A DNA stretch of 64,000 nucleotides from Athalassotoga saccharophila (GTDB taxonomy: Bacteria; Thermotogota; Thermotogae; Mesoaciditogales; Mesoaciditogaceae), in contig NZ_AP019551.1 of NCBI RefSeq assembly GCF_009936215.1, positions 1,326,708 to 1,390,707 on the forward strand, read 5' to 3'. Below, in pieces: positions 1 through 64,000 of the stretch. How positions within the stretch are numbered: the stretch's first letter is position 1; every line of letters starts with the position of its first letter. The notes under the pieces were generated by a model that searched no databases, was not told the DNA's origin, and worked only from the letters and a program-made list of their open reading frames with translations. The position numbers and the translations under genes are program-made.

Positions 1-576
1 TGTCGCCTGAACGGAAACGTCGAGTGCAGAGGTTGGTTCATCGAGCACTATGAATTCAGGATTTAATATTAAAGCCCTCGCCATCGCTATTCTTTGCCTT
101 TGTCCTCCGCTGAACTCATGTGGGTATCTGAACATGTGATCTTCGTTTAGACCGACCTTTTTCAAAATTGCTTTTACCCTTTCCAAGATCTCGTTTGAGG
201 AGATTTTTTCATGAATGTAAAGGCCCTCTCCAATTATGTCCTTCACAAGTCTGCGCGGATGAAGTGAATTGTAGGGATCTTGAAAGACGATCTGCATCTT
301 TTTTCTGAAAGTTATCATTTCTTTCTGGCTTAAATTCATTATGTCCTGACCTTTGTAAATTATCTTCCCAGAGGTCGGCTCTATTAATCTAAGAATTGTC
401 CGACCAAATGTCGTCTTTCCGCTGCCAGATTCTCCAACGATCGAAAAGATCTTTCTTGATGGTATTTGTACGCTTACGTCATCGACGGCATGAACGTATT
501 GGCCTTTCGAGAAGATGCCTCTTTTAAGAGGAAAGTATTTTTTCAAATTTTGAATTTCGATCAAAAATTCATCCAT
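1..576 (-). CDS. OppF/DppF-type ABC transporter ATP-binding protein (partial)
   Basis: Second ATPase of an Opp/Dpp-type importer, predicted to power uptake of peptides or oligosaccharides at the inner face of the membrane. About 192 N-terminal residues are present; the C-terminus lies beyond the window start. I read a Walker A (GESGSGKTT), a Q-loop (VFQDPYNSLHP), the signature FSGGQRQRIAMARAL and a Walker B with D-loop (LDEPTSALD) right at the cut. The ATG at 576 overlaps the end of the upstream ATPase gene by 8 bp (shared ATGGATGA), indicating translational coupling. The substrate cannot be read from the sequence. Confidence 0.93.
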   Translation of the reverse strand, partial: MDEFLIEIQNLKKYFPLKRGIFSKGQYVHAVDDVSVQIPSRKIFSIVGESGSGKTTFGRTILRLIEPTSGKIIYKGQDIMNLSQKEMITFRKKMQIVFQDPYNSLHPRRLVKDIIGEGLYIHEKISSNEILERVKAILKKVGLNEDHMFRYPHEFSGGQRQRIAMARALILNPEFIVLDEPTSALDVSVQAT

Positions 577-1540
577 TTTTATCACCGTAAAGATGACATG
601 CCACTAAATGACCCGGATTCATTTCCGTCAAAGGGGGCTTTTCTACACTGCATATCTTCATCGCATATGGGCATCTCGGATGGAACCTGCAACCGGACGG
701 AGGATTGACAAGATCCGGAACACTCCCGGGGATACCGGTAAGTTTGTCTCTATTTCCCACCTTGGGGATGGCTTTTAGCAATCCTTTTGTGTAGGGATGA
801 AGTGGATTGTCAAAAAGTTCCTCAGTTTTTGCCTGTTCTACAACTGTGCCGGCATACATTATCATGATCTTATCGCAAAATTGTGCGGCTACCCCAAGAT
901 CGTGTGTTATGAGAATAACCGTGTTATTCATCTTAGAGACGAGATCGTCGAGTAAATTCATTATCTGGGCCTGAATCGTGACATCGAGTGCAGAGGTTGG
1001 TTCATCGGCTATCAGCAATTTTGGATTCGATGAAAGTGCCATTGCTATCATTATCCTTTGGGCCATTCCGCCGCTTAATTCGTGCGGATAAAGATTTGAA
1101 ACCCTTGTTGGATCAAGATCGACGGCTTTTAACGCCTCGAAGACTTCTTGCCGGCATGACTTTATCGATGTGTTTTTTATCTTTGCTATGCTTTCCCCTA
1201 TTTGAAATCCTACTTTCATTACGGGGTTAAGTGAGGACAATGGCTCCTGAAAGATCATAGATATTTCCCTTCCGCGGATCGTATTCAAAATACTTTCCTG
1301 AGTTTTAACAAGGTCTTTGCCATCAAAGACGATCTCGCCTTCGACGATCTCGCCCGGCTGCTCGATGAGTCTCATTATCGCAAGGGATGTAACTGACTTT
1401 CCACATCCTGTCTCCCCTATTATTCCAAATCTCTCATTTTTTAGGACCGTAAAATTGATACGATCAAGCGCATGAACAGTTCCCCTGTAAGTGTGGAAGA
1501 CAACTTTCAAATTTTTTACCGTCAAGATCGCATCTTTCAT
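569..1540 (-). CDS. OppD/DppD-type ABC transporter ATP-binding protein
   Basis: Partner ATPase of the Opp/Dpp-type importer, 323 residues, the usual family length. Walker A GETGCGKS is at residues 42-49, the signature LSGGMAQR and Walker B LLIADEPTSALD lie around residues 155-190, and the C-terminal oligopeptide-transport extension carries the usual Cys-containing GCRFHPRCPYA segment. The start ATG overlaps the stop of the permease gene before it (ATGA). It forms one operon with the two permeases, the binding protein and the second ATPase. Substrate is unknown; Thermotogae use many Opp-like systems for oligosaccharides, so peptide uptake should not be assumed. Confidence 0.95.
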   Translation of the reverse strand: MKDAILTVKNLKVVFHTYRGTVHALDRINFTVLKNERFGIIGETGCGKSVTSLAIMRLIEQPGEIVEGEIVFDGKDLVKTQESILNTIRGREISMIFQEPLSSLNPVMKVGFQIGESIAKIKNTSIKSCRQEVFEALKAVDLDPTRVSNLYPHELSGGMAQRIMIAMALSSNPKLLIADEPTSALDVTIQAQIMNLLDDLVSKMNNTVILITHDLGVAAQFCDKIMIMYAGTVVEQAKTEELFDNPLHPYTKGLLKAIPKVGNRDKLTGIPGSVPDLVNPPSGCRFHPRCPYAMKICSVEKPPLTEMNPGHLVACHLYGDKNG

Positions 1541-2427
1541 CTTCTTAACCTCGGATCCATTATGTCTCTTAAGCCATCACCAAGAAGGTTAAATCCAAGT
1601 ACGACTATGGCTATCGCGATGCCCGGAAAGGTAGAGATCCACCATTGATCGAGCAGGAAACTTCTTCCATCACTGACCATAGCACCCCATTCGGGAAGAG
1701 GTGGTCTAACTCCAAGGCCAAGGAAGCCCAAACTTGCGGCCGTTAAAATGACAGTGCCCATTCTTAAGGTGAGTTGAACGAGAACCGGTGAGACGCACAT
1801 CGGCGTTACGTGGATCGATATTATCCTTGTTCTACTTGCTCCGAGTGCCCTTATGGCCTCTATGTAAGGTTGATTCTTCACCTTCATTGCCTCGGCCCTC
1901 GCAAGGCGCGCAAAGACTGTCCATCCCACAAGGGAAATCGCTATTATCGTGTTTATAAGGCTCGGTCCCAGCATAGCGGCAAAGGCCATGGCGAGTATTA
2001 AACTTGGAAAGGCAAGAAACATATCAGTTGCTCTCATCAGTATCTCGTCTATCGCGCCTCCAAAATATCCCGCTATTACTCCGAGGATCAAACCTATTCC
2101 TCCACTTATAATAGATACGATTATTATTATTTCGACTTCTATCATGGATCCACTTACAACCCGGCTAAAGATATCTCTACCGAATTGGTCCGTTCCAAAG
2201 AAATGTTTTAAACTCGGAGGTTGAAGCCTTTCGGCCATATTTTGTGAAAGCGGATCGTAAGGGATAAAAAATGGTCCTATAATTGCCACAAGCACAAAAA
2301 CGATCACTATAACGGTGCCGATGATCGCTAATTTTGTTCTTCTCCACAGAAAAAACGTATGCTTCCAATCTTCCAAAATGGGCCTTCTCTTTTCCATGAA
2401 ATCAGAAATCTTTTCGGTCAGAGTCAT
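1537..2427 (-). CDS. OppC/DppC-type ABC transporter permease
   Basis: Inner-membrane permease subunit, 296 residues. An N-terminal cytoplasmic stretch is followed by a first transmembrane helix near residues 32-53, then the FFGTDQFGRDIFSR segment typical of DppC/OppC proteins and five further hydrophobic helices. The EAMKVKNQPYIEAIRALGAS segment is the EAA loop that docks to the ATPases. Ends ...DGLRDIMDPRLRR, a family-typical C-terminus. It is translationally coupled to the downstream ATPase gene by an ATGA overlap. Confidence 0.95.
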   Translation of the reverse strand: MTLTEKISDFMEKRRPILEDWKHTFFLWRRTKLAIIGTVIVIVFVLVAIIGPFFIPYDPLSQNMAERLQPPSLKHFFGTDQFGRDIFSRVVSGSMIEVEIIIIVSIISGGIGLILGVIAGYFGGAIDEILMRATDMFLAFPSLILAMAFAAMLGPSLINTIIAISLVGWTVFARLARAEAMKVKNQPYIEAIRALGASRTRIISIHVTPMCVSPVLVQLTLRMGTVILTAASLGFLGLGVRPPLPEWGAMVSDGRSFLLDQWWISTFPGIAIAIVVLGFNLLGDGLRDIMDPRLRR

Positions 2428-2436
2428 TCAACCACC

Positions 2437-3447
2437 TCACACCCTCATTCTTGGATCGATCACGGCATATATAAGATCAACAGAAAGATTAACGAGTGAA
2501 TAGACAAGTGCGATGAAAAGCGTTCCACCCATTATTGCCGGGTAATCGAGAACCAAGAGTGCATTTACTATGTACCTTCCAAGGCCCGGCAGACCGAAGA
2601 CTGTCTCTGTCAACACGGCCCCCTCGAGCAATCCCCCGAAGGTCAGACCTATAATAGTTATAACCGGAATTAACGCATTTTTCAGGGCATGTCTGTAGAT
2701 AACTATTCTTTTTGGCATGCCTTTAGCCTTTGCAGTTCTTATGTAATCCTGATTCAACACGTCTAACATACTTGCGCGTGTTATTCTCGCAATCGAGGCA
2801 GTTGCAGCGTATCCAAGCACTGTGGCGGGAAGTATTAAATGTCTCAGGCCGTCCCAGAAGGCCTCCCAGTTTCCGTCCAAAAGTGAGTCGACGAGTATCA
2901 TTCCGGTTATCTTTTCGGGCGGGATAACGAAAAGGCTTAACTGCCCCGTTCCCGGGAGCCATCCGAGGATGTAGTAAAAGACGAGCAAAAGAATAAGGCC
3001 CGTCCAGAAGACTGGCATAGAAACCCCGAGGATCGAGAAGATCCTTGAAAAATGATCGATCCATCTGTTTCTGTAAATCGCAGAAAAGATCCCAAGAAAT
3101 ATTCCAAGAAAGATGGAGATTATTATAGACGCTATTGCAAGTTGGAGCGTTACCGGAAAATATTCCGCTATGTCCTGAATGACCTGGCGTCCAGACTGGA
3201 TAGAATTTCCAAGGTTACCGTGGATAACGCCCCACACGTAATCGACAAACTGATCGAAGAGAGGCTTGTTAAGGCCCAATTGTTCTTTCATTCTTTCGAC
3301 AACGTCCGGCGGGGCATTTCCTCCGAGGAGTGCCCCTACCGGATCGGCAGGTATCACATGGACAATTGCAAAAACTATGGCCAGTACTCCAAACATTACA
3401 AGAAGCATTAAAAGACTTCTTTTTAATATGTAGGAGCCAAGTTTCAT
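2437..3447 (-). CDS. OppB/DppB-type ABC transporter permease
   Basis: First permease subunit of the importer, 336 residues, with the start MKLGSYILKRSLLMLLVMFGV and the HVIPADPVGALLGG segment typical of DppB/OppB. The EAA loop lies around TRASMLDVLNQDYIRTAKAKG and the protein ends in DPRMRV. It sits 11 bp downstream of the binding-protein gene and 9 bp before the second permease, within one operon transcribed from the promoter at about 5.07-5.10 kb. Confidence 0.95.
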   Translation of the reverse strand: MKLGSYILKRSLLMLLVMFGVLAIVFAIVHVIPADPVGALLGGNAPPDVVERMKEQLGLNKPLFDQFVDYVWGVIHGNLGNSIQSGRQVIQDIAEYFPVTLQLAIASIIISIFLGIFLGIFSAIYRNRWIDHFSRIFSILGVSMPVFWTGLILLLVFYYILGWLPGTGQLSLFVIPPEKITGMILVDSLLDGNWEAFWDGLRHLILPATVLGYAATASIARITRASMLDVLNQDYIRTAKAKGMPKRIVIYRHALKNALIPVITIIGLTFGGLLEGAVLTETVFGLPGLGRYIVNALLVLDYPAIMGGTLFIALVYSLVNLSVDLIYAVIDPRMRV

Positions 3448-3458
3448 TCCCTATCCCC

Positions 3459-5024
3459 TTATTTGTACATCTTCGTCAAATCAAAGGCGAGCGAATACCC
3501 TTTTGCGGTTTGATCAAATCCTTTCAATTCCGCCCTTGTACCCCAATAGTTCAAAGGTTGATATAGTATCGCAAATGGTCCATTATCGAACCAGTAATTC
3601 GTTAATTCTTTGTACATCTCAACTCTTTTTGTTTGATCCAGTTCAAATCCAGCAGCCTCCGCAAGATCTGCTGCATGATCGTCGTACCACATCATCCTCC
3701 ACGCGAGTTGTTTTACCCTGTAATCCGCGAAGGGCTTGGCAAGCGCATCCGGATCAGGAAAATCGATTCCCCATCCGGCAACGATCATCTGAACTCCTTG
3801 CTCTCTCATCTTCGTGTACATTTGTGAGGCCTGCATTATAGTTATATTTGCCTTTATTCCTATTTTGGCAAGATCTGCCTGAATCGCTATAGCCTCATTT
3901 CTTCTTCTTTCCGTCGTGTTTGTGACGAGTTCAACTTCAAAACCATTCGGGTATCCTGCCTGCGCAAGCAATTCCTTCGCTTTCGCTATATTCTGATCAA
4001 AAGGCATATCAGAGACGTACCCGAGATATCCGTAAGGGATAAAACCCTGAACCTTTATCGCGTAACCGCCGGCTATATTTTTAATTATAGAGTCGTAATC
4101 TATCGCGTATTTAACGGCTTGCCTTACACGAACATCTTTAAATGGTCCCCATCCGGCATTCACCGCAAGGTATTCATTTGACTGGGCAGGGACACTGACC
4201 ACGTTGAAATTGGGATCTCCTTTTAAGGAATTAACCTGTTCCGGTGTGAGATTCCACGCTATGTCTATGTCTCCCCTTTTGAGAGCGAGTTGTTGATCTG
4301 TTGATTCTGGCATATCTCTTATTATTATCGTCTTTATTCTCGGAGCACCTCTCCAGTATTTATCGTTTGCAATGAGAACTATCATGTTATTTCTCTGCCA
4401 TGATTTGAGAATGTATGGACCGGCACCGGCGCTGTGATCTGCAAGGTACGTTGATCCCATATCCCCTGATACATCGTGAGACTGTGCAACTTTAGGATCA
4501 ACTATACCTCCCCAACTTTCGGCAAAGATGGACATGACTATATTCGGAGCGTAAGACTTGTTCATAGTTATTTGTACCGTGTAATCATCGATCTTTTTTA
4601 CAGTCTCATTCATGTTTTCGGAATTCAATCCAAGAGATTCAAAAAGCCAGACCGGAGATTTTTTCAACTGTAAAACGCGTCTCACCGAATAGACAACAGC
4701 ATCGGCATTTACAGGATCGCCATTTGCGAAACTCACACCCTTACGAATGTGAAATGTCCATGTTTTGCCGTCCTGAGAGATATCGTAACTTTCAGCAAGT
4801 TCCGGGACAGCCTGAATTGTACCGTTAAACTCTTGCAATTTGAAAAGGCCGCTGTAGATATTCATGACCATTATTGAAGGTTCCACCTCGTAGCAAACGG
4901 CAGGATCGAAGGAGATGAAAATCCCCGTGTTCATCCCGATTACGACCGTATCCTTCGGTATGGATGCAGAAAAAGCCATGGCCGCGAAGGAAAAAACAAG
5001 CGCCATAAACAAAAATTTACGCAT
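3459..5024 (-). CDS. Extracellular solute-binding protein, family 5 (OppA/DppA type)
   Basis: Secreted binding protein that delivers substrate to the permeases, 521 residues. It begins with a Sec signal peptide (MRKFLFMALVFSFAAMAFSAS) without a lipobox cysteine, so the mature protein is probably free in the periplasm under the toga, or held by another route. The family-5 hallmark region, with tandem lobes and a segment resembling LAESYDISQDGKTWTFHIRKG, is clear. First gene of the operon: preceded by a strong ribosome site (GGGGGGTG) and a sigma-70-like promoter. Substrate unknown: peptides, or oligosaccharides as in other Thermotogae. Confidence 0.93.
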   Translation of the reverse strand: MRKFLFMALVFSFAAMAFSASIPKDTVVIGMNTGIFISFDPAVCYEVEPSIMVMNIYSGLFKLQEFNGTIQAVPELAESYDISQDGKTWTFHIRKGVSFANGDPVNADAVVYSVRRVLQLKKSPVWLFESLGLNSENMNETVKKIDDYTVQITMNKSYAPNIVMSIFAESWGGIVDPKVAQSHDVSGDMGSTYLADHSAGAGPYILKSWQRNNMIVLIANDKYWRGAPRIKTIIIRDMPESTDQQLALKRGDIDIAWNLTPEQVNSLKGDPNFNVVSVPAQSNEYLAVNAGWGPFKDVRVRQAVKYAIDYDSIIKNIAGGYAIKVQGFIPYGYLGYVSDMPFDQNIAKAKELLAQAGYPNGFEVELVTNTTERRRNEAIAIQADLAKIGIKANITIMQASQMYTKMREQGVQMIVAGWGIDFPDPDALAKPFADYRVKQLAWRMMWYDDHAADLAEAAGFELDQTKRVEMYKELTNYWFDNGPFAILYQPLNYWGTRAELKGFDQTAKGYSLAFDLTKMYK

Positions 5025-5067
5025 ACAACACCCCCCTGTTGAAGATATGCCTTGATATTTTGAAAGA

Positions 5068-5095
5068 AGTATATCATAAAACTTGTAAATGTCAA
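5068..5095 (-). promoter_or_regulatory. Promoter of the Opp-type transporter operon
   Basis: On the minus strand a perfect -35 TTGACA (5090-5095) is separated by 16 bp from a -10 TATACT (5068-5073). It lies about 45 bp before the binding-protein start codon and just after the nfo terminator. Confidence 0.8.
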
Positions 5096-5100
5096 AACAA

Positions 5101-5138
5101 ATAAAAAATCATTGCAAATTCATATATTTGCAATGATT
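5101..5138 (-). terminator. Rho-independent terminator after nfo
   Basis: A perfect 13-bp stem (AATCATTGCAAAT and its complement) with a 6-nt loop is followed on the minus strand by six T residues. It lies about 20 bp after the nfo stop and closes the long aspS-to-nfo operon. The plus-strand side lacks a T-run, so the orientation is clear. Confidence 0.9.
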
Positions 5139-5158
5139 GAATTGAATTAACTTATAAA

Positions 5159-6004
5159 TCAAGAAATTACTTTTTCTATTATTTCCTTCACAACCCTTAT
5201 ATCCTCTTCGTGTTCCGGATCATCTCCGGGAGTTTCCAACACCATGGGGATGGTTCTAAAAAACTCCTCTGAGAAAAATGTTTCAAATCCTTTTTTGCCT
5301 ATGAACCCCTTCCCGATCCTTTCATGTCTATCTTTATGAACACCGAGAGGATACATCGAATCGTTTAAATGACACATGACGAGACGATCCCGGCCTATCG
5401 TCCCGTCGATCTCATCCATGAGTTTTTTCATCCCGTCCTTTGAAGTGATATCGTAACCCGCATCAAAGCCGTGGCATGTATCGTAAGTGAAATACAGATC
5501 GCAACCGCTTAAGTCCGCGATCTTTTTCAACTGGTAAAAGTTATGTCCTATATTTCCACCCTTGGGAGAGACGAGTTCAAGCAATAATTCAACATTTTCG
5601 GGACGATCTTTCATTATCGTGGATATCGAATTCGCGATTCTTTGAATGGATTTTTCTTCATTCTCTCCAAGACCGCTGCCGGGATGAACATTTACGTATT
5701 TGATCTTGAGCAAACTTGCGAGTTCAAGTTCTTTTTTCATCAGTTCTACCGACTTTTTGATCACTTCTTCATTTGGACTTGCAAGGTTTATGAGATAACT
5801 TGCGTGGATCATAACCTTATCATTCTCTATGCCGTATTTTTTCATTTCCTGCGTGAAAAGTTCACGTTCGTTATCATTTGGATTAACATTCACCTTCCAC
5901 ATTCTTGGACTGTGAGAAAATATCTGGAATGTATTTCCGCCTATTTTTATTGTTCTTTGTGGAATTGTCGAGAGTGGAGATGTCATGTGAGCGCCTATGT
6001 ACAT
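5159..6004 (-). CDS. nfo: Endonuclease IV (AP endonuclease)
   Basis: Cleaves DNA at abasic sites in base-excision repair; a tri-zinc TIM-barrel enzyme, here 281 residues (E. coli Nfo is 285). The metal ligands are all visible in order: His in MIHASYL, His in VNVHPGSG, Glu in LLLELVSPKG, Asp and His in YDTCHGFDAG, His in MCHLNDS, Asp and His in HKDRHERIG, Glu in MVLETPGD. It is the last gene of a long minus-strand operon, starting directly at the stop of the GH31 gene, and is followed by a strong terminator. Confidence 0.97.
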   Translation of the reverse strand: MYIGAHMTSPLSTIPQRTIKIGGNTFQIFSHSPRMWKVNVNPNDNERELFTQEMKKYGIENDKVMIHASYLINLASPNEEVIKKSVELMKKELELASLLKIKYVNVHPGSGLGENEEKSIQRIANSISTIMKDRPENVELLLELVSPKGGNIGHNFYQLKKIADLSGCDLYFTYDTCHGFDAGYDITSKDGMKKLMDEIDGTIGRDRLVMCHLNDSMYPLGVHKDRHERIGKGFIGKKGFETFFSEEFFRTIPMVLETPGDDPEHEEDIRVVKEIIEKVIS

Positions 6005-8230
6005 CTAAATCACGTCTTTCATCTGAAATTCTATTACAAGATCTTTTCCTTCAAAATGATTTTCAACTTCTTTACCGTTAAGTCTTATTTTTGTTATCAT
6101 CCTTGGGGCATTTAAAAACTTTACCTTGACATTATCATATCTTCCAGAATATCCATTGTGTAATCTCTTGATCCCGATCGTGTATCCGTCCACGGCACTA
6201 CCTATTGCAAATTCGTAAAGATTGTACTGTCCATCTTTGTAGCCGAGTGTTTCTCCATCATCCTCGTAAAGATATCCGATGGCAGAATTTCCGTAGACGT
6301 CAACGTAGAGATTCATCTTTTCCCTTTCGAAGATGTAATTTAGAGGATCTGTTTTGAAGATAATCGATCCATCTTTTACGAATATTGGAATCTCTTCTAA
6401 TGGGGCATCTATTTTGTAAACGTGATCTCCCTCGTAGATATTACCGTTTCTCATGTCTATCCATTTATCCTTTGGGATGTAGACAGTCCTCCATGTCGTG
6501 TTCGGCCTCGTTACTGGGGCAACAAGGATAGAGTCTCCGAAGACGAATTCATCATTTATCGAGTAAAGATCTTTGTTGTTTTGATCTAACATGAACAAAG
6601 GCTTGATTATCGGAATTCCTTCTTTGTGTGCAAAATAAAAAGCCGTGTAAATGTACGGAAAGAGTGCGTACCTTAACTTTATGTATTTCTTTGCTATCTC
6701 TTCTATCTTTTCTCCAAATGACCATGGTTCCTGCCTTGCCGTTCCAATCGCGGAATGATTCCTAAAGAAGGGAAAGAACGATCCCATCTCCATCCATCTT
6801 GCAAGCAATTCCCCATTGGCATCTCCTCCAAATCCTCCAACATCCGCACCGGTGAATGCAACACCGCTAAGGCCTAATCCCATCGAGATAGGCATTTCGA
6901 TCTCTAAATGTTCCCACCAACTTGAATTGTCTCCGGTCCAGACGGCGGCGTATTTTTGTATGCCGGCAAATCCAGATCTTGTCAGTATAAAAGGTCTTTT
7001 ACCCGGTTTGTGAATTTCAAAGGCTCTTTTTGTTGACATCGCTTCAAGATATGCGTAGATATTTCTTACCTTGTAATGAGGCCAGATCTTGCCACTGTCA
7101 TCTTTATGAAAGGCTTCGTCGCCGGCATCGTCCTGAGAGAAAAGAGATTTTGCCTCACCGAGGATTTGAAAATCGATTTCTCTCTTGAAGAGTTCGGAGA
7201 CCTTTTTGGTCTTCGAGTCTGTCCACACTATGGCCGGTTCATTCATGTCATTCCATATTCCGTCAACACCTTTTTCAAATAACGCTCTATGAGATCTTGC
7301 CCACCATTCTCTTACGTCCGATCTCAAAAAATCTGGGAAGTTACATCTTCCCGGCCAGACGTAACCGGTAAAATCATTTCCTTCTTTGTCCTTTACAAAC
7401 CCGTCAATTGATTTCGCGGATCTGTAAATATCGTAGTTCTGGTCTATTTTGACTCCGGGATCCACGATCGTGACAAGTTTAAATCCCATATTATGAAGTT
7501 GATCTGAAAATCCGTTTTCAAAATCATTCTTCCACGTGAAGACCCTGTATCCATCCATGTAATCTATATCGAGGTAGATAACATCGCATGGTATATCTTT
7601 TTGCCTCATCTTCTTCGCAACCTCGATCGCCTCATCTTTCGAATAACTCCATCTTGATTGCTGGTATCCGATGGCCCATGCGGGTGGCATCTCCATTCTT
7701 CCAACAATGCCAGTAAAAGTACTTATTACATTTTTTACATCCGGTCCATATATGAAATACATTGTTATTCCTTCATCTCTTGCAGAGAGCGTGAATCCAT
7801 CCTCGCGGAGGTTGAAAAAGGAGTAAGAGGTCGAATCAACAAAGATGCCAATTGCTGATTTGCCAATGATCGCTATGAAAAATGGTATCGAAATGTACAT
7901 CGGATCGAGATCTGGCGTGTGGAGAGGAAAATCGGAGTTTATCATTTTAAAATTTCTTCCCCTCTTGTCAAGATACCCCATTTTTTCTCCAAAGCCGAAA
8001 AAGTGGGCCTCTTTACAGGAAAAATCGACTGAAAAAATCCCATTTTTAAAATCCTCCGATCTTTGCGTTATCAAGATCTCTTTGTCCTTTACAATTAACA
8101 TATTATTTTCCTGGGCACAGTAAAAATCTTTAACATCATTTGCGTGAAATTTTTGAACAACTTCGATTGGATTTTGAGGCATTCCGTAAGTTACTTTGAA
8201 GATAGATCCGTCCAATTTTTCAATTTTCAT
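6005..8230 (-). CDS. GH31 family alpha-glycosidase (alpha-glucosidase-like)
   Basis: Retaining alpha-glycoside hydrolase, 741 residues, with no signal peptide and so probably cytoplasmic. The nucleophile motif GIWNDMNEP and the acid/base segment AAVWTGDNSSWWEHL are present in the expected order, after the GH31 N-terminal beta domain; the C-terminal beta domains follow. The family includes alpha-glucosidases and alpha-xylosidases and the substrate cannot be decided here. I chose ATG 8230 over the ATG two codons upstream because the GGAGG ribosome site then lies 7 bp away instead of touching the start. Transcribed between the membrane protein and nfo. Confidence 0.93.
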   Translation of the reverse strand: MKIEKLDGSIFKVTYGMPQNPIEVVQKFHANDVKDFYCAQENNMLIVKDKEILITQRSEDFKNGIFSVDFSCKEAHFFGFGEKMGYLDKRGRNFKMINSDFPLHTPDLDPMYISIPFFIAIIGKSAIGIFVDSTSYSFFNLREDGFTLSARDEGITMYFIYGPDVKNVISTFTGIVGRMEMPPAWAIGYQQSRWSYSKDEAIEVAKKMRQKDIPCDVIYLDIDYMDGYRVFTWKNDFENGFSDQLHNMGFKLVTIVDPGVKIDQNYDIYRSAKSIDGFVKDKEGNDFTGYVWPGRCNFPDFLRSDVREWWARSHRALFEKGVDGIWNDMNEPAIVWTDSKTKKVSELFKREIDFQILGEAKSLFSQDDAGDEAFHKDDSGKIWPHYKVRNIYAYLEAMSTKRAFEIHKPGKRPFILTRSGFAGIQKYAAVWTGDNSSWWEHLEIEMPISMGLGLSGVAFTGADVGGFGGDANGELLARWMEMGSFFPFFRNHSAIGTARQEPWSFGEKIEEIAKKYIKLRYALFPYIYTAFYFAHKEGIPIIKPLFMLDQNNKDLYSINDEFVFGDSILVAPVTRPNTTWRTVYIPKDKWIDMRNGNIYEGDHVYKIDAPLEEIPIFVKDGSIIFKTDPLNYIFEREKMNLYVDVYGNSAIGYLYEDDGETLGYKDGQYNLYEFAIGSAVDGYTIGIKRLHNGYSGRYDNVKVKFLNAPRMITKIRLNGKEVENHFEGKDLVIEFQMKDVI

Positions 8231-8242
8231 ACTCATCCCTCC

Positions 8243-8842
8243 TTAAAATAATTCTGACACCGGTTGGGGATTTTTCTGCATTTTGAGGATCTTTGACATG
8301 CCATTTTGTGAAATAAGAAAGTAAGTGTCGGATGCATCATTACTTGTCACAACGCAAGAATTATCAACGGGTATGGTGTAAATCGTTTTAACCGTTGGCG
8401 TTCCAGAATAGAAAAACAGGTAATTGGAAAGGCCGGGTCTTAATTCGGCCTGCAAGATGTACTGATCTTTTTTGGACACATTTATCCATATGCCTCTATT
8501 GCCAGTAACGTAAATTGCAAAGTACTGCGCTTGAGGTTGCTGGGATGCGAATGTTAAAATCCTCTGAAGGTCTACGCTCGTGTTCGAAAGGAAATTGTAG
8601 GCACTTATGTATTTGTCTATAATCCCGCCGGGATAGATGTCCTGTTTGAGAATGGAGATGTTGGAATTGATGTCGTTTATCTGTCCATTCATCGACTTTA
8701 TCTCTTCGTCCATATTCGAAATAGAGACCGAACTTGATCTTATAAAGGCAAAATCGAGTATACTCATGAAAGTCGCAAAGATTGCAGATACTATTACAAG
8801 CACGACAATTAATTTGTAAATAAAAGGGGTTTCTTCGTTCAA
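8243..8842 (-). CDS. Membrane-anchored coiled-coil protein of unknown function
   Basis: I do not recognise a family. About 199 residues: a short cytoplasmic N-terminus, one transmembrane helix (KLIVVLVIVSAIFATFMSILDFAF), then a polar segment rich in Ile/Asn/Ser with heptad spacing (about residues 35-65, probable coiled coil) and a beta-rich extracytoplasmic domain with one Cys. TTG 8842 is preferred as start because AAAGGATG lies 7 bp upstream; a TTG 18 bp further up overlaps the sigma-factor gene. It directly follows that gene, so a role in envelope stress or sigma-factor control is possible but is inference only. Confidence 0.7.
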   Translation of the reverse strand: MNEETPFIYKLIVVLVIVSAIFATFMSILDFAFIRSSSVSISNMDEEIKSMNGQINDINSNISILKQDIYPGGIIDKYISAYNFLSNTSVDLQRILTFASQQPQAQYFAIYVTGNRGIWINVSKKDQYILQAELRPGLSNYLFFYSGTPTVKTIYTIPVDNSCVVTSNDASDTYFLISQNGMSKILKMQKNPQPVSELF

Positions 8843-8846
8843 AAGA

Positions 8847-9482
8847 TCACATCCTTTCAATATCGGCTACTATTTTTCTTATCATATTATGAGTTTCGAT
8901 AACTGGCTTGATTTTACGCTTTATCTTTTGAATTGTGTTATCGACGTACTTCGTGTTCTTTCCGATCCTACTGGCCATCTCTTTGTAAGATTCATCTTGC
9001 ATGTACATCTTGAACAGTTCAAATTCATTCTCATCGAGCACCGAAGAAATTTCTGACATAAGGTCTTCGTAAAGATATTCATCTATCAAGGTAGGTTCAT
9101 ATCCTATATCTGAACTTTTGTCTTCAGATTCTTCTTCGAGAAGCAAATCAACCTTTAGAGAATCTGTAAGTATTCTGTGCTTCCTTCTGTTTAGATAAGT
9201 CAGGAAGGATTTCATTTCTGAATCAACGGATTTCCATGCAAAGGTCGAAAAGGTGCTTTTGTCCTCTTTATAATAGTAAATCGCCTTTATGAGTCCGACC
9301 AGTCCATTTTGAATAAGATCGTCCTGATCTGACCATTGGCCATAGTACTGGCCTGCGATCTTCACTACCATTGGATAAAACTGTTCAACTATAAAATCGG
9401 CAGCCTCTTTTACGCCACTTTGCGCAAGTTTCACAAGTTCTCTTGTTGATCTGGTTCTGAGACGGTACTTCAATCTCATCAT
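8847..9482 (-). CDS. Sigma-70 family RNA polymerase sigma factor, SigH-like
   Basis: Alternative sigma factor of 211 residues. Region 2 is clear: the core-binding segment around FYPMVVKIAGQYYGQ, then DDLIQNGLVGLIKAIYYY and FSTFAWKSVDSEMKSFL with following basic residues, as in the SigH/sigma-30 group. An acidic linker leads to a region-4 helix-turn-helix (LDENEFELFKMYMQDESYKEMASRIGK...). There is no region 1 or region 3, and it is too short for the housekeeping sigma. It overlaps the propeller-like gene upstream by 4 bp (ATGA). No anti-sigma gene is adjacent unless the membrane protein downstream plays that part; the STAS protein lies earlier in the same operon. Confidence 0.85.
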   Translation of the reverse strand: MMRLKYRLRTRSTRELVKLAQSGVKEAADFIVEQFYPMVVKIAGQYYGQWSDQDDLIQNGLVGLIKAIYYYKEDKSTFSTFAWKSVDSEMKSFLTYLNRRKHRILTDSLKVDLLLEEESEDKSSDIGYEPTLIDEYLYEDLMSEISSVLDENEFELFKMYMQDESYKEMASRIGKNTKYVDNTIQKIKRKIKPVIETHNMIRKIVADIERM

Positions 9483-11128
9483 TTCGAGAGTATATTTTGA
9501 TCGGTATAGTAAACCGTATCGATCAAATTCGAATTCGCGCCGTAATAAATTGAAATAGTGTTAATCCCGCCGAGAGATGCTGGAACGGGAAAAGTTGCCA
9601 CCAAGGACTTGTAATTCGTTGTGGAGATCACCTGCTGGATGGATCCGATCTCGTTCTCAGATATGAATGTTCCTCCCGTAATGTAGACCATAAGTTTTGC
9701 CTTTTCGGAAAGATTTTGCGGATCTCCGACAACAAACAAAGCGACATTCCTAAGCATTAAGGTACCGAAATACTTTGCGAGTTCATCCAGAGCACTTTCT
9801 TTTACGACTACCACATTTCTCACATTTTTGTTCACAGAAAGAATTTGAGAAATATCCGGAAAGAGGTACAATTTGTAATTTTGATAAACGTAATTGATCG
9901 AAAAGGGTATCATTGAACCATTTACCTTTACCACGAGATCTGGAAGATACTCTATCGATCTGTTTGCAAGATTTATTATCCTGAAATAGGCTTCTATATT
10001 CCCGTTTTCAAATCCTATTCTATCTATAATCGGAAAGATTGGATTTCCTTGAAGGGAGATTTTGTAGATCTTTACATCGTTTGAAACCGGATCAACTGTC
10101 AATAGAGTCTGACCACTTAGGTCGGCGTAAAAGACGGATTTTGAATTCTCAAGGTTAAAATTTATTCCCCCGCTTACCATCTGATTTGAGTCGAAAAACA
10201 CGATGCTGTCTCCGAGTATCGCAAAATCATATGGCAAAGGTCCAGACGGGAATGGAATAGGGCTCAATTCAGTCGAAGAGATAAGATCGAATCTTCTTAT
10301 TTCTCTATCCGTAAGATCCATCAAATAAAATATTCCAGATCGCGCATGACCGTAAGAGAAGATGTGAACCTTCTTTGAAAAAAGATCAAATCTTCTGAAG
10401 AGATCGCCGTTATTCTCAAAGACATCGACGGCATCCTTTCCATACTCCCCAACGTAAAATCTGCCAGCGCTATCTTGACAGAAGATCACTGGGAAGGAAA
10501 GATTTGAGAGGAAAATTTTTTTATCGTCGAAATTGGAAGAATAAGAATATATCGAACCATTTTCAAATGAAACGTAAAACCTGTCAAAAATTTGCGAATA
10601 AATTATGGCCGTTGGAGTTGAGTCAACGCCGAGAGAATAGACATTTTGGACTTTGGAAAACTCGATAACATTTCTATTTGCCGCGTCCAAAACGTAAAAG
10701 CCATTTTCTCTGACCGCAACTGAAACGGGAGAGTAAAATATCTCATTTCCTTTATATATGCCATAAATCGTATCATTTTTTTTCACAGAGACGATGGGTA
10801 AAAAGGCCGTAAAAGATGCAGAGATAAGTGATTTTATGAATGTGTAAGTCGGAGAAGATTTAAAGACCATAACTGCGTTATTGAGATCATTTGATGCTGA
10901 CGTTAATTTACCATCCATTAAATCAAGACGAGCCTTAAAATACCATAAATTGGCTGCGTCGGCGACATTTATGGTAGATGATAAAGACATGTTGATAAGC
11001 GAAACCGCCTCACTTATGTTGGAATTATTCCACGCATTTACCGAGGCGGAAAAATTGTTAATGTAAGATCCAAAAGCCACAAATGAAATAAAAAGAAAAA
11101 GTCCAACAAACCATTTCAAATCGATCAC
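9479..11128 (-). CDS. Secreted or membrane-anchored propeller-like protein of unknown function
   Basis: 549 residues, no family recognised with certainty. The N-terminus is a signal anchor (WFVGLFLFISFVAFGSY). Next come about 60 helical residues resembling one or two TPR units (AVSLINMSLSS..., ...ASNDLNNAVMVF), then a long beta-rich region (about 100-370) with repeated units such as FYVLDAANRNVIEFSK, FYVGEYGKDAVDVFEN and FYLMDLTDREIRRFD, which look like NHL/beta-propeller blades. The last 180 residues are a separate alpha/beta domain. The GTG start overlaps the plsY stop. Position beside a sigma factor and a membrane coiled-coil protein suggests an envelope role. Confidence 0.7.
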   Translation of the reverse strand: MIDLKWFVGLFLFISFVAFGSYINNFSASVNAWNNSNISEAVSLINMSLSSTINVADAANLWYFKARLDLMDGKLTSASNDLNNAVMVFKSSPTYTFIKSLISASFTAFLPIVSVKKNDTIYGIYKGNEIFYSPVSVAVRENGFYVLDAANRNVIEFSKVQNVYSLGVDSTPTAIIYSQIFDRFYVSFENGSIYSYSSNFDDKKIFLSNLSFPVIFCQDSAGRFYVGEYGKDAVDVFENNGDLFRRFDLFSKKVHIFSYGHARSGIFYLMDLTDREIRRFDLISSTELSPIPFPSGPLPYDFAILGDSIVFFDSNQMVSGGINFNLENSKSVFYADLSGQTLLTVDPVSNDVKIYKISLQGNPIFPIIDRIGFENGNIEAYFRIINLANRSIEYLPDLVVKVNGSMIPFSINYVYQNYKLYLFPDISQILSVNKNVRNVVVVKESALDELAKYFGTLMLRNVALFVVGDPQNLSEKAKLMVYITGGTFISENEIGSIQQVISTTNYKSLVATFPVPASLGGINTISIYYGANSNLIDTVYYTDQNILSK

Positions 11129-11727
11129 TTCTGCTTTAACATATTTATGAGATCCATCTTGTTTTCTCTTCTGTTAACAAGTCTCTTTATATTTTCATGG
11201 TGCCTGTACACGCTAAGTACAAAGAGAAAGATAAGCGCAAATCCAAAATATATCTCTCCGAAAAAGAATGAAAGCACAAGGGCAAATCCGATTCCTACCA
11301 TAGACGCAAGAGAAACGTACTTCGTTGTAAGCGTTAATATCAACCATATTACAAGAAATCCTAACGCAACGAATGGATTTACCGCCAGCATAAAACCGAG
11401 TGTTGATGCCACACCTTTGCCACCTCTGAATTTCATGTATATCGGATAATCATGACCAATTACAGCCGCCGTTCCCGAAAGCAAAACGAATGGCATGGGA
11501 AAACCCATCAAACGCGCCAGAAGAACCATAACGAAAGATTTCGCGATGTCCAAGAACATCGAGGCAAAACCAATAAGAGGTCCTGCGGCCCTTAAGGCAT
11601 TCGTCCCTCCAACATTTCCACTTCCCACCTTCCTGACGTCGACGCCTTTGAGATGGGGAAGAATGTAACTAAAAGGAATACTTCCAACAAGATAAGATAA
11701 GATTATCCAAAGTATCTCATTTATCAT
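11125..11727 (-). CDS. plsY: Acyl-phosphate:glycerol-3-phosphate acyltransferase
   Basis: Integral membrane enzyme that transfers an acyl group from acyl-phosphate to glycerol-3-phosphate, the first step of phospholipid synthesis; its acyl-phosphate supplier PlsX is encoded at about 52 kb. 200 residues. The three PlsY motifs are visible: GSIPFSYIL with VRKVGSGNVGGTNALRAAG, GHDYPIYMKFRGGKGVA, and the C-terminal YRHHENIKRLVNRRENK. Multiple hydrophobic helices span the protein. It overlaps the der stop by 11 bp. Confidence 0.96.
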   Translation of the reverse strand: MINEILWIILSYLVGSIPFSYILPHLKGVDVRKVGSGNVGGTNALRAAGPLIGFASMFLDIAKSFVMVLLARLMGFPMPFVLLSGTAAVIGHDYPIYMKFRGGKGVASTLGFMLAVNPFVALGFLVIWLILTLTTKYVSLASMVGIGFALVLSFFFGEIYFGFALIFLFVLSVYRHHENIKRLVNRRENKMDLINMLKQK

Positions 11728-13027
11728 TTTCTCTTCTCGCTTTTACGATTATTTTTAAAGGTACATTTTCGAACTCACTCACATTCCTTCTTAAAAAATT
11801 CTCGTAAGATCTTCTAACGCTTTCCGTGAAAAGTTCAGGAGAATTAACAAAGACAGAAATGGTTGGCGGAGATGTATCGACCTGAGTTGCGTAAAAGATC
11901 TTCAATTTCGATGGAATCGAATGTTCGGACGAGAATTTGAAGGATAATCCAGCTATTTTCGAGGTTGGCAATGTTGATGTGTACTGATCGTAGACTTTTA
12001 TTATCTGATCCATTAGATCGGTTATATTCCATCTATTCAGCGCAGAAACCGGCACAAAGGGACTGTATGAGACAAAGAAAAGTTCCCTTTCTACCTCTTC
12101 GATGAAGTTCTTTATTGCCAAATCCCATTTGTTCCCGACGATTATGGAAGCCTTTGAATACTTTACCACCATCGAGGCCACTTTTTTGTCCTGTTCAGTT
12201 ATGCCTTCTGAAGCGTCCACAACGATAAGAGATATATCCGAATTCATGATAGCCCTTATCGTCCTTGCACCGCTGAAAGATTCAACGCTGCCCTTTTGAA
12301 CATGAGATCTCTTTCTCAATCCCGCTGTATCTATGAAGGTGATCTGCCTATCCTTGTAATTCAAAGAGGCATCTATTGTGTCTCTTGTGGTGCCCGGTAT
12401 GGATGTGACTATAGATATAGGTTGATTTATTATCGAATTGAAAAGAGATGATTTACCGACATTTGGCTTGCCAATTATCGAAACCTTTGGGCCTGAATTC
12501 TTTATTTCGATTTTCGATTCAGGAATTGATTTTAGAATTTCTTCCTCGAGAAGATCAAAGCCTATATTGTGTTCTGCCGAAATGAAGATTGGCTCTCCCA
12601 TCGAAATGGAATATATTTCTCCGAGGTTTTTTTTGTAAGCATCGCTTTCACATTTGTTAACCACAAAAATATATTTTTTCCCGGATTTTCGAATTATCTC
12701 TGCGATTTCTATGTCTTCTTGGGTGAGATTCGACCTTCCGTCTATGACAAAGATCACTAACGTCGCTTGCGAGATCCACTTTTTAAAAGAAAGATTCATC
12801 TCAATCTCTATTTCATCGGAAGGATCCAAAAAGTAACCGGGCAGATCAACGAGACGAAAGGCTTTTCCTTCGATATTCATATCAAAAATAACCGGATCTC
12901 TGGTTAAGCCTTCGTAATCGGCAACCAGAGATCTTCTAAATCCGACAAGTCTGTTGAATATACTTGATTTACCAGCATTTTTTCTGCCCGCAATCACAAT
13001 AGCGGGCAGATCAAAATCACTTTTCAC
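11717..13027 (-). CDS. der: Ribosome-assembly GTPase Der (EngA)
   Basis: Double-GTPase needed for 50S subunit maturation, 436 residues. The first G domain has a slightly unusual P-loop (GRKNAGKSS where GRPNVGKS is common) with LVNKCES-like NKxD; the second has GKPNVGKSS, DTAGLRKRS and GNKWD. A C-terminal KH-like domain follows. The GTG start at 13027 overlaps the S1-protein stop by 11 bp, indicating coupling of two ribosome-related genes, as in other Thermotogae. Confidence 0.97.
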   Translation of the reverse strand: MKSDFDLPAIVIAGRKNAGKSSIFNRLVGFRRSLVADYEGLTRDPVIFDMNIEGKAFRLVDLPGYFLDPSDEIEIEMNLSFKKWISQATLVIFVIDGRSNLTQEDIEIAEIIRKSGKKYIFVVNKCESDAYKKNLGEIYSISMGEPIFISAEHNIGFDLLEEEILKSIPESKIEIKNSGPKVSIIGKPNVGKSSLFNSIINQPISIVTSIPGTTRDTIDASLNYKDRQITFIDTAGLRKRSHVQKGSVESFSGARTIRAIMNSDISLIVVDASEGITEQDKKVASMVVKYSKASIIVGNKWDLAIKNFIEEVERELFFVSYSPFVPVSALNRWNITDLMDQIIKVYDQYTSTLPTSKIAGLSFKFSSEHSIPSKLKIFYATQVDTSPPTISVFVNSPELFTESVRRSYENFLRRNVSEFENVPLKIIVKARRENDK

Positions 13028-14693
13028 CTTTTCGATTCACCAATTCCTCTATAGTTGTTCTCATAGGTCCCTGATTGAAGTTAGCCTCTTCTTTATGATC
13101 CTCTTTCTTGGAATTGTCGGGCAAATCTTTTATGGTTACGACCATATCCCTCTCGTCCAAATCGGGATTGTAAGAGACCTTGTGAACCTTTGCCTTGAAA
13201 AGATCTCCCACCTTTATGCCATCGTAAAATTGAGATTTGGGCAAAAATCCTTCCACGTTGTAATTTACAATTCTTAAAATGGCTCCAGAATTCTTCAAAT
13301 TGACCACTTCACAGTCAACTGGGGTACCTATTTTAACTGTCTTTGAAAGTTCTTCCCACGGATCCTTTAAAAGCCTCTTAACGCTTAATTTCATTCTTCT
13401 TTTTTCAGGACTTATGTCGAGAATCTTTACCTCAACTTCCTGATTTTTCCTGAAAAGGTCAGATGGATTTTTCACGAAATTCCACGACAATTCTGAAACG
13501 TGTGCAAATCCGGATATCTCATCTTCTATACCAAGAATTACTCCTGTGTCCAAGACCTTTTCTACCTTTGCCTTTACCGTGTCACCAACATGGTATTTCT
13601 CTTCTATGTTGTTCCATGGATCTCCCTTTACATCTTTCACGCTGAAAGAGATCCTTCTCTTGTTTTTATCTATCTCGGTAACCTCAACTTTTATCTGATC
13701 ATTTTCGTGGAAGTAATCCCTTAGATTCCTCTTGGTATTTCCCCAGAAAATATTCTCAGCCCTTACAAGTCCTTTTATTCCATCGCCAATTTTGACAAAG
13801 ATTCCATACGGCGCTATACCGGTAACGGTAGCATCTACAATGCTTCCAACCGGGTATTTCTCTTCGATCCTTTCCCACGGATCTTCTGTGAGTCTCTTGA
13901 CACTGACAGACATTTTTTTGTTTTGAACGTCTTTTGATATCACTATTCCTTCAACCTTTTCACCAATTTTGAATTTTTCTTTTAAATTAAGATTTCTGTC
14001 CCAACTTATCTCACTTCGCGGAATAAGTGCGATCATCGGACCGACGTCTATAAAGACTCCAAAGTTCGTTATATCCTTGACGACACCCTTTATTTTTTCT
14101 CCAACATTGACAGATTGGAGGAACTTTTCGACTTCTTTATTGACAAGCGTATCCATTGATAGCACTATGTTGTTGCCGTTGTTCCTTTCTTCGAAATTTA
14201 TAACTTCAAATTCGAATTCTTTTTTAAGAAGTTCATCGTTTGAAATGTTGTTAAGGTATGAGGCCTGAGATCCGGGCAAAAAGGCCGAAACGGCGCCTTG
14301 GATTTCTACCGTGTATCCTCCTCTTACCTTTTTTATTATATGGCCTTTTATAGGTCTCTTTTCTTCCATACTCTTTTTTATCTCTTCAAGGATCTTTGGC
14401 ACAAGGTATCTTCTTTCCGAAAGATATGTACGGGCCCCTTCCTCTTCCCCTCTATAATTTATAACGACAGCATCTATAATGTCACCGGATTTGTAATCCT
14501 GGGGTTCTTTGACAAGTTCCTTCTTTGTTATAATGCCTTCCGTTTTCGCACCGAGATCGACTATAACGTATTCAGTCCCGGAACTTACAACCGTACATTT
14601 TCTGATCTCTCCAACTGTAGGCATTCCAAGGTTCTCATTCTCGAGATACTCCTCAAATTCGTTCTTACCGTTTATCGCTTCGCCGTTTTCCAT
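13017..14693 (-). CDS. rpsA: S1 RNA-binding domain protein (ribosomal protein S1 homologue)
   Basis: 558 residues made of about six S1 (OB-fold) repeats; repeats 3-5 each end in the same type of linker (VKRLTEDPWERIEEKYPVG, VKDVKGDPWNNIEEKYHVG, VKRLLKDPWEELSKTVKIG). Expected to bind mRNA on the 30S subunit. A C-terminal acidic/basic tail follows. The ATG at 14693 has only GGGGT close by; a much stronger ribosome site lies further upstream beyond a small hairpin. Neighbours are ispH upstream and der downstream. S1 length and repeat number match bacterial RpsA. Confidence 0.9.
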   Translation of the reverse strand: MENGEAINGKNEFEEYLENENLGMPTVGEIRKCTVVSSGTEYVIVDLGAKTEGIITKKELVKEPQDYKSGDIIDAVVINYRGEEEGARTYLSERRYLVPKILEEIKKSMEEKRPIKGHIIKKVRGGYTVEIQGAVSAFLPGSQASYLNNISNDELLKKEFEFEVINFEERNNGNNIVLSMDTLVNKEVEKFLQSVNVGEKIKGVVKDITNFGVFIDVGPMIALIPRSEISWDRNLNLKEKFKIGEKVEGIVISKDVQNKKMSVSVKRLTEDPWERIEEKYPVGSIVDATVTGIAPYGIFVKIGDGIKGLVRAENIFWGNTKRNLRDYFHENDQIKVEVTEIDKNKRRISFSVKDVKGDPWNNIEEKYHVGDTVKAKVEKVLDTGVILGIEDEISGFAHVSELSWNFVKNPSDLFRKNQEVEVKILDISPEKRRMKLSVKRLLKDPWEELSKTVKIGTPVDCEVVNLKNSGAILRIVNYNVEGFLPKSQFYDGIKVGDLFKAKVHKVSYNPDLDERDMVVTIKDLPDNSKKEDHKEEANFNQGPMRTTIEELVNRKGEK

Positions 14694-14722
14694 GATTTTA
14701 CCCCGAAGGGCACACCTCCTTT
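14694..14722 (-). promoter_or_regulatory. Hairpin-separated ribosome binding site of the S1 gene
   Basis: On the minus strand a near-perfect Shine-Dalgarno AAAGGAGGT (14714-14722) lies about 20 nt before the S1 ATG, too far for normal use. Between them is a CCC-TTCG-GGG tetraloop hairpin (14701-14710 region) that could bring the two together. A GTG directly after the strong site opens an out-of-frame 13-codon reading frame that overlaps the S1 start. Confidence 0.45.
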
Positions 14723-14728
14723 AAATTT

Positions 14729-15571
14729 TCAAAACGTCCTCAACTTCTCAACTATTTCGTCTACGATTCTTCTCGGAGTTGAGGTTCCACTGCATATTCC
14801 GACACTTTTGACAGATTTAAACCACTCTGTTCTTAGATCGTCCGCATTTAGGATAAGATAAGTCCTTTCATTCAGATTTTTGGCAATGTTAAACAATTTC
14901 TTCGTGTTAGAACTTTTACTTCCACCGACTACAAGACATACGTCACGAGATCGCGCTAACTCTTCCACCTCCCTTTCTCTTTGATAGGTAACCTTACAAA
15001 TTGTGTTTTCTACCATCACAATGGATAATTCGTCCATATTTTCGGATATTTGCTTTACCACTTCTTTAAATCCGTTCATATCCATTGTAGTCTGGGAAAA
15101 GATCGCTATCTTTTTTGTTGAATAAGATATTTTGTCCGGTGAATCAAATACCTTTATTCCATTCACTATACTTGTAAGGTATGTAACCTCGTCATGATGT
15201 TCATGACCGTAGAGCAATATTTCAAACCCATCATCATGAGCCTTTTTGATCGAATCGGCAACGGAAGAGACTACCGGACATGTGGCATTCACAACCCGCT
15301 TTGCTTTGGAGAGAAGTTTTTTCATTTGATCTACTGGAATACCGTGTGCCCTTACGATGACGACCGAAGAAGAAAGATCTGGCCATTCGGAATCGAGTTT
15401 CAAAGTTCTAAGACCCATCCTTTCGAGTTTTCTCATTTCCTCTTCATTGTGAATGAGATCGCCCGTTACATAGACATTTTCGCCTTTATTCAAAAATTCT
15501 TCGGTTATTTTTACCGCTTTGTCAACTCCAAAGCAAAATCCTATTTCATTTGCGACTGTTATCTCTAACAC
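14729..15571 (-). CDS. ispH: 4-hydroxy-3-methylbut-2-enyl diphosphate reductase
   Basis: Last enzyme of the non-mevalonate isoprenoid pathway, producing IPP and DMAPP with a [4Fe-4S] cluster. 280 residues. The three cluster cysteines are in GFCFGVDKAV (near residue 13), VNATCPVVSS and GICSGTSTP. The GTG start at 15571 overlaps the cmk stop by 26 bp. In Thermotogae this gene is followed by the S1-domain gene, as here. Confidence 0.97.
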   Translation of the reverse strand: MLEITVANEIGFCFGVDKAVKITEEFLNKGENVYVTGDLIHNEEEMRKLERMGLRTLKLDSEWPDLSSSVVIVRAHGIPVDQMKKLLSKAKRVVNATCPVVSSVADSIKKAHDDGFEILLYGHEHHDEVTYLTSIVNGIKVFDSPDKISYSTKKIAIFSQTTMDMNGFKEVVKQISENMDELSIVMVENTICKVTYQREREVEELARSRDVCLVVGGSKSSNTKKLFNIAKNLNERTYLILNADDLRTEWFKSVKSVGICSGTSTPRRIVDEIVEKLRTF

Positions 15572-16220
15572 TCTTCATCCTCTCGGTGTAAATCGAATAA
15601 ATTTTATTTACCACCTCTTCAAGATCAAGACCGTCAGTTGTTATAACTATGGCATCATCTGCGGCTTTGAGTGGAGAGATAGTTCTTGAAGAATCTATAT
15701 AATCCCTCTCTTTTATCTCATCTATTATATCCTCAAAATTCGCCTTTATTCCCTTTGATATGAGTTCTTTATACCTTCTTCTCGCCCTCTCTTCAATCGA
15801 TGCCGTAAGGAAGATCTTCAAAAAAGCGTCTGGCAATACAACGGTGCCTATGTCTCTTCCTTCAACAACGAAATTCGCGTCTTTTACTATCTCTCTACTT
15901 TTTCTCGTTACGATCTCCCTTATCTCTGGAATTTCGGCAACCTTCGAAACTACACGTCCTACTTCCAAGGTTCTCAATTCATTATTGAAACTCTTTCCAT
16001 CGACTATTACGGAATCGTCCACGACAGAAAAATTTTTTCCCTTTATGAATTCAAAGAATTCTTTAGAAAATTCTGGTTGGCCCTTTTGAATCCAGAAAAA
16101 AGAAATCACCCTGTATATATTTCCTGTGTTAAGATATCCAAATCCAAGTCTTTTGGCAAGTTCACTCGCAACTGAACTTTTCCCGGACCCTGCGGGACCG
16201 TCTATTGCTATGTATATCAT
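15546..16220 (-). CDS. cmk: Cytidylate kinase
   Basis: Phosphorylates CMP and dCMP; 224 residues. P-loop GPAGSGKSS at residues 8-16, the GYLNTGNIYR nucleotide-binding segment, and the VVEGRDIGTVVLPDA motif are all present, followed by the LID-region arginines (RARRRYKEL). It overlaps the STAS gene by 4 bp and ispH by 26 bp, in the centre of the long minus-strand operon. Confidence 0.97.
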   Translation of the reverse strand: MIYIAIDGPAGSGKSSVASELAKRLGFGYLNTGNIYRVISFFWIQKGQPEFSKEFFEFIKGKNFSVVDDSVIVDGKSFNNELRTLEVGRVVSKVAEIPEIREIVTRKSREIVKDANFVVEGRDIGTVVLPDAFLKIFLTASIEERARRRYKELISKGIKANFEDIIDEIKERDYIDSSRTISPLKAADDAIVITTDGLDLEEVVNKIYSIYTERMKSVRDNSRK

Positions 16221-16555
16221 ACAGATGCTTCTTCGTACGTATCGAATATCTTGAATACCATGTTCAATCTCGTGAGTTCGAATATCTTTTTGACATTCGA
16301 TCTCATTCCGAAAAATCTCAATTCTTTTGAACCTTCAGATGCCCTTTTAAGCAAAGAAACTAATGCACCCAACCCTGCACTGTCTATGTACGAAAGGCCG
16401 GTCATATCCATTAGAATTATCTTCTCGTCACCGTTTAAGGCTTCATCTATCATACGTTTTTTGAAATCTATTGATTGATAGGCGTCGAGTTCTCCTTTCA
16501 TTTTAACAAGAACTGTTTTTCCGTTCTTTGTCATTTCTATAGAAAAATCATTCAT
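16217..16555 (-). CDS. STAS-domain anti-sigma factor antagonist
   Basis: 112 residues, a single STAS domain of the SpoIIAA/RsbV type. The phosphoacceptor serine lies in SYIDSAGLGALVSLLKRA, as in partner-switching anti-anti-sigma factors. No cognate kinase (RsbW/SpoIIAB) gene is found in the window, although a SigH-like sigma factor is encoded later in the same operon. The gene order aspS-STAS-cmk matches what I recall of T. maritima TM1441-TM1443. Overlaps both neighbours by 4 bp. Confidence 0.92.
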   Translation of the reverse strand: MNDFSIEMTKNGKTVLVKMKGELDAYQSIDFKKRMIDEALNGDEKIILMDMTGLSYIDSAGLGALVSLLKRASEGSKELRFFGMRSNVKKIFELTRLNMVFKIFDTYEEASV

Positions 16556-18270
16556 GAATTTCCCTCCAATCTTATTCCCAATTCTTTTAACTGCTCTTCG
16601 GTAACCTCTGAAGGTGTATCCATCATGAGATCGGTACCGCTTGTGGTTTTTGGAAAGGCTATTACTTCTCTTAGAGAAGGAGCACCAACCATTATTGAAA
16701 CGAGTCTGTCAACTCCTATTGCAAATCCTGCATGCGGTGGGGCACCATACTCGAATGCTTCGAGAAAGAATCCAAAACGTCTCTTTGCTTCTTCTTCACT
16801 TATTCCTATTAACTTAAAAATCTTTTCCTGCAAAGATCTCGTGTGAATCCTCACGCTTCCACTGCCCATTTCCCATCCATTTATCACAAGATCGTATGAA
16901 TGTGCCCTTATTTTAGACAGATCCTCATTTGCGAGATCTTCAAGGTACGGCATCGTGAATGGATGGTGCTGGGCCTGAAATCTTTTCTCCTCTTCGTTCC
17001 ACTCGAACATTGGAAATTCATTTATCCACAAAACTTTAAACGTTCTATCTGGAATTATTTTTATTTTGTTTGCTATGTCTATTCTCACTTTTCCGAGAAA
17101 TGAATTGAGATTATTTTGCTGTCCGGTACAGATTAGAACACTTTCTCCGGCTTTAACACCCAAATCAGTGTTTGTCAGTAATTTTCCTATACTTCCCGTG
17201 AATTTACCATCGGAAAATTTGGCCCATCCCAATCTTAAATTAAAAGATTTCGCGCTTTCTGCGTATCCATCAAGTTCTTTTCTCGAAAGTACCTCATTTG
17301 GAGGTACGACTATCATTTTCACTTCTTCTTCTTCTGAAGGCTTTAGAAAGCCTAAATTTCGAACGAAGATCTGATCTGTAAGATTTTTCATTTCCATTCC
17401 AAATCTCAAATCTGGCTTGTCCGATCCGTAAAGTTCCATCGCATCGCTGTATTTCATAGAAGGTACATTGCCTATGTCTATGCCAAGAGTTTCCTTGAAA
17501 AGGTACTTTACGAGATCTCCTATAACCTTTTGAACATCTTCTTGATCCACAAAAGACATTTCAACGTCTATCTGTGTAAATTCCGGCTGCCTATCAGCCC
17601 TGAGGTCCTCGTCTCTAAAACATCTTGCTATCTGGTAATACCTGTCAAATCCAGCGATCATCAAGAGTTGTTTGAAGATCTGTGGAGATTGAGGGAGAGC
17701 GTAAAAAGTTCCTTTCTTTATTCGCGATGGTACTATGAAATTCCTTGCCCCTTCTGGAGTGGATTTCATAAGATAAGGAGTTTCTATCTCGACGAAATCC
17801 AAAGAGTTAAAGTACTCTCTCGTCTTCTGCATCAATTTGTGACGGAATATCAAATTTGACTGCAGGCTTTTTCTTCTTAGGTCCAAATACCTGTATTTAA
17901 GCCTTATATCCTCGTTTCCTTCCTCACGGTTTATGTAGATGGGAGGTGTTTTGGACTCTGCGAGGATCTCTAAATCCGTTGCGAGGATCTCTAAATCCCC
18001 ACTTGCAAGGTCTGCATTTTTTGCCTCACGAGGCCTTTCTCTTAATATTCCCTTTACACCTACAACATATTCTGCAGAAAGTTTTTTTGCGATCTCGTAA
18101 GTTGGGCTTTCCGGTTCAAATAAAACCTGTACTATGCCGTACCTGTCCCTTACCCAAACAAAGATAATTCCTCCAAGATTCCTTATCCTATCAACCCATC
18201 CATTCACTATAACCTCTTTCCCGATTAAAGAATTGTTTAATTCATGAATTCTGTGGGTCCTTTTTAACAT
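16552..18270 (-). CDS. aspS: Aspartyl-tRNA synthetase
   Basis: Class II synthetase of bacterial type, 572 residues. N-terminal OB-fold anticodon-binding domain (HELNNSLIGKEVIVNGWVDRIR), motif 2 region (QIARCFRDEDLRADRQPEFTQIDVE), the bacterial GAD insertion in the middle, and motif 3 (GFAIGVDRLVSIMVG). It is the first gene of the long operon, with an extended -10 promoter upstream. A short near-repeat (DLEILAT / DLEILAE) lies near residues 97-110. Whether the enzyme is discriminating or also charges tRNA-Asn cannot be told from motifs alone. Confidence 0.97.
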   Translation of the reverse strand: MLKRTHRIHELNNSLIGKEVIVNGWVDRIRNLGGIIFVWVRDRYGIVQVLFEPESPTYEIAKKLSAEYVVGVKGILRERPREAKNADLASGDLEILATDLEILAESKTPPIYINREEGNEDIRLKYRYLDLRRKSLQSNLIFRHKLMQKTREYFNSLDFVEIETPYLMKSTPEGARNFIVPSRIKKGTFYALPQSPQIFKQLLMIAGFDRYYQIARCFRDEDLRADRQPEFTQIDVEMSFVDQEDVQKVIGDLVKYLFKETLGIDIGNVPSMKYSDAMELYGSDKPDLRFGMEMKNLTDQIFVRNLGFLKPSEEEEVKMIVVPPNEVLSRKELDGYAESAKSFNLRLGWAKFSDGKFTGSIGKLLTNTDLGVKAGESVLICTGQQNNLNSFLGKVRIDIANKIKIIPDRTFKVLWINEFPMFEWNEEEKRFQAQHHPFTMPYLEDLANEDLSKIRAHSYDLVINGWEMGSGSVRIHTRSLQEKIFKLIGISEEEAKRRFGFFLEAFEYGAPPHAGFAIGVDRLVSIMVGAPSLREVIAFPKTTSGTDLMMDTPSEVTEEQLKELGIRLEGNS

Positions 18271-18302
18271 GTAAAAGATTCTCCCTTCAACTTTTTCAAA
18301 AG

Positions 18303-18311
18303 ATTATACCA
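18303..18311 (-). promoter_or_regulatory. Extended -10 promoter of the aspS operon
   Basis: Minus-strand TGGTATAAT lies about 33 bp before the aspS ATG, in the 59-bp gap after the MFS gene. No good -35 is visible at 16-18 bp, in line with an extended -10 promoter. Confidence 0.6.
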
Positions 18312-18329
18312 TAAAAAATATTGTACATT

Positions 18330-19517
18330 TTAAGATGCTTTTTGGTATCCTTTCCCGAAGATCAGAAAGATGAGAGTTCCGATAAGTCCAAATGTGAAGG
18401 CCGTCAAGAAATTCACCGCCGGTGATATGATCCACAAAAAGGCACTCAAAAAAGCAACTATCGATACGATACCATCTCTCACGAGGTAATAGGTTCCAAA
18501 AGTTCCAGCCTTCTGGCCCTCTGGAGAAAGATCCATTATCAGAGATTTTCTTGTTGGTTCGCCAAATTCTTTAAGACCCCTTATTACAAATGCAACGATT
18601 AAAAGTTCAAAACTTCTTGAGAAAAGCAGAATAAGTGGAAAGAGAGTGAAAAAACCGAAAGTTATAACCACAAATGGCTTTTTCGCGTGTCTATCGGCAA
18701 GATACGCAACGGGCACATAAATTATCATGGCTGTTAACATTTCTATCATTGTCAATATTCCAAACTGAAAAGCATCAAGGCCATTCTTCTCGACCACCCA
18801 CACAACGACGAAAGCATAGGGAATCTGTTCGCAAAACCTTACAAATATATCGGATATCAATAGGATACCAAGATTCCCTTTTAGATTTTTAAGCATTGCC
18901 ATTATTTTGACGGGAGCCGATTTTTTGCCGGAATCTTTTATAAAAGCGTTAAAGATGAAGATAGACACAATGGCAAGGGCCATTGCTATGATAAATGAGA
19001 TCCTTATACCTTTTGTAATGCCGTAAAGATCTATCAAAATACCTCCGATAAGAGGGCCGAGCGCCATAGGAACTCTTCTGACAAGAGAATGCATCGAAAC
19101 TCCCATTACCCTTTTGTTTTTCGGTACGGCATCCGATATCAGGCTCATTATCGCAGGCATGGCGATTGCAGACCACGCGATGAAAAAAATTGCGCCGATG
19201 AGCACATATTGCCAAGCAGGTAATATTATGACTATCGCATATCCTATCATCGAAAAGAGGGTAAAAAATATAAGGGACTTTTTATAGCCTATCTTATCGC
19301 TTAAATAGCCTCCGGGAAATGAATATAGGGCTCCAAGCAAGTTTTGCATCCCGTTTAGAGCGCCCACAGAAATGGCACTTCCGCCGAGAGCGATTAAATA
19401 GAGTGGTAAAAATTTGTCACCCATGTATTGTCCCATGCCCACCATTATGACAAGTCCAAGCATGGAAAGCATGGAAGAATTTAGCGCGAAAAAATCCGTT
19501 AATCTTTTTTTGTTCAC
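18330..19517 (-). CDS. MFS transporter
   Basis: 395-residue major facilitator with about 12 hydrophobic segments. The loop 2-3 motif is visible as GGYLSDKIGYKKSLIF and its half-repeat as AYLADRHAKKPFVV. The GTG start overlaps the stop of the ChrB-like gene (GTGA), so the two are translated together; this suggests an exporter linked to oxyanion or metal stress, though the family itself does not show the substrate. It lacks the CHR domain of true ChrA chromate pumps. Confidence 0.88.
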   Translation of the reverse strand: MNKKRLTDFFALNSSMLSMLGLVIMVGMGQYMGDKFLPLYLIALGGSAISVGALNGMQNLLGALYSFPGGYLSDKIGYKKSLIFFTLFSMIGYAIVIILPAWQYVLIGAIFFIAWSAIAMPAIMSLISDAVPKNKRVMGVSMHSLVRRVPMALGPLIGGILIDLYGITKGIRISFIIAMALAIVSIFIFNAFIKDSGKKSAPVKIMAMLKNLKGNLGILLISDIFVRFCEQIPYAFVVVWVVEKNGLDAFQFGILTMIEMLTAMIIYVPVAYLADRHAKKPFVVITFGFFTLFPLILLFSRSFELLIVAFVIRGLKEFGEPTRKSLIMDLSPEGQKAGTFGTYYLVRDGIVSIVAFLSAFLWIISPAVNFLTAFTFGLIGTLIFLIFGKGYQKAS

Positions 19518-19939
19518 TTATATCTTACCTTTATAGCAGCGTAAAGTGCATCGTAGACCTTAAATTGTTCCTCAAGATTTTTGATGTCATCTGGATAAAT
19601 CAAAGAAAATCCGCTCGCCAGAATTTCAAGACCGGCAGCGTAAGGATCGTCGTCAAGATGGTTTGTATCAGCCGCATTTACGATTTCTCCCATCTTTTGC
19701 AAGGCGGGATCTGTTATCTTGTATTTTTCGAGAATTGAGAGAAAAGAACAATGTCCATCTTTATGACCAAGATCAACTCCTTCGATATCGAAAGGAATCG
19801 CATTTTCTCTTTGTGCCGTTTCCATCACCAGCGATTTTGCCACAAAGAGAAATTCTGCCTGACTATCAATGAACCTTTTTATCAACCACGGACAGGCAAC
19901 CCTATCGACATGAACATGAGATCTTGTCACCCATTTCAT
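19514..19939 (-). CDS. ChrB-like chromate resistance protein
   Basis: About 141 residues of the ChrB C-terminal type (the 'chromate resistance exported protein' family). Diagnostic segments are RSHVHVDRVACPWLIKRFID near the start and VDLGHKDGHCSFLSILEKY in the middle. No signal peptide is seen. ATG 19939 is preferred over a TTG 27 bp upstream because AAAGGGATGA precedes it at good spacing. It heads a two-gene operon with an MFS transporter and is divergent from the copper operon. Family members are linked to chromate resistance; the biochemical role is not settled. Confidence 0.85.
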   Translation of the reverse strand: MKWVTRSHVHVDRVACPWLIKRFIDSQAEFLFVAKSLVMETAQRENAIPFDIEGVDLGHKDGHCSFLSILEKYKITDPALQKMGEIVNAADTNHLDDDPYAAGLEILASGFSLIYPDDIKNLEEQFKVYDALYAAIKVRYK

Positions 19940-19957
19940 ATAATCATCCCTTTCTTG

Positions 19958-19987
19958 CTTGATCAAATATAAGTATACCCGATCAAG
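19958..19987. promoter_or_regulatory. Inverted repeat upstream of the chrB-like gene
   Basis: CTTGATC (19958-19964) and GATCAAG (19981-19987) form a perfect 7-bp inverted repeat with a 16-bp spacer. The spacer contains a minus-strand TATACT that could be the -10 of the chrB/MFS operon. This geometry fits an operator, but no regulator gene is adjacent other than csoR. Confidence 0.45.
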
Positions 19988-20114
19988 TTAAAATTTTGAA
20001 TCATTCGGCTCAAATACCACATAAGATACGTAAAATTGGCAGTTTTGAGTTGGTAGCCGTCCGCTTTTAACAAACAATTATTTTTTCCTTTACTTCAAAG
20101 AAACAAATGTATTC

Positions 20115-20151
20115 TACAATGAAATTGATCCCTACCCTGTGGGGGTGGGAT
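20115..20151 (+). promoter_or_regulatory. copA promoter -10 with CsoR-type operator
   Basis: A -10 TACAAT (20115-20120) is followed at 20128-20151 by a GC-rich pseudo-palindrome, ATCCC..CCC....GGG..GGGAT, in an otherwise AT-rich stretch. This closely resembles the CsoR operator of copper operons (the C-tract/G-tract dyad described in Mycobacterium and Bacillus). It lies 30 bp before the copA start, at or just after the expected transcription start. A csoR gene is third in the operon. Confidence 0.8.
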
Positions 20152-20181
20152 ATATGGAGAAGTTTCGGAGGATGTGAAAAT

Positions 20182-22368
20182 ATGCAGGAGAAAGAGGTAA
20201 AGTTGGACATAGAAGGGATGACCTGCGCATCGTGCGTGAAAGCAGTCGAAAAATCGATATCTAAACTCGAAGGAGTCTCTTTCGTATCTGTGAACCTTAT
20301 GGATGAAAAGGCCATTGTGAAATTCGATCCGGCAGTTGTAAAAGTGAAAGATATGGAAAAAAACGTGAAAAAGGCCGGCTACGGAGCAACCCTTATCTTA
20401 GACGATGATTACGATCGCGACGAGATGAAGCGTAAAAAAACAGTTCGTACCTTCAGAAACAGGTTCATCTTTTCTGCCATATTCGCGTCACCTCTGCTGT
20501 TCATTTCGATGGCACATACATTTGGTCTTACATTGCCTGCCATAATTTCTCCGGATCTTTCTCCTTTGAATTTTGCGCTTGTTCAGATACTGCTTGTCAT
20601 ACCTATAATCATCTTCGGAAGAAATTTTTATATAAAAGGTATCCCTTTGCTTTTCAAAGGGGAGCCCAACATGGACACATTGGTAGGACTTGGCACGGGA
20701 GCGGCTATAATTTACAGTTTGTTTTCGACCGTCGAGATAATTTTAGGTCACCCCAAGTATGTCTCGGGTCTGTATTTTGACACGGCAGGGGTTATTGTCA
20801 CACTTATTTCTTTGGGAAAATACTTAGAAAATCTTTCAAAATCGAGGACATCTACGGCTATAAAAAAGTTAATGAGTCTCAAGCCCAAAACGGCAATCTT
20901 GAAGTCTGGAAATACACAAAAAGAGATTCCAGTTGACGAGGTTGAAGTTGGCGATATTTTAATAGTCAAAGCGGGAATGATAGTACCTGTCGATGGTGTC
21001 GTTCTGTCCGGTAACGCCTCAATAGATCAATCAATGTTAACTGGAGAGCCAATACCCATAGACGCATCAAAAGGTACCCATGTTTCTGCTGGAAGCATTA
21101 ATTTAGATGGAATGATAGAGATTGAAGCACAAAAAGTTGGAAAAGACACCGTCATTTCGAAAATAATAAAGTTGATCCGCGATGCTCAATCATCGAAAGC
21201 GCCGATAGCCCGGCTCGCAGATATCGTAAGCGGATACTTCGTACCAATAGTCATAGGAATAGCGGCATTAACTTTTGTTGTATGGCTTTTGATCGGAATG
21301 GGCTTTATCTTTGCCCTTACGATGAGTATAGCCGTGCTCGTCATAGCATGTCCCTGTGCCCTTGGGCTTGCAACACCGACTGCGATAATGGTCGGAAGTG
21401 GAAAAGCGGCCGAAAATGGGATACTTTTCAAAAGCGGAGAAGCACTCGAAACTCTACGAAAGGTAAAGATCTTTGTCTTTGACAAAACCGGGACGATTAC
21501 ATATGGAAAGCCAAAAGTTGTGGATATTGTGCCTATAAATTACGACAGAGATGAATTTTTCAAAATCGCCGCATCGATGTCTTCAAAAAGTTCCCATCCC
21601 TTAGATAAAGCCATATCAAACGAATATAAATCTGAATTGTTCGACGTTGAGGATTTTCAGGTCATCGCAGGAAAGGGAATTACCGGGATAATAAAGGGGA
21701 AAAGGGTAAGAATGGGAAACGCAAAATTCATAGAATATGGAGGTGAACTTTCGGTAAAGGATGGAGAAACACCTGTCTTTGTAGAATATGATGGTAAAGT
21801 AATAGGCTTTATAGGTATTTCCGATGAAATAAACCCGACGGCCGTTAAAGCAATTAAAAAATTAAAACAAATTGGGAATGTTTACATGCTTACGGGAGAC
21901 AATGTCAAAATGGCACAAGTAATAGCGAAACAGGTTGGAATAGACGATTTCTTCGCGGAAATATTGCCCGATCAAAAGGCCCAAATAATCGAACAACTCA
22001 AGAAAAATGGCATCAAAGTTGCGATGATCGGTGATGGGATAAACGATTCTGTAGCACTCGCGAAGGCCGATGTTGGCATTGCCGTAGCATCCGGTACAGA
22101 CATAGCGATGGAAAGTGCGGATATAGTTTTAATGAAAAACGATTTAGAAGATATCGTCAAGGCAATAGAACTTTCAAACGCAACCATAAAGAATGTCAAA
22201 GAAAATCTTTTCTGGGCATTTTTCTACAATATTATAGGAATACCGATAGCGGCGGGAGTTTTGTACATGCCTTTTGGCATATCTTTAAATCCAATGATAG
22301 CGGCACTGGCAATGGCTTTTTCTTCAGTTACGGTTGTGACTAATGCTATAAGACTTAAGGGTAATTGA
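20182..22368 (+). CDS. copA: Copper-translocating P1B-type ATPase
   Basis: Exports Cu(I) across the inner membrane; 728 residues. One N-terminal metal-binding domain (GMTCASC), transmembrane CPC ion site in IACPCALGLATPTA, TGEP, DKTGTITYG phosphorylation site, SSHPLDKAI nucleotide-binding motif, and YN with MAFSSVTVVTNAIRL in the last helices. The hinge motif reads GDGINDSVAL where GDGINDAPAL is usual. I chose ATG 20182, with GGAGG 10 bp before it; an earlier in-frame start at 20107 would place the CsoR-like operator inside the gene. First gene of the copper operon. Confidence 0.96.
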   Translation: MQEKEVKLDIEGMTCASCVKAVEKSISKLEGVSFVSVNLMDEKAIVKFDPAVVKVKDMEKNVKKAGYGATLILDDDYDRDEMKRKKTVRTFRNRFIFSAIFASPLLFISMAHTFGLTLPAIISPDLSPLNFALVQILLVIPIIIFGRNFYIKGIPLLFKGEPNMDTLVGLGTGAAIIYSLFSTVEIILGHPKYVSGLYFDTAGVIVTLISLGKYLENLSKSRTSTAIKKLMSLKPKTAILKSGNTQKEIPVDEVEVGDILIVKAGMIVPVDGVVLSGNASIDQSMLTGEPIPIDASKGTHVSAGSINLDGMIEIEAQKVGKDTVISKIIKLIRDAQSSKAPIARLADIVSGYFVPIVIGIAALTFVVWLLIGMGFIFALTMSIAVLVIACPCALGLATPTAIMVGSGKAAENGILFKSGEALETLRKVKIFVFDKTGTITYGKPKVVDIVPINYDRDEFFKIAASMSSKSSHPLDKAISNEYKSELFDVEDFQVIAGKGITGIIKGKRVRMGNAKFIEYGGELSVKDGETPVFVEYDGKVIGFIGISDEINPTAVKAIKKLKQIGNVYMLTGDNVKMAQVIAKQVGIDDFFAEILPDQKAQIIEQLKKNGIKVAMIGDGINDSVALAKADVGIAVASGTDIAMESADIVLMKNDLEDIVKAIELSNATIKNVKENLFWAFFYNIIGIPIAAGVLYMPFGISLNPMIAALAMAFSSVTVVTNAIRLKGN

Positions 22369-22381
22369 AAGGAGATTAAAT

Positions 22382-22585
22382 ATGAAGTTGTACATTGATG
22401 GAATGACGTGTGAACATTGTAAGATGCGTGTGGAAAAAGCACTGAAAGAGATAAAGGGAGTTAAAAAGGCCGAGGTAAATCTCGATAATGGTACGGCAGA
22501 GGTAGAGACAAAAAAAGAGATCTCATTCGATACATTCAAAAGCGCAATAGAAGATGCCGGATACACGCTTGTGAGGGTAGAATGA
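22382..22585 (+). CDS. copZ: Copper chaperone CopZ
   Basis: 67-residue heavy-metal-associated domain protein with the Cu(I) site GMTCEHC and the ferredoxin-like beta-alpha-beta-beta-alpha-beta pattern. It hands Cu(I) to CopA, whose own N-terminal domain it resembles. The ribosome site AAAGGAGA precedes the ATG. It lies 13 bp after copA and 1 bp before csoR, in one operon. Confidence 0.95.
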   Translation: MKLYIDGMTCEHCKMRVEKALKEIKGVKKAEVNLDNGTAEVETKKEISFDTFKSAIEDAGYTLVRVE

Positions 22586-22586
22586 T

Positions 22587-22886
22587 ATGGAAGAATTTCA
22601 CGTTCACCATATGGCCGATCATCTAAAACATGAAGAGGCATTGAATCTTTTGAAAACTGCGAGAGGCCATCTCGATGCGGTTATCAAGATGATAGAAGAT
22701 GAAAGATATTGTGTTGATATCTCGACGCAACTGCTTGCGATAATAGCCCTTTTGAAAAAGGCAAATACATCGGTAATAAACAAACACATAGAAACATGTG
22801 TTAAAGATGCCATTAACAACGGAGATGTTGACGAAAAATTGAAAGAATTAGAAACGCTTATGAAGTACCTCGAAAAATCTTTGTGA
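22587..22886 (+). CDS. csoR: CsoR-family copper-sensing repressor
   Basis: 99-residue all-helical DUF156 (CsoR/FrmR/RcnR) repressor. The three Cu(I) ligands of CsoR are present as Cys in DERYCVDI and His and Cys in NKHIETCV, the C-H-C set that separates CsoR from nickel or formaldehyde sensors. An N-terminal extension holds several His (FHVHHMADHLKHEE). It should repress its own operon from the GC-rich dyad upstream of copA and release DNA on binding Cu(I). Confidence 0.93.
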   Translation: MEEFHVHHMADHLKHEEALNLLKTARGHLDAVIKMIEDERYCVDISTQLLAIIALLKKANTSVINKHIETCVKDAINNGDVDEKLKELETLMKYLEKSL

Positions 22887-22898
22887 GGGAGGACTGAA

Positions 22899-23282
22899 AT
22901 GAAAGTTGTTGAAAGAAAGATAAAAACTAAGGATTTTGAAGTTGTGAAGAATAAATTGAAAGATCTTGTGAATTCTCATAACTTTGCCGTGCTTGCCGAG
23001 CATGATTTTGGTGCGATTCTGAAATCGAAGGGTAAAAATCTCGGGAAAAATGCGATCGTTTTTGACATATGCAACGCATCGAAGGCCCATGAAATTTTGA
23101 CGATCTCTCCAATCGAGGGAATAAATTTACCCTGCAAGATCGGAATTTTCGAAGAGTCAAATGGTTACCATGTTGCATATCTTGATCCAAAAGCAATAGA
23201 GACAAATGATGAAAGTCTGAAATCCATTTTCAAGGAAATAAGCGGAGTGCTTGAGGAAATATCGTTAAAACTTTCTGAGTGA
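22899..23282 (+). CDS. DUF302 domain protein
   Basis: 127 residues with the DUF302 signature: AVLAEHDFGAILKSKGKNLG, VFDICNASKAHEIL and LPCKIGIFEESNGYHVAYLDP. Family members are small alpha/beta proteins of unknown function that are often found near redox or metal genes. GGAGG precedes the ATG and it lies 12 bp after csoR, so it is probably in the copper-controlled operon. Confidence 0.85.
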   Translation: MKVVERKIKTKDFEVVKNKLKDLVNSHNFAVLAEHDFGAILKSKGKNLGKNAIVFDICNASKAHEILTISPIEGINLPCKIGIFEESNGYHVAYLDPKAIETNDESLKSIFKEISGVLEEISLKLSE

Positions 23283-23296
23283 ATGGAGATGGTGCC

Positions 23297-23533
23297 ATGA
23301 AAAAAATAGATCCAATCGACGAAAACACGACGATAAAAGAAATACTCGATAAAGATCCGTCATTGCAGTCTGAACTTTTAAAACTTGGGTTTAACACGTG
23401 CTGTGCAAAAATGCAGACAATCAAGAATTTTGCCCAAGAAAAACAGATCGATGTAAGAAAAGCAATGGAAGTTTTGAACACAAAGATAGAAGAGATAAAC
23501 GAAGTAAACGAAATTTTAGAAGAAGGGATGTGA
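23297..23533 (+). CDS. DUF1858-like (redox disulfide) small protein
   Basis: 78 residues. The N-terminal half matches the DUF1858 / ScdA-N pattern: TTIKEILDKDPSLQSELLKLGFNTCCAKMQTIKNFAQ, with a vicinal CC pair. Related domains accompany hybrid-cluster and iron-sulfur repair proteins. The C-terminal half is a charged helix. ATG 23297 with GGAGATGG upstream is preferred over a GTG 18 bp earlier. It follows the DUF302 gene and may share copper control; function not known. Confidence 0.75.
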   Translation: MKKIDPIDENTTIKEILDKDPSLQSELLKLGFNTCCAKMQTIKNFAQEKQIDVRKAMEVLNTKIEEINEVNEILEEGM

Positions 23534-23537
23534 AAAT

Positions 23538-23837
23538 ATGATGTGGTGGTACGGAGGTCCTGGATTTGGTAATTGGGGTGGATATGGTTGGGGCTGGGGC
23601 GGAGGATTGCTTATGATGATAATAGGCATTTTAGGATTTCTTTTTGTGCTTTGGGGAATAGTCATGATCGTAAGATGGTCTACAATGGGAACTCACCGGC
23701 CGTATCGCACCTATCGCAATCATTATTACCGAAACAATTACGATGATGCCGTCTCTGCGCTTAAGATGAGGTACGCCAGAGGAGAGATCACAAAAGAAGA
23801 GTACGAAAGAATGCTACGAGATTTAATGAATAACTGA
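23538..23837 (+). CDS. Small membrane protein with C-terminal SHOCT domain
   Basis: 99 residues. A Gly/Trp-rich N-terminus (WWYGGPGFGNWGGYGWGWGGG) leads into one transmembrane helix, then a Tyr/Arg/His-rich linker and a SHOCT oligomerisation domain (LKMRYARGEITKEEYERMLRDL). SHOCT proteins of this form are common next to copper-efflux genes. It starts 4 bp after the preceding gene; a short GTGCC...GGCAC hairpin follows the stop and may end the operon. Confidence 0.85.
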   Translation: MMWWYGGPGFGNWGGYGWGWGGGLLMMIIGILGFLFVLWGIVMIVRWSTMGTHRPYRTYRNHYYRNNYDDAVSALKMRYARGEITKEEYERMLRDLMNN

Positions 23838-23854
23838 AACCTTTGATCCGGCAG

Positions 23855-23930
23855 GTGCCCATAATGGCACGTAGCACGTGGCTCGTAGCATGTAGAATTG
23901 AGAATTGAAAAATTTCAATTGACAATTGGA
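23855..23930. repeat. Low-complexity intergenic repeat tract with hairpins
   Basis: Three elements in a row: a GTGCC-CATAAT-GGCAC hairpin (23855-23870), a degenerate repeat of GTAGCACGTGGCTCGTAGCATGTAG type (about 23871-23895), and an AATTG-rich tract (23896-23929) that includes a perfect 8-bp hairpin AATTGAAA/TTTCAATT. No coding potential was seen. Similar AATTGA and GTAGC tracts occur as scattered intergenic repeats in other genomes. Confidence 0.6.
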
Positions 23931-24021
23931 ATAGATTCGCTTCTCAGACTGTGCTATGAAGGTCTCGTGGGCATCCGACTTTTGAAGTGAGTTTAGATAC
24001 TCTAAGAAGGAGATGATTTTT

Positions 24022-24189
24022 ATGGAAGAGAAATTGTTCAAATGTGATATATGCGGCCTGCATTACAAAGAGGAATCTCTTGCAAAACAATGCTACGAGT
24101 GGTGTTCTACTCACAATGGAAGTTGCAACGTGGAAATTACCAAATACTCCGTTGAAGCCCAATCAAAATCGAAATTTTCAATAAAGTAA
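24022..24189 (+). CDS. Small Cys-rich (zinc-ribbon-like) protein
   Basis: 55 residues, with an AAGGAGATGA ribosome site 6 bp upstream. The sequence starts MEEKLFKCDICGLHYKEESL and has further cysteines in QCYEWCSTH and GSCNVEI, so six Cys and two His could form a zinc or iron-sulfur site. Similar CxxCGLHYxxxxxAxxCxxWC proteins of 50-60 residues occur in archaea and thermophilic bacteria near metal or redox genes; the function is unknown. It stands alone after the copper operon. Confidence 0.75.
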   Translation: MEEKLFKCDICGLHYKEESLAKQCYEWCSTHNGSCNVEITKYSVEAQSKSKFSIK

Positions 24190-24246
24190 ATTTTGCCAAA
24201 AAAGTTTTACAATGATATTTTTTGCTTCCATGACGATATATGAATC

Positions 24247-24285
24247 GTGATATTCTCCTATTTCTTGGGAGAATTCTTGCTTAAA
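24247..24285 (-). mobile_element. IS200/IS605-like right-end footprint (remnant)
   Basis: Read on the minus strand this is TTTAAGCAAGAATTCTCC, a short hairpin region, then GGAGAATATCAC. The first 18 bases are identical to those at 33291-33308 on the plus strand, and the closing GGAG.AT.TCAC also matches. This arrangement is what I know from right ends of tnpB-carrying IS200/IS605 elements. No tnpB or tnpA remains beside it. Confidence 0.55.
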
Positions 24286-24318
24286 GTTGAAATCTACTTT
24301 GGAAAAGAGGTGATTGAA

Positions 24319-24519
24319 ATGTTACCGATCCAGCAATTACCGGCTGTACCACATTTAATCTTTGGGATTTTCAATTTGTCAGTTCCAGATTTGATTGTAT
24401 GGGTGATTGTTATAGGTGGCTTTTTCTTTGCCGCATGGCTAAGGTTACCTAAAATCTTCGAAGGGAGAGAAAAGCAAAATGAATCTGACAAGAAAAACTC
24501 AAGAAATGATAAGAGATAA
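24319..24519 (+). CDS. Small single-span membrane protein of unknown function
   Basis: 66 residues, not recognised. A hydrophobic helix (residues about 24-43, DLIVWVIVIGGFFFAAWLRL) is followed by a charged, Lys/Asn-rich tail. ATG 24319 follows AAGAGGTGA. It overlaps the cytochrome b gene downstream by 41 bp, which argues that it is a small accessory subunit of that complex. A promoter-like TTGCCA-17-TATTTT lies at 24193-24221. Confidence 0.6.
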   Translation: MLPIQQLPAVPHLIFGIFNLSVPDLIVWVIVIGGFFFAAWLRLPKIFEGREKQNESDKKNSRNDKR

Positions 24520-25086
24520 CATGTCAATGGAGGATGCACTGCCGACAAAGATGCCGGTATACGTTAACTCATTTGCCTATATTTTTGGAGTCATAACACT
24601 TTCGGCTCTGGGTTTTGTCGTGATAACGGGGATAATCCTTGCAGCCTTTGGCCCTCAATGGTATCACTTTTCAAATGCTGGTCATTTTTTCAATTCTTTA
24701 CACTTTTGGGGAGTTCAGATTTTTTTGCAGCCTTGATTGCGCATTTACTCACAAAGTTTTTCATGGCGGCATGGAGAGACGGACGATGGAAAACATGGGT
24801 AATCGGTATGTTTGCATTTGCACTGTCAATTTTTGAAGCCTACACAGGTTATCTTTCGCAAACGAACTGGGATTCTCAATGGATTGCGGTTCAGGCAAAA
24901 GATGCTATGAACGCGCTTGGCATAGGAGGATTTTTTAATACAATGAATACGGCCCAGGTTCTAACATTGCATGTTGCGGTTATTCCTTTGATACTTGTCG
25001 CTTTTGTGCTCATTCATCTTATCGTCGTAAGAAGTGACGGGCCTGTGAAACCATTAGAGGAAAAAGATTCGGGGCGAAAAAAATGA
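24479..25086 (+). pseudogene. Cytochrome b6-like N-terminal subunit, frameshifted
   Basis: Quinol-oxidising cytochrome b, N-terminal half (b6-like), broken by a one-base shift in a T7 run at 24720-24726. Adding one T restores a 202-residue protein. It then has paired haem histidines: LHFWG and LIAHLL 14 residues apart, and LTLHVAV and VLIHLIV 15 apart, the latter spacing as in b6-type proteins. As read, translation stops after 85 residues (VQIFLQP). ATG 24479 has GGGAGAG 8 bp upstream. The frameshift may be a true mutation, a sequencing error or transcript slippage on the T-run. Confidence 0.75.
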
Positions 25087-25767
25087 GTCGAAAAACAGAT
25101 GAGTACTTTAAAGATGTCCCAATGAAATCTTACGATCTTATAAAAGAAGGATTAATTGTCTTTGGTGTTGTATCTGCATTGATAATTGTCCTCGCAGTAA
25201 TCTTCGGTTCTCCAGATTATCCAACGGTTACGGCAAAACAATGCGTCGCCCCAACAACGTCAGGTATGGATTGACAATTATTCAAAAGCGCTCGACAATG
25301 CAACTGTTGTGAATGAAAAAGTCCAAATCGTAAATGGAGATTACGGACCCTTGCCGGTGATGATGAATGGCTTGCTTTTGCTTGGTAAGTCCGGACTTTT
25401 AGAAGGCGCCCTTCAAAAGAATGAATCTCCTTACGATTTTTACAATTTGAATTACACAAAACCTTTACTTCTGTTTCAGGGTAAAGTGTACCATAGCGTG
25501 GCAAAATCTTTGAATATGCTTGGAGAAGATTGGGGAATTTCAAATGAAACGGGAAATTATCCCGGTGCGTGGTGGTTGTGGCCATACACTTTCTTTTACC
25601 AAATTCCTCCCATGTCAACTTCTCCAAACGGAGATTTGGAAGTTGGACTTATAATGATAGGTCTGTTTTTGGTACTTCTATTTTTGCCCGTTATCCCTAT
25701 TTTAAACAAAATTCCGAAATGGGTTAAAGTTTACAGAATTATCTGGAGAGATTGGTACAAAAGATGA
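25083..25767 (+). pseudogene. Cytochrome b C-terminal (subunit IV-like) protein, frameshifted
   Basis: Second half of the split cytochrome b. The first frame gives MSRKTDEYFKDVPMKSYDLI, one membrane helix and PDYPTVTAKQ, then a stop. The rest continues in the next frame as QVWIDNYSKALDN ... WWLWPYTFFYQIPP ... PKWVKVYRIIWRDWYKR. Removing one C from the CCCC run at 25249-25252 restores about 227 residues. No canonical PEWY quinol-site motif is seen. The ATG overlaps the preceding gene by 4 bp and its stop overlaps the methyltransferase start. No Rieske or cytochrome c gene is nearby. Confidence 0.72.
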
Positions 25768-26480
25768 GTGAAAGGATAAATTCCATCTTTTCGAAAATAC
25801 ACAAAAATTATGATGCAATGAACAGGATCATGAGTTTTGGGATCGATGTGAGATGGAGAAAGATAGCCGCTAAAAAGATGATAGAGGACATCGGTCAAAA
25901 TTCAAAGATTTTGGATATAGCGACGGGTACAGGAGATCTGGCGCTTGCGATTTACGATACGGCCGAAAAGTCGAACAAAAAAATTGAGTTGTATGCGATG
26001 GACATAAACAAAGAAATGATAGAAATCGCAAAGAAAAAATTTGGGAACAGAAAAATAAGCGTGATACATGGAGATGCGTTGAAAATGCCATATTCCGACA
26101 ATTTTTTTGATGCCATAAGTGTTGGATTCGGAGCAAGAAATTTTGATGATCTCAAAATTTTTTCTGATGAATTAATGAGAGTACTTAAAGATGGAGGCTT
26201 TTTTGTCATAATGGATATGGCTTTGCCCAAGAAAAAATATCAACGCATGCTTTTCAAGTTCTATTTTCAGATAATACGTTTTTGGGGACATTTCATAGAC
26301 AGAGAATCTTATGAATGGCTCATATCAAGTATAGAACATTTTGACTTTGAAAAATTCAAAGTCATTTTGGAAAAGAGTGGATTCGAAAATGTAAGATACG
26401 ATCCTCTAAGTTTTGGGATAACTTACGTGATTTCTGGAAAGAAAGGTAAAAGGGTGCTTGACAAAACTAAAGAGTTGTGA
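25764..26480 (+). CDS. menG: Demethylmenaquinone/ubiquinone methyltransferase (MenG/UbiE)
   Basis: SAM-dependent C-methyltransferase that completes quinone synthesis, 238 residues. The family hallmarks are present: FSKIHKNYDAMNRIMSFGIDVRWRK at the start, the SAM loop ILDIATGTGDLAL, and the MPYSDNFFDAISVGFGARNFDD segment. ATG 25764 overlaps the cytochrome b stop (ATGA), so the two are translated together. This links a quinone to the b-type complex. No other men genes are in the window, so the substrate could be menaquinone or a related quinone. Confidence 0.88.
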   Translation: MSERINSIFSKIHKNYDAMNRIMSFGIDVRWRKIAAKKMIEDIGQNSKILDIATGTGDLALAIYDTAEKSNKKIELYAMDINKEMIEIAKKKFGNRKISVIHGDALKMPYSDNFFDAISVGFGARNFDDLKIFSDELMRVLKDGGFFVIMDMALPKKKYQRMLFKFYFQIIRFWGHFIDRESYEWLISSIEHFDFEKFKVILEKSGFENVRYDPLSFGITYVISGKKGKRVLDKTKEL

Positions 26481-26796
26481 AGTGCATGAAATGATTGTGA
26501 TATATTAATTTCCGGGGTATTAACTTGAGATTTTTAATAGTTAAAGACTCGATTACGGAAGCCCAATGATTGCGTAGTGTTAATGCTTTTTACGACGTCT
26601 TGCACAAATTTGTAGCAACTTCGATTTGTGGTATTATAAAAATGGTGTCTCCTTTCTTTGTTCTCTAATCCAATGATACCTCATTGGAAAAGAATAGGAG
26701 ACACCTTATACTTCCAGTTGGTGATAAAATAAAACATGGTGTTAAGAAAGGGAAAATCGCCAGATAATGAACTCAAACAATTAAAGGAGGTTAAAA
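26481..26796 (+). other. 316-bp intergenic region before kdpA
   Basis: The longest gap in the window. It holds a possible promoter (TTGTAG 26610-26615, 16-bp spacer, TATTAT 26632-26637), a large nested stem-loop (26644-26705), an AAAGGAGG ribosome site for kdpA, and about 120 bp after menG in which I see nothing identifiable. No c-di-AMP riboswitch motif was recognised. Confidence 0.6.
26644..26705 (+). promoter_or_regulatory. Nested stem-loop in the kdp leader
   Basis: An outer stem of 16 bp (GGTGTCTCCTTTCTTT with its complement, one bulged T) encloses a 9-nt bulge and a perfect 8-bp inner stem TCCAATGA-TACC-TCATTGGA. It begins about 7 nt after the predicted -10, so it would be the very 5' end of the kdp mRNA. 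There is no T-run after it, which speaks against a terminator. It may be an RNA control element or the relic of a small inverted-repeat element. Confidence 0.6.
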
Positions 26797-28542
26797 TTGA
26801 CGAACGGTTTGAGTAATATCAGTATTGCACTTGACTTACTTGAATTTGGAATTTTCTTTGTCATTTTAACATTGATCGTCAAACCAGTTGGAAAATACAT
26901 AGCGGCAGTTTATACCGGAAAAAGGACTTTTTTAAGTCCTTTAATTTCTCCGGTTGAAAAATGGATTTATCGTCTAACAGGTATTGATGCCAATCAAGAG
27001 ATGAACTGGAAAGAATATACTCTTTCCATGTTGTTGTTTAATTTTATAGGTTTCATAGCGCTATTTTTGATACTCATCTTTCAGGGTTCTCTGCCTTTAA
27101 ACCCTGAACATTTCAAGGGATTTTCTTTGTCTTTGGCTTTCAACACGGCGATCAGTTTTATCACAAACACAAACTGGCAAGCCTATTCTGGAGAATCTAT
27201 GGCAAGTTATTTCACACAAATGGCAGGATTTGCTGTACAGAATTTTTTATCGGCCGCCACCGGTATGGCGATCCTGATGGCATTGATACGAGGGATCTCG
27301 CGTAAAAACACCAAAGCAATTGGGAATTTTTGGTCTGACATAACAAAAGGCACACTTTACATCTTACTTCCATTATCAATAATAGCAGCCGTTTTTTTCG
27401 TGTCTCAGGGCGTCATACAAAACTTTAACTCTTACAAAACAATTGACTTTCTCCAGCCTATTGTCACGCAAAGTGGAACAGTAACACATCAAATTCTGCC
27501 AATGGGACCCGTTGCCTCTCAAGAAGCGATAAAACTACTCGGCACAAATGGAGGAGGGTTCTTTGGAGCAAATTCAGCACATCCATATGAAAATCCAAAT
27601 CCTCTGACGAATTTTATTGAAGCATTCCTGATAATTTTGATACCTGCCTCGTTGACATACACGTTTGGCAAAATGGTGGGCGATACAAGGCAGGGATGGG
27701 CCATATATATAGTTATGCTTTCCATATTGATTATCTTTTTAGGTGTACAATATTATTCCCAAATAAGAGGCGATCCTCTAATAACCAATATGGGGGTTTC
27801 TGGGCCTTACATGGAGGGAATGGAATCGAGATTTGGAGTGGGTGGTACTGTACTCTTTTCGACAGTTACAACGGGTGTAGCCTGTGGGGCTGTCAATGCG
27901 TCTATGGATTCATTAACGCCGATAGGCGGCATGAGTTCAATGCTGCTCATTCTTTTGAGCGAGGTTGCGTTTGGAGGAATTGGATCGGGTCTGTACACAA
28001 TGCTTGCCTTTGTGATCATAGCCGTGTTCATAGCGGGACTTATGATAGGCAGAACTCCCGAGTACATGGGTAAAAAAATAGAAGTAAAAGAAATGTGGAT
28101 GGCCGTTATAACGGCTTTAACCTCAGGAATTGTGATACTTATATTTACATCGATAGCATTGGTAACAAAAAGCGGAACATCTGCCATTTTAAATCCCGGA
28201 GCACATGGATTAAGCGAGATTCTTTACGCGTTTGCTTCAACGGCAAATAACAATGGAAGCGCATTTGCAGGATTGAGTGCTAACACACTCTTTTACAACT
28301 TAACGACTGGTTTTGCAATGCTTATTGGTAGATATATTCCTGCCATAGCCATTCTTGTCATGTCCGGATCTTTGGCAGAAAAAAAATATACGCCGCCCAA
28401 CGCTGGTACATTACCGACACACAAACCAGCATTTATGGTATGGCTCTTTGCGATCGTCATAATAGTTGGTGCCCTGACATTCTTTGCAGCCCTTGCGATG
28501 GGTCCTGTTGTTGAAAATCTCATCATGTGGGGAGGCATTTGA
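26797..28542 (+). CDS. kdpA: K+-transporting ATPase subunit A
   Basis: Potassium-conducting channel-like subunit of the high-affinity Kdp pump, 581 residues, about 10-12 hydrophobic segments. Four pore-loop-like regions of the KdpA type are seen, for example [44 protein letters not shown] and [15 protein letters not shown] 26797 is the start, 8 bp after AAAGGAGG. No kdpF gene was seen between the leader and kdpA. First gene of kdpABCD. Confidence 0.96.
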
Positions 28543-28543
28543 C

Positions 28544-30598
28544 GTGCAATCAAGGGATAATTCCATTTTCGATTCAAAATTGTTAAAAAGTGCTTTGAAA
28601 GGGTCTTTCAAAAAATTAAATCCGTTTGCTTTATATTCAAACCCTGTCATGTTGGCAGTTGAGATAGGCAGTATCATAACAACTTTGGAATTCGCATTCA
28701 CATTGTTTTCACATCGTGGAAGTCCTATATGGTTTTCGGGCATGATCTCTTTATGGCTTTGGTTAACAGTACTTTTCTCGAATTTTGCCGAATCAATAGC
28801 TGAAAGTCGTGGAAAAGCAAGGGCAGAATCGATGAGAAAGACAAGAACTGAAGTAATGGCAAAAAAACTCAAAAAACCTTCCTTTGACAGTGCATACGAC
28901 ATGGTACCATCTACGAAATTGCAAAAAGGTGATTTAATACTCGTTGAAGCGAATGATCTTATAGCAAGTGATGGAGAAGTGATAGAAGGAGCAGCCCTTG
29001 TAGATGAATCGGCAGTTACGGGAGAATCGGCGCCAGTTGTAAGAGAGGCAGGAGGAGATAGAAGTGCCGTCACAGGCGGAACAAAGGTCATATCAAATAA
29101 GATCATAGTGAAGGTAACGTCAGATCCGGGCGAAACCTTCCTTGATAAAATGATTTCACTTGTAGAAGGGGCAAAAAGAAGAAAGACACCAAATGAAGTG
29201 GCTCTTGAGGTATTACTCATATCGTTAACCGTGATTTTCATACTTGTTGTCATAAATTTAAGTGCACTTTCCATTTACAGTGTTCAATCGGTTGGAAGAG
29301 GTACACCGGTATCATTGACTATACTCGTTGCCCTTTTCGTTTGTCTTGCTCCGACTACGATAGCCGCTCTGCTACCGGCCATTGGAATTGCAGGTATGGA
29401 TAGATTGTTCAGAAAAAATGTCATCGCTCTTTCGGGAAAGGCAATAGAAGCGGCCGGAGATGTAAATGTTTTACTTTTGGATAAGACAGGTACGATAACA
29501 CTCGGAAACAGGGAAGCGGCCGAGTTCATCCCGGTTGGAAATCATACGGAGCAGGAATGCGCTGAGGTTGCATTGATGTCTTCGCTAACAGACGAAACTC
29601 CCGAAGGAAGAAGCATCGTTGTTTTTGCAAAAACAAAGTATAAATTGCGTGTAACGGAAGTGCCGAAGAATGCAAAAACTATAAATTTTAGCGCAAAAAC
29701 AAGAATGAGCGGCATAGATATTGAAAACCATAGTTATCGTAAAGGATCTGCCGATGCGATGATAGAGTACATAAAAAATTTAGGTGGAAAGATCCCGGAT
29801 GATCTTCAACAAAAAGTAGAAAAAGTCGCTAAAGCTGGAGGTACTCCTCTTGTTATAAGTAAAGACGCCGAAATAATAGGCGTTATAAATCTTAAAGACA
29901 TTTTGAAAAAAGGTATTCAGGAACGCTTTCAACAGTTAAGACGCATGGGAATAAAAACCATTATGATAACGGGGGATAATCCTCTTACGGCAGCAACTAT
30001 CGCTGCCGAAGCCCAGGTTGATGATTTTGTTGCTGAGGCGAAACCAGAGGATAAATTGAAACTTATCAAACAATACCAAGAACAGGGATACATGGTCGCC
30101 ATGACTGGAGATGGTACAAATGATGCTCCTGCACTCGCTCAAGCAGATGTTGCTGTGGCTATGAACACGGGAACGCAACCTGCGCGCGAGGCCGCAAACG
30201 TCATAGATCTTGACAGTAATCCAACGAAATTGCTCGATATAGTGGAAATAGGAAAGCACATATTAATGACAAGAGGTGCATTGACGACATTTAGCATCGC
30301 AAACGATATAGCAAAATACTTTGTCATTATTCCGGCCGCCGTGGCATCAATATATCCACAATTACAAATTTTGAATATCATGCATCTTACAAATCCATAT
30401 CTTGCTATTTTATCGGCTGTCATATTCAACGCGATAATAATTCCGATCCTGATCCCGCTTGCTTTGAAAGGAACATGGTATAAACCTATGCCGGCGGATA
30501 AGTTGCTAACTTACAATTTGCTTATCTATGGAGGCGGTGGTTTGATAGTTCCTTTTATCGGCATAAAATTGATCTACATGTTTATAAGTTTGATATGA
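28544..30598 (+). CDS. kdpB: K+-transporting ATPase subunit B
   Basis: P1A-type ATPase that hydrolyses ATP for K+ uptake, 684 residues. Visible motifs: TGESAPV, the phosphorylation site [12 protein letters not shown], the KGSADAM nucleotide-binding segment and hinge [27 protein letters not shown] 28544 follows the kdpA stop by one base with GGGGAGG upstream; in-frame starts further up lie inside kdpA and are unlikely. The distal membrane region with [15 protein letters not shown] is intact. Confidence 0.97.
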
Positions 30599-30608
30599 GG
30601 TGGACAGC

Positions 30609-31190
30609 ATGATAAAACAATTAAAAGCATCCATTTTGATCTTCGTGATTTTATTCGTGATAGTTGGTTTTTTGTATCCTTTACTTATAACGGTAATTGG
30701 AAACGTTTTTTTTCCGTGGCAAGCGAATGGAAGCATAATTTACAAAGGCAATGAACCGATAGGATCTGAATTGATAGGACAACCATTTTCAAATCCAGGT
30801 CTTTTTTGGTCGAGACCATCTTCCACCGCCGAATTTCCATACAATGCTCTCGATTCCGGTGGATCTAATCTTGGTCCAACAAACAAAATGCTTATAGACC
30901 GTGTTGAAAACAGAATAAAGATACTTAGAAATTCCGGTATAACCGGCAGCATCCCTTCCGAACTTGTTCTTGGATCAGGAAGTAATTTGGATCCAGATAT
31001 CAATTTGGAATCCGCGCTTGTGCAAATTCCGAGAATATCTAAAGTTACTCATATACCTGAAAATGTTTTGAGAAATCTTGTCTTTGAGCATTTAAATGGC
31101 AGAACCTTTGGATTCATGGGAGCAAGGGTTATAAATGTTTTGGAATTGAATTTAGCATTGATGAATTTGGAGAAAGTATATGGCAGATGA
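30609..31190 (+). CDS. kdpC: K+-transporting ATPase subunit C
   Basis: 193-residue KdpC with one N-terminal membrane helix (ILIFVILFVIVGFLYPLLITVIG) and the family segments GSELIGQPFSNPGLFWSRPSS, ASGSNLDPD-like GSGSNLDPDI and LNLALMNL near the end. It stabilises the KdpAB complex and ATP binding. ATG 30609 is preferred over a GTG 9 bp upstream because GAGGTGG precedes it at proper distance. Overlaps kdpD by 11 bp. Confidence 0.96.
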   Translation: MIKQLKASILIFVILFVIVGFLYPLLITVIGNVFFPWQANGSIIYKGNEPIGSELIGQPFSNPGLFWSRPSSTAEFPYNALDSGGSNLGPTNKMLIDRVENRIKILRNSGITGSIPSELVLGSGSNLDPDINLESALVQIPRISKVTHIPENVLRNLVFEHLNGRTFGFMGARVINVLELNLALMNLEKVYGR

Positions 31191-33138
31191 AGAGGTAAGA
31201 CCATCTCCGGAAGAATTACTTGAAATAGCAAATAGAGAAGAAAAATCTAAGCGCGGGAAATTGACCATTTATTTTGGAGCCGCTCCTGGCGTAGGGAAAA
31301 CTTATGCCATGCTCAGCGATGCTCACGCGCGGAAAGCCGAAGGCATAGATGTTGTTATAGGTTACGTTGAAACACATAAAAGGCCCGAAACTGAAGCATT
31401 GCTCGATGGTTTAGAAATAATACCTCCTTTGATCACAGATTACAAGGGAATAAAACTTCAAGAAGTGCCAATCGAAAAGATCAAAGAAAGGAAACCACAA
31501 CTTGTAATCATAGACGAACTTGCTCATACCAATGCTCCCGGGTCCAAGAACATGAAAAGATACCAAGATATTGAAGAAATTCTTAACTATGGAATAGATG
31601 TTTACACGGCAATGAACGTGCAGCATCTTGAAAGTTTAAAGGATGTTGTCTTTCAAATAACCAATATAAGGGTCCATGAAACCGTCCCGGACAAATTTGT
31701 GATGGAAGCAAACGAGATAAAATTGGTGGATCTACCTCCGGAAGAACTTTTAAAGCGTCTCCGAGACGGAAAGGTATACGTTAAAGACATGGCCGAGCAG
31801 GCTGTACATAAATTCTTTAGACCCGGTAATTTACTTGCGCTTCGTCAATTGGCTCTAAGGGTTTTGGCAGATAACGTTGATGAAAAAATGCGCAATTACA
31901 TGAAAGCTCATGCCATAGCAGGTCCTTGGGTTACAAAGGAAAGAGTGCTTGTTGGAATATTTGCAAGTCCTTACGCGGAAAAACTTGTGAGGGCGACTTA
32001 CAGATTGGCAAATGAACTTGGTGCTGAATGGATCGCCTTACATGTTGAAACGGGAAAAAACAAGGATTTTTCCGCACAAGAAAATAAATGGCTAAATGAT
32101 GCTCTCGAACTTGCAAGAAGTTTGGGTGGGTGGGTTGCGTGGGTGAAAGGTAATGATGTGACACATGAAATAATAAATTACGCTAAAAGCCATAATGTAA
32201 ATAAGATAATAATAGGGAAACCTAAAAAAGCCGGCCTTTTTCATACAATTTCCGATAGATTTATATTCGAAGCCAAAGGAATAGACATCTACATGATAGA
32301 AACTCAAATTGATAAAACTTCCTTTGAAAGACCGAAATACCATTTCAGAGTACATGAATTTTTGAATTACCTGTCGAGTGCCGCCGGTGTTGCACTTGCT
32401 ACTGGAATATCATTGCTTTTAAAAAATCAACTGACGGGATTTGACATGATGTTCATCTTCTTAATTCCTTTGGTGTTAACGGCACTTTACCTTGGAATAG
32501 GGCCATCTATATTTGCAATTTTTTTGAGCATTTTAACCTATGACTATCTCTTCACCCGCCCATATTTCAGTTTCGAGATCTCCGATTTCAGTCATTTAAT
32601 TTCATTCGTCGTTTACACAAGCATAGTTGTTGTCATAAGTATACTCGCCTCCCAATCAAGAAAAAGGGTCTTCTTGTTAAAAGAAAGTGAATCGAGAAGC
32701 AATGCTCTTTATGAATTCAGCAGAGATCTTGCTACGGTCGAGAGCGTCGATAATGTGCTTTCTCTTATGGTAAATCATATAAAAAGATTATTTAATTGTG
32801 AAATAGCCATTTTTCTTCTTGAAGGAGAAAAACTTTCAATTGTAGCAAAAACAGAGAATTTTGAGATAAATACTGAATCATCTGGTATAGCTTCGTGGGT
32901 ATTGATAAACAAAAAACCCGCAGGTTTTGGCACCGAAACGATATCAAATGCAAAGGTTTTCTGTTTACCCTTGATGACCTCTAAAGATGAAGCCATAGGT
33001 GTTATAGAATTCGATTTCATGGGAAATAAACAAATTCTCACAATGGAAAACATAATTGTACTTGAAACAATAAGCCACATTGGGGCCATGGCAATAGAGA
33101 GAATAAAAAACATAACAAACAAGACAGATTCGAATTGA
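31180..33138 (+). CDS. kdpD: KdpD-type sensor protein lacking the histidine kinase module
   Basis: 652 residues; full KdpD is about 890. Domains in order: KdpD N-terminal domain with Walker A GAAPGVGKT (about residues 32-40) and VIIDELAHTNAPGS; a universal-stress-protein-like domain (about 245-370); four closely spaced membrane helices (about 390-490); a GAF domain (about 515-640). The protein stops at ...ITNKTDSN exactly where HisKA and HATPase domains should begin. No kdpE follows. It may still bind a ligand and act by interaction, as short KdpD forms are suggested to do, or be a decayed sensor. A possible insertion-sequence end lies 150 bp downstream. Confidence 0.92.
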   Translation: MADEEVRPSPEELLEIANREEKSKRGKLTIYFGAAPGVGKTYAMLSDAHARKAEGIDVVIGYVETHKRPETEALLDGLEIIPPLITDYKGIKLQEVPIEKIKERKPQLVIIDELAHTNAPGSKNMKRYQDIEEILNYGIDVYTAMNVQHLESLKDVVFQITNIRVHETVPDKFVMEANEIKLVDLPPEELLKRLRDGKVYVKDMAEQAVHKFFRPGNLLALRQLALRVLADNVDEKMRNYMKAHAIAGPWVTKERVLVGIFASPYAEKLVRATYRLANELGAEWIALHVETGKNKDFSAQENKWLNDALELARSLGGWVAWVKGNDVTHEIINYAKSHNVNKIIIGKPKKAGLFHTISDRFIFEAKGIDIYMIETQIDKTSFERPKYHFRVHEFLNYLSSAAGVALATGISLLLKNQLTGFDMMFIFLIPLVLTALYLGIGPSIFAIFLSILTYDYLFTRPYFSFEISDFSHLISFVVYTSIVVVISILASQSRKRVFLLKESESRSNALYEFSRDLATVESVDNVLSLMVNHIKRLFNCEIAIFLLEGEKLSIVAKTENFEINTESSGIASWVLINKKPAGFGTETISNAKVFCLPLMTSKDEAIGVIEFDFMGNKQILTMENIIVLETISHIGAMAIERIKNITNKTDSN

Positions 33139-33218
33139 CAGGTTTTATCTTGAGTGAATTCAATGATAAATGGATCGTGCAAAGTTGTAAATCCAAAGAC
33201 CGTTGAAGTTATAAGGGA

Positions 33219-33337
33219 AAAAGGAAGGTTAGCAAATACTTAAATGATCTGTCTGCCCCAACAGATAGAAATTTAGAGTTTTAACGTCCTTTTAAGCAAG
33301 AATTCTCCTACTTCTATAAGTGGTGGGAGCATGTCAC
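33219..33337 (+). mobile_element. IS200/IS605-like tnpB tail and right-end remnant
   Basis: 33291-33308 reads TTTAAGCAAGAATTCTCC, followed by an ACTT-CTAT-AAGT hairpin and GGAGCATGTCAC, matching in inverse orientation the footprint at 24247-24285. One frame here reads APTDRNLEF-stop-RPFKQEFSYFYKWWEHVTE; the KQEFSYFY part is the kind of C-terminal tail that TnpB proteins have when they run into the element end. Two in-frame stops show it is dead. The rest of the element is absent. Confidence 0.5.
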
Positions 33338-33385
33338 TGAAAGCTTTAATTTTCCTTCATCTGTAAGAAATCTTTTTAGCGTACA

Positions 33386-33397
33386 ATCTGTACAGAT
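33386..33397. promoter_or_regulatory. Palindromic operator candidate before the DHA2 exporter
   Basis: ATCTGTACAGAT is a perfect 12-bp palindrome that overlaps a possible -10 TACAAT (33382-33387). Half-site-like copies ATCTGTA (33359-33365) and ACAGAT (33407 region) flank it. It lies about 28 bp before the exporter's ATG and may be the site of a TetR or MarR-type repressor, which is not encoded nearby. Confidence 0.5.
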
Positions 33398-33424
33398 ATA
33401 TCTTAACAGATAGAGGTGCAATGC

Positions 33425-35026
33425 ATGCCAGAAAAAAACATTTCAAGAAGAATTGCCTTTGGTGCTTTGGCGACGGTTATGCTTGGTGTCTTTATGTCTT
33501 CAATGGATCAAACCGTCGTTGGAACTGCGATGCCGAGAATAATAGATGAACTGGGAGGAATGTCTTTATATTCATGGGTCTTTACGGCCTATATGTTAGC
33601 ATCGACTATTTTCATACCAATCTTTGGTAAGATGTCAGATATTTTCGGAAGGAAATACTTCTACATGGGCGGTATGCTTACATTCATGGCCTTTTCATGG
33701 ATTGCAGGCCTTTCTCAGAACATATACTGGCTCATAGGAGCAAGGGCCTTTCAGGGGATAGGCGCTGCGGCTCTCATGGCAGTTGGCCCTGCCATAATAG
33801 GTGATGTCTTTACCCCAAGAGAAAGGGGAAAGTACCAAGGCCTAATAGGAGCCGTTTTTGCGGTATCGAGTATAATCGGCCCTTTGATAGGAGGATACCT
33901 TACAGATCGGATAAGTTGGCACTGGGTATTTTACGTTAACATGCCAATAGGAATACCCGCACTCGTTATGGCTTACTTCTTCCTGTCGAAAGAACTTGGC
34001 GGCAACTCAAAGGCTAAAGTCGATTATTGGGGATCAATATTACTTGGCGGAATGATCTTTTCTCTTTTGATGGGACTTTCTTACGCTTCTATTGACAATT
34101 CATGGATCGAGCCTCAGGTTTGGGGACTCTTTATAATCTCTGCGATGCTTTTTGTTCCATTTTATTTTGTCGAGAGAAAAATACAGGAACCTATTTTGGA
34201 ATTGAAATTGTTCAAAAATCAAGTGTTTACCGTTGCAAACTCAATGAATTTTCTCGTCGGATTCTCTCTATTTTCTCTCTCTGTTTATATCCCTCTGTTC
34301 GTTCAGGGAGTTCAAGGCCAGTCGGCCACAAATTCAGGGCTAATTCTTATGCCCGTCATGCTTGCATCGATGGCATCGAGCGTATTGGGTGGATTTTACA
34401 TATCACGGGCTGGGAAATACAAACTCGTATTCATTGCCGGATCGATTTTGACAACGATAGGATTGTTTTTAATATCTCGTATAACTTACGACGTTCCTAT
34501 CTTAAAACTTGACACCTATATGATACTTGCAGGCTTTGGTGTTGGAGTTACAATGGGTATGATGATGGTTGTCATTCAAAGTGCCGTTGATAGAAAATAT
34601 ACGGGCCTTGCCCTTTCATCTGTCCAATTTTTCAGGAGTATAGGAGGAACTGTCGGGACGGCCGTATTTGGCACGATTGTAAACACGACTTACACTTCAC
34701 AATTGACCGGTATTCCGAAAATATTGGATTATATGCTTCCAAAGGATTTACTCTCTTCGATGAATTCGCCTCAGTTTCTCATGAATAAAAATCAAATTCT
34801 TTCAAAAACGCCTGTAACGATTCACGCGATTTTGAACGGGGTCTTTAACGATATGGCAAAATATCTTGCAAATTCCATAACCTATGCCTTTTTGATTGCC
34901 GCGATCGCTTCAATAGGATTGATAGTGCTTTCCATTGCTATAAAAAGGATAAAGATAATCGAAGATACGCAAAAGAGTACTGCAAAAACAAAATTGGCCC
35001 GCAGAAAAGCGATAAGCGAGGATTGA
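33425..35026 (+). CDS. MFS drug exporter, DHA2 (EmrB/QacA) type
   Basis: 533 residues with about 14 hydrophobic segments, the DHA2 pattern. Motif D1 appears as MSSMDQTVVGTAMPRI, motif A as GKMSDIFGRKYFYMGG, motif B as GARAFQGIGAAALMAVGPAIIGD and motif C as GAVFAVSSIIGPLIGGYL. It probably exports lipophilic compounds by proton antiport. ATG 33425 with AGAGGTG upstream is preferred over GTG 33416. It stands alone: IS remnant before it, tRNA-Gly after it. Confidence 0.93.
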   Translation: MPEKNISRRIAFGALATVMLGVFMSSMDQTVVGTAMPRIIDELGGMSLYSWVFTAYMLASTIFIPIFGKMSDIFGRKYFYMGGMLTFMAFSWIAGLSQNIYWLIGARAFQGIGAAALMAVGPAIIGDVFTPRERGKYQGLIGAVFAVSSIIGPLIGGYLTDRISWHWVFYVNMPIGIPALVMAYFFLSKELGGNSKAKVDYWGSILLGGMIFSLLMGLSYASIDNSWIEPQVWGLFIISAMLFVPFYFVERKIQEPILELKLFKNQVFTVANSMNFLVGFSLFSLSVYIPLFVQGVQGQSATNSGLILMPVMLASMASSVLGGFYISRAGKYKLVFIAGSILTTIGLFLISRITYDVPILKLDTYMILAGFGVGVTMGMMMVVIQSAVDRKYTGLALSSVQFFRSIGGTVGTAVFGTIVNTTYTSQLTGIPKILDYMLPKDLLSSMNSPQFLMNKNQILSKTPVTIHAILNGVFNDMAKYLANSITYAFLIAAIASIGLIVLSIAIKRIKIIEDTQKSTAKTKLARRKAISED

Positions 35027-35028
35027 AC

Positions 35029-35057
35029 TTGATTTAGAATATCTCTTATGGTAAAAT
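35029..35057 (+). promoter_or_regulatory. Promoter of tRNA-Gly
   Basis: TTGATT (35029-35034), 17-bp spacer, TAAAAT (35052-35057), 8 bp before the mature tRNA 5' end. A second reading, TTGAAC with TATGGT at 18 bp, overlaps it. Confidence 0.7.
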
Positions 35058-35065
35058 TTTTGTGT

Positions 35066-35141
35066 GCGGCCATAGCTCAGTTGGTAGAGCATCAGCTTCC
35101 CAAGTTGAGGGTCGCGGGTTCAAGCCCCGTTGGCCGCTCCA
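35066..35141 (+). tRNA. tRNA-Gly (anticodon CCC)
   Basis: Cloverleaf with 7-bp acceptor GCGGCCA/TGGCCGC, D-arm GCTCAGTTGGTAGAGC, anticodon stem TCAGC/GTTGA with loop TTCCCAA (anticodon CCC, reads GGG), T-arm GCGGGTTCAAGCCCCGT, discriminator T, and encoded CCA. 76 nt. Confidence 0.97.
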
Positions 35142-35143
35142 TA

Positions 35144-35169
35144 GCCCTCTTTCGTGAGGGCATTTTATT
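35144..35169 (+). terminator. Rho-independent terminator after tRNA-Gly
   Basis: 6-bp stem GCCCTC/GAGGGC with loop TTTCGT, followed by ATTTTATT. It sits 2 bp after the tRNA CCA and 15 bp before the nitroreductase gene, for which I see no separate promoter, so some read-through is likely. Confidence 0.75.
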
Positions 35170-35184
35170 ATGTGAGGTGAGTTT

Positions 35185-35682
35185 ATGGAAGTCATCGAAG
35201 CCATAAAAAAGAGAAGAAGCGTAAGAAAGTACTTGGATAAGCCTATTTCAAAGGAAATACTTTCTGATATAGTCGATTGCGGAAGGCTTGCTCCAAGCGG
35301 AAACAATTCCCAGCCGTGGGAGTTTCTCGTAGTGACAGATAAAAAAGATTTGGAATTTCTCTCAAAAGTCACTACATATGGTAAGTTCATAAAGGATGGA
35401 AATGCTTGCATAATCACTTTTTGTGAAAAAAATAACAGGCATCATCTCGAGGATGGCGCTGCCGCTACCGAAAATATGATCCTTGCAGCCTTTAACTATG
35501 GAATCGGAACATGCTGGATTGCCGGCTATAATCGTACTTATGAACAAGAAATTGTAAGTCATTTCAAAGTTCCCGAAAATTTGAGAATGATATCGATCAT
35601 CTCTTTGGGATATTTTGACTCTCTTCCTCCAATGCCACGAAAAAGGCCTTTGGACGAAGTTTTGCACTGGGAAAGTTTTTGA
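35185..35682 (+). CDS. Nitroreductase family protein
   Basis: FMN-dependent NAD(P)H oxidoreductase family, 165 residues. The N-terminal FMN-binding motif IKKRRSVRKYLDKPIS, the APSGNNSQPWEFLVV segment and AAFNYGIGTCWIAG near residue 110 are typical. The true electron acceptor is not known for most family members. GAGGTGA precedes the ATG. It opens the long plus-strand run of housekeeping genes. Confidence 0.93.
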   Translation: MEVIEAIKKRRSVRKYLDKPISKEILSDIVDCGRLAPSGNNSQPWEFLVVTDKKDLEFLSKVTTYGKFIKDGNACIITFCEKNNRHHLEDGAAATENMILAAFNYGIGTCWIAGYNRTYEQEIVSHFKVPENLRMISIISLGYFDSLPPMPRKRPLDEVLHWESF

Positions 35683-35716
35683 CATCTTTATGGTAAAATA
35701 AAATAGAGGTGGTAGT

Positions 35717-36046
35717 ATGCCATACATAAGAATTGAGACAAACATAGAGACAAAAGAAGATCTTCTGAAGGGGATTTCTTCTCTTGTCTCGAAATCTCTC
35801 GGCAAGCCAGAAAGGTACGTGATGGCAAGCGTTGAGACAAAGTGTATGATCTTCGATGGAAAGACGGATCCGTGCGCTTTTTTAGAACTGAAAAGCATAG
35901 GTTTGCCACATGGAAAGACAGATAAACTTTCGGGAGAACTTTGTGATTTCATTGAGAAAAATACAGGGATAAAGAAGGATAGAATATACATAAACTTCGT
36001 TGATTTTGAAGGTTCAATGTGGGGATGGAATGGTACAACTTTTTAA
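35717..36046 (+). CDS. MIF / tautomerase superfamily protein
   Basis: 109 residues resembling macrophage migration inhibitory factor. The catalytic N-terminal proline follows the start Met (MPYIRIETN), with Lys32-like and the C-terminal YINFVDFEGSMWGWNGTTF segment typical of MIF. Family members show phenylpyruvate tautomerase activity; the bacterial role is unclear. GAGGTGG ribosome site 6 bp upstream; followed 12 bp later by def. Confidence 0.9.
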   Translation: MPYIRIETNIETKEDLLKGISSLVSKSLGKPERYVMASVETKCMIFDGKTDPCAFLELKSIGLPHGKTDKLSGELCDFIEKNTGIKKDRIYINFVDFEGSMWGWNGTTF

Positions 36047-36058
36047 CGAGGTGTTTTG

Positions 36059-36589
36059 ATGTTAAAACTTAGATTTTACGGTGATCCGGTTCTTAGAAAG
36101 ATCGCTAAAGAGGTTTTACCCGGCGATCTTACAGAAGAACTTTTGAAAGAAATGAGCGAAATAATGTACACGCAGGATGGAGTGGGATTGGCCGCTCCAC
36201 AGGTTGGAATTTCAAAAAGATTTTTCATGTACGATATAGGAGAGAAGTTAAATATCGTCGTTAATCCGCAGATAATAGAAAAGTCCCGAGAAATAGAGTC
36301 CGGCCAGGAAGGCTGTCTTAGCATTCCAGAAATCTACGAAGAGGTTCCAAGATCTGTTAAGATAAAGGTCAAATACACAGATCAAAACGGCAACGAATAT
36401 GTAAGAGATCTCGAAGGATACGAAGCGCGAGTATTCCAGCACGAGTTCGATCATCTTAACGGCAAACTTTTCATAGATTATCTTAGCCTTATAAAAAGGA
36501 GAACTCTTAAGCCACAACTTGACGAAATAAAAGAAAAAGGAGAAGAGATACTTAAAAAGAAGGTTCCACAGGAGACAAAGAGTGTTTGA
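36059..36589 (+). CDS. def: Peptide deformylase
   Basis: Removes the formyl group from new polypeptides; 176 residues. The three metal-site motifs are present: GVGLAAPQVG, EGCLSIPE and QHEFDHLNG (Cys and two His bind the metal, Glu is catalytic). ATG 36059 is chosen over TTG 36056. The stop overlaps the fmt start by 8 bp, pairing removal of the formyl group with its addition, as in many bacteria. Confidence 0.97.
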   Translation: MLKLRFYGDPVLRKIAKEVLPGDLTEELLKEMSEIMYTQDGVGLAAPQVGISKRFFMYDIGEKLNIVVNPQIIEKSREIESGQEGCLSIPEIYEEVPRSVKIKVKYTDQNGNEYVRDLEGYEARVFQHEFDHLNGKLFIDYLSLIKRRTLKPQLDEIKEKGEEILKKKVPQETKSV

Positions 36590-37499
36590 AAAAATAGCAT
36601 TTTTTGGATCTTCCGACTTTGCAATACCGATCCTTGAAGCGCTTCTAAAATCATCAAAAGTTGAACTGATCGTAACTCAAATACCACGTCCTGCCGGCAG
36701 AAACAAACGTTTAACTCCCACGCCGGTTTCGTCTTTTGCGCGGAAAAATAATCTGAATTTGGTAGAGATTCAAAATGTAAATGATGAAAATTTTATAAAT
36801 TACCTAAAAGAGATGAAGATCGACGTTGGGATAGTCATTGCCTTTGGTCAGATATTAAAACCCAAGTTGTTGGAAGCCATTCCACAAGGTTTTTTCAACG
36901 TTCATGCTTCTTTACTGCCAAAGTACAGGGGAGCTGCCCCAATTCAAAGAACTCTCTTCGACGGTGCCAATGAGAGTGGGATAACGATCTTCAAAATAGA
37001 CAAAGGACTCGATACCGGCAAGATAGCGATGGCTGAAAGGATAGAGGTAGATCCACTCGACACCTTTGATACTTTAAGCAAAAAACTCGCTCTTCTCGGC
37101 GCAAAGATGATAAGTGATTTTGTTAAACTTCAGAAGGTAGAACTAAGAGATCAGGAAGGTACACCATCTTATGCCCCCAAAATAACGACAGATGAGACCA
37201 TCATAAACTGGAACCTTCCCGCCTTAAAAATCGGAAATCTAATAAGGGCTCTCGATTCAAAGCCAGGCGCAAGGACTACCTTGAATGGAGAGATGGTCAA
37301 ACTCTTTGGCTTTAGCGGAATAATGGACGTTAACGGTAGACCGGGTGAGATAATAAAGATAAATTCGAAGGGTATGATTGGTTGTGGAGATCATTCGATA
37401 ATTCTTTCCCACATTCAATTCCAGTCAAAGAAGGTCATGAGTTTTTCAGAGGCCAAAAATGGTCGTAAAATTGATACTGGCTCTATTTTTGGCACTTAG
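36582..37499 (+). CDS. fmt: Methionyl-tRNA formyltransferase
   Basis: Formylates initiator Met-tRNA using 10-formyl-tetrahydrofolate; 305 residues. The folate site segment HASLLPKYRGAAPIQRTLFDG and the catalytic region GITIFKIDKGLDTGKIA are clear; a C-terminal OB-like domain follows. GTG start, overlapping def. Its last 41 bp overlap the start of the next gene, an unusually long overlap. Confidence 0.97.
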   Translation: MFEKIAFFGSSDFAIPILEALLKSSKVELIVTQIPRPAGRNKRLTPTPVSSFARKNNLNLVEIQNVNDENFINYLKEMKIDVGIVIAFGQILKPKLLEAIPQGFFNVHASLLPKYRGAAPIQRTLFDGANESGITIFKIDKGLDTGKIAMAERIEVDPLDTFDTLSKKLALLGAKMISDFVKLQKVELRDQEGTPSYAPKITTDETIINWNLPALKIGNLIRALDSKPGARTTLNGEMVKLFGFSGIMDVNGRPGEIIKINSKGMIGCGDHSIILSHIQFQSKKVMSFSEAKNGRKIDTGSIFGT

Positions 37500-39000
37500 T
37501 TGTGTGGCCTTGGGAGTAAGAATTCAAGTAAATGGAAATTTAGATTTTTCTTATGGTTTTGGTTACTACACAGGACTTACCTTCAGCCAACAGTTTCAAT
37601 TTCTTGTAAATGGAGAAATAGAGAATGGTCTCTACATTTCTTCATCGATAGGGACAGATACGAAATGGCTCACACTCTATTACGTCCCGTTAGATCTTCA
37701 AATTGGAAATGCAATCCCGTCGATTTACGGAAATAACCTTCCAATCTTTGGCATTAAATCTCCATATTTTTCATTCGGCCAATTAATTGGCAAAACCATG
37801 ATCGTCGATGTAACGGTGTCTCCTGTTAACCCTTCTGTAACATTGACACCGATGGTTTATGGAAGTCTTTCGATTTACCTTAACGGTTATCCTTTGGATC
37901 CATCCCGATATTCCGTCGACTACACAACTGGAACGATTTACTTTCTCGACCTTTCCTTTCCACAAACCTTTACAGTGGAATATCAAAGTGCTTTGGAGAA
38001 TAGCGGTGCATATCTCTTTTTGACAAAGATAGGTTCAACATACGATGGATATTCGATAAACGGGATAGCATCAACGACCTTCTCAACCCCTTCGAATCAA
38101 TTTTTTGCCTCCGTTGAGGCAATTGGAAATGAGAGAATTAGGGCATCATTAAACTTTGATACCATTCCCTCTTTTCAAATCGAATTTGGAAAAAAATTCT
38201 CAAATTCCAACCTCGACCTTCGCTACACTTCAGAAGGCTTTAGATATCCAATGGGCATAGCGCAAAGTCCGGGAATAGGTATGACGCTAAATGGAAAAGA
38301 TCTTTCTTTCTCATTCGATAAAAAATCGATGTCAATTTCAACCTTTTCATCCCTCGTTGATACATCTTTCGAACTTAGCGATCAGGGCTTTGAATTTTAT
38401 ATAAAGCACAAAGATTTTTCCGGAAATATAAGTATCTTTGCTTCGAATGTTACAACTTACGAATCATTTTCGAATGATATCTTTAGCGTGATGATGGGCC
38501 AAAATCTCTCGAATTTTACAAATTGGTCTGTGATCCAGATTTCGACGCCAGTTACCATCCAGGCGAGCGTGAATTCCCGTGGTTTTGGCCTTTCAATTTC
38601 CAAATCAAAAGGGCCTTCGTGCACGAGTGTATATCTGTCCAATTTTCAAAATTCTCTTAGCATGGGGTTCAATTCGACTTTCATGATTTACAATTCGATC
38701 CTCTCTGGTGGCCTTTCACTTTATTCCTCTTCTGCTTCTTCAACGTTGAATGCAAACTTAGAATTTCCGGTGCTGTCCGGCACGGCCGGTATAAATTTAA
38801 CAACCTCTCCGTCTATAGGTTTTTCTTTCTCAAACAACTTGTTAGAATTCAATGGCCAAATTTCGAATGGTGGATGGAGTACCGGTACATCGTTGTTTTG
38901 GAATTTTGGATCTTTAACTTTAAACGGTAACTTACAATTGCAAAATCTTTGTGATAAAATTGGCGGTGCAATTTCTTTGAATGTGAGTGGTACGTTATGA
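37459..39000 (+). CDS. Probable outer-envelope beta-barrel protein
   Basis: 513 residues, no named family recognised. Signal peptide MVVKLILALFLALSCVALG, then a mature region almost wholly of alternating polar/hydrophobic strands rich in Ser, Asn, Phe, Tyr and Gly (for example LDFSYGFGYYTGLTFSQQFQF, YLNGYPLDPSRYSVDYTTGTIYF, SLSMGFNSTFMIYNSILSGGLSLY). The strand pattern, aromatic content and final LSLNVSGTL-type strand suggest an outer-membrane (toga) barrel. Residues about 120-180 look like a separate beta-sandwich. It lies between fmt and an rRNA/tRNA methyltransferase gene, overlapping both. Confidence 0.7.
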   Translation: MVVKLILALFLALSCVALGVRIQVNGNLDFSYGFGYYTGLTFSQQFQFLVNGEIENGLYISSSIGTDTKWLTLYYVPLDLQIGNAIPSIYGNNLPIFGIKSPYFSFGQLIGKTMIVDVTVSPVNPSVTLTPMVYGSLSIYLNGYPLDPSRYSVDYTTGTIYFLDLSFPQTFTVEYQSALENSGAYLFLTKIGSTYDGYSINGIASTTFSTPSNQFFASVEAIGNERIRASLNFDTIPSFQIEFGKKFSNSNLDLRYTSEGFRYPMGIAQSPGIGMTLNGKDLSFSFDKKSMSISTFSSLVDTSFELSDQGFEFYIKHKDFSGNISIFASNVTTYESFSNDIFSVMMGQNLSNFTNWSVIQISTPVTIQASVNSRGFGLSISKSKGPSCTSVYLSNFQNSLSMGFNSTFMIYNSILSGGLSLYSSSASSTLNANLEFPVLSGTAGINLTTSPSIGFSFSNNLLEFNGQISNGGWSTGTSLFWNFGSLTLNGNLQLQNLCDKIGGAISLNVSGTL

Positions 39001-40193
39001 TAGTTGAGAAGATCGTTGCCGGTGGATATGGTCTTTCTCGAAAGGACGGAAAGGTTTATTTCATACGCAATGCCTACCCCGGCGAGGATGTGGACATTAG
39101 GATTGAAAAAGATCAAAAAGACTTTGTAATTGCCTCCGTCGAAAGGATCAATTCACAATCACCTTACAGGCGAAAAGCTATCTGTGAATATTTCGGTACC
39201 TGTGGTGGATGTGAATGGATGGATCTCGACTACAGGGCCCAGTTACAATACAAAAAAGAGATCTTTTTAGATCAGATGAAGCATGCCGGTATAGATATAT
39301 CTCCATCAAAGATAATTCCCACTTCGGAATACAATTACAGAAACAAAGTTGAATTCGTCGTTGTAAATGGGCAGGCTGGATTTTTTGGAAGAAATTCTCA
39401 TCGATTTGTAGAGATAGAGAAATGCCATATCATTTCTGAAAATTTGAACACTTTAAGGCGTGAAATAAAAGATTTAAGAGGTTTTTCTCACCTTGTTTTA
39501 AGAGATGGTATTGAAAAAAAGATGGCCATCTTTGTTTCGACAAAGATGAGAGAAATTCCAAATTCAAGCGCTGACGAGGTAGTCTCTTTGATTTCAGATT
39601 CAAAGATAGTGCTTTCCGGTCGTCAAAGGACTTTGAAGGGCAGGGGATACCTCGAGATTAAAATAAACGATATCGTCTATAGAATTCCTCCAAAATCTTT
39701 CTTTCAAGTAAATTACGAGGGCGCAAAGATTTTGGCCGATCAGGTCGTAGAATACGCGCAAGACGGTAAAAAACTTGCCGATCTTTACTGTGGTGTTGGT
39801 TTTTTTTCACTCCAACTTGCAAAGAAGTTCGAACATATCACAGGGATTGAAAGTTCTCCCTCATCGATCATAGAGGCAAGAAAGAATGCGATAATAAATG
39901 AAATAAAAAATCTTGATTTTAAGGTTGGAAGAACTGCAGACTTTAACCTAAAAGGATATTCTACCGTTGTGATGGATCCCCCGAGAAGCGGGATAGATAG
40001 AGGAACAATGCAAAATATTCTTAACGCAAAGCCGGAGAGATTGGTATACGTTTCGTGCGATGTTTCTACTTTCTCAAGAGATGCTCGCATATTAGTACAA
40101 AAATTGTATAATATAAAAGATGCGGTGATAGTTGATATGTTTCCGCAAACACATCATTTTGAGATCGTTTCTCTTTTTGAAAGGGTGATTTAG
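38997..40193 (+). CDS. RlmD/TrmA-family RNA (uracil-5-)-methyltransferase
   Basis: 398 residues. N-terminal TRAM-like segment (EKIVAGGYGLSRKDGKVYFIRNAYPGE), iron-sulfur cysteines in CEYFGTCGGCEW plus a later Cys in EKCHIIS, SAM-binding LADLYCGVGFFSLQLAK, VMDPPRSGIDRG, and the catalytic Cys in YVSCDVSTFSRD. It methylates U-5 in 23S rRNA or tRNA; which one cannot be decided, though the 4Fe-4S motif favours the RlmD/RlmCD side. ATGA overlap with the beta-barrel gene. Confidence 0.93.
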   Translation: MIVEKIVAGGYGLSRKDGKVYFIRNAYPGEDVDIRIEKDQKDFVIASVERINSQSPYRRKAICEYFGTCGGCEWMDLDYRAQLQYKKEIFLDQMKHAGIDISPSKIIPTSEYNYRNKVEFVVVNGQAGFFGRNSHRFVEIEKCHIISENLNTLRREIKDLRGFSHLVLRDGIEKKMAIFVSTKMREIPNSSADEVVSLISDSKIVLSGRQRTLKGRGYLEIKINDIVYRIPPKSFFQVNYEGAKILADQVVEYAQDGKKLADLYCGVGFFSLQLAKKFEHITGIESSPSSIIEARKNAIINEIKNLDFKVGRTADFNLKGYSTVVMDPPRSGIDRGTMQNILNAKPERLVYVSCDVSTFSRDARILVQKLYNIKDAVIVDMFPQTHHFEIVSLFERVI

Positions 40194-40640
40194 ATGTTGA
40201 AAGTTGGAGAAATGGCACCGGATTTTTGCCTTCCAGATCAAGATGGAAAAGAAGTATGCCTTAAAGATTTCAGAGGCAGATGGGTGGTGCTTTACTTTTA
40301 TCCCAAAGATAACACCCCGGGATGCACGGCCGAGGCGATTTCATTCACGGAACACCTCGATGAGATATCAAAACTCAACGCCGAAGTTATCGGAATAAGT
40401 GCCGATACAGTTCAAAGCCATAAAAAATTCGAGGAAAAAAGACAGTTAAAGATAAGACTGCTTAGCGATACCGAAAGAAAGGTTATAGCGATGTACGGTG
40501 CTCAAGGAACTCTTGGGACCGTAAGAAGCACTTTTTTGATAGATCCGACCGGGAAAATAGATCATGTATGGCCAAAGGTAAGCGTAAAAGGACATACCCA
40601 CGATGTTAAGTCCGTTCTCGAATTGAAGGTGAAAATGTGA
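40194..40640 (+). CDS. bcp: Thiol peroxidase Bcp (AhpC/PrxQ-type peroxiredoxin)
   Basis: Thiol-dependent peroxidase of the PrxQ/Bcp group, 148 residues. Motifs: [36 protein letters not shown] with the peroxidatic Cys near residue 46 (the PGCTxEA form). The usual resolving Cys five residues on is replaced (CTAEAIS), so it is probably a 1-Cys type or uses another thiol. The final [11 protein letters not shown] region is family typical. GTGA overlap with the next gene. Confidence 0.94.
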
Positions 40641-41095
40641 ACTTTGACAAATCAAAATTCAACAAGATGAAAGAAGAACTTTCAAAATCGTGTAAGAACG
40701 GAGACTTGCTTTGCATCTGTAAATATCTTTATGATAACGTTCCATATTACAACTGGGTGGGTTTTTATCTTGTTGATGGCGATAGAATGTTGAAACTCGG
40801 TCCTTACGTTGGTGAGCCAACGATACACACGCGAATCGCTTTTGGAGATGGCATATGTGGTCAGGCTGCCGAGACAATGAAAAACTTCGTCGTTCAGGAC
40901 GTTTCAAAGGAAAAAAATTACCTTTCTTGCAGTCCTTCCGTTAAAAGCGAAATAGTAATTCCTTTGATCAAAAATGGAAAGGTAATCGGCGAACTCGACA
41001 TAGACAGTCATTATCTTTCTCCATTTGACAAAAGAGATGAAGAGTTTCTTGGATGGATATGTAACAATTTTGTAAAAGAGGTGGATGTGAATTGA
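40637..41095 (+). CDS. GAF-domain protein, free methionine-(R)-sulfoxide reductase type
   Basis: 152 residues, a single GAF domain. Segments [12 protein letters not shown] and [32 protein letters not shown] match the fRMsr (MsrC) group, including the two cysteines in GICG and LSCS that correspond to its catalytic pair. It would reduce free methionine sulfoxide with thioredoxin. GTG start overlaps the bcp stop; position next to a peroxiredoxin and before mtnA fits oxidative and methionine metabolism. Confidence 0.85.
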
Positions 41096-42126
41096 TCTCT
41101 ACGTTGACGATGAAATGGGATGGCAGATCGATTTCGCTTATAGACCAGCGAAAGTTGCCGCAGGTAGAAGAATATGTAAAATGTGAAAGTTCAGATTGCG
41201 TAGCCTTAGCAATAAAGGATATGGTTGTGCGCGGTGCTCCCGCCATAGGTGCGACGGCCGCATTTGGATATGTCATAGGGGCAATCGAAAACAAAGACGA
41301 TCTTTGCGTGGAAAAGATGAACAAAATAAAAGAAAAACTCGCCAAAACACGTCCCACAGCCGTTAACCTTTTCTGGGCTCTCGAAAGAATGCATTCAAAA
41401 TTTTTGTCCCTGAAGGGAGATCCTGACTACGTTATAAGATCACTTAACGATGAGGCCGAAAGAATAGCAAATGAAGATATCGCCGTTAACAAAAAAATGG
41501 GTGAATACGGCCAAAGTCTTTTGCCATCAAATGCGACTGTGATAACTCACTGTAATGCCGGCGCACTCGCAACGGTCGATTACGGAACGGCGATAGGCAT
41601 GATCCATGCCGCACTTGATCATGGAAAGGTTATAAGTGCTTACGTTGACGAGACAAGACCATATCTCCAAGGATCTCGATTAACGGCATGGGAATTAATG
41701 AAATTGGGTGTCAAAACAACACTTATATGTGATAATATGGCCGGATGGGTTATGAAAACAAAAAAGGTAGATGCCGTAATAGTTGGTGCCGATAGAATAG
41801 CGTCAAATGGAGACGTTGCAAACAAAATAGGTACTTATTCTCTTGCCCTGCTTGCCAAAAGACACAACGTTAAGTTTTACGTTGTGGCGCCGATTTCAAC
41901 GATAGATTTGAATATAAAAAGCGGGAGTGAGATTCCAATAGAAGAAAGATCTCACGATGAAGTAACATCGATAAAGGGAATAAGAATTGCTCCAGATGGA
42001 GTGGGCGTGTACAATCCGGCCTTTGACGTTACAGACGCGTCTCTTGTCGATGCGATCGTAACTGAAAGAGGCGTTATATTTCCACCGTACGATGGTAAGA
42101 TAGAAAAGGTAGTGAGGGGTGGTTAA
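41092..42126 (+). CDS. mtnA: S-methyl-5-thioribose-1-phosphate isomerase
   Basis: Methionine-salvage isomerase (aldose-ketose), 344 residues, eIF2B-alpha-like fold. Family segments: VVRGAPAIGATAAFG, THCNAGALATVDYGTA with the catalytic Cys, VDETRPYLQGSRLTAWEL, and VGADRIASNGDVANKIGTYSLA with the catalytic Asp. TTG start overlapping the GAF gene (TTGA). No other salvage genes are adjacent. Ribose-1,5-bisphosphate isomerase is a relative but the motif set favours MtnA. Confidence 0.95.
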   Translation: MISTLTMKWDGRSISLIDQRKLPQVEEYVKCESSDCVALAIKDMVVRGAPAIGATAAFGYVIGAIENKDDLCVEKMNKIKEKLAKTRPTAVNLFWALERMHSKFLSLKGDPDYVIRSLNDEAERIANEDIAVNKKMGEYGQSLLPSNATVITHCNAGALATVDYGTAIGMIHAALDHGKVISAYVDETRPYLQGSRLTAWELMKLGVKTTLICDNMAGWVMKTKKVDAVIVGADRIASNGDVANKIGTYSLALLAKRHNVKFYVVAPISTIDLNIKSGSEIPIEERSHDEVTSIKGIRIAPDGVGVYNPAFDVTDASLVDAIVTERGVIFPPYDGKIEKVVRGG

Positions 42127-42555
42127 TTGAGGATAAATCCAGCGGATGAAGGAGCCCAGCCTGTAGAACCAAAAAGATCGAAAGATGTCAAAAGGGTAAA
42201 AAACGGAAGTTTTGGATATTTTCTCGAGGAAGAAGAAGAAAAAGACCTTAACATGATAGTGGAAGAAATAATAGAGAGCGGGAATGCCCTTTCAAGATCT
42301 CCGACCGAAGAAAATATGAACACCTATAAAAAGAAGATAAGGGCATTTTTGACAGTCATAAAAAATCATCTCTACAAATTTTCGGAGGTCAAAAATTTCG
42401 AGGACAAAAAAACAAGATTCTATTTTATAGTGGACGAGATAGACAAAAAACTCGAAGAACTTTCCAAAAAGATCATGGAATCGGAGAAATCGACCATTTA
42501 TTTTGCTTCCAAAATAGGAGAGATAAATGGCCTTATAATGGATCTTTACAGATGA
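42127..42555 (+). CDS. YaaR-like DUF327 protein
   Basis: 142 residues, mostly helical and highly charged. It resembles the YaaR/DUF327 family, which in Bacillus lies in the same gene set as holB and ricT (yaaR-holB-ricT), the order found here. Function is unknown in the family. TTG start immediately after the mtnA stop; overlaps holB by 4 bp. Confidence 0.75.
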   Translation: MRINPADEGAQPVEPKRSKDVKRVKNGSFGYFLEEEEEKDLNMIVEEIIESGNALSRSPTEENMNTYKKKIRAFLTVIKNHLYKFSEVKNFEDKKTRFYFIVDEIDKKLEELSKKIMESEKSTIYFASKIGEINGLIMDLYR

Positions 42556-43481
42556 AAAGCGTGGATGAATTCGTCAAAAATCTTTCGACTTTTTTTACGA
42601 GGGATTCTGTACCGCGATTTCTAATAAAGGTAGAAAATGATCTCCACAGGCGGGAGGTAATTTCGTCTTTGTTTAAGGTCGTTGAAAAATCCAATCCTTA
42701 TTACGACACATTTGAAGTAGAGAAGGCAGAATATATAAGCATAGACACGGTAAGAAAGATAAAATCATTTCTTTCTTATCCTCCATCAAATGCAATGAGA
42801 AAATACGTGATAATCGATGAGATGTCGCTTTTAACACCAGAAGCCTCTTCGGCATTGTTGAAGATCGTCGAAGAGCCTCCCGATTATGCGGTTTTCCTTG
42901 CATTTTCATCCAACATCGATTCGATCTTTTCAACCTTAAAAAGCAGGTTCTTTGTCTTCGTCGGATCTTCATGGGTGGATGAGTTTGTTGAATCATTGAA
43001 CCTGCAGGATGCACGGGAAGTAGATCTTCTAAAGAGCAATCCTGAACTCGTCGATCTCTACAAAAGAATGCCTGAAGAGATAGAAAGCATAATATCTTTG
43101 ATGGAAAGCGATCCGATGGATTTTGAAACTTTCAAAGAAAAGTTTGCGCTGTCTGCTGATTTTGAGCATGTACTTTTGCTTGTGAATTTTAAAAACATTA
43201 ACGGATATTTCGATCGTCTGAACGATTTTCTTTCTAAAGATGATTCACTTTCTTTGCTTTTTGATGCGGCTTTAATTTTATCTGAGGATCTTATCATCTT
43301 TCACAAAACGAGTTCATGGAGAAATTTAAACAGAAAGTCATACATCACCAATTACGTAAAGATGAAGGCACCGTCCAAAGAATTCGTTGAGAGACTTTCG
43401 AAAATAAAAAGGGAAAATGTGAACATGGACGTGAAGATTTTCTGGCTTTTATTGAATTTTTCTATCTTAAAGAAGGTATAG
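42552..43481 (+). CDS. holB: DNA polymerase III delta' subunit-like protein
   Basis: 309 residues, clamp-loader AAA+ fold. YVIIDEMSLLTPEASSALLKIVEEPPDYAVFLAFS is the Walker B/sensor region typical of delta' (DEMxxLTxxAxNALLKxLEEPP). No Walker A P-loop is present near the N-terminus, as expected for a non-ATP-binding delta' although here the N-terminus is also reduced. The C-terminal half is helical. Location between yaaR and ricT supports the call. Confidence 0.85.
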   Translation: MKSVDEFVKNLSTFFTRDSVPRFLIKVENDLHRREVISSLFKVVEKSNPYYDTFEVEKAEYISIDTVRKIKSFLSYPPSNAMRKYVIIDEMSLLTPEASSALLKIVEEPPDYAVFLAFSSNIDSIFSTLKSRFFVFVGSSWVDEFVESLNLQDAREVDLLKSNPELVDLYKRMPEEIESIISLMESDPMDFETFKEKFALSADFEHVLLLVNFKNINGYFDRLNDFLSKDDSLSLLFDAALILSEDLIIFHKTSSWRNLNRKSYITNYVKMKAPSKEFVERLSKIKRENVNMDVKIFWLLLNFSILKKV

Positions 43482-43484
43482 ATC

Positions 43485-44315
43485 ATGGTATATGGAGTAA
43501 CCTTTGAGAAACTTGGACAGATTTACCATTTAGAATTCGATGGAGAAATAAAGATAAATCAAAAAGTTGTCGCAGAAAGTGACTTTGGAATAGAGATAGG
43601 GAATGTCGTAAAGATTTTCAAAGAAGAGACTGCCGAAAAGAAGATTTTGAGAATAGCAACTTACGAAGATATAGAAAATGATCTTGCAAATCAAAAAGAT
43701 GCAAAGGCAGCTTTTGAAATAGGCAAAGAAAAAGTTGTCGAGCATGCGCTTCCGATGAAGATGCTTTACGCAAGGTACACTCTCGACAAAACCAAATTAA
43801 TTTACTTTTTCTCTGCCGATGGGAGGATAGATTTCAGAGCGCTTGTCAAAGATCTCGCCGCAACTTTTAAAACGAGAATAGAATTAAGACAGATAGGCGT
43901 TAGAGATGTTGCCAAGATCGTTGGTGGAATAGGAATGTGTGGAATGCAGACGTGCTGTTCGAGATTCGAAAGAGATTTCAAAAGTATCACCTTAAAATAC
44001 GCAAAAACCCAACAACTTTTGATAAATCCATCAAAAATTTCTGGAGTGTGTGGAAGATTGCTTTGCTGTTTGGCCTATGAGAATGACAATTACCTCGAGA
44101 TCTTGAAGGGAATTCCGGACACGGGAGATACGGCCAAATTCGGAGATAAGATATATACCGTCTCCGAGGTTAACATTTTCTCCAAGACGATAAAGTTGAG
44201 GAACAACGAAGAAGAATTGAAAATGACATTTGATGACTTTTTAAATGGAAAGGGTGAAAAAATTTGCGATTTGAAACCACCGGAAGAGACGGAACTGCAC
44301 GATCTGGAAAACTGA
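43485..44315 (+). CDS. ricT: PSP1/RicT (YaaT) family protein
   Basis: 276 residues with the PSP1 C-terminal domain. The cysteine-rich core IGVRDVAKIVGGIGMCGMQTCCSRF ... SGVCGRLLCCLAYENDNY is diagnostic; in Bacillus RicT joins RicA and RicF in an iron-sulfur complex that aids RNA processing by RNase Y. RicA and RicF are not found in the window. The last 52 bp overlap the tgt start. Confidence 0.93.
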   Translation: MVYGVTFEKLGQIYHLEFDGEIKINQKVVAESDFGIEIGNVVKIFKEETAEKKILRIATYEDIENDLANQKDAKAAFEIGKEKVVEHALPMKMLYARYTLDKTKLIYFFSADGRIDFRALVKDLAATFKTRIELRQIGVRDVAKIVGGIGMCGMQTCCSRFERDFKSITLKYAKTQQLLINPSKISGVCGRLLCCLAYENDNYLEILKGIPDTGDTAKFGDKIYTVSEVNIFSKTIKLRNNEEELKMTFDDFLNGKGEKICDLKPPEETELHDLEN

Positions 44316-45379
44316 TATTCGAAAGGGGTACTGTCGAGACTCCCGTCTTTATGCCCGTGGGGACCAACGGCGCCGTTAAAATGTGCACGCGAGAATGTGT
44401 AAAGCAGGCCGGCGCTACCATAGTCCTTGCCAATGCCTTTCACCTTTACCTAAAGCCCGGTCTCGAAACTCTTCGTGAATTCGGCGGGATACACAATTTC
44501 GCATCGTGGGACATCCCTGTCCTTACGGACAGCGGTGGCTTCCAGATCTTCAGCCTTTCCAAAAATATAAGAATTGACGATGACGGGGCCGACTTTAAAT
44601 CCCCTTTCGATGGGACCATTCATAGATTTACTCCGGAAAAGGTGGTTGAGATTCAAGAAACCATAGGATCGGACATAGCAATGGTGCTCGATGAATGCCT
44701 TGCGCCAACATACGATCTTGAATCGACGAAAAAATCCATGAAAAGAACCTTTAAATGGGCACAGAGAGCCATTCTTTCCCACAAAAGAAAGGATCAGGCA
44801 CTCTTTGGAATAACCCAAGGAGGATTTTTCGAAGAAACTCGAAGAGAGAGCACAATCGAAATAACATCGCTTCCTTTCGATGGTTTTGGAATCGGAGGAT
44901 TAAGCGTCGGAGAGGATGTAGATACAACGATAAAAATGTTAGACGTTGTTCTACCACTTATGCCTGAAGACAGGCCAAGGTATCTCATGGGAGTTGGGGA
45001 TCCACTTTTAATGTTAGAGGCAATCGAGCGTGGAGTAGACATGATGGATTGCGTTTTGCCAACAAGAATGGCAAGGCACGGCGGAATACTCACATCGGAA
45101 GGACGCATAAATATCCGTGCCGCGATATACGAAATGGACAAAGGTCCGCTTGATCCGTCTTGCAATTGCGAGGTGTGCCACAATTATTCGCGCGGGTACA
45201 TTCATCATCTCATAAAAAGGAATGAGTCGACCGGGATGATCCTTGCGACTTACCACAACATTTATTTCTTAATAGATTTGATGAAAAGATCAAGGTCTGC
45301 TATAATGAATGGAGAGTTTAAAGAGTTCAAAGAAGAAGTGCTATCAAAAATGAAATATCAAAAGAGGCGAGTTTTGTGA
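44264..45379 (+). CDS. tgt: Queuine/preQ1 tRNA-guanine transglycosylase
   Basis: Exchanges guanine 34 for preQ1 in GUN-anticodon tRNAs, 371 residues. Motifs: LTDSGGFQIFSLS with the catalytic Asp, GGLSVGE, MDCVLPTRMARHGG with the nucleophile Asp, and zinc site CNCEVC followed by His. TTG start with AAGGGTGA upstream; the start lies inside ricT, in another frame. GTGA overlap with the next gene. Confidence 0.97.
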   Translation: MRFETTGRDGTARSGKLIFERGTVETPVFMPVGTNGAVKMCTRECVKQAGATIVLANAFHLYLKPGLETLREFGGIHNFASWDIPVLTDSGGFQIFSLSKNIRIDDDGADFKSPFDGTIHRFTPEKVVEIQETIGSDIAMVLDECLAPTYDLESTKKSMKRTFKWAQRAILSHKRKDQALFGITQGGFFEETRRESTIEITSLPFDGFGIGGLSVGEDVDTTIKMLDVVLPLMPEDRPRYLMGVGDPLLMLEAIERGVDMMDCVLPTRMARHGGILTSEGRINIRAAIYEMDKGPLDPSCNCEVCHNYSRGYIHHLIKRNESTGMILATYHNIYFLIDLMKRSRSAIMNGEFKEFKEEVLSKMKYQKRRVL

Positions 45380-46380
45380 CGGAAGATGAGATAAGATCGA
45401 TTCTTTCAAAGATAAGGTATCCTGGTTATGCCAAAAGCATAGTCGACTTTAAAATAGTCAAGTCGATCGAGATAAGTGGAGATGAAGTCAAGATCCTTCT
45501 GAACCTCGCGACAAAAAATGAGGACGTTAGGAATCGCGTTCTTGAGGAGATAAAATCGGCCTTCAAAGGATCGGGAATAAGGCTAATTTTGACAACGGTT
45601 CAAGACCAGCCGACTTCGACGACTGTAGAACAAAAACATTTCGTTCAGAGTGCAAAAAAACGTATAGCAGTTCTAAGCGCAAAGGGAGGAGTCGGAAAGA
45701 CGACAGTTGCCGTTTCCATGGCCATATCTTTGAAGAGGAAAGGGTACAAAGTTGCCATTTTAGATGCCGATATACATGGACCAAATGTACCGAGAATGCT
45801 TGGAACGATTGAGGAAAAAGCGACTGTTGGCGAGAATAAAAAGTTAATTCCGGTCTTTAAAGATGGAATTTATTCAATGTCTCTTGGATACGTCGTCGAT
45901 CAGGAAACGCCGGTTATATGGAAAGGCGCTATGGTCACAAAAGCCATTGTTGAGATGATGGAGATGACAGACTGGCCAGAACTCGACTACTTCATAATCG
46001 ATCTTCCTCCCGGCACAGGAGATGCGGCTCTTACCGTAAAGCAAAATTTGGATTTGGATGGAGCCGTTATAGTTACAACACCGGGTGAACTTTCCATAGC
46101 AGATGCCGTTAGAACCGTTGACTTTTTCAATCAGGTTGGCATAAAAATTTCAGGATTTGTCGAAAATATGGCCTATTTTGTCTGCGATAACTGTCACAAC
46201 AAACTTTATCCTTTTGGAAAGATTGAATTTGGCGATCTGGAAAAAATTTTAGGATTGCCGGGACTTGGAGAGATTCCTTTCGATATAGAAGTCGAAAAAA
46301 GTGCGGACGAAGGAACTCTTGCTCGAGACGGTAACAATGAATATTTTGAAATTGTTGATAAAATTGTCGATAAAATATAG
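45376..46380 (+). CDS. Mrp/NBP35-type iron-sulfur carrier ATPase
   Basis: 334 residues. An N-terminal DUF59 (MIP18-like) domain (about residues 5-75) is followed by a deviant Walker [19 protein letters not shown], as in Mrp/ApbC ATPases, and by a CxxC (CDNC) near residue 270 which binds a bridging cluster. It probably carries Fe-S clusters to apoproteins. GTG start overlaps tgt. Ends 8 bp before proS. Confidence 0.94.
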
Positions 46381-46388
46381 GAGGAGAT

Positions 46389-48122
46389 ATGTACTGGTCT
46401 AAACTCTATGCTCCAACTTTGAAAGAAGTGCCGTCCGATGCGGACATCAAAAGTGCCGAATTACTCGTAAGAGGCGGATTCATAAGAAAATCTGCCTCTG
46501 GAATCTTTTCCTATCTTCCACTTGGCACGAAGGTCCTTCAAAAGATAACGCAGATAGTCAGGGAAGAGATGAATAGAACAGGGGCCCAAGAACTTTTAAT
46601 GCCTATAATGCAACCTGCCGAGATATGGAAGATAACGGGTAGATGGGAAGATTACGGACCGGAGATGATGAAATTAAAAGACAGAAATGACAGAGAGTTC
46701 ACACTCGGCCCAACTCATGAAGAGATGATAACGACTCTTGTCAAGGATGAGTTGAGATCTTACAAACAATTGCCAGTTAACTTCTACCAGATAAACACGA
46801 AATACAGAGATGAGATAAGGCCACGTTTTGGTCTTTTACGTGGAAGAGAGTTCATAATGAAGGATGCCTACAGTTTTCACACAAGTTACGAATCTCTCGA
46901 TAAGACTTACAAGGATATGTACGATGCCTATTCGAGAATATGCGAGAGAATGGATTTAAAATACGTTGCCGTTGAAGCAGATACTGGAGCGATAGGTGGA
47001 AGCAATTCCCATGAGTTCACGGCCTTTGCCGAAAGTGGAGAGTCAGACATACTCGTTTGCGACAATTGCGGTTATGCTGCCACTCAAGAGAAAGCCGAGT
47101 GTTTAGAAGATGACCTCAAAATCGATGAAGATCAAAAGCCATTGAAATTAGTCGAGACGCCCAACGTCAGAACGGTAGAAGAACTTTCAAAGTTTTTAAA
47201 CGTCGACAAAAGACGCATCGTCAAATCGATGATCTTCGTCGGAAGAAATGGATATATCATGGCGATGATAAGGGGAGATCTTGAAATAAACACCGCGAAA
47301 TTGAAATCTTATCTCGGAGATCAGACCTTAAGGCTTGCAACGGGAGAGGAAGTCTACCAGAAGTTCTCAACGCAGATAGGCTACATAGGGCCAATTGGGG
47401 TAAATGCGAGGATAATAGCAGACAGATCTGTAAAGCCTCTTGTCAATTACATTGTCGGCGGACTTAAGAATGAATATCACTATGTAAACGTGAATCACGG
47501 AAGAGACTTCAAAATAAACGAATATGCCGATATACGTATGGTTGTTGAAGGAGACAAATGTCCAAAATGCGGTCATGAATTGAAGATGAAAAAGGGCATA
47601 GAGGTTGGCCAGGTCTTCAAACTCGGTACAAAGTATTCGGAGAAACTTTCGGCTACCTATGTCGATTCGGATGGAAATGAAAAGTACTACATTATGGGTT
47701 GCTATGGATGGGGAGTTAGTAGAACCATGGCAGCCGTTGTCGAACAATTTCACGACGATCGAGGAATAATATGGCCAAGATCTATAGCACCTTTTGAGGT
47801 CGTGATAACTGTTGTCAACGTTGCGGGTGACCAAATGAAGATCGGATATGAATTGCATGATTTGATCGAAAAAAACGGCATAGACGTGATCTTAGATGAC
47901 AGAGAGGTTTCGGCCGGATTCAAGTTCAAGGATGCCGATCTGATAGGTATACCTTTAAGAATAACGTGCGGGAAATCTCTCGAAAATGGAGAAGTTGAAC
48001 TTAAATTGAGAAATTCAGATAAATCTTTGAAGGTCAAGATCGATGATAAAGATTACCTTATAGAAAAGGTCAAAGAATTACTCGAACTTTACAAACCCGG
48101 TGATCAAGTTGGGAATATTTGA
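46389..48122 (+). CDS. proS: Prolyl-tRNA synthetase (bacterial type)
   Basis: Class II synthetase, 577 residues, the length of the bacterial type with the inserted editing domain. Motifs: [59 protein letters not shown] (motif 2), and [17 protein letters not shown] (motif 3). The editing (YbaK-like) insertion runs roughly from residue 225 to 405 and contains two CxxC-like pairs flanking it. GGAGGAG ribosome site 5 bp upstream. Confidence 0.97.
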
Positions 48123-48993
48123 CATATTCAAAAAAGGTCTCGAAAAGACAAAGAATGGATTTTTGGGAAAGGCTCTATCAATTCTAAAGGGTGGAAACTT
48201 AGACAGTGAAAAGATAGAAGAGATAAGGGAACTTCTTTTGCTTTCAGATGTGGGCATCTCCACATCGGATTACATCATCGAAAGGGTGAAAGAGTCAAAA
48301 GAGAAAGATGCGATAGAGGCTCTCAAAAAGGTACTTTTGGAACTTTTAGGTCCAGACGAGTCTATAACATTTGCAAATGAAGGGCTAACTATTTACACAC
48401 TTGTTGGGGTCAACGGATCTGGAAAGACAACAACGGCTGGAAAACTTGCGTTCAGATTTAAAAAAACAGGCAAACGTGTCGTTTTAGGGGCCGGAGACAC
48501 ATTCAGGGCTGCTGCGATAGATCAGTTAAAGGAATGGGGAAAGAGAGTTGGGGTGCCGGTAATATCACACCAATGGGGAGCAGATGCCGGAGCCGTTGTG
48601 TATGACACAGTTACGCATGCGATATCCGAAGGATTAGATGTTGCTTTGATAGACACGGCAGGAAGACTCCACACAAAGGACAATTTGATGAGAGAACTTG
48701 AAAAAATTCACAAAATAATAAAGAAATTAAAACCAGATCAGCCCCAGGAGGTTCTTCTCGTCTTGGATTCGACGATAGGACAAAATGCCATACAACAGGC
48801 GAAGATCTTTGGACAGAGCACAGGGGTTACCGGTATCGTGCTGACGAAATTCGACGGAACTGCGAAAGGCGGGATGATCTTTTCTATAAAGAGGGAACTT
48901 AATATACCCGTCAAACTCATAGGAATAGGAGAAGGATTAGAAGATCTAAAGGATTTCAAGGCAACTGAATTTGTAGATGAACTTTTAGAATGA
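48109..48993 (+). CDS. ftsY: Signal recognition particle receptor FtsY
   Basis: SRP-receptor GTPase, 294 residues, with only a short N-terminal region (no acidic A domain), typical of Thermotogae and Gram-positives. G1 [30 protein letters not shown]3 [17 protein letters not shown]4 [11 protein letters not shown] place the start at TTG 48109 ([14 protein letters not shown], like other FtsY N-termini) because a GGTGAT site precedes it; GTG 48100 would fall inside that site. Overlaps proS. Confidence 0.93.
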
Positions 48994-49928
48994 AAAAGAC
49001 GCTTATCGATATTTACAAAGAAAAGATTTTTCTTGAAAACGGAGAGGATGCTCTCCACCTTGCAGGCGTCATAAGAAGATATGGAAAAGACGGATGGACA
49101 AAGAACAAGATTTCAGAGGCGCTTGGGATGATAGATCCAAAGTTTAGATCTGGTGCAAATGATATCTCTGAAAGAAGAAATGAGATAATGGCTATGTTAA
49201 TGGATCCCAAAAATCATCTTCCAATGGATGAAATAACGATAAAACTTGCAGAAATCGAGGGAATAAGCACAAAAGATTACGCAACGTTTATGGCAGGATG
49301 GAAGAAATTTTTAAAAGAAAATTCGGCCTATTTTGATGATTTCCTCGATCTCTATCTGGTCTTTGCGATGAAGAAGAATCAAAGCAGTGATAATGGTATA
49401 ATAGACGATCTTATAAAGATGACTCAAAATGTTGATTTTTTATCCTTAGATCTGGCAACATTTAACACTTTTGAAGAAATATACAACTCTCTTCTTCCAT
49501 CTGATAAGAAATTTGTTGCGGATTCGATAAAAGATCCTTACGTAAGAGGGGCTCTCACAAGAAATGCGAAGGCATTGCTTATCGTCGATGGAAGTAATAT
49601 AGCGATGGTTGGAAGCCTTTACCCGGATTTAAACAACATTTTTCTTTCCTTTCGTCTCATCGGAAAGATGCATGAAATTCCTTGGCCTTTTAAAATAATA
49701 TTTGACGAGAATTTCGAATACAACCTTAAGGGTACTCAAAGGCGAATCTTCGAAGAAAGGTTTCAAAAACATCCGGATGTGAAATTTCATTCGCCGGCCG
49801 ACGAGTTGATAATAGAAATAGCCAAAAGTACGAACTCGTGGATACTTTCGAATGACAGATACCATGATTATCCCAGGTTCAACGCCACTTTTCTGAGATT
49901 TGACGGAAAAAGGGTATGGAAGGACTAA
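48990..49928 (+). CDS. Protein with C-terminal NYN/PIN-like (Zc3h12a-type) nuclease domain
   Basis: 312 residues. The first 190 are helical and not recognised. The C-terminal 120 residues look like the Zc3h12a-type NYN (PIN-like) RNase domain: ALLIVDGSNIAM (first Asp), KIIFDENFEY, FHSPADELIIEIAKST, WILSNDRYHDY (Asp pair). The conserved acidic residues needed for metal binding all appear in place. It starts 4 bp inside the ftsY stop. A role in RNA turnover is possible; that it works with FtsY is only a positional inference. Confidence 0.65.
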   Translation: MKKTLIDIYKEKIFLENGEDALHLAGVIRRYGKDGWTKNKISEALGMIDPKFRSGANDISERRNEIMAMLMDPKNHLPMDEITIKLAEIEGISTKDYATFMAGWKKFLKENSAYFDDFLDLYLVFAMKKNQSSDNGIIDDLIKMTQNVDFLSLDLATFNTFEEIYNSLLPSDKKFVADSIKDPYVRGALTRNAKALLIVDGSNIAMVGSLYPDLNNIFLSFRLIGKMHEIPWPFKIIFDENFEYNLKGTQRRIFEERFQKHPDVKFHSPADELIIEIAKSTNSWILSNDRYHDYPRFNATFLRFDGKRVWKD

Positions 49929-49932
49929 TACA

Positions 49933-50988
49933 ATGATTTACAAGTCTTTTGTCATGCTTTTTCGGGACCGACAGGCCTTACTCATGTTCTTTCTTCTTCC
50001 CATAGTTTTGATGTTCATACTCGGTTTCGTCATAGAAGGGCTTTCCGGCAGTAAGACGGCCGTTAACGTTAAAATAGGGGCATTTACGACCTCACCTGAA
50101 CTCGAAAGAATGATAACGCAGGCAGCCTCAGGAAGCGGTGTAGAATTTGAATTTGTTGGCAGTGAAGAGGCTCTAAATCGTTTATTGCTCTCTGGGAATG
50201 TCCAAATGGGAGCGATCCTTGGCCAAAACTCCTTGACATTTATATACAATCAATCCTTTGGCCAGTACAACAACTATCTGAAGATTCTCCAAGATGTTAT
50301 TGCCGGAAGCGTTGTGAGCGGAATTTCGAATGTCAAAAATTACATACAATTAAAACCCATATCCGTTGAAAGTGGAAGTTTAACCGTCATAGGATTTATA
50401 GTTCCTGGAGTTATAGCCATTTCAATAACGATAGCCGGGATGTTTGGAATGGCCATAATCACTGGAAATTACAGACAAAACGGGATCTTAAAAAGACTTT
50501 CAGTTACTCCTGTTAAGGGTGGCACTTTCTTTCTTTCTCTTGCCTTTGTAAGGTTTATAATTTCCGTTTTGGCATCTGTGCTGACTATTTTGCTCTCGGA
50601 ATGGTTCTTTTCTACCTCTTACAATGTGAACTGGCCGATGTTTTTACTCTTCGTCTCGAGTGGTATTTTTCTGTCACTTGGAATAGGACTTTTGATTTCG
50701 ATGATTTCGAGGGATCTATGGACCATCCTCAACATAACGACGATTTTATCCGTCACGATGATGCTCTTTTCGGACGTTTTCTTTCCTTATTCGATAATGC
50801 CTGATTACATGAGAATAATATCCCACATTTTACCGATTTCATATTTTGCACAGGGTCTAAGATATACGCTCGGTATAGAAGCAATGTACACAAATGATTT
50901 CATCATTATTACCTCTACTTTTATCTTGATAGGCCTTGGAATGATATCTGTCGGTGGTACATTGATTATGAAGATGGAAAGAAGGTAA
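49933..50988 (+). CDS. ABC-2 type transporter permease
   Basis: 351 residues with an N-terminal membrane helix (LMFFLLPIVLMFILGFVI), a 120-residue extracytoplasmic loop and five more helices (from IVPGVIAISITIAGM), typical of YhgE/ABC-2 exporters. The RLSVTPVKGGTFFLSLAFVR segment is the conserved cytosolic loop. No ATP-binding subunit is adjacent, so it must pair with one encoded elsewhere. ATG 49933 preceded by GGAAGG at 9 bp is chosen; substrate unknown. Last gene before the tRNA pair. Confidence 0.9.
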   Translation: MIYKSFVMLFRDRQALLMFFLLPIVLMFILGFVIEGLSGSKTAVNVKIGAFTTSPELERMITQAASGSGVEFEFVGSEEALNRLLLSGNVQMGAILGQNSLTFIYNQSFGQYNNYLKILQDVIAGSVVSGISNVKNYIQLKPISVESGSLTVIGFIVPGVIAISITIAGMFGMAIITGNYRQNGILKRLSVTPVKGGTFFLSLAFVRFIISVLASVLTILLSEWFFSTSYNVNWPMFLLFVSSGIFLSLGIGLLISMISRDLWTILNITTILSVTMMLFSDVFFPYSIMPDYMRIISHILPISYFAQGLRYTLGIEAMYTNDFIIITSTFILIGLGMISVGGTLIMKMERR

Positions 50989-51000
50989 TCTCATACCTCT

Positions 51001-51029
51001 TGAGCAATTGATTTTTTTGTGATATACTT
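51001..51029 (+). promoter_or_regulatory. Promoter of the tRNA-Ser/tRNA-Arg pair
   Basis: TTGAGC (51001-51006), 17-bp spacer, TATACT (51024-51029), 12 bp before the tRNA-Ser 5' end. It probably also drives the DUF177-rpmF-plsX-glmS genes that follow. Confidence 0.75.
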
Positions 51030-51041
51030 CTAAAGTAATTG

Positions 51042-51129
51042 GAGAGATGGCCGAGCGGTCGAAGGCACTTGCCTGCTAAGCAAGCGTGGGATTTTCCCAC
51101 CGTGGGTTCAAATCCCACTCTCTCCGCCA
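51042..51129 (+). tRNA. tRNA-Ser (anticodon GCT)
   Basis: 88-nt type II tRNA. Acceptor GGAGAGA/TCTCTCC, anticodon stem-loop CTTGC-CTGCTAA-GCAAG (anticodon GCT, reads AGC/AGT), a long variable arm (GTGGGATTTTCCCAC), T-arm GTGGGTTCAAATCCCAC, discriminator G and encoded CCA. Confidence 0.97.
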
Positions 51130-51132
51130 GTT

Positions 51133-51209
51133 GTGCCCGTAGCTCAGCTGGATAGAGCGATAGACTGCGGATCTATAGATCGGGAGTTCAAATCTCCCCG
51201 GGCACGCCA
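51133..51209 (+). tRNA. tRNA-Arg (anticodon GCG)
   Basis: 77-nt cloverleaf. Acceptor GTGCCCG/CGGGCAC, D-arm GCTCAGCTGGATAGAGC, anticodon stem ATAGA/TCTAT with loop CTGCGGA (anticodon GCG), T-arm GGGAGTTCAAATCTCCC, discriminator G, encoded CCA. The G34 anticodon is uncommon for bacterial CGN decoding, where ACG with inosine is normal. Begins 3 bp after tRNA-Ser. Confidence 0.95.
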
Positions 51210-51220
51210 AGGTGAATGAC

Positions 51221-51763
51221 ATGTTGAAGATAAAACTTGAAACTTTAAAACATGAACAAAAGATAAAGGTAGTCGAGACAGATCAATGGACAGACCTTGA
51301 CTTGGAAGGAGAATCTTACCCTTACTCTCAGCCGGTGAAGATCGATTTGGAAGTTGAGTTCTCTTCTCAAAGAATATACGTGAGCGGAGAGGTCAAAACT
51401 CAGATAATTCATCCGTGCGACAGGTGCCTTGAACCGGTCAAGGTTGACATAAATGGAAAAGTAGAAGCAGTTTACGTCGAAAATGAAAAAGTCAAAGATG
51501 TCGAAGAAGTTATGGATGAAGTTGGTGTTTTTTATTACAACCCGACGATGGAGTTTTTGGATCTTACGGACAGGATCATCGAATCGATACTCCTTGAGAT
51601 ACCCATGAAGGTGCTTTGTAAGCCGGATTGTAAAGGTTTATGTCCGCATTGCGGGATCAATTTGAATGAGAATCCAGATCATGTGTGTGAATATGAAGAT
51701 GAAAAGGTTGACTCTCCATTCTACGCTTTAAAAAAGATATCTTTTGAATCGAAAGGAGAATGA
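51221..51763 (+). CDS. YceD/DUF177 family protein
   Basis: 180 residues. The DUF177 core HPCDRCLEPVKVDINGKVEAVYV and the C-terminal CKPDCKGLCPHCGINLN cysteine cluster are clear. The family gene is nearly always next to rpmF, as here, and is thought to act in 23S rRNA or large-subunit maturation. ATG 51221 is preferred over GTG 51212, since GGTGA precedes it. It begins only 12 bp after the tRNA-Arg. Confidence 0.9.
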   Translation: MLKIKLETLKHEQKIKVVETDQWTDLDLEGESYPYSQPVKIDLEVEFSSQRIYVSGEVKTQIIHPCDRCLEPVKVDINGKVEAVYVENEKVKDVEEVMDEVGVFYYNPTMEFLDLTDRIIESILLEIPMKVLCKPDCKGLCPHCGINLNENPDHVCEYEDEKVDSPFYALKKISFESKGE

Positions 51764-51765
51764 AA

Positions 51766-51948
51766 ATGGCCGTTCCAAAGAAAAAGCCTTCTCTCACAAG
51801 AACGAACAGAAGAAGATCTGTCTATTACCGTGACAAACATGTAACCGTCACAAAGTGTCCGCATTGTGGAGAACCTATGCTTCCACATCACGTATGTATG
51901 AAATGTGGATATTATAACGGAAAACAGGTTCTTGAAGTTAAGGAGTGA
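51766..51948 (+). CDS. rpmF: 50S ribosomal protein L32
   Basis: 60 residues starting MAVPKKKPSLTRTNRRRS, with the zinc ribbon CPHCGEP...CMKCGYYNGK. An ATG two codons upstream exists, but this ATG gives the usual L32 N-terminus and lies 6 bp after AGGAGA. In operon with DUF177 before and plsX after. Confidence 0.98.
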   Translation: MAVPKKKPSLTRTNRRRSVYYRDKHVTVTKCPHCGEPMLPHHVCMKCGYYNGKQVLEVKE

Positions 51949-51953
51949 CATCG

Positions 51954-52928
51954 TTGGCGCACATAGCGCTTGATGCATTCGGAGGAGATCACGCTCCCTA
52001 TGAAGAAGTAAAGGGAGCGCTTTTGTTCGTTGAAAAAACTGGTCACAAAGTTACCCTTGTCGGAGATGAAAAAAAAATATCTCCTCTTATTCCAAAAGAT
52101 TCAAAAATAGAAATAGTAAATGCTCCGGAAAGATTTGGAATGAGTGCCAAGCCGACAGAAATACTCAAAAGAAAAGAGGCATCGATGAATGTCGCCGCAA
52201 TGCTCGTCAAAGAAGGAAAGGCAGAAGGATTTGTGAGCGCGGGGAATACCGGTGCCTTGCTTGTTTTGGGAACTTTTTTACTCGGCAGAATGGAGGGAAT
52301 AGAAAGGCCGGCCATAGCGACCGTTATGCCATCTAAAAGTGGTGGGACAGTTTTGATAGATGCCGGCGCCAACCTTTCTCTCAAGCCACCGCATTATGTC
52401 CAACTTGGAATAATGGGAGTTGCATACGCCAAAGGGATTTTAAACAAAAAAAATCCCAAAGTTGGTTTGTTGAATGTTGGCGCGGAAGAAGAAAAGGGAC
52501 CAGATCTTTTGAAAGAAGTCTATTCATTGTTAAAAGATAAATTTGGAGAAACCTTTTGCGGAAATGTTGAGGGAAGGGATGTATTCTACGGAGATGTCGA
52601 TGTGGTGCTTTCGGATGGTTTTAGTGGTAATATAGTCTTGAAGACATCTGAAGGAGTGGGACTTTTCGTCTCGGAAATGCTTAAGAGATCTATAAAGAAT
52701 TCAAATGTAATCCAGAAAATCGGTGCACTTTTGATGAAAGGCACTTTTGACAAATTCAAAGAATCTCTCGACTACAGAAAGTACGGCGGAGCATTCTTGC
52801 TTGGAGTAAATGGTATTGTCGTTAAGGCCCATGGTGCTTCAGACTCGAAGGCCATTTTCAACGCTTTGAATGTTGCCGCAACGGGAATAGATAAGAAGAT
52901 CATCGACACAATACGGGGAAGTGTTTAA
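51954..52928 (+). CDS. plsX: Phosphate acyltransferase PlsX
   Basis: Makes acyl-phosphate from acyl-ACP for PlsY; 324 residues. Opens with IALDAFGGDHAP, then SAGNTGALL, VLIDAGANLSLKP, NVGAEEEKGPDLLKE and DGFSGNIVLKTSEG, all PlsX-typical. TTG 51954, 8 bp after AAGGAG, is chosen; GTG 51945 lies inside that ribosome site. Usual rpmF-plsX order; fab genes do not follow. Confidence 0.97.
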   Translation: MAHIALDAFGGDHAPYEEVKGALLFVEKTGHKVTLVGDEKKISPLIPKDSKIEIVNAPERFGMSAKPTEILKRKEASMNVAAMLVKEGKAEGFVSAGNTGALLVLGTFLLGRMEGIERPAIATVMPSKSGGTVLIDAGANLSLKPPHYVQLGIMGVAYAKGILNKKNPKVGLLNVGAEEEKGPDLLKEVYSLLKDKFGETFCGNVEGRDVFYGDVDVVLSDGFSGNIVLKTSEGVGLFVSEMLKRSIKNSNVIQKIGALLMKGTFDKFKESLDYRKYGGAFLLGVNGIVVKAHGASDSKAIFNALNVAATGIDKKIIDTIRGSV

Positions 52929-52929
52929 G

Positions 52930-54744
52930 ATGTGCGGAATATATGGCTTCATAGGAGAAGGAAAGGTAGAAGACCTTGTTAACGGACTCAAAAAACTCGA
53001 ATACAGAGGATACGATTCTGCAGGCATAGCCTTTTTGAAATCAAAAAATCTCATTGTCGAAAAGAGAACCGGCAAGGTAGACGCACTTAGATCTTTGATG
53101 AACGGAAGATTAGAAGAAAGGATAAACGCAGGCATAGCGCACACAAGGTGGGCAACGCACGGTATGCCCACAGATATAAATGCCCATCCACAGATGGATT
53201 GCACCAAAAAAATAGCCGTCGTTCATAACGGCATAATAGAGAATTTTGCCACTTTAAGGGATGCGCTGACCTCCGAAGGCCATATATTCGTCTCGCAGAC
53301 AGATACCGAGGTTATAGCCCATCTCATAGAAAAGTATTTCCGTGGAGATCTTTTTGAGGCCGTAAGAGTTGCAACTCTCGATCTTGAAGGAACCTACGCA
53401 ATAGGCGTTATACACGCAGACATCGAAGACGAGGTTATATTCGCAAGGAGGAAAAGTCCTCTTGTCATCGCTGCAAATGATTTTGGTACCTATTGCGCAT
53501 CTGACGTAACTCCATTGATTTCGGTAAGCAGAGATGTTGTTTTTCTCGAAGATGGCCAGATAGCAAGGTTGAAAAGGAATAAATTCGAGATCTTCGAAAA
53601 TTCGGGAAAACCTGTCGAAAATCACTTCTATCACATAAATTGGGATGAGAAGTCGGCCGAAAAAGGCGGATACAAACATTTCATGATGAAAGAGATACAC
53701 GAAGAGCCTCGTGTTATATCCGATGCTCTCGTTGGACGAATAAAAGATGGGAAGGTCATTTTTGAAGAGATCAAAGATTGGAACGAATACATCAAAAATA
53801 TAAGAAAAATAAATGTGATAGCCTGCGGGACGAGTTTTCACGCGGGACTTGTTTTCAAATATTTCCTTGAAAGGTTAAGACCTTTTGACGTTGAAGTTGA
53901 GGTCTCTTCAGAGTTCAGATACAGAAATGTCTTTGTAGATGACAGAGTGCTTAACATCGCGATAAGTCAGTCCGGAGAAACAGCGGACACATTAGAGAGT
54001 GTAAGGCTTGTCAAGTCTCTCGGCGGGAAGGTACTTGCGATATCGAATGTCGTTGGATCGACTCTTACAAGAGAGGCAGACAGAACACTTTACATAAATG
54101 CAGGGCCGGAGATAAGCGTTGCCTCTACGAAGGCATACATTGGACAGATAACGGTTTTGTACCTTTTGGCCATTTACATGGATCAACTGATGGGGGGCAA
54201 CCATTCCGAGATGGTGATAAATCTCACGAAATTGCCAGAAATCGTTGATAATTTCATCTTAACTCAGGAAGATTCTATAAAATCAATCGCGGACAAATAC
54301 GTTGGATATACCAACTTCATGTACATAGGAAGAGGAATAAATTATCCTTCGGCGTTAGAAGGGGCTTTGAAATTGAAAGAGATAAGTTACACGAATGCCG
54401 TTGGTTATCAGGCCGGAGAATTAAAACACGGGCCAATAGCCTTGCTCGATGAAAAATTCCCGGTCATGGCCATCGTCGTTGATGATGAGTTGAAGGACAA
54501 GATGATTTCAAATGTGCTTGAGACAAAGGCAAGAAATGCTCAGGTTGTTGCAATAGTGAGCGCTTCAGATCGCAAAGTTTCTTCACTTGTCAACGATGTT
54601 ATACGCGTTCCAGATCTTGAAAGTTATCTTTATCCTTTCGTTGTTGGAATAGCCCTTCAACTCTTTGCGTATAATGTTGCCAACGATAGGAATCTTAACA
54701 TAGACATGCCGAGAAACCTTGCAAAAAGTGTTACAGTCGAGTAG
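52930..54744 (+). CDS. glmS: Glutamine-fructose-6-phosphate aminotransferase
   Basis: Makes glucosamine-6-phosphate for cell-wall synthesis; 604 residues. The start is fixed by the catalytic cysteine that must be residue 2 (MCGIYGFIG). The glutaminase domain has HTRWATHG and NGIIENF; two SIS domains follow (CGTSFHAGLVF, SQSGETADT, STKAYIGQI) and the end DMPRNLAKSVTVE is canonical. It starts 1 bp after plsX. I found no glmS ribozyme in the available space. Confidence 0.98.
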   Translation: MCGIYGFIGEGKVEDLVNGLKKLEYRGYDSAGIAFLKSKNLIVEKRTGKVDALRSLMNGRLEERINAGIAHTRWATHGMPTDINAHPQMDCTKKIAVVHNGIIENFATLRDALTSEGHIFVSQTDTEVIAHLIEKYFRGDLFEAVRVATLDLEGTYAIGVIHADIEDEVIFARRKSPLVIAANDFGTYCASDVTPLISVSRDVVFLEDGQIARLKRNKFEIFENSGKPVENHFYHINWDEKSAEKGGYKHFMMKEIHEEPRVISDALVGRIKDGKVIFEEIKDWNEYIKNIRKINVIACGTSFHAGLVFKYFLERLRPFDVEVEVSSEFRYRNVFVDDRVLNIAISQSGETADTLESVRLVKSLGGKVLAISNVVGSTLTREADRTLYINAGPEISVASTKAYIGQITVLYLLAIYMDQLMGGNHSEMVINLTKLPEIVDNFILTQEDSIKSIADKYVGYTNFMYIGRGINYPSALEGALKLKEISYTNAVGYQAGELKHGPIALLDEKFPVMAIVVDDELKDKMISNVLETKARNAQVVAIVSASDRKVSSLVNDVIRVPDLESYLYPFVVGIALQLFAYNVANDRNLNIDMPRNLAKSVTVE

Positions 54745-54758
54745 GGAGGTAAAGACCT

Positions 54759-55097
54759 TTGTCTCTTTTAAGAGAGATATGTGATGAAATTCTTAAAGAA
54801 GAAGATCCCGATCTTGTGATCTTGAAGATGAAAGGCTTGAGTTACCTGACAGATTATTTTGTCATAGCGACTGCGAATTCGAGCGTTAACATGAGATCTA
54901 TAAGAGATAGAGTACTTCAAATTTTGAAATCCCACAATCACGAGATAATCTTTTACGACAAAAGCGATGATCATAACTGGATGATAGTCGATGCGGGAGA
55001 GATAGTAGTCAACATTTTTACAAAGGCGGCGAGAGAATTTTACGATATAGAGTCTTTGTGGTCGGACACCGAAAGACTCGATGTGAAGGAGGTTTAA
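54759..55097 (+). CDS. rsfS: Ribosomal silencing factor RsfS
   Basis: 112 residues, binds L14 and blocks subunit joining. Family features: DLVILKMKGLSYLTDYFVIATANSSVNMRSI, DKSDDHNWMIVDAGEIVVNIFTKAAREFYDIESLW. TTG start after GGGAGGT. It abuts leuS with no gap. Confidence 0.95.
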   Translation: MSLLREICDEILKEEDPDLVILKMKGLSYLTDYFVIATANSSVNMRSIRDRVLQILKSHNHEIIFYDKSDDHNWMIVDAGEIVVNIFTKAAREFYDIESLWSDTERLDVKEV

Positions 55098-57539
55098 ATG
55101 TACGAACCTGACAAAATAGAAACCAAATGGCAAAAAAGATGGGAAGAAAGTGGCATCTTTCATACACCAAATCATTCGACAAAGCCCAAGTACTATTCTC
55201 TTGTCATGTTTCCATATCCTTCTGGCACACTTCATGTGGGGCACGTTAAGAATTACACCATTGGAGATGTTGTGTCAAGATACAAAAGAATGCGTGGATA
55301 CAACGTTTTGAATCCTTTTGGATACGATTCATTTGGTCTGCCGGCGGAAAATGCGGCCATAGCCCATGGCAATATTCACCCAGAAGACTGGACAAGGGAG
55401 AATATAAACAAAATAAGAGGGCAGATAAAAAAGTTGGGGATAAGTTACGATTGGGACAGAGAAGTGATAACCTATAAGGAAGATTATTACAAATGGACCC
55501 AATGGATTTTCCTTAAACTTTATGAAAAAGGTCTTGCCTATAAAAAGAGCGGTCCAGTTAACTGGTGTCCTTCTTGCAAAACAGTCCTCGCAAATGAACA
55601 GGTTGTCGATGGAAAGTGTGAAAGATGTGGAACTCCTGTTGTTATAAAACAACTCGAACAGTGGTATTTTAAAATAACTGATTATGCCGAAGAACTCGAC
55701 GCCTTCATAGACAAATTAACGGGATGGCCTGAAAATGTAAAGACGATGCAGAGAAATTGGATAGGTAAAAGTGTTGGCGCCGAGGTTGATTTTAAGATAA
55801 AAGAAAGTGGCAAAACTCTTAAAATATTCACCACCCGTCCCGATACTCTGTGGGGAGTTACCTTCATGGCCATTGCCCCCGAATCTCCTCTGATAGATGA
55901 ACTTACCGTCCCATCGAGAAGGCGTGAAGTTGATGAATTTTTGACCCGGATAAATCTTTCCGAAAACAGATTTGAAAGGTTTTCCTCCGACGCGCCAAAA
56001 GAAGGGGTTTTCCTTGGCACTCACGCGATAAATCCTGTTAACGGCAGAGAAGTTCCGATATACGTCGCCAATTACATCCTTTACGAGTATGGTACCGGTG
56101 CCATAATGGCCGTACCCGCCCACGATCTTAGAGATTACGCTTTCGCAAAGAAATACAACCTTCCAATCGAAAGGGTTGTCTCCTCTGATGTAGAACTTCC
56201 TTACGATGGAAATGGCATCCTTGAAAATTCTGGTCCATTCACGGGAATGAAAAATGAAGAGGCCATAAAGAAAATAATCGAATATCTCGAAAAGAATGGA
56301 ATTGGAAGAAAATCTGTAAATTACAAATTGCGTGACTGGCTGATTTCCCGCCAGAGGTACTGGGGAGCCCCAATTCCTGTCGTCTACTGTGAAAAATGCG
56401 GGATCGTACCCGTTCCAGAAAAAGATTTGCCGGTCAAATTGCCACGAGACGTTAAATTCGATCCAACCGGAAGGTCTCCTCTCTCTTACGATGAAAAATT
56501 TCTCCATACAACATGTCCAAAATGCGGCGGACCGGCGGTAAGAGAAAGTGATACGATGGACACTTTTGTCGATTCTTCATGGTATTACCTAAGGTATGTG
56601 AATCCACACGAAAAGGATCGCCCTTTTGTAAGATCAGATGTGGACGAATGGTTACCTGTGGATCAGTACATAGGCGGTGTGGAACATGCGATTTTACATC
56701 TTTTGTATTCCCGATTTATAACGAAGGTTTTAAGAGATGGAGGATATTTGTCTTTTGATGAACCATTTAAAAATCTTTTTACTCAAGGAATGATATACAA
56801 AGATGGAGCCAAGATGTCCAAATCCAAGGGCAACGTTGTCTCCCCGGACGATATGGTCGAGAAATACGGCGCGGACACTTTAAGGCTTTACATACTTTTT
56901 ATGGGCCCTCCAGAAAAAGACGCCGAATGGCTTGATTCTGGAATTGAAGGTGTCTCAAGATTTGTCTCGAAATTGTGGAATCTCTTTGAAGAGATCATAC
57001 CGCTTATGAATCTGAAAAAGTTTGAAAGGCCTTTAACCGATGAAGAGTACGAAATAAGAAGAAAACTTCATCTCATTCTCAAAAAGATAACGAATGACAT
57101 AGAGGGAGATTTCAGGTTCAACACGGTCGTCAGTGGATTCATGGAACTCGTCAATCTCTTTAGCGATTACGTGAAATCGACACCAAAAGAAAAAATAAAT
57201 GTCGGGTTAATCGATGAATTTGCACATAAATTCGTTCCAGCACTTTCGCCCTTTGCGCCTCATGTAGCGGAAGAATTGTGGGAAAGAATGGGAGAGAAAC
57301 CATTCGTTGCAAATGTTGAATGGCCATCCTACGATGAGAATGCGATTCTTCCAAGGAAAATAGAGATCGTCATAATGATCAATGGAAAGGTTAGAGCGAA
57401 AGAGACGGTAGATGCAAATCTTTCCGATGAAGAGTTGAAAAAAATAGCACTTGAAAATGAAAAGATAAAGGGTTTGATGAATGGAAAGACACCAAAAAAG
57501 GTCTTTATCGCCAAAGACGTTGTTAACATAGTTGTATAA
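55098..57539 (+). CDS. leuS: Leucyl-tRNA synthetase
   Basis: Class Ia synthetase, 813 residues, bacterial type. HIGH motif as PYPSGTLHVGHVKNY, zinc-finger cysteines in WCPSCKTVLANEQV...CERCG, editing CP1 domain with GTGAIMAVPAHDLRDYAFAKKY (discriminating Asp present), a second zinc site (CEKCGIVP...CPKCGGP), WYYLRY, KMSKS as AKMSKSKGNVVSP, and the C-terminal anticodon domain. GGAGG at 55087 serves the ATG. Followed by rex. Confidence 0.98.
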   Translation: MYEPDKIETKWQKRWEESGIFHTPNHSTKPKYYSLVMFPYPSGTLHVGHVKNYTIGDVVSRYKRMRGYNVLNPFGYDSFGLPAENAAIAHGNIHPEDWTRENINKIRGQIKKLGISYDWDREVITYKEDYYKWTQWIFLKLYEKGLAYKKSGPVNWCPSCKTVLANEQVVDGKCERCGTPVVIKQLEQWYFKITDYAEELDAFIDKLTGWPENVKTMQRNWIGKSVGAEVDFKIKESGKTLKIFTTRPDTLWGVTFMAIAPESPLIDELTVPSRRREVDEFLTRINLSENRFERFSSDAPKEGVFLGTHAINPVNGREVPIYVANYILYEYGTGAIMAVPAHDLRDYAFAKKYNLPIERVVSSDVELPYDGNGILENSGPFTGMKNEEAIKKIIEYLEKNGIGRKSVNYKLRDWLISRQRYWGAPIPVVYCEKCGIVPVPEKDLPVKLPRDVKFDPTGRSPLSYDEKFLHTTCPKCGGPAVRESDTMDTFVDSSWYYLRYVNPHEKDRPFVRSDVDEWLPVDQYIGGVEHAILHLLYSRFITKVLRDGGYLSFDEPFKNLFTQGMIYKDGAKMSKSKGNVVSPDDMVEKYGADTLRLYILFMGPPEKDAEWLDSGIEGVSRFVSKLWNLFEEIIPLMNLKKFERPLTDEEYEIRRKLHLILKKITNDIEGDFRFNTVVSGFMELVNLFSDYVKSTPKEKINVGLIDEFAHKFVPALSPFAPHVAEELWERMGEKPFVANVEWPSYDENAILPRKIEIVIMINGKVRAKETVDANLSDEELKKIALENEKIKGLMNGKTPKKVFIAKDVVNIVV

Positions 57540-57550
57540 AGGGGGCAATC

Positions 57551-58210
57551 ATGAAAGTTCCAAATCCAGTATCCAAAAGGTTAGCGCTTTATCACAGATG
57601 TGTTGTTTCTCTGCTATCAGAGGGAAAGGAGATAACATCATCTCAAGAACTCGGAGAAAGGCTCGCCCTTAAGCCCAGTCAGATAAGAAAGGATCTTTCC
57701 TATTTTGGGGAATTTGGAAAACGTGGTACTGGATATGAACTTAAGGAATTGAAACTTTCTTTGGAAAACCTTTTGAGCATAAACAAAACATGGAATGTCT
57801 GTATTGTTGGCGCTGGAAATATAGGTACGGCACTCGCCAACCACACCGAGTTTTTCAAGGAAGGATACCGCATAATCGCTTTTTTTGACAGAAATCCTTC
57901 CAAAATAGGTAAAAAAATAGGCACAAGATCTATCCCGGTATACTCGATAGAGGAACTTAACGAGAAGGTCAAAAACCTGAATATAGAGATAGGAGTCATT
58001 GCCGTACCCTCTTCAGAGGCAAGGAATGTTGCGGAAATGTTAGTTAAATCGGGCGTAAAGGGCATACTTAACTTTGCACCGGTGAAGTTAAAAATGGAAA
58101 ATGTAGAGATCGAAGATGTCGACATAGCAATATCTTTCAAGGCTTTGACCTTTAAAATAGGAGTAAAAGAAATTGAGCGAAAGAGATCTTTTAATAAAAA
58201 GGATAGTTGA
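57551..58210 (+). CDS. rex: Redox-sensing transcriptional repressor Rex
   Basis: NADH/NAD+-responsive repressor, 219 residues. N-terminal winged helix with LALKPSQIRKDLSYFGEFGKRGTGYE, then a Rossmann domain with GAGNIGTALANH and a domain-swapped C-terminal helix. It controls fermentation and hydrogen genes in related bacteria. In T. maritima leuS and rex are also neighbours, as I recall. No Rex operator was identified in the window. Overlaps the next gene by 38 bp. Confidence 0.96.
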   Translation: MKVPNPVSKRLALYHRCVVSLLSEGKEITSSQELGERLALKPSQIRKDLSYFGEFGKRGTGYELKELKLSLENLLSINKTWNVCIVGAGNIGTALANHTEFFKEGYRIIAFFDRNPSKIGKKIGTRSIPVYSIEELNEKVKNLNIEIGVIAVPSSEARNVAEMLVKSGVKGILNFAPVKLKMENVEIEDVDIAISFKALTFKIGVKEIERKRSFNKKDS

Positions 58211-58751
58211 AGAGAAAGGTGATAAGGCCATCCCCGCGCTGATAGATTTGCTTTTTGAAGGGGACGCACAGATGGCAGACATAGTCACAGACGCACTTTT
58301 AGAACTCGATTGTTGTCAACAAATCATCAAAAGATTAGATTCGGAGATGAAAAAAGAGGATAAGAATCCGGGTATCTTTTACTTGGCAGACATAATAGGC
58401 GAGAAGAATTGCAAGGGAGGAGTTGAACAACTAAAAAGGCTTCTAAACCTTGTCGAAACCGAAGAAGAAGCCATAATAGTTCACGGTTCTCTTGCAAGGA
58501 TGGGCTTTAAAGACTCGGAGAAGTATTTACTCTACGAACTTGAAAATGAACCTTCACAAGATATGATCTTTGACGTTGCAGTTGCGCTTTCATATTCAAG
58601 CGACAAAGAGGTTTTTAAGGCTATTGTGGCAAAGGCTGACAAAAACAAAGATCTTGTGGATGTCCTCCAGTCGATGTGTGAGAGAGAGCCGGATCTTTAC
58701 GCGCTTTTGCCGGACGATCTCAGAGAGATAAAAAATGATAAATATAAATGA
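58173..58751 (+). CDS. HEAT-repeat-like protein
   Basis: 192 residues, all alpha-helical by composition, made of repeated helix pairs such as KAIPALIDLLFEGDAQMADIVTDALLEL, GGVEQLKRLLNLVETEEEAIIVHGSLARMG and DMIFDVAVALSYSSDKEVFKAIV, which fit HEAT/PBS-lyase-like repeats. No catalytic motif seen. TTG start within the rex 3' end, and it overlaps the LysR gene by 17 bp. It may be a binding partner for Rex or other proteins, which is inference only. Confidence 0.65.
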   Translation: MSERDLLIKRIVEEKGDKAIPALIDLLFEGDAQMADIVTDALLELDCCQQIIKRLDSEMKKEDKNPGIFYLADIIGEKNCKGGVEQLKRLLNLVETEEEAIIVHGSLARMGFKDSEKYLLYELENEPSQDMIFDVAVALSYSSDKEVFKAIVAKADKNKDLVDVLQSMCEREPDLYALLPDDLREIKNDKYK

Positions 58752-59631
58752 GATAAAGGTATTCCTCGAAGTTGTAAATACCGGAAGTATAACTGGCGCT
58801 TCGAAGAACCTTTTTATAAGCCAACCTGCGATCTCCCAGCATATAAAAAACATGGAAGAAAAATTGAATGTAAAGTTGTTTGAAAGGATTCAAGGCGGGA
58901 ATATCCTTAAATTAACCGAAGAAGGATTTGTAATATATAAAGAACTTGAAAGCCTTTCAAGGGTCTTTGACGAGACTATTGACAGGATAACCAATTTGCA
59001 AAAGAACATTGAAAGCCTTCTTAAAATAGGCGCAAGCAAGACTATAGGTGATTACCTTCTTCCAAAGATAATGGTAGATTTTTTGAAGGCACACAACGTC
59101 AATTTTTCAGTTGACATACAAAACACTTCGGACGTTGTGGAAGAGGTTTTGGATGAAGAGATATCGGTGGGATTCGTGGAGATACCCTTCTTTCATAAAT
59201 CTTTAGAGAGTGAAAAATTCTACATGGACGAGATGAACCTTATTTCTTCCCCCGGTTTTCCACTTCCTTCGAAAATAGAGATTGAAGATTTAAACTCTCT
59301 TCCATTGATCCTGCGCGAAAAAGGATCCGGCACAAGAAAGTTAATAGAATACAAATTCGAATCTCTCGGGATCACGCCAAACGTTATCATCACTCTATCG
59401 AGCAATGAGGCAATAAAGTACATGATAAAAAGTGGAATTGGCGTTGGATTTCTTTCAAAACTCATCTACGAAGATGATGAGAAAAATGGATCTATAATTG
59501 TACTGAACATCGAAAACTTGAAAATAGAAAGAAATTTTTTCATGATAAGAAAAAAAGAGAGAATAATGTCGAATTTGGAGAGAGAATTTTTGGATTTTGT
59601 AAGAAAATGGGGGGAAGAAGATGTATCTTGA
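58735..59631 (+). CDS. LysR-family transcriptional regulator
   Basis: 298 residues. N-terminal winged helix-turn-helix typical of LysR (EIKVFLEVVNTGSITGASKNLFISQPAISQHIKNME) then a periplasmic-binding-protein-like effector domain with SVGFVEIPF and SSNEAIKYMIKSGIGVGFLSK. The closest style is the CysB/CbbR group, so an anion or metabolite effector is plausible. It overlaps the ABC ATPase gene by 11 bp, suggesting that it controls or is co-expressed with it. Confidence 0.93.
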   Translation: MININEIKVFLEVVNTGSITGASKNLFISQPAISQHIKNMEEKLNVKLFERIQGGNILKLTEEGFVIYKELESLSRVFDETIDRITNLQKNIESLLKIGASKTIGDYLLPKIMVDFLKAHNVNFSVDIQNTSDVVEEVLDEEISVGFVEIPFFHKSLESEKFYMDEMNLISSPGFPLPSKIEIEDLNSLPLILREKGSGTRKLIEYKFESLGITPNVIITLSSNEAIKYMIKSGIGVGFLSKLIYEDDEKNGSIIVLNIENLKIERNFFMIRKKERIMSNLEREFLDFVRKWGEEDVS

Positions 59632-60583
59632 AATTAAAGAACTTGAAGCGAGGGTTGGAACTTTCAAATTGGGGCCTGTTAGTTTTTCAATAGAGAAAGG
59701 AGATGTACTTGCAATTTTAGGACCTTCCGGGTCTGGGAAATCGACACTTTTGAGGGCCATTTGCGGATTGATACCATCGACGGGGTCTGTGATCTTAAAC
59801 GGAGTGGATATGTCCCACTTTCAGCCTCACTTAAGACGAATGGCGATGATGTTTCAGGAGTATGCGCTTTTTCCTCATATGAATACTTTTAAAAATATAT
59901 CCTTTCCTCTGACCGTGAAAAAGGTAAAAAAAGACGAAATAGACGGGAAGGTCAAAAAAAGGGCAAGAGAGATCGATGGAGGACTTGAGGAAAGCCTTTC
60001 CTTCATGCCGAAAAACCTTCCCGAAGGATTAAAACAGGCGACGGCCTTCGCGAGAGAGACTGTAAGAGAGTTTGATATATTGATGTTAGATGAGCCATTT
60101 TCAAGGTTGGATGCGTATCAAAAACAATTTGTCAGGGCAGATTTAAAAAAGAATCTCCTTAATCTTGGTAAAACTTACATTTTAGTTGTTTCAGATGTAC
60201 TCGATGCGCTTGCCATCTCGAATCGTATGATGATCATGATAGATGGAAAGGTAGTTCAAGACGATCTTTCAATGAACGTGTACCAACATCCTAAGACTCT
60301 CGATGTCGCAATTCTCACCTCACCTCTTGGTCTGAATGTCGTCAGAGATCTTTTTGGCGCACCATCCGGTAAAATCCTTGCATTTAGACCGGATGCGATC
60401 TTTGAGTCTGAAAGTGGTACCGAATTCGAAATAATTTCAATAGATCCTATAAATGCGAAGTACTCTCTGTTCCATTTGAAAAATGGTAACGTTGAAATAA
60501 TGGCGTATCTAAAGAACAATTCAAAAAAGGTTGGAGAACGTCTAAGGGTAGATTTGAATCACGATAAGTCTTGGACTTACTGA
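59621..60583 (+). CDS. ABC transporter ATP-binding protein with degenerate signature
   Basis: 320 residues, of the CysA/PotA/MalK-like group with a C-terminal OB-like (TOBE) region. Walker A GPSGSGKST (about residues 33-41), Q-loop MMFQEYALFPH and Walker B LMLDEPFSRLDA are intact. The signature, normally LSGGQ, reads LPEGLKQATAFAR, and the switch histidine (VTHD) is replaced by serine in VVSDVLDAL. These changes would be expected to weaken ATP hydrolysis. No permease or binding-protein gene is adjacent. It lies between a LysR regulator and a GH13 enzyme. Confidence 0.85.
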   Translation: MYLEIKELEARVGTFKLGPVSFSIEKGDVLAILGPSGSGKSTLLRAICGLIPSTGSVILNGVDMSHFQPHLRRMAMMFQEYALFPHMNTFKNISFPLTVKKVKKDEIDGKVKKRAREIDGGLEESLSFMPKNLPEGLKQATAFARETVREFDILMLDEPFSRLDAYQKQFVRADLKKNLLNLGKTYILVVSDVLDALAISNRMMIMIDGKVVQDDLSMNVYQHPKTLDVAILTSPLGLNVVRDLFGAPSGKILAFRPDAIFESESGTEFEIISIDPINAKYSLFHLKNGNVEIMAYLKNNSKKVGERLRVDLNHDKSWTY

Positions 60584-60593
60584 TGCGAAAGGG

Positions 60594-62066
60594 GTGTTGA
60601 CAATAAACTGGCAGGAATCGCAGATAGTCTATCAAATATTCGTTGACAGATTCAAAAGGGGAAAGGACTTTGAGAAAAAGGTCAAAGATGGTATCTACAG
60701 TCGTGATGGAGGAGTTGTCAGGAACTGGGATGAGAAACCATCAAAAGAAAGTCGTGGCCTCGAATTTTTTGGTGGAGATTTGGATGGAATAATAGACAGT
60801 CTTGACTACATAAAAGCACTTGGAGCCAACGTAATATATCTGACGCCAATTTTTTTGGCCTCGACAAATCACAAATACGATACTCATGATTTCGTCGTGG
60901 ATCCTCAATTTGGAGATGAACGCACACTTGTCAATTTGTTTGAAGAGTCCCACAAAAGAGGGATAAGGGTAATTCTTGATGGAGTTTTTAACCATGTTGG
61001 TGTTGATGGTGTGTGGTTTAACAGATCGAAAAAATATGGGAATGGCGGAGCCTACAACGATCCCCGATCGCCTTACAAAGATTTTTTTGAATTCAGAAGA
61101 TGGCCGGACGATTTCAGGGCATGGTTAGACATAAAATTGCTTCCAGAACTTAATTTAGAAAATGAAGAACTCAAACGCATACTCTTTACAGGTGATGATT
61201 CCGTTGTTAAGCGTTATTTGAGAATGGGTGCAGATGGATGGAGACTCGATTGCGCGCACGATCTTGGCCACAGGATAAATTCTATCATTGCCGATAATTC
61301 AAAATCCGTAAATCCTGACGCAATAGTCATAGGAGAGGTAAGCGGTTATCCGGATGAATGGCTGAGATCAAAATTAGACGGAGTTATGAATTATTATTTT
61401 TCCACTTTACTTTTGAATACGATCAATGGAAATTTCGATGTTCCAACCTTAAAGCGCGGTCTTGACAGAATGGTAGAAGAGGCCGGAGAAAAACTTTGCA
61501 AATCGTGGAATATGATCTCATCTCATGACACACCGAGGATGAACTCACTCATAAAGGATGGAGCCTTTAAAAAAATGGCAGTTGCCTTTCAGATTGCGTA
61601 TCCCGGTAATCCTTTTCTCTATTACGGAGAAGAAAACGGAATGTACGGTGAAGGGGATCCTGACAATAGAAGGCCTATGATCTGGGATCAAAGCAGATGG
61701 GACTGGGAATTCAGGGAATTTGTGATCAAGGCATTTGAGATAAGACGTCGTGAAAATGCCTTGAATGGCGGCAAGTACTTAAAGATCGATCTTTCAAATC
61801 CATTCGTCGTTGGATTTGGCAGGTACACAAAAGACCCCAAGGATACTCTCTTTTTCTTTGCCAACTTTTCTAATTCAAAAACAATCGAGAAAGTTCCAAT
61901 TCCCTTTGCGTATTTCATGCACCACGTCAGAATGGAGAGTGTTTTTGGTCAAGGAGAGGCTATCTCGAGGGTTTCAGAGATAGATTTTGAATTGCCGCCA
62001 AAATCATTTGCGTTCTTCAAATTTGCTCCCAATTTTTCTCTTTACAGGATGTATAAATCAGTTTAA
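60594..62066 (+). CDS. GH13 (alpha-amylase family) glycoside hydrolase
   Basis: About 490 residues without a signal peptide. The four GH13 regions are visible: VILDGVFNHVG, GWRLDCAHDLG (nucleophile Asp), VIGEVSGYPDEW (acid/base Glu) and MISSHDTPRMNSL (third Asp). A C-terminal beta domain follows. Resembles cyclomaltodextrinase/neopullulanase or oligosaccharide hydrolases acting on maltodextrins inside the cell; the subfamily is not settled. GTG 60594 or TTG 60597 are both possible starts, the ribosome site AAAGGGG being unusually close to either. Confidence 0.92.
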   Translation: MLTINWQESQIVYQIFVDRFKRGKDFEKKVKDGIYSRDGGVVRNWDEKPSKESRGLEFFGGDLDGIIDSLDYIKALGANVIYLTPIFLASTNHKYDTHDFVVDPQFGDERTLVNLFEESHKRGIRVILDGVFNHVGVDGVWFNRSKKYGNGGAYNDPRSPYKDFFEFRRWPDDFRAWLDIKLLPELNLENEELKRILFTGDDSVVKRYLRMGADGWRLDCAHDLGHRINSIIADNSKSVNPDAIVIGEVSGYPDEWLRSKLDGVMNYYFSTLLLNTINGNFDVPTLKRGLDRMVEEAGEKLCKSWNMISSHDTPRMNSLIKDGAFKKMAVAFQIAYPGNPFLYYGEENGMYGEGDPDNRRPMIWDQSRWDWEFREFVIKAFEIRRRENALNGGKYLKIDLSNPFVVGFGRYTKDPKDTLFFFANFSNSKTIEKVPIPFAYFMHHVRMESVFGQGEAISRVSEIDFELPPKSFAFFKFAPNFSLYRMYKSV

Positions 62067-62084
62067 ATTTTCTGGAGGCGAGTC

Positions 62085-62732
62085 ATGAGAAAGATCCTTA
62101 TCTTGTTTGCGATATTCACTCTTTCATTTTCTGCCATTGTAATGGCAGATCTTACTCCCAGTGCGACCTTTATGAATGTTTTGAAGGGAAAGATAATAGT
62201 CCTTGATCCCGGCCATGGCGGTGAAGATACGGGAGCGATAGGACCGACGGGATTACTTGAAAAAACCATAAATCTCGAAGTTGCGCTCGATCTCGCAAGC
62301 ATTTTAAAGGTGCAAGGAGCATCTGTTTACCTTACAAGGGCGACGGACGTGTACGTTTCTCTTCAATCGAGAATAGCACTTGCCAACAATCTCCACGCCG
62401 ATCTTTTTTTGTGCATGCACCATAATTCGATAGAAGGGGCTCCCGATATAGACAGGCCTCAGGCTTTTTACTGGAGCACAACTGATACCTCTGAACTTGC
62501 CGCAAAGATAATCCTTGAGGCTTTTGAAAACTTCACCGGCACAGAAGGTGATTTGATTCAGGAAGAATATTACGTTTTAAGATACGCACAGGTTCCGGCC
62601 GTTTTGATAGAACCTTTTTTCATGTCAAATCCTACGAGAGAGAAATGGCTTGAAAATCCTGTTAATATATGGAAAGAAGCGCTAATTTACGATAACGGAA
62701 TTTTGAAGTACTTTAAAACAATTTCCAATTGA
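62085..62732 (+). CDS. N-acetylmuramoyl-L-alanine amidase (Amidase_3)
   Basis: 215 residues with a signal peptide (KILILFAIFTLSFSAIVMA). Zinc-amidase motifs: VLDPGHGGEDTGAIG (His), LLEKTINLEVAL (Glu), FLCMHHNS (His) and AVLIEPFFMSNP (the final Glu). It cleaves the peptide from peptidoglycan glycan strands during growth or division. Ribosome site CTGGAGGCG. Followed by a hairpin and thrS. Confidence 0.95.
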   Translation: MRKILILFAIFTLSFSAIVMADLTPSATFMNVLKGKIIVLDPGHGGEDTGAIGPTGLLEKTINLEVALDLASILKVQGASVYLTRATDVYVSLQSRIALANNLHADLFLCMHHNSIEGAPDIDRPQAFYWSTTDTSELAAKIILEAFENFTGTEGDLIQEEYYVLRYAQVPAVLIEPFFMSNPTREKWLENPVNIWKEALIYDNGILKYFKTISN

Positions 62733-62747
62733 GAATTTTTAATTCTC
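62731..62747 (+). terminator. Hairpin after the amidase gene (weak terminator)
   Basis: Perfect 7-bp stem GAGAATT/AATTCTC with a TTT loop, at the amidase stop. No clear T-run follows (GGAATTTG), so termination may be partial. Confidence 0.4.
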
Positions 62748-62752
62748 GGAAT

Positions 62753-62779
62753 TTGAATTTTGTTGGGTATGGTATAATA
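62753..62779 (+). promoter_or_regulatory. Promoter of thrS
   Basis: Extended -10 TGGTATAAT (62771-62779). A possible -35 TTGAAT (62753-62758) is only 15 bp upstream, so the extended -10 is likely the main element. About 32 bp before the thrS start. Confidence 0.6.
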
Positions 62780-62810
62780 ATTCAAAAGTTGTCTAAGAGG
62801 GTGGACTAAT

Positions 62811-64000
62811 TGGCAAAGTTGATCTTTAACGGAAAGTCTTACGATGTTCATGAAGGCATGCTAAAAGATTTGGTAAAAGCGTTAAACCTTGATTCGAAGA
62901 TCGTAGGTGGGGTTGTGGCCAAGGAGATCGTGGACTTGTTTTACACGGTAAAGCCGGAGGACAAGATAGAACTTTTCACTGCAGAAGATCCGAGAGCAGG
63001 GGAACTTTACAGACACACCATGAGCCACATAATGGCTCAGGCAATTCAGAGAATTTACAAGAACGCGAAATTTGCCATAGGCCCAACGATAGAAAATGGC
63101 TTTTACTATGATGTAGATGTGGATGTGCCTCTGAATGAAGATGAATTGAAAAAAATAGAAGAAGAGATGAAAAAGATAATAAAAGAGGATCTTCCGTTGG
63201 AAAAATTTTCTATGACCGCCAGAGAGGCCATCGATTATTTCGAATCAAAGGATCAACCGTACAAGGTTGAAATAATAAAGGACCTTAACGAAGATAATGT
63301 CACGCTTTACAGACAGGGTGAGTTCGTCGATCTTTGCAGGGGACCCCATATGCCATCCACCGGGCGGGTAAAGTACTTCAAACTTCTAAATGTTGCCGGT
63401 GCTTACTGGCGCGGTGATGAAAAGAACAAGATGCTTCAAAGGATTTACGGAACAGCCTTTTACAAAAAAGAAGATCTCGAGAGTTATCTTAAGATGATCG
63501 AAGAGGCTGAAAAGAGAGATCATAGAAAACTCGGCCCACAACTCGATCTCTTTTCCATTCATCCAGATGTTGCTCCGGGCATGGTGTTTTTCCATCCAAA
63601 GGGAACTATCATAAGGCGGGAACTTGAAAAGTACTGGAGAGAAGAACATAAAAAATCTGGATACGTAGAGGTAGTTACACCGATGGTCATGAATGAAAGC
63701 CTGTGGCGTCAATCCGGTCATTGGGATCATTACAAGGAAAATATGTACTTTACGGAAAAAGAAAACCAGATGTACGCGATAAAGCCAATGAACTGCCCGG
63801 GTCATATAATGATATACAAATCACAAACTCGAAGTTATAAGGATCTCCCGTTGAGAATGTGCGAACTTGGTACCGTCCATCGTTATGAAAGAAGCGGTGT
63901 CGTTCATGGCCTTTTCAGAACGCGAGCCTTTACACAGGATGATGCTCATATATTTTGCACGGAGGATCAAATAGAAGATGAAATAAAAGGTGTTATTTCT
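62811..64000 (+). CDS. thrS: Threonyl-tRNA synthetase (partial)
   Basis: About 396 N-terminal residues; the gene continues past the window end. TTG start after GAGGGTGG. Domains: TGS ([13 protein letters not shown]...), the second-additional editing domain with [12 protein letters not shown] and the [11 protein letters not shown] Cys/His site, then the start of the class II core with [39 protein letters not shown] and [19 protein letters not shown]. No T-box leader was found in the 80-bp upstream gap. Confidence 0.95.

Follow-up and report, generated by a model that had tools for sequence, protein, structure and literature searches.

Probable single-hairpin 53-bp derivatives of a TnpB-only IS200/IS605 element in Athalassotoga saccharophila NAS-01 and their relation to a kdp region apparently exchanged between species

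A window of 64,000 nucleotides was analysed from the complete genome of Athalassotoga saccharophila NAS-01 (phylum Thermotogae; circular contigs of 1,957,762, 43,703 and 43,534 bp), in which two short inverted repeats surround a 9-kb segment. On the plus strand, this segment holds two cytochrome b-type genes (24479-25767; Pfam Cytochrom_B_N_2), the methyltransferase gene menG/ubiE (25752-26480; Pfam Ubie_methyltran), which is syntenic in the sister species G002 and G003, and the reading frames kdpA (26797-28542), kdpB (28484-30598), kdpC (30600-31190) and kdpD (31180-33138). Both cytochrome b genes are broken: alignment with the G002 genes places a frameshift at about 24721 and a deletion of 254 bp at about 25240. 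The latter are intact and contiguous with menG, with no bracketing repeats, and in G003 the pair is absent at the locus. Moreover, matching to a three-gene operon of G002 revealed two fossils, both on the plus strand: the first 90 bp of its first gene, with an in-frame stop (26526-26615), and the end of its third gene (33163-33240), which measures 540-550 aa in the sisters. Across the whole NAS-01 genome, that operon is matched only at 26526-26615 and 33163-33230, flanking kdp. From their sequences, we take the three genes to encode an ATP-grasp ligase-like protein, an opine dehydrogenase-like protein and a 540-aa protein.

The 18-mer TTTAAGCAAGAATTCTCC appears exactly at 24268-24285 (minus strand) and 33291-33308 (plus strand), with 4e-6 exact copies expected by chance per window and 1e-4 per genome, or 0.17 chance matches per window when up to three mismatches are allowed. 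A hairpin and a GGAG.AT.TCAC tail were found at both sites, and the two copies are inverted relative to each other with their 3' ends pointing outward, exactly as had been described from the sequence. Both belong to a dispersed 53-bp element, whose consensus over copies across the whole NAS-01 genome is TTTAA followed by CGYCYTTTTAAGCAAGAATTCTCCCACTTCTATAAGTGGTGGGAGCATGTCAC. A covariance model search of the whole genome gave ~16 copies, of which 12 are good and 4 decayed; the 43.5-kb plasmid pATS2 carries one of them, and three copies are mutually identical. The element has one hairpin, located 8 nt from its right end, its ends are not inverted repeats and its length is too short for coding a transposase. 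Copies are mostly intergenic, and in four cases (L001, L002, L003 and L004) the reading frame upstream ends with its stop codon immediately before the copy, which fits the TTTAA target. The right copy of the window (33285-33337, plus strand; bounds taken from the empty sites at other copies) is an intact 53-bp miniature, a fusion of a left end (LE) and a right end (RE) with one hairpin, scoring 90.2 bits over 33280-33337 with a covariance model (R1) built from the other copies. It directly follows a TTTAA (33280-33284, plus strand), a target that precedes all good copies, is not duplicated and occurs singly in empty sites. The left copy (24247-24291, minus strand) is a decayed member of the same family, comprising 18 bp of LE sequence, a shortened hairpin and a GGAGAATATCAC end; 5 bases were lost after TTTAA and the hairpin loop was replaced. 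With a model built from the other copies, it reached 30.2 bits over 24291-24247 (E-values of 2e-4 in the window and 0.007 genome-wide), which is weak, yet its exact 18-mer is far beyond chance.

A total of 61 genomes (NAS-01 and 60 relatives) were searched for copies, and close copies of the 53-bp element were found only in NAS-01 and in the sister species G002 (MAG FK4.bin83, a draft), where 68 were detected. Of these, 65 were classifiable: 44 have the 53-bp form, 20 run from the hairpin into GGTGAGATGAATTGCTCTTTG and a single one is an aberrant palindrome. One further full-length copy (contig C11) leads into a tnpB gene, full-length parent copies thus amounting to 21, and the G002 tnpB genes end in GAGCGAGAAGCCCCCACTTCTATAAGTGGTGGGAGCATGTCAC. 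The parent is a TnpB-only IS200/IS605 element, and the ends of the 53-bp element match those of these full-length coding IS605-type elements. TTTAAGCAAGAATTCTCC, which also bounds the tnpB genes in G002, is a left-end sequence; the motif is IS200/IS605-like as proposed, but the two sites are not the right ends they had been called. The longest stretch common to the LE and RE of the parent is the 19-bp hairpin repeat CCCACTTCTATAAGTGGTG, and the miniature consists exactly of the LE up to this repeat and the RE from the repeat onward, switching from one to the other across it. Each site in the window thus carries both ends and is a whole miniature, rather than the edge of an element whose body had been lost inside the segment. 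At one G002 locus (L177, contig C25, 10430-10740), the sequence after the left end is an end in inverse orientation, which makes a near-perfect palindrome, a possible template-switch product.

Insertion was documented by empty sites in the sister species. For copy L002, where the flanks are 85% identical, G003 reads AGGTTTTTTAA directly joined to CTTTTTATAACC and NAS-01 holds 53 bp after TTTAA; the aligned empty site on G003 contig C90 is TTTTTTAA followed by CTTTTTATAACC. For copy L010, the empty site on G002 contig C69 reads TTTAA followed by TTTTGAAGTATTG. Both keep one TTTAA and show no target duplication, and the copy at L003 is likewise absent in G003. Insertion 3' of TTTAA without duplication is the behaviour of IS200/IS605 elements. 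In the comparison with the sisters, no copy was seen to be conserved at an orthologous position across species.

Regarding the enzymes, no tnpA was found in the NAS-01 window or genome using two models (Pfam PF01797 and NCBIfam NF033573), and no tnpB, tnpB trace or parent element was found in the complete genome with Pfam or with the G002 TnpB protein as query. The absence of both genes from this host is solid, and extends to the whole genome the lack of intact copies first noticed around the segment. Intact copies flanking tnpB, which the original prediction had proposed looking for, exist in G002 and not in NAS-01, which has no tnpB. TnpA was not found in any of the four genomes G000-G003 (G000 being NAS-01), of which G002 is a draft MAG where multi-copy contigs may be missing.

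The DNA between the two copies has a history of its own. The three-gene operon (3.5 kb) is intact in G001, G002 and G003 at the place where NAS-01 has kdp, and its remnants on either side of kdp put the two kdp junctions, which lie within the operon remains, at 26,616 and 33,162. By this comparison, kdp replaced the inside of the operon. Homologous kdp DNA lies elsewhere in G002 (contig C7) and G003 (contig C24), and no kdp match was found in G001. Identity of the kdp genes is 87-92% to G002 and 78-84% to G003, against 65-77% and 79-87%, respectively, for the flanking genes, and kdp looks to have been transferred between species. More broadly, identity of the window to G002 is 83-92% over ~20-33 kb (20000-33140) and 65-77% outside, and that to G003 is 78-85% and 79-87%, so that G002 ranks above G003 only over ~20-33 kb. 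This reversal implies that Athalassotoga species lineages exchanged genes here, namely those for the copper ATPase and cytochrome b, menG and kdp. The kdp cluster would have come by a separate, deletion-coupled replacement within the operon, from DNA resembling that of the G002 lineage. Since kdp here is closer to G002 than to G003, its simple relocation from the L008 locus, the site of kdp in G003, was rejected.

In G001 and G002, the neighbours of a larger block (18320-35045, 16.7 kb; 18.3-35.0 kb) adjoin each other without it, the gene at 16.5-18.3 kb directly preceding tRNA-Gly (35066). Judged by synteny, this block is a variable island beside a tRNA gene, and the elements were not its vehicle. 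An MFS transporter gene at 33416-35026 has no close match at the locus in the three sister species, and the sequences most similar to it (68% DNA identity) come from other genera of the family. In addition, a 65-90 bp repeat with an inverted repeat and no Rfam match was noticed at 26618-26707. It recurs ahead of toxin-antitoxin-like genes in G001, close to a serine recombinase in G002, and also in G008. It was discarded as an IS end, as its relatives adjoin toxin-antitoxin-like genes (G002 and G001) or precede an unrelated gene (G008), with no transposase link. Rfam searches over the window and over 26,450-26,850 returned tRNAs only, with nothing at the elements or in the kdp leader.

Taken together, both sites are very probably 53-bp non-autonomous miniatures of a TnpB-only (IS1341-type) IS200/IS605 element, of the terminal-only PATE kind, which inserted independently of each other and are not the borders of a transposed unit, kdp having come by a separate replacement. 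That the two elements jointly brought in or moved the 9-kb segment, by composite transposition or recombination, is in comparison a very improbable explanation. It would account for an inverted pair surrounding genes whose position differs between species, and further copies mark other breakpoints: copy L011 joins two segments lying 7.8 kb apart in G003, copy L008 adjoins the gene that comes after kdpD in G003, and in G002 a miniature lies directly upstream of kdp with a right-end fragment downstream. However, in G003 the genes flanking the left site are neighbours in unchanged order, with no copy between them, and G002 has cytochrome b and menG followed by the intact operon, with kdp elsewhere. 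Furthermore, the kdp junctions fall in operon fossils and lie inward of the two copies, by 2.3 kb on the left and 0.1 kb on the right, and the ages of the two copies probably differ, the left being degenerate and the right nearly consensus. The pair thus does not form the boundaries of the gain, which are at 26,616 and 33,162, and none of the three sister species compared showed the empty site joining ~24.2 to ~33.4 kb that the original prediction had proposed looking for. Of the proposal that the segment was gained or reshaped through such elements, a gain or exchange of kdp stands, given its higher identity to G002 than to G003, and delivery between the elements fails on the G003 continuity and the kdp junctions; the separate insertion that had been offered as an alternative was the right reading. 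In general, the elements may have a role in rearrangement, some copies (L011 and L008) being at synteny breakpoints. Copy L011 (NAS-01 chromosome, 1835112-1835169) sits exactly at a segment junction, a position that a deletion or rearrangement at the element would produce; G001 and G002 have the two segments on separate contigs.

As to how the miniature arose, the natural source, given the 19-bp repeat, is a repeat-mediated deletion of the core, of the kind published for ISHwa23 and HqIRS46. Such a deletion, between the two hairpins, would collapse the ~1.3-kb parent into the miniature, probably on a single-stranded lagging-strand template; no locus with the parent in one genome and the miniature in another was found, so we infer this collapse, unlike the observed structure, parent, target and empty sites, from sequence alone. 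The element may then have spread either through parents that collapsed later or through miniatures moved directly by TnpA in trans, an enzyme that we likewise infer. The LE subtypes CGTTTTTT, ACCCTTTT and AACCTTTT-TGAG occur in both miniatures and parents of G002, which argues for repeated collapse. There are also subtypes found only in miniatures, such as CGCTCTTT-TGAG (5/5), and copies of the same form cluster slightly in G002 (0.67 vs. 0.57 expected by chance, P-value of 0.024), which argues for some movement as miniatures. The G002 data fit both routes in part.

We tentatively put at a little under even chances the reading in which the single-hairpin 53-bp element is a complete substrate for a trans-acting single-strand transposase and spread to ~16 places in NAS-01, including a plasmid, before the enzyme was lost. 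If true, few known transposable elements would be smaller, and a single hairpin would be enough where two might have been thought necessary. A serious possibility, though we would not bet on it, is that each copy arrived as a full-length tnpB element and later lost its core, the miniature itself never moving; the several LE subtypes common to both forms in G002 point to repeated collapse, and core deletion across repeats is documented for the Haloquadratum PATEs. This is opposed by the ~16 miniatures of NAS-01 without any parent or tnpB trace, by three identical copies and one on a plasmid, and by the same-form clustering and miniature-only subtypes of G002. REP-like repeats moved by a RAYT-type transposase are hardly credible: the repeats are short, single-hairpin and mostly intergenic, but the genome has no Y1 transposase (PF01797 and NF033573), both ends of a tnpB element align collinearly with the repeat and there are only ~16 copies. 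Less credible still is a conserved regulatory RNA or terminator hairpin that is not mobile, even though several copies come after stop codons and the hairpin folds better than shuffled sequences for the consensus (z of −2.7) and the left copy (z of −3.2), since the same loci in the sisters lack the copy with precise empty sites, no Rfam family matches the window copies and, for the intact right copy, shuffled sequences fold equally well (z of −0.44). The NAS-01 miniatures are now probably immobile, as no tnpA is left.

The NAS-01 element has no terminal inverted repeats, a palindrome near its ends, a fixed target without duplication, the ends of a coding element, an apparent core deletion across a direct repeat of the palindrome and a non-coding size, all of them features of terminal-only PATEs. 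Among known cases, the closest is the ISHwa23 PATE of Haloquadratum walsbyi, which is terminal-only and 52 bp long, and the NAS-01 element is of the same kind in a distant phylum. There, a TnpB-only IS605-type parent of ~1.5 kb lost its core across a 19-bp direct repeat, the near-terminal palindrome, giving a 52-bp product; strain-specific insertions are all of the short form, there is no target duplication and intact tnpA is scarce (PMC3119063). Both cases are alike in parent type, 19-bp repeat, product length (52 vs. 53 bp) and pattern. In contrast, the host here belongs to the Thermotogota and not to the archaea, the element is a different one, and a complete genome without tnpA or tnpB is accompanied by a sister species having both forms. 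HqIRS46 of Haloquadratum likewise has a direct repeat at its palindromes, in its case of 22 bp, and a 52-bp terminal-only version, but its parent is itself a non-coding PATE. In bacteria, the PATE-like IS605 element of Halanaerobium hydrogeniformans is likewise an ends-only derivative, but it occurs once, retains 58 nt of tnpB together with a 160-nt RE and is no single-hairpin fusion (PMC7290912). REP/REPIN sequences with RAYT transposases resemble it in being hairpin repeats of very small size that are associated with Y1 enzymes (PMC8266576, PMC3116915), whereas NAS-01 has no RAYT and its sequence comes from the ends of a tnpB element. No report of a terminal-only PATE in Thermotogota was found in the open-access literature searched.

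A route known from a haloarchaeon is thus now seen in a deep-branching thermophilic bacterium. The parent-rich G002, the parent-free complete NAS-01 genome and the clean empty sites make the mobility of a one-hairpin 53-mer by TnpA in trans directly testable. The result is also a correction to the likely mistake of reading solo IS605 hairpins as the borders of acquired islands. Lastly, hairpins ending in GGGTAGTTCAC/GGGTAATTCGC in G001 (L096, 1-320, and L049) suggest further families of solo IS605-type hairpins.
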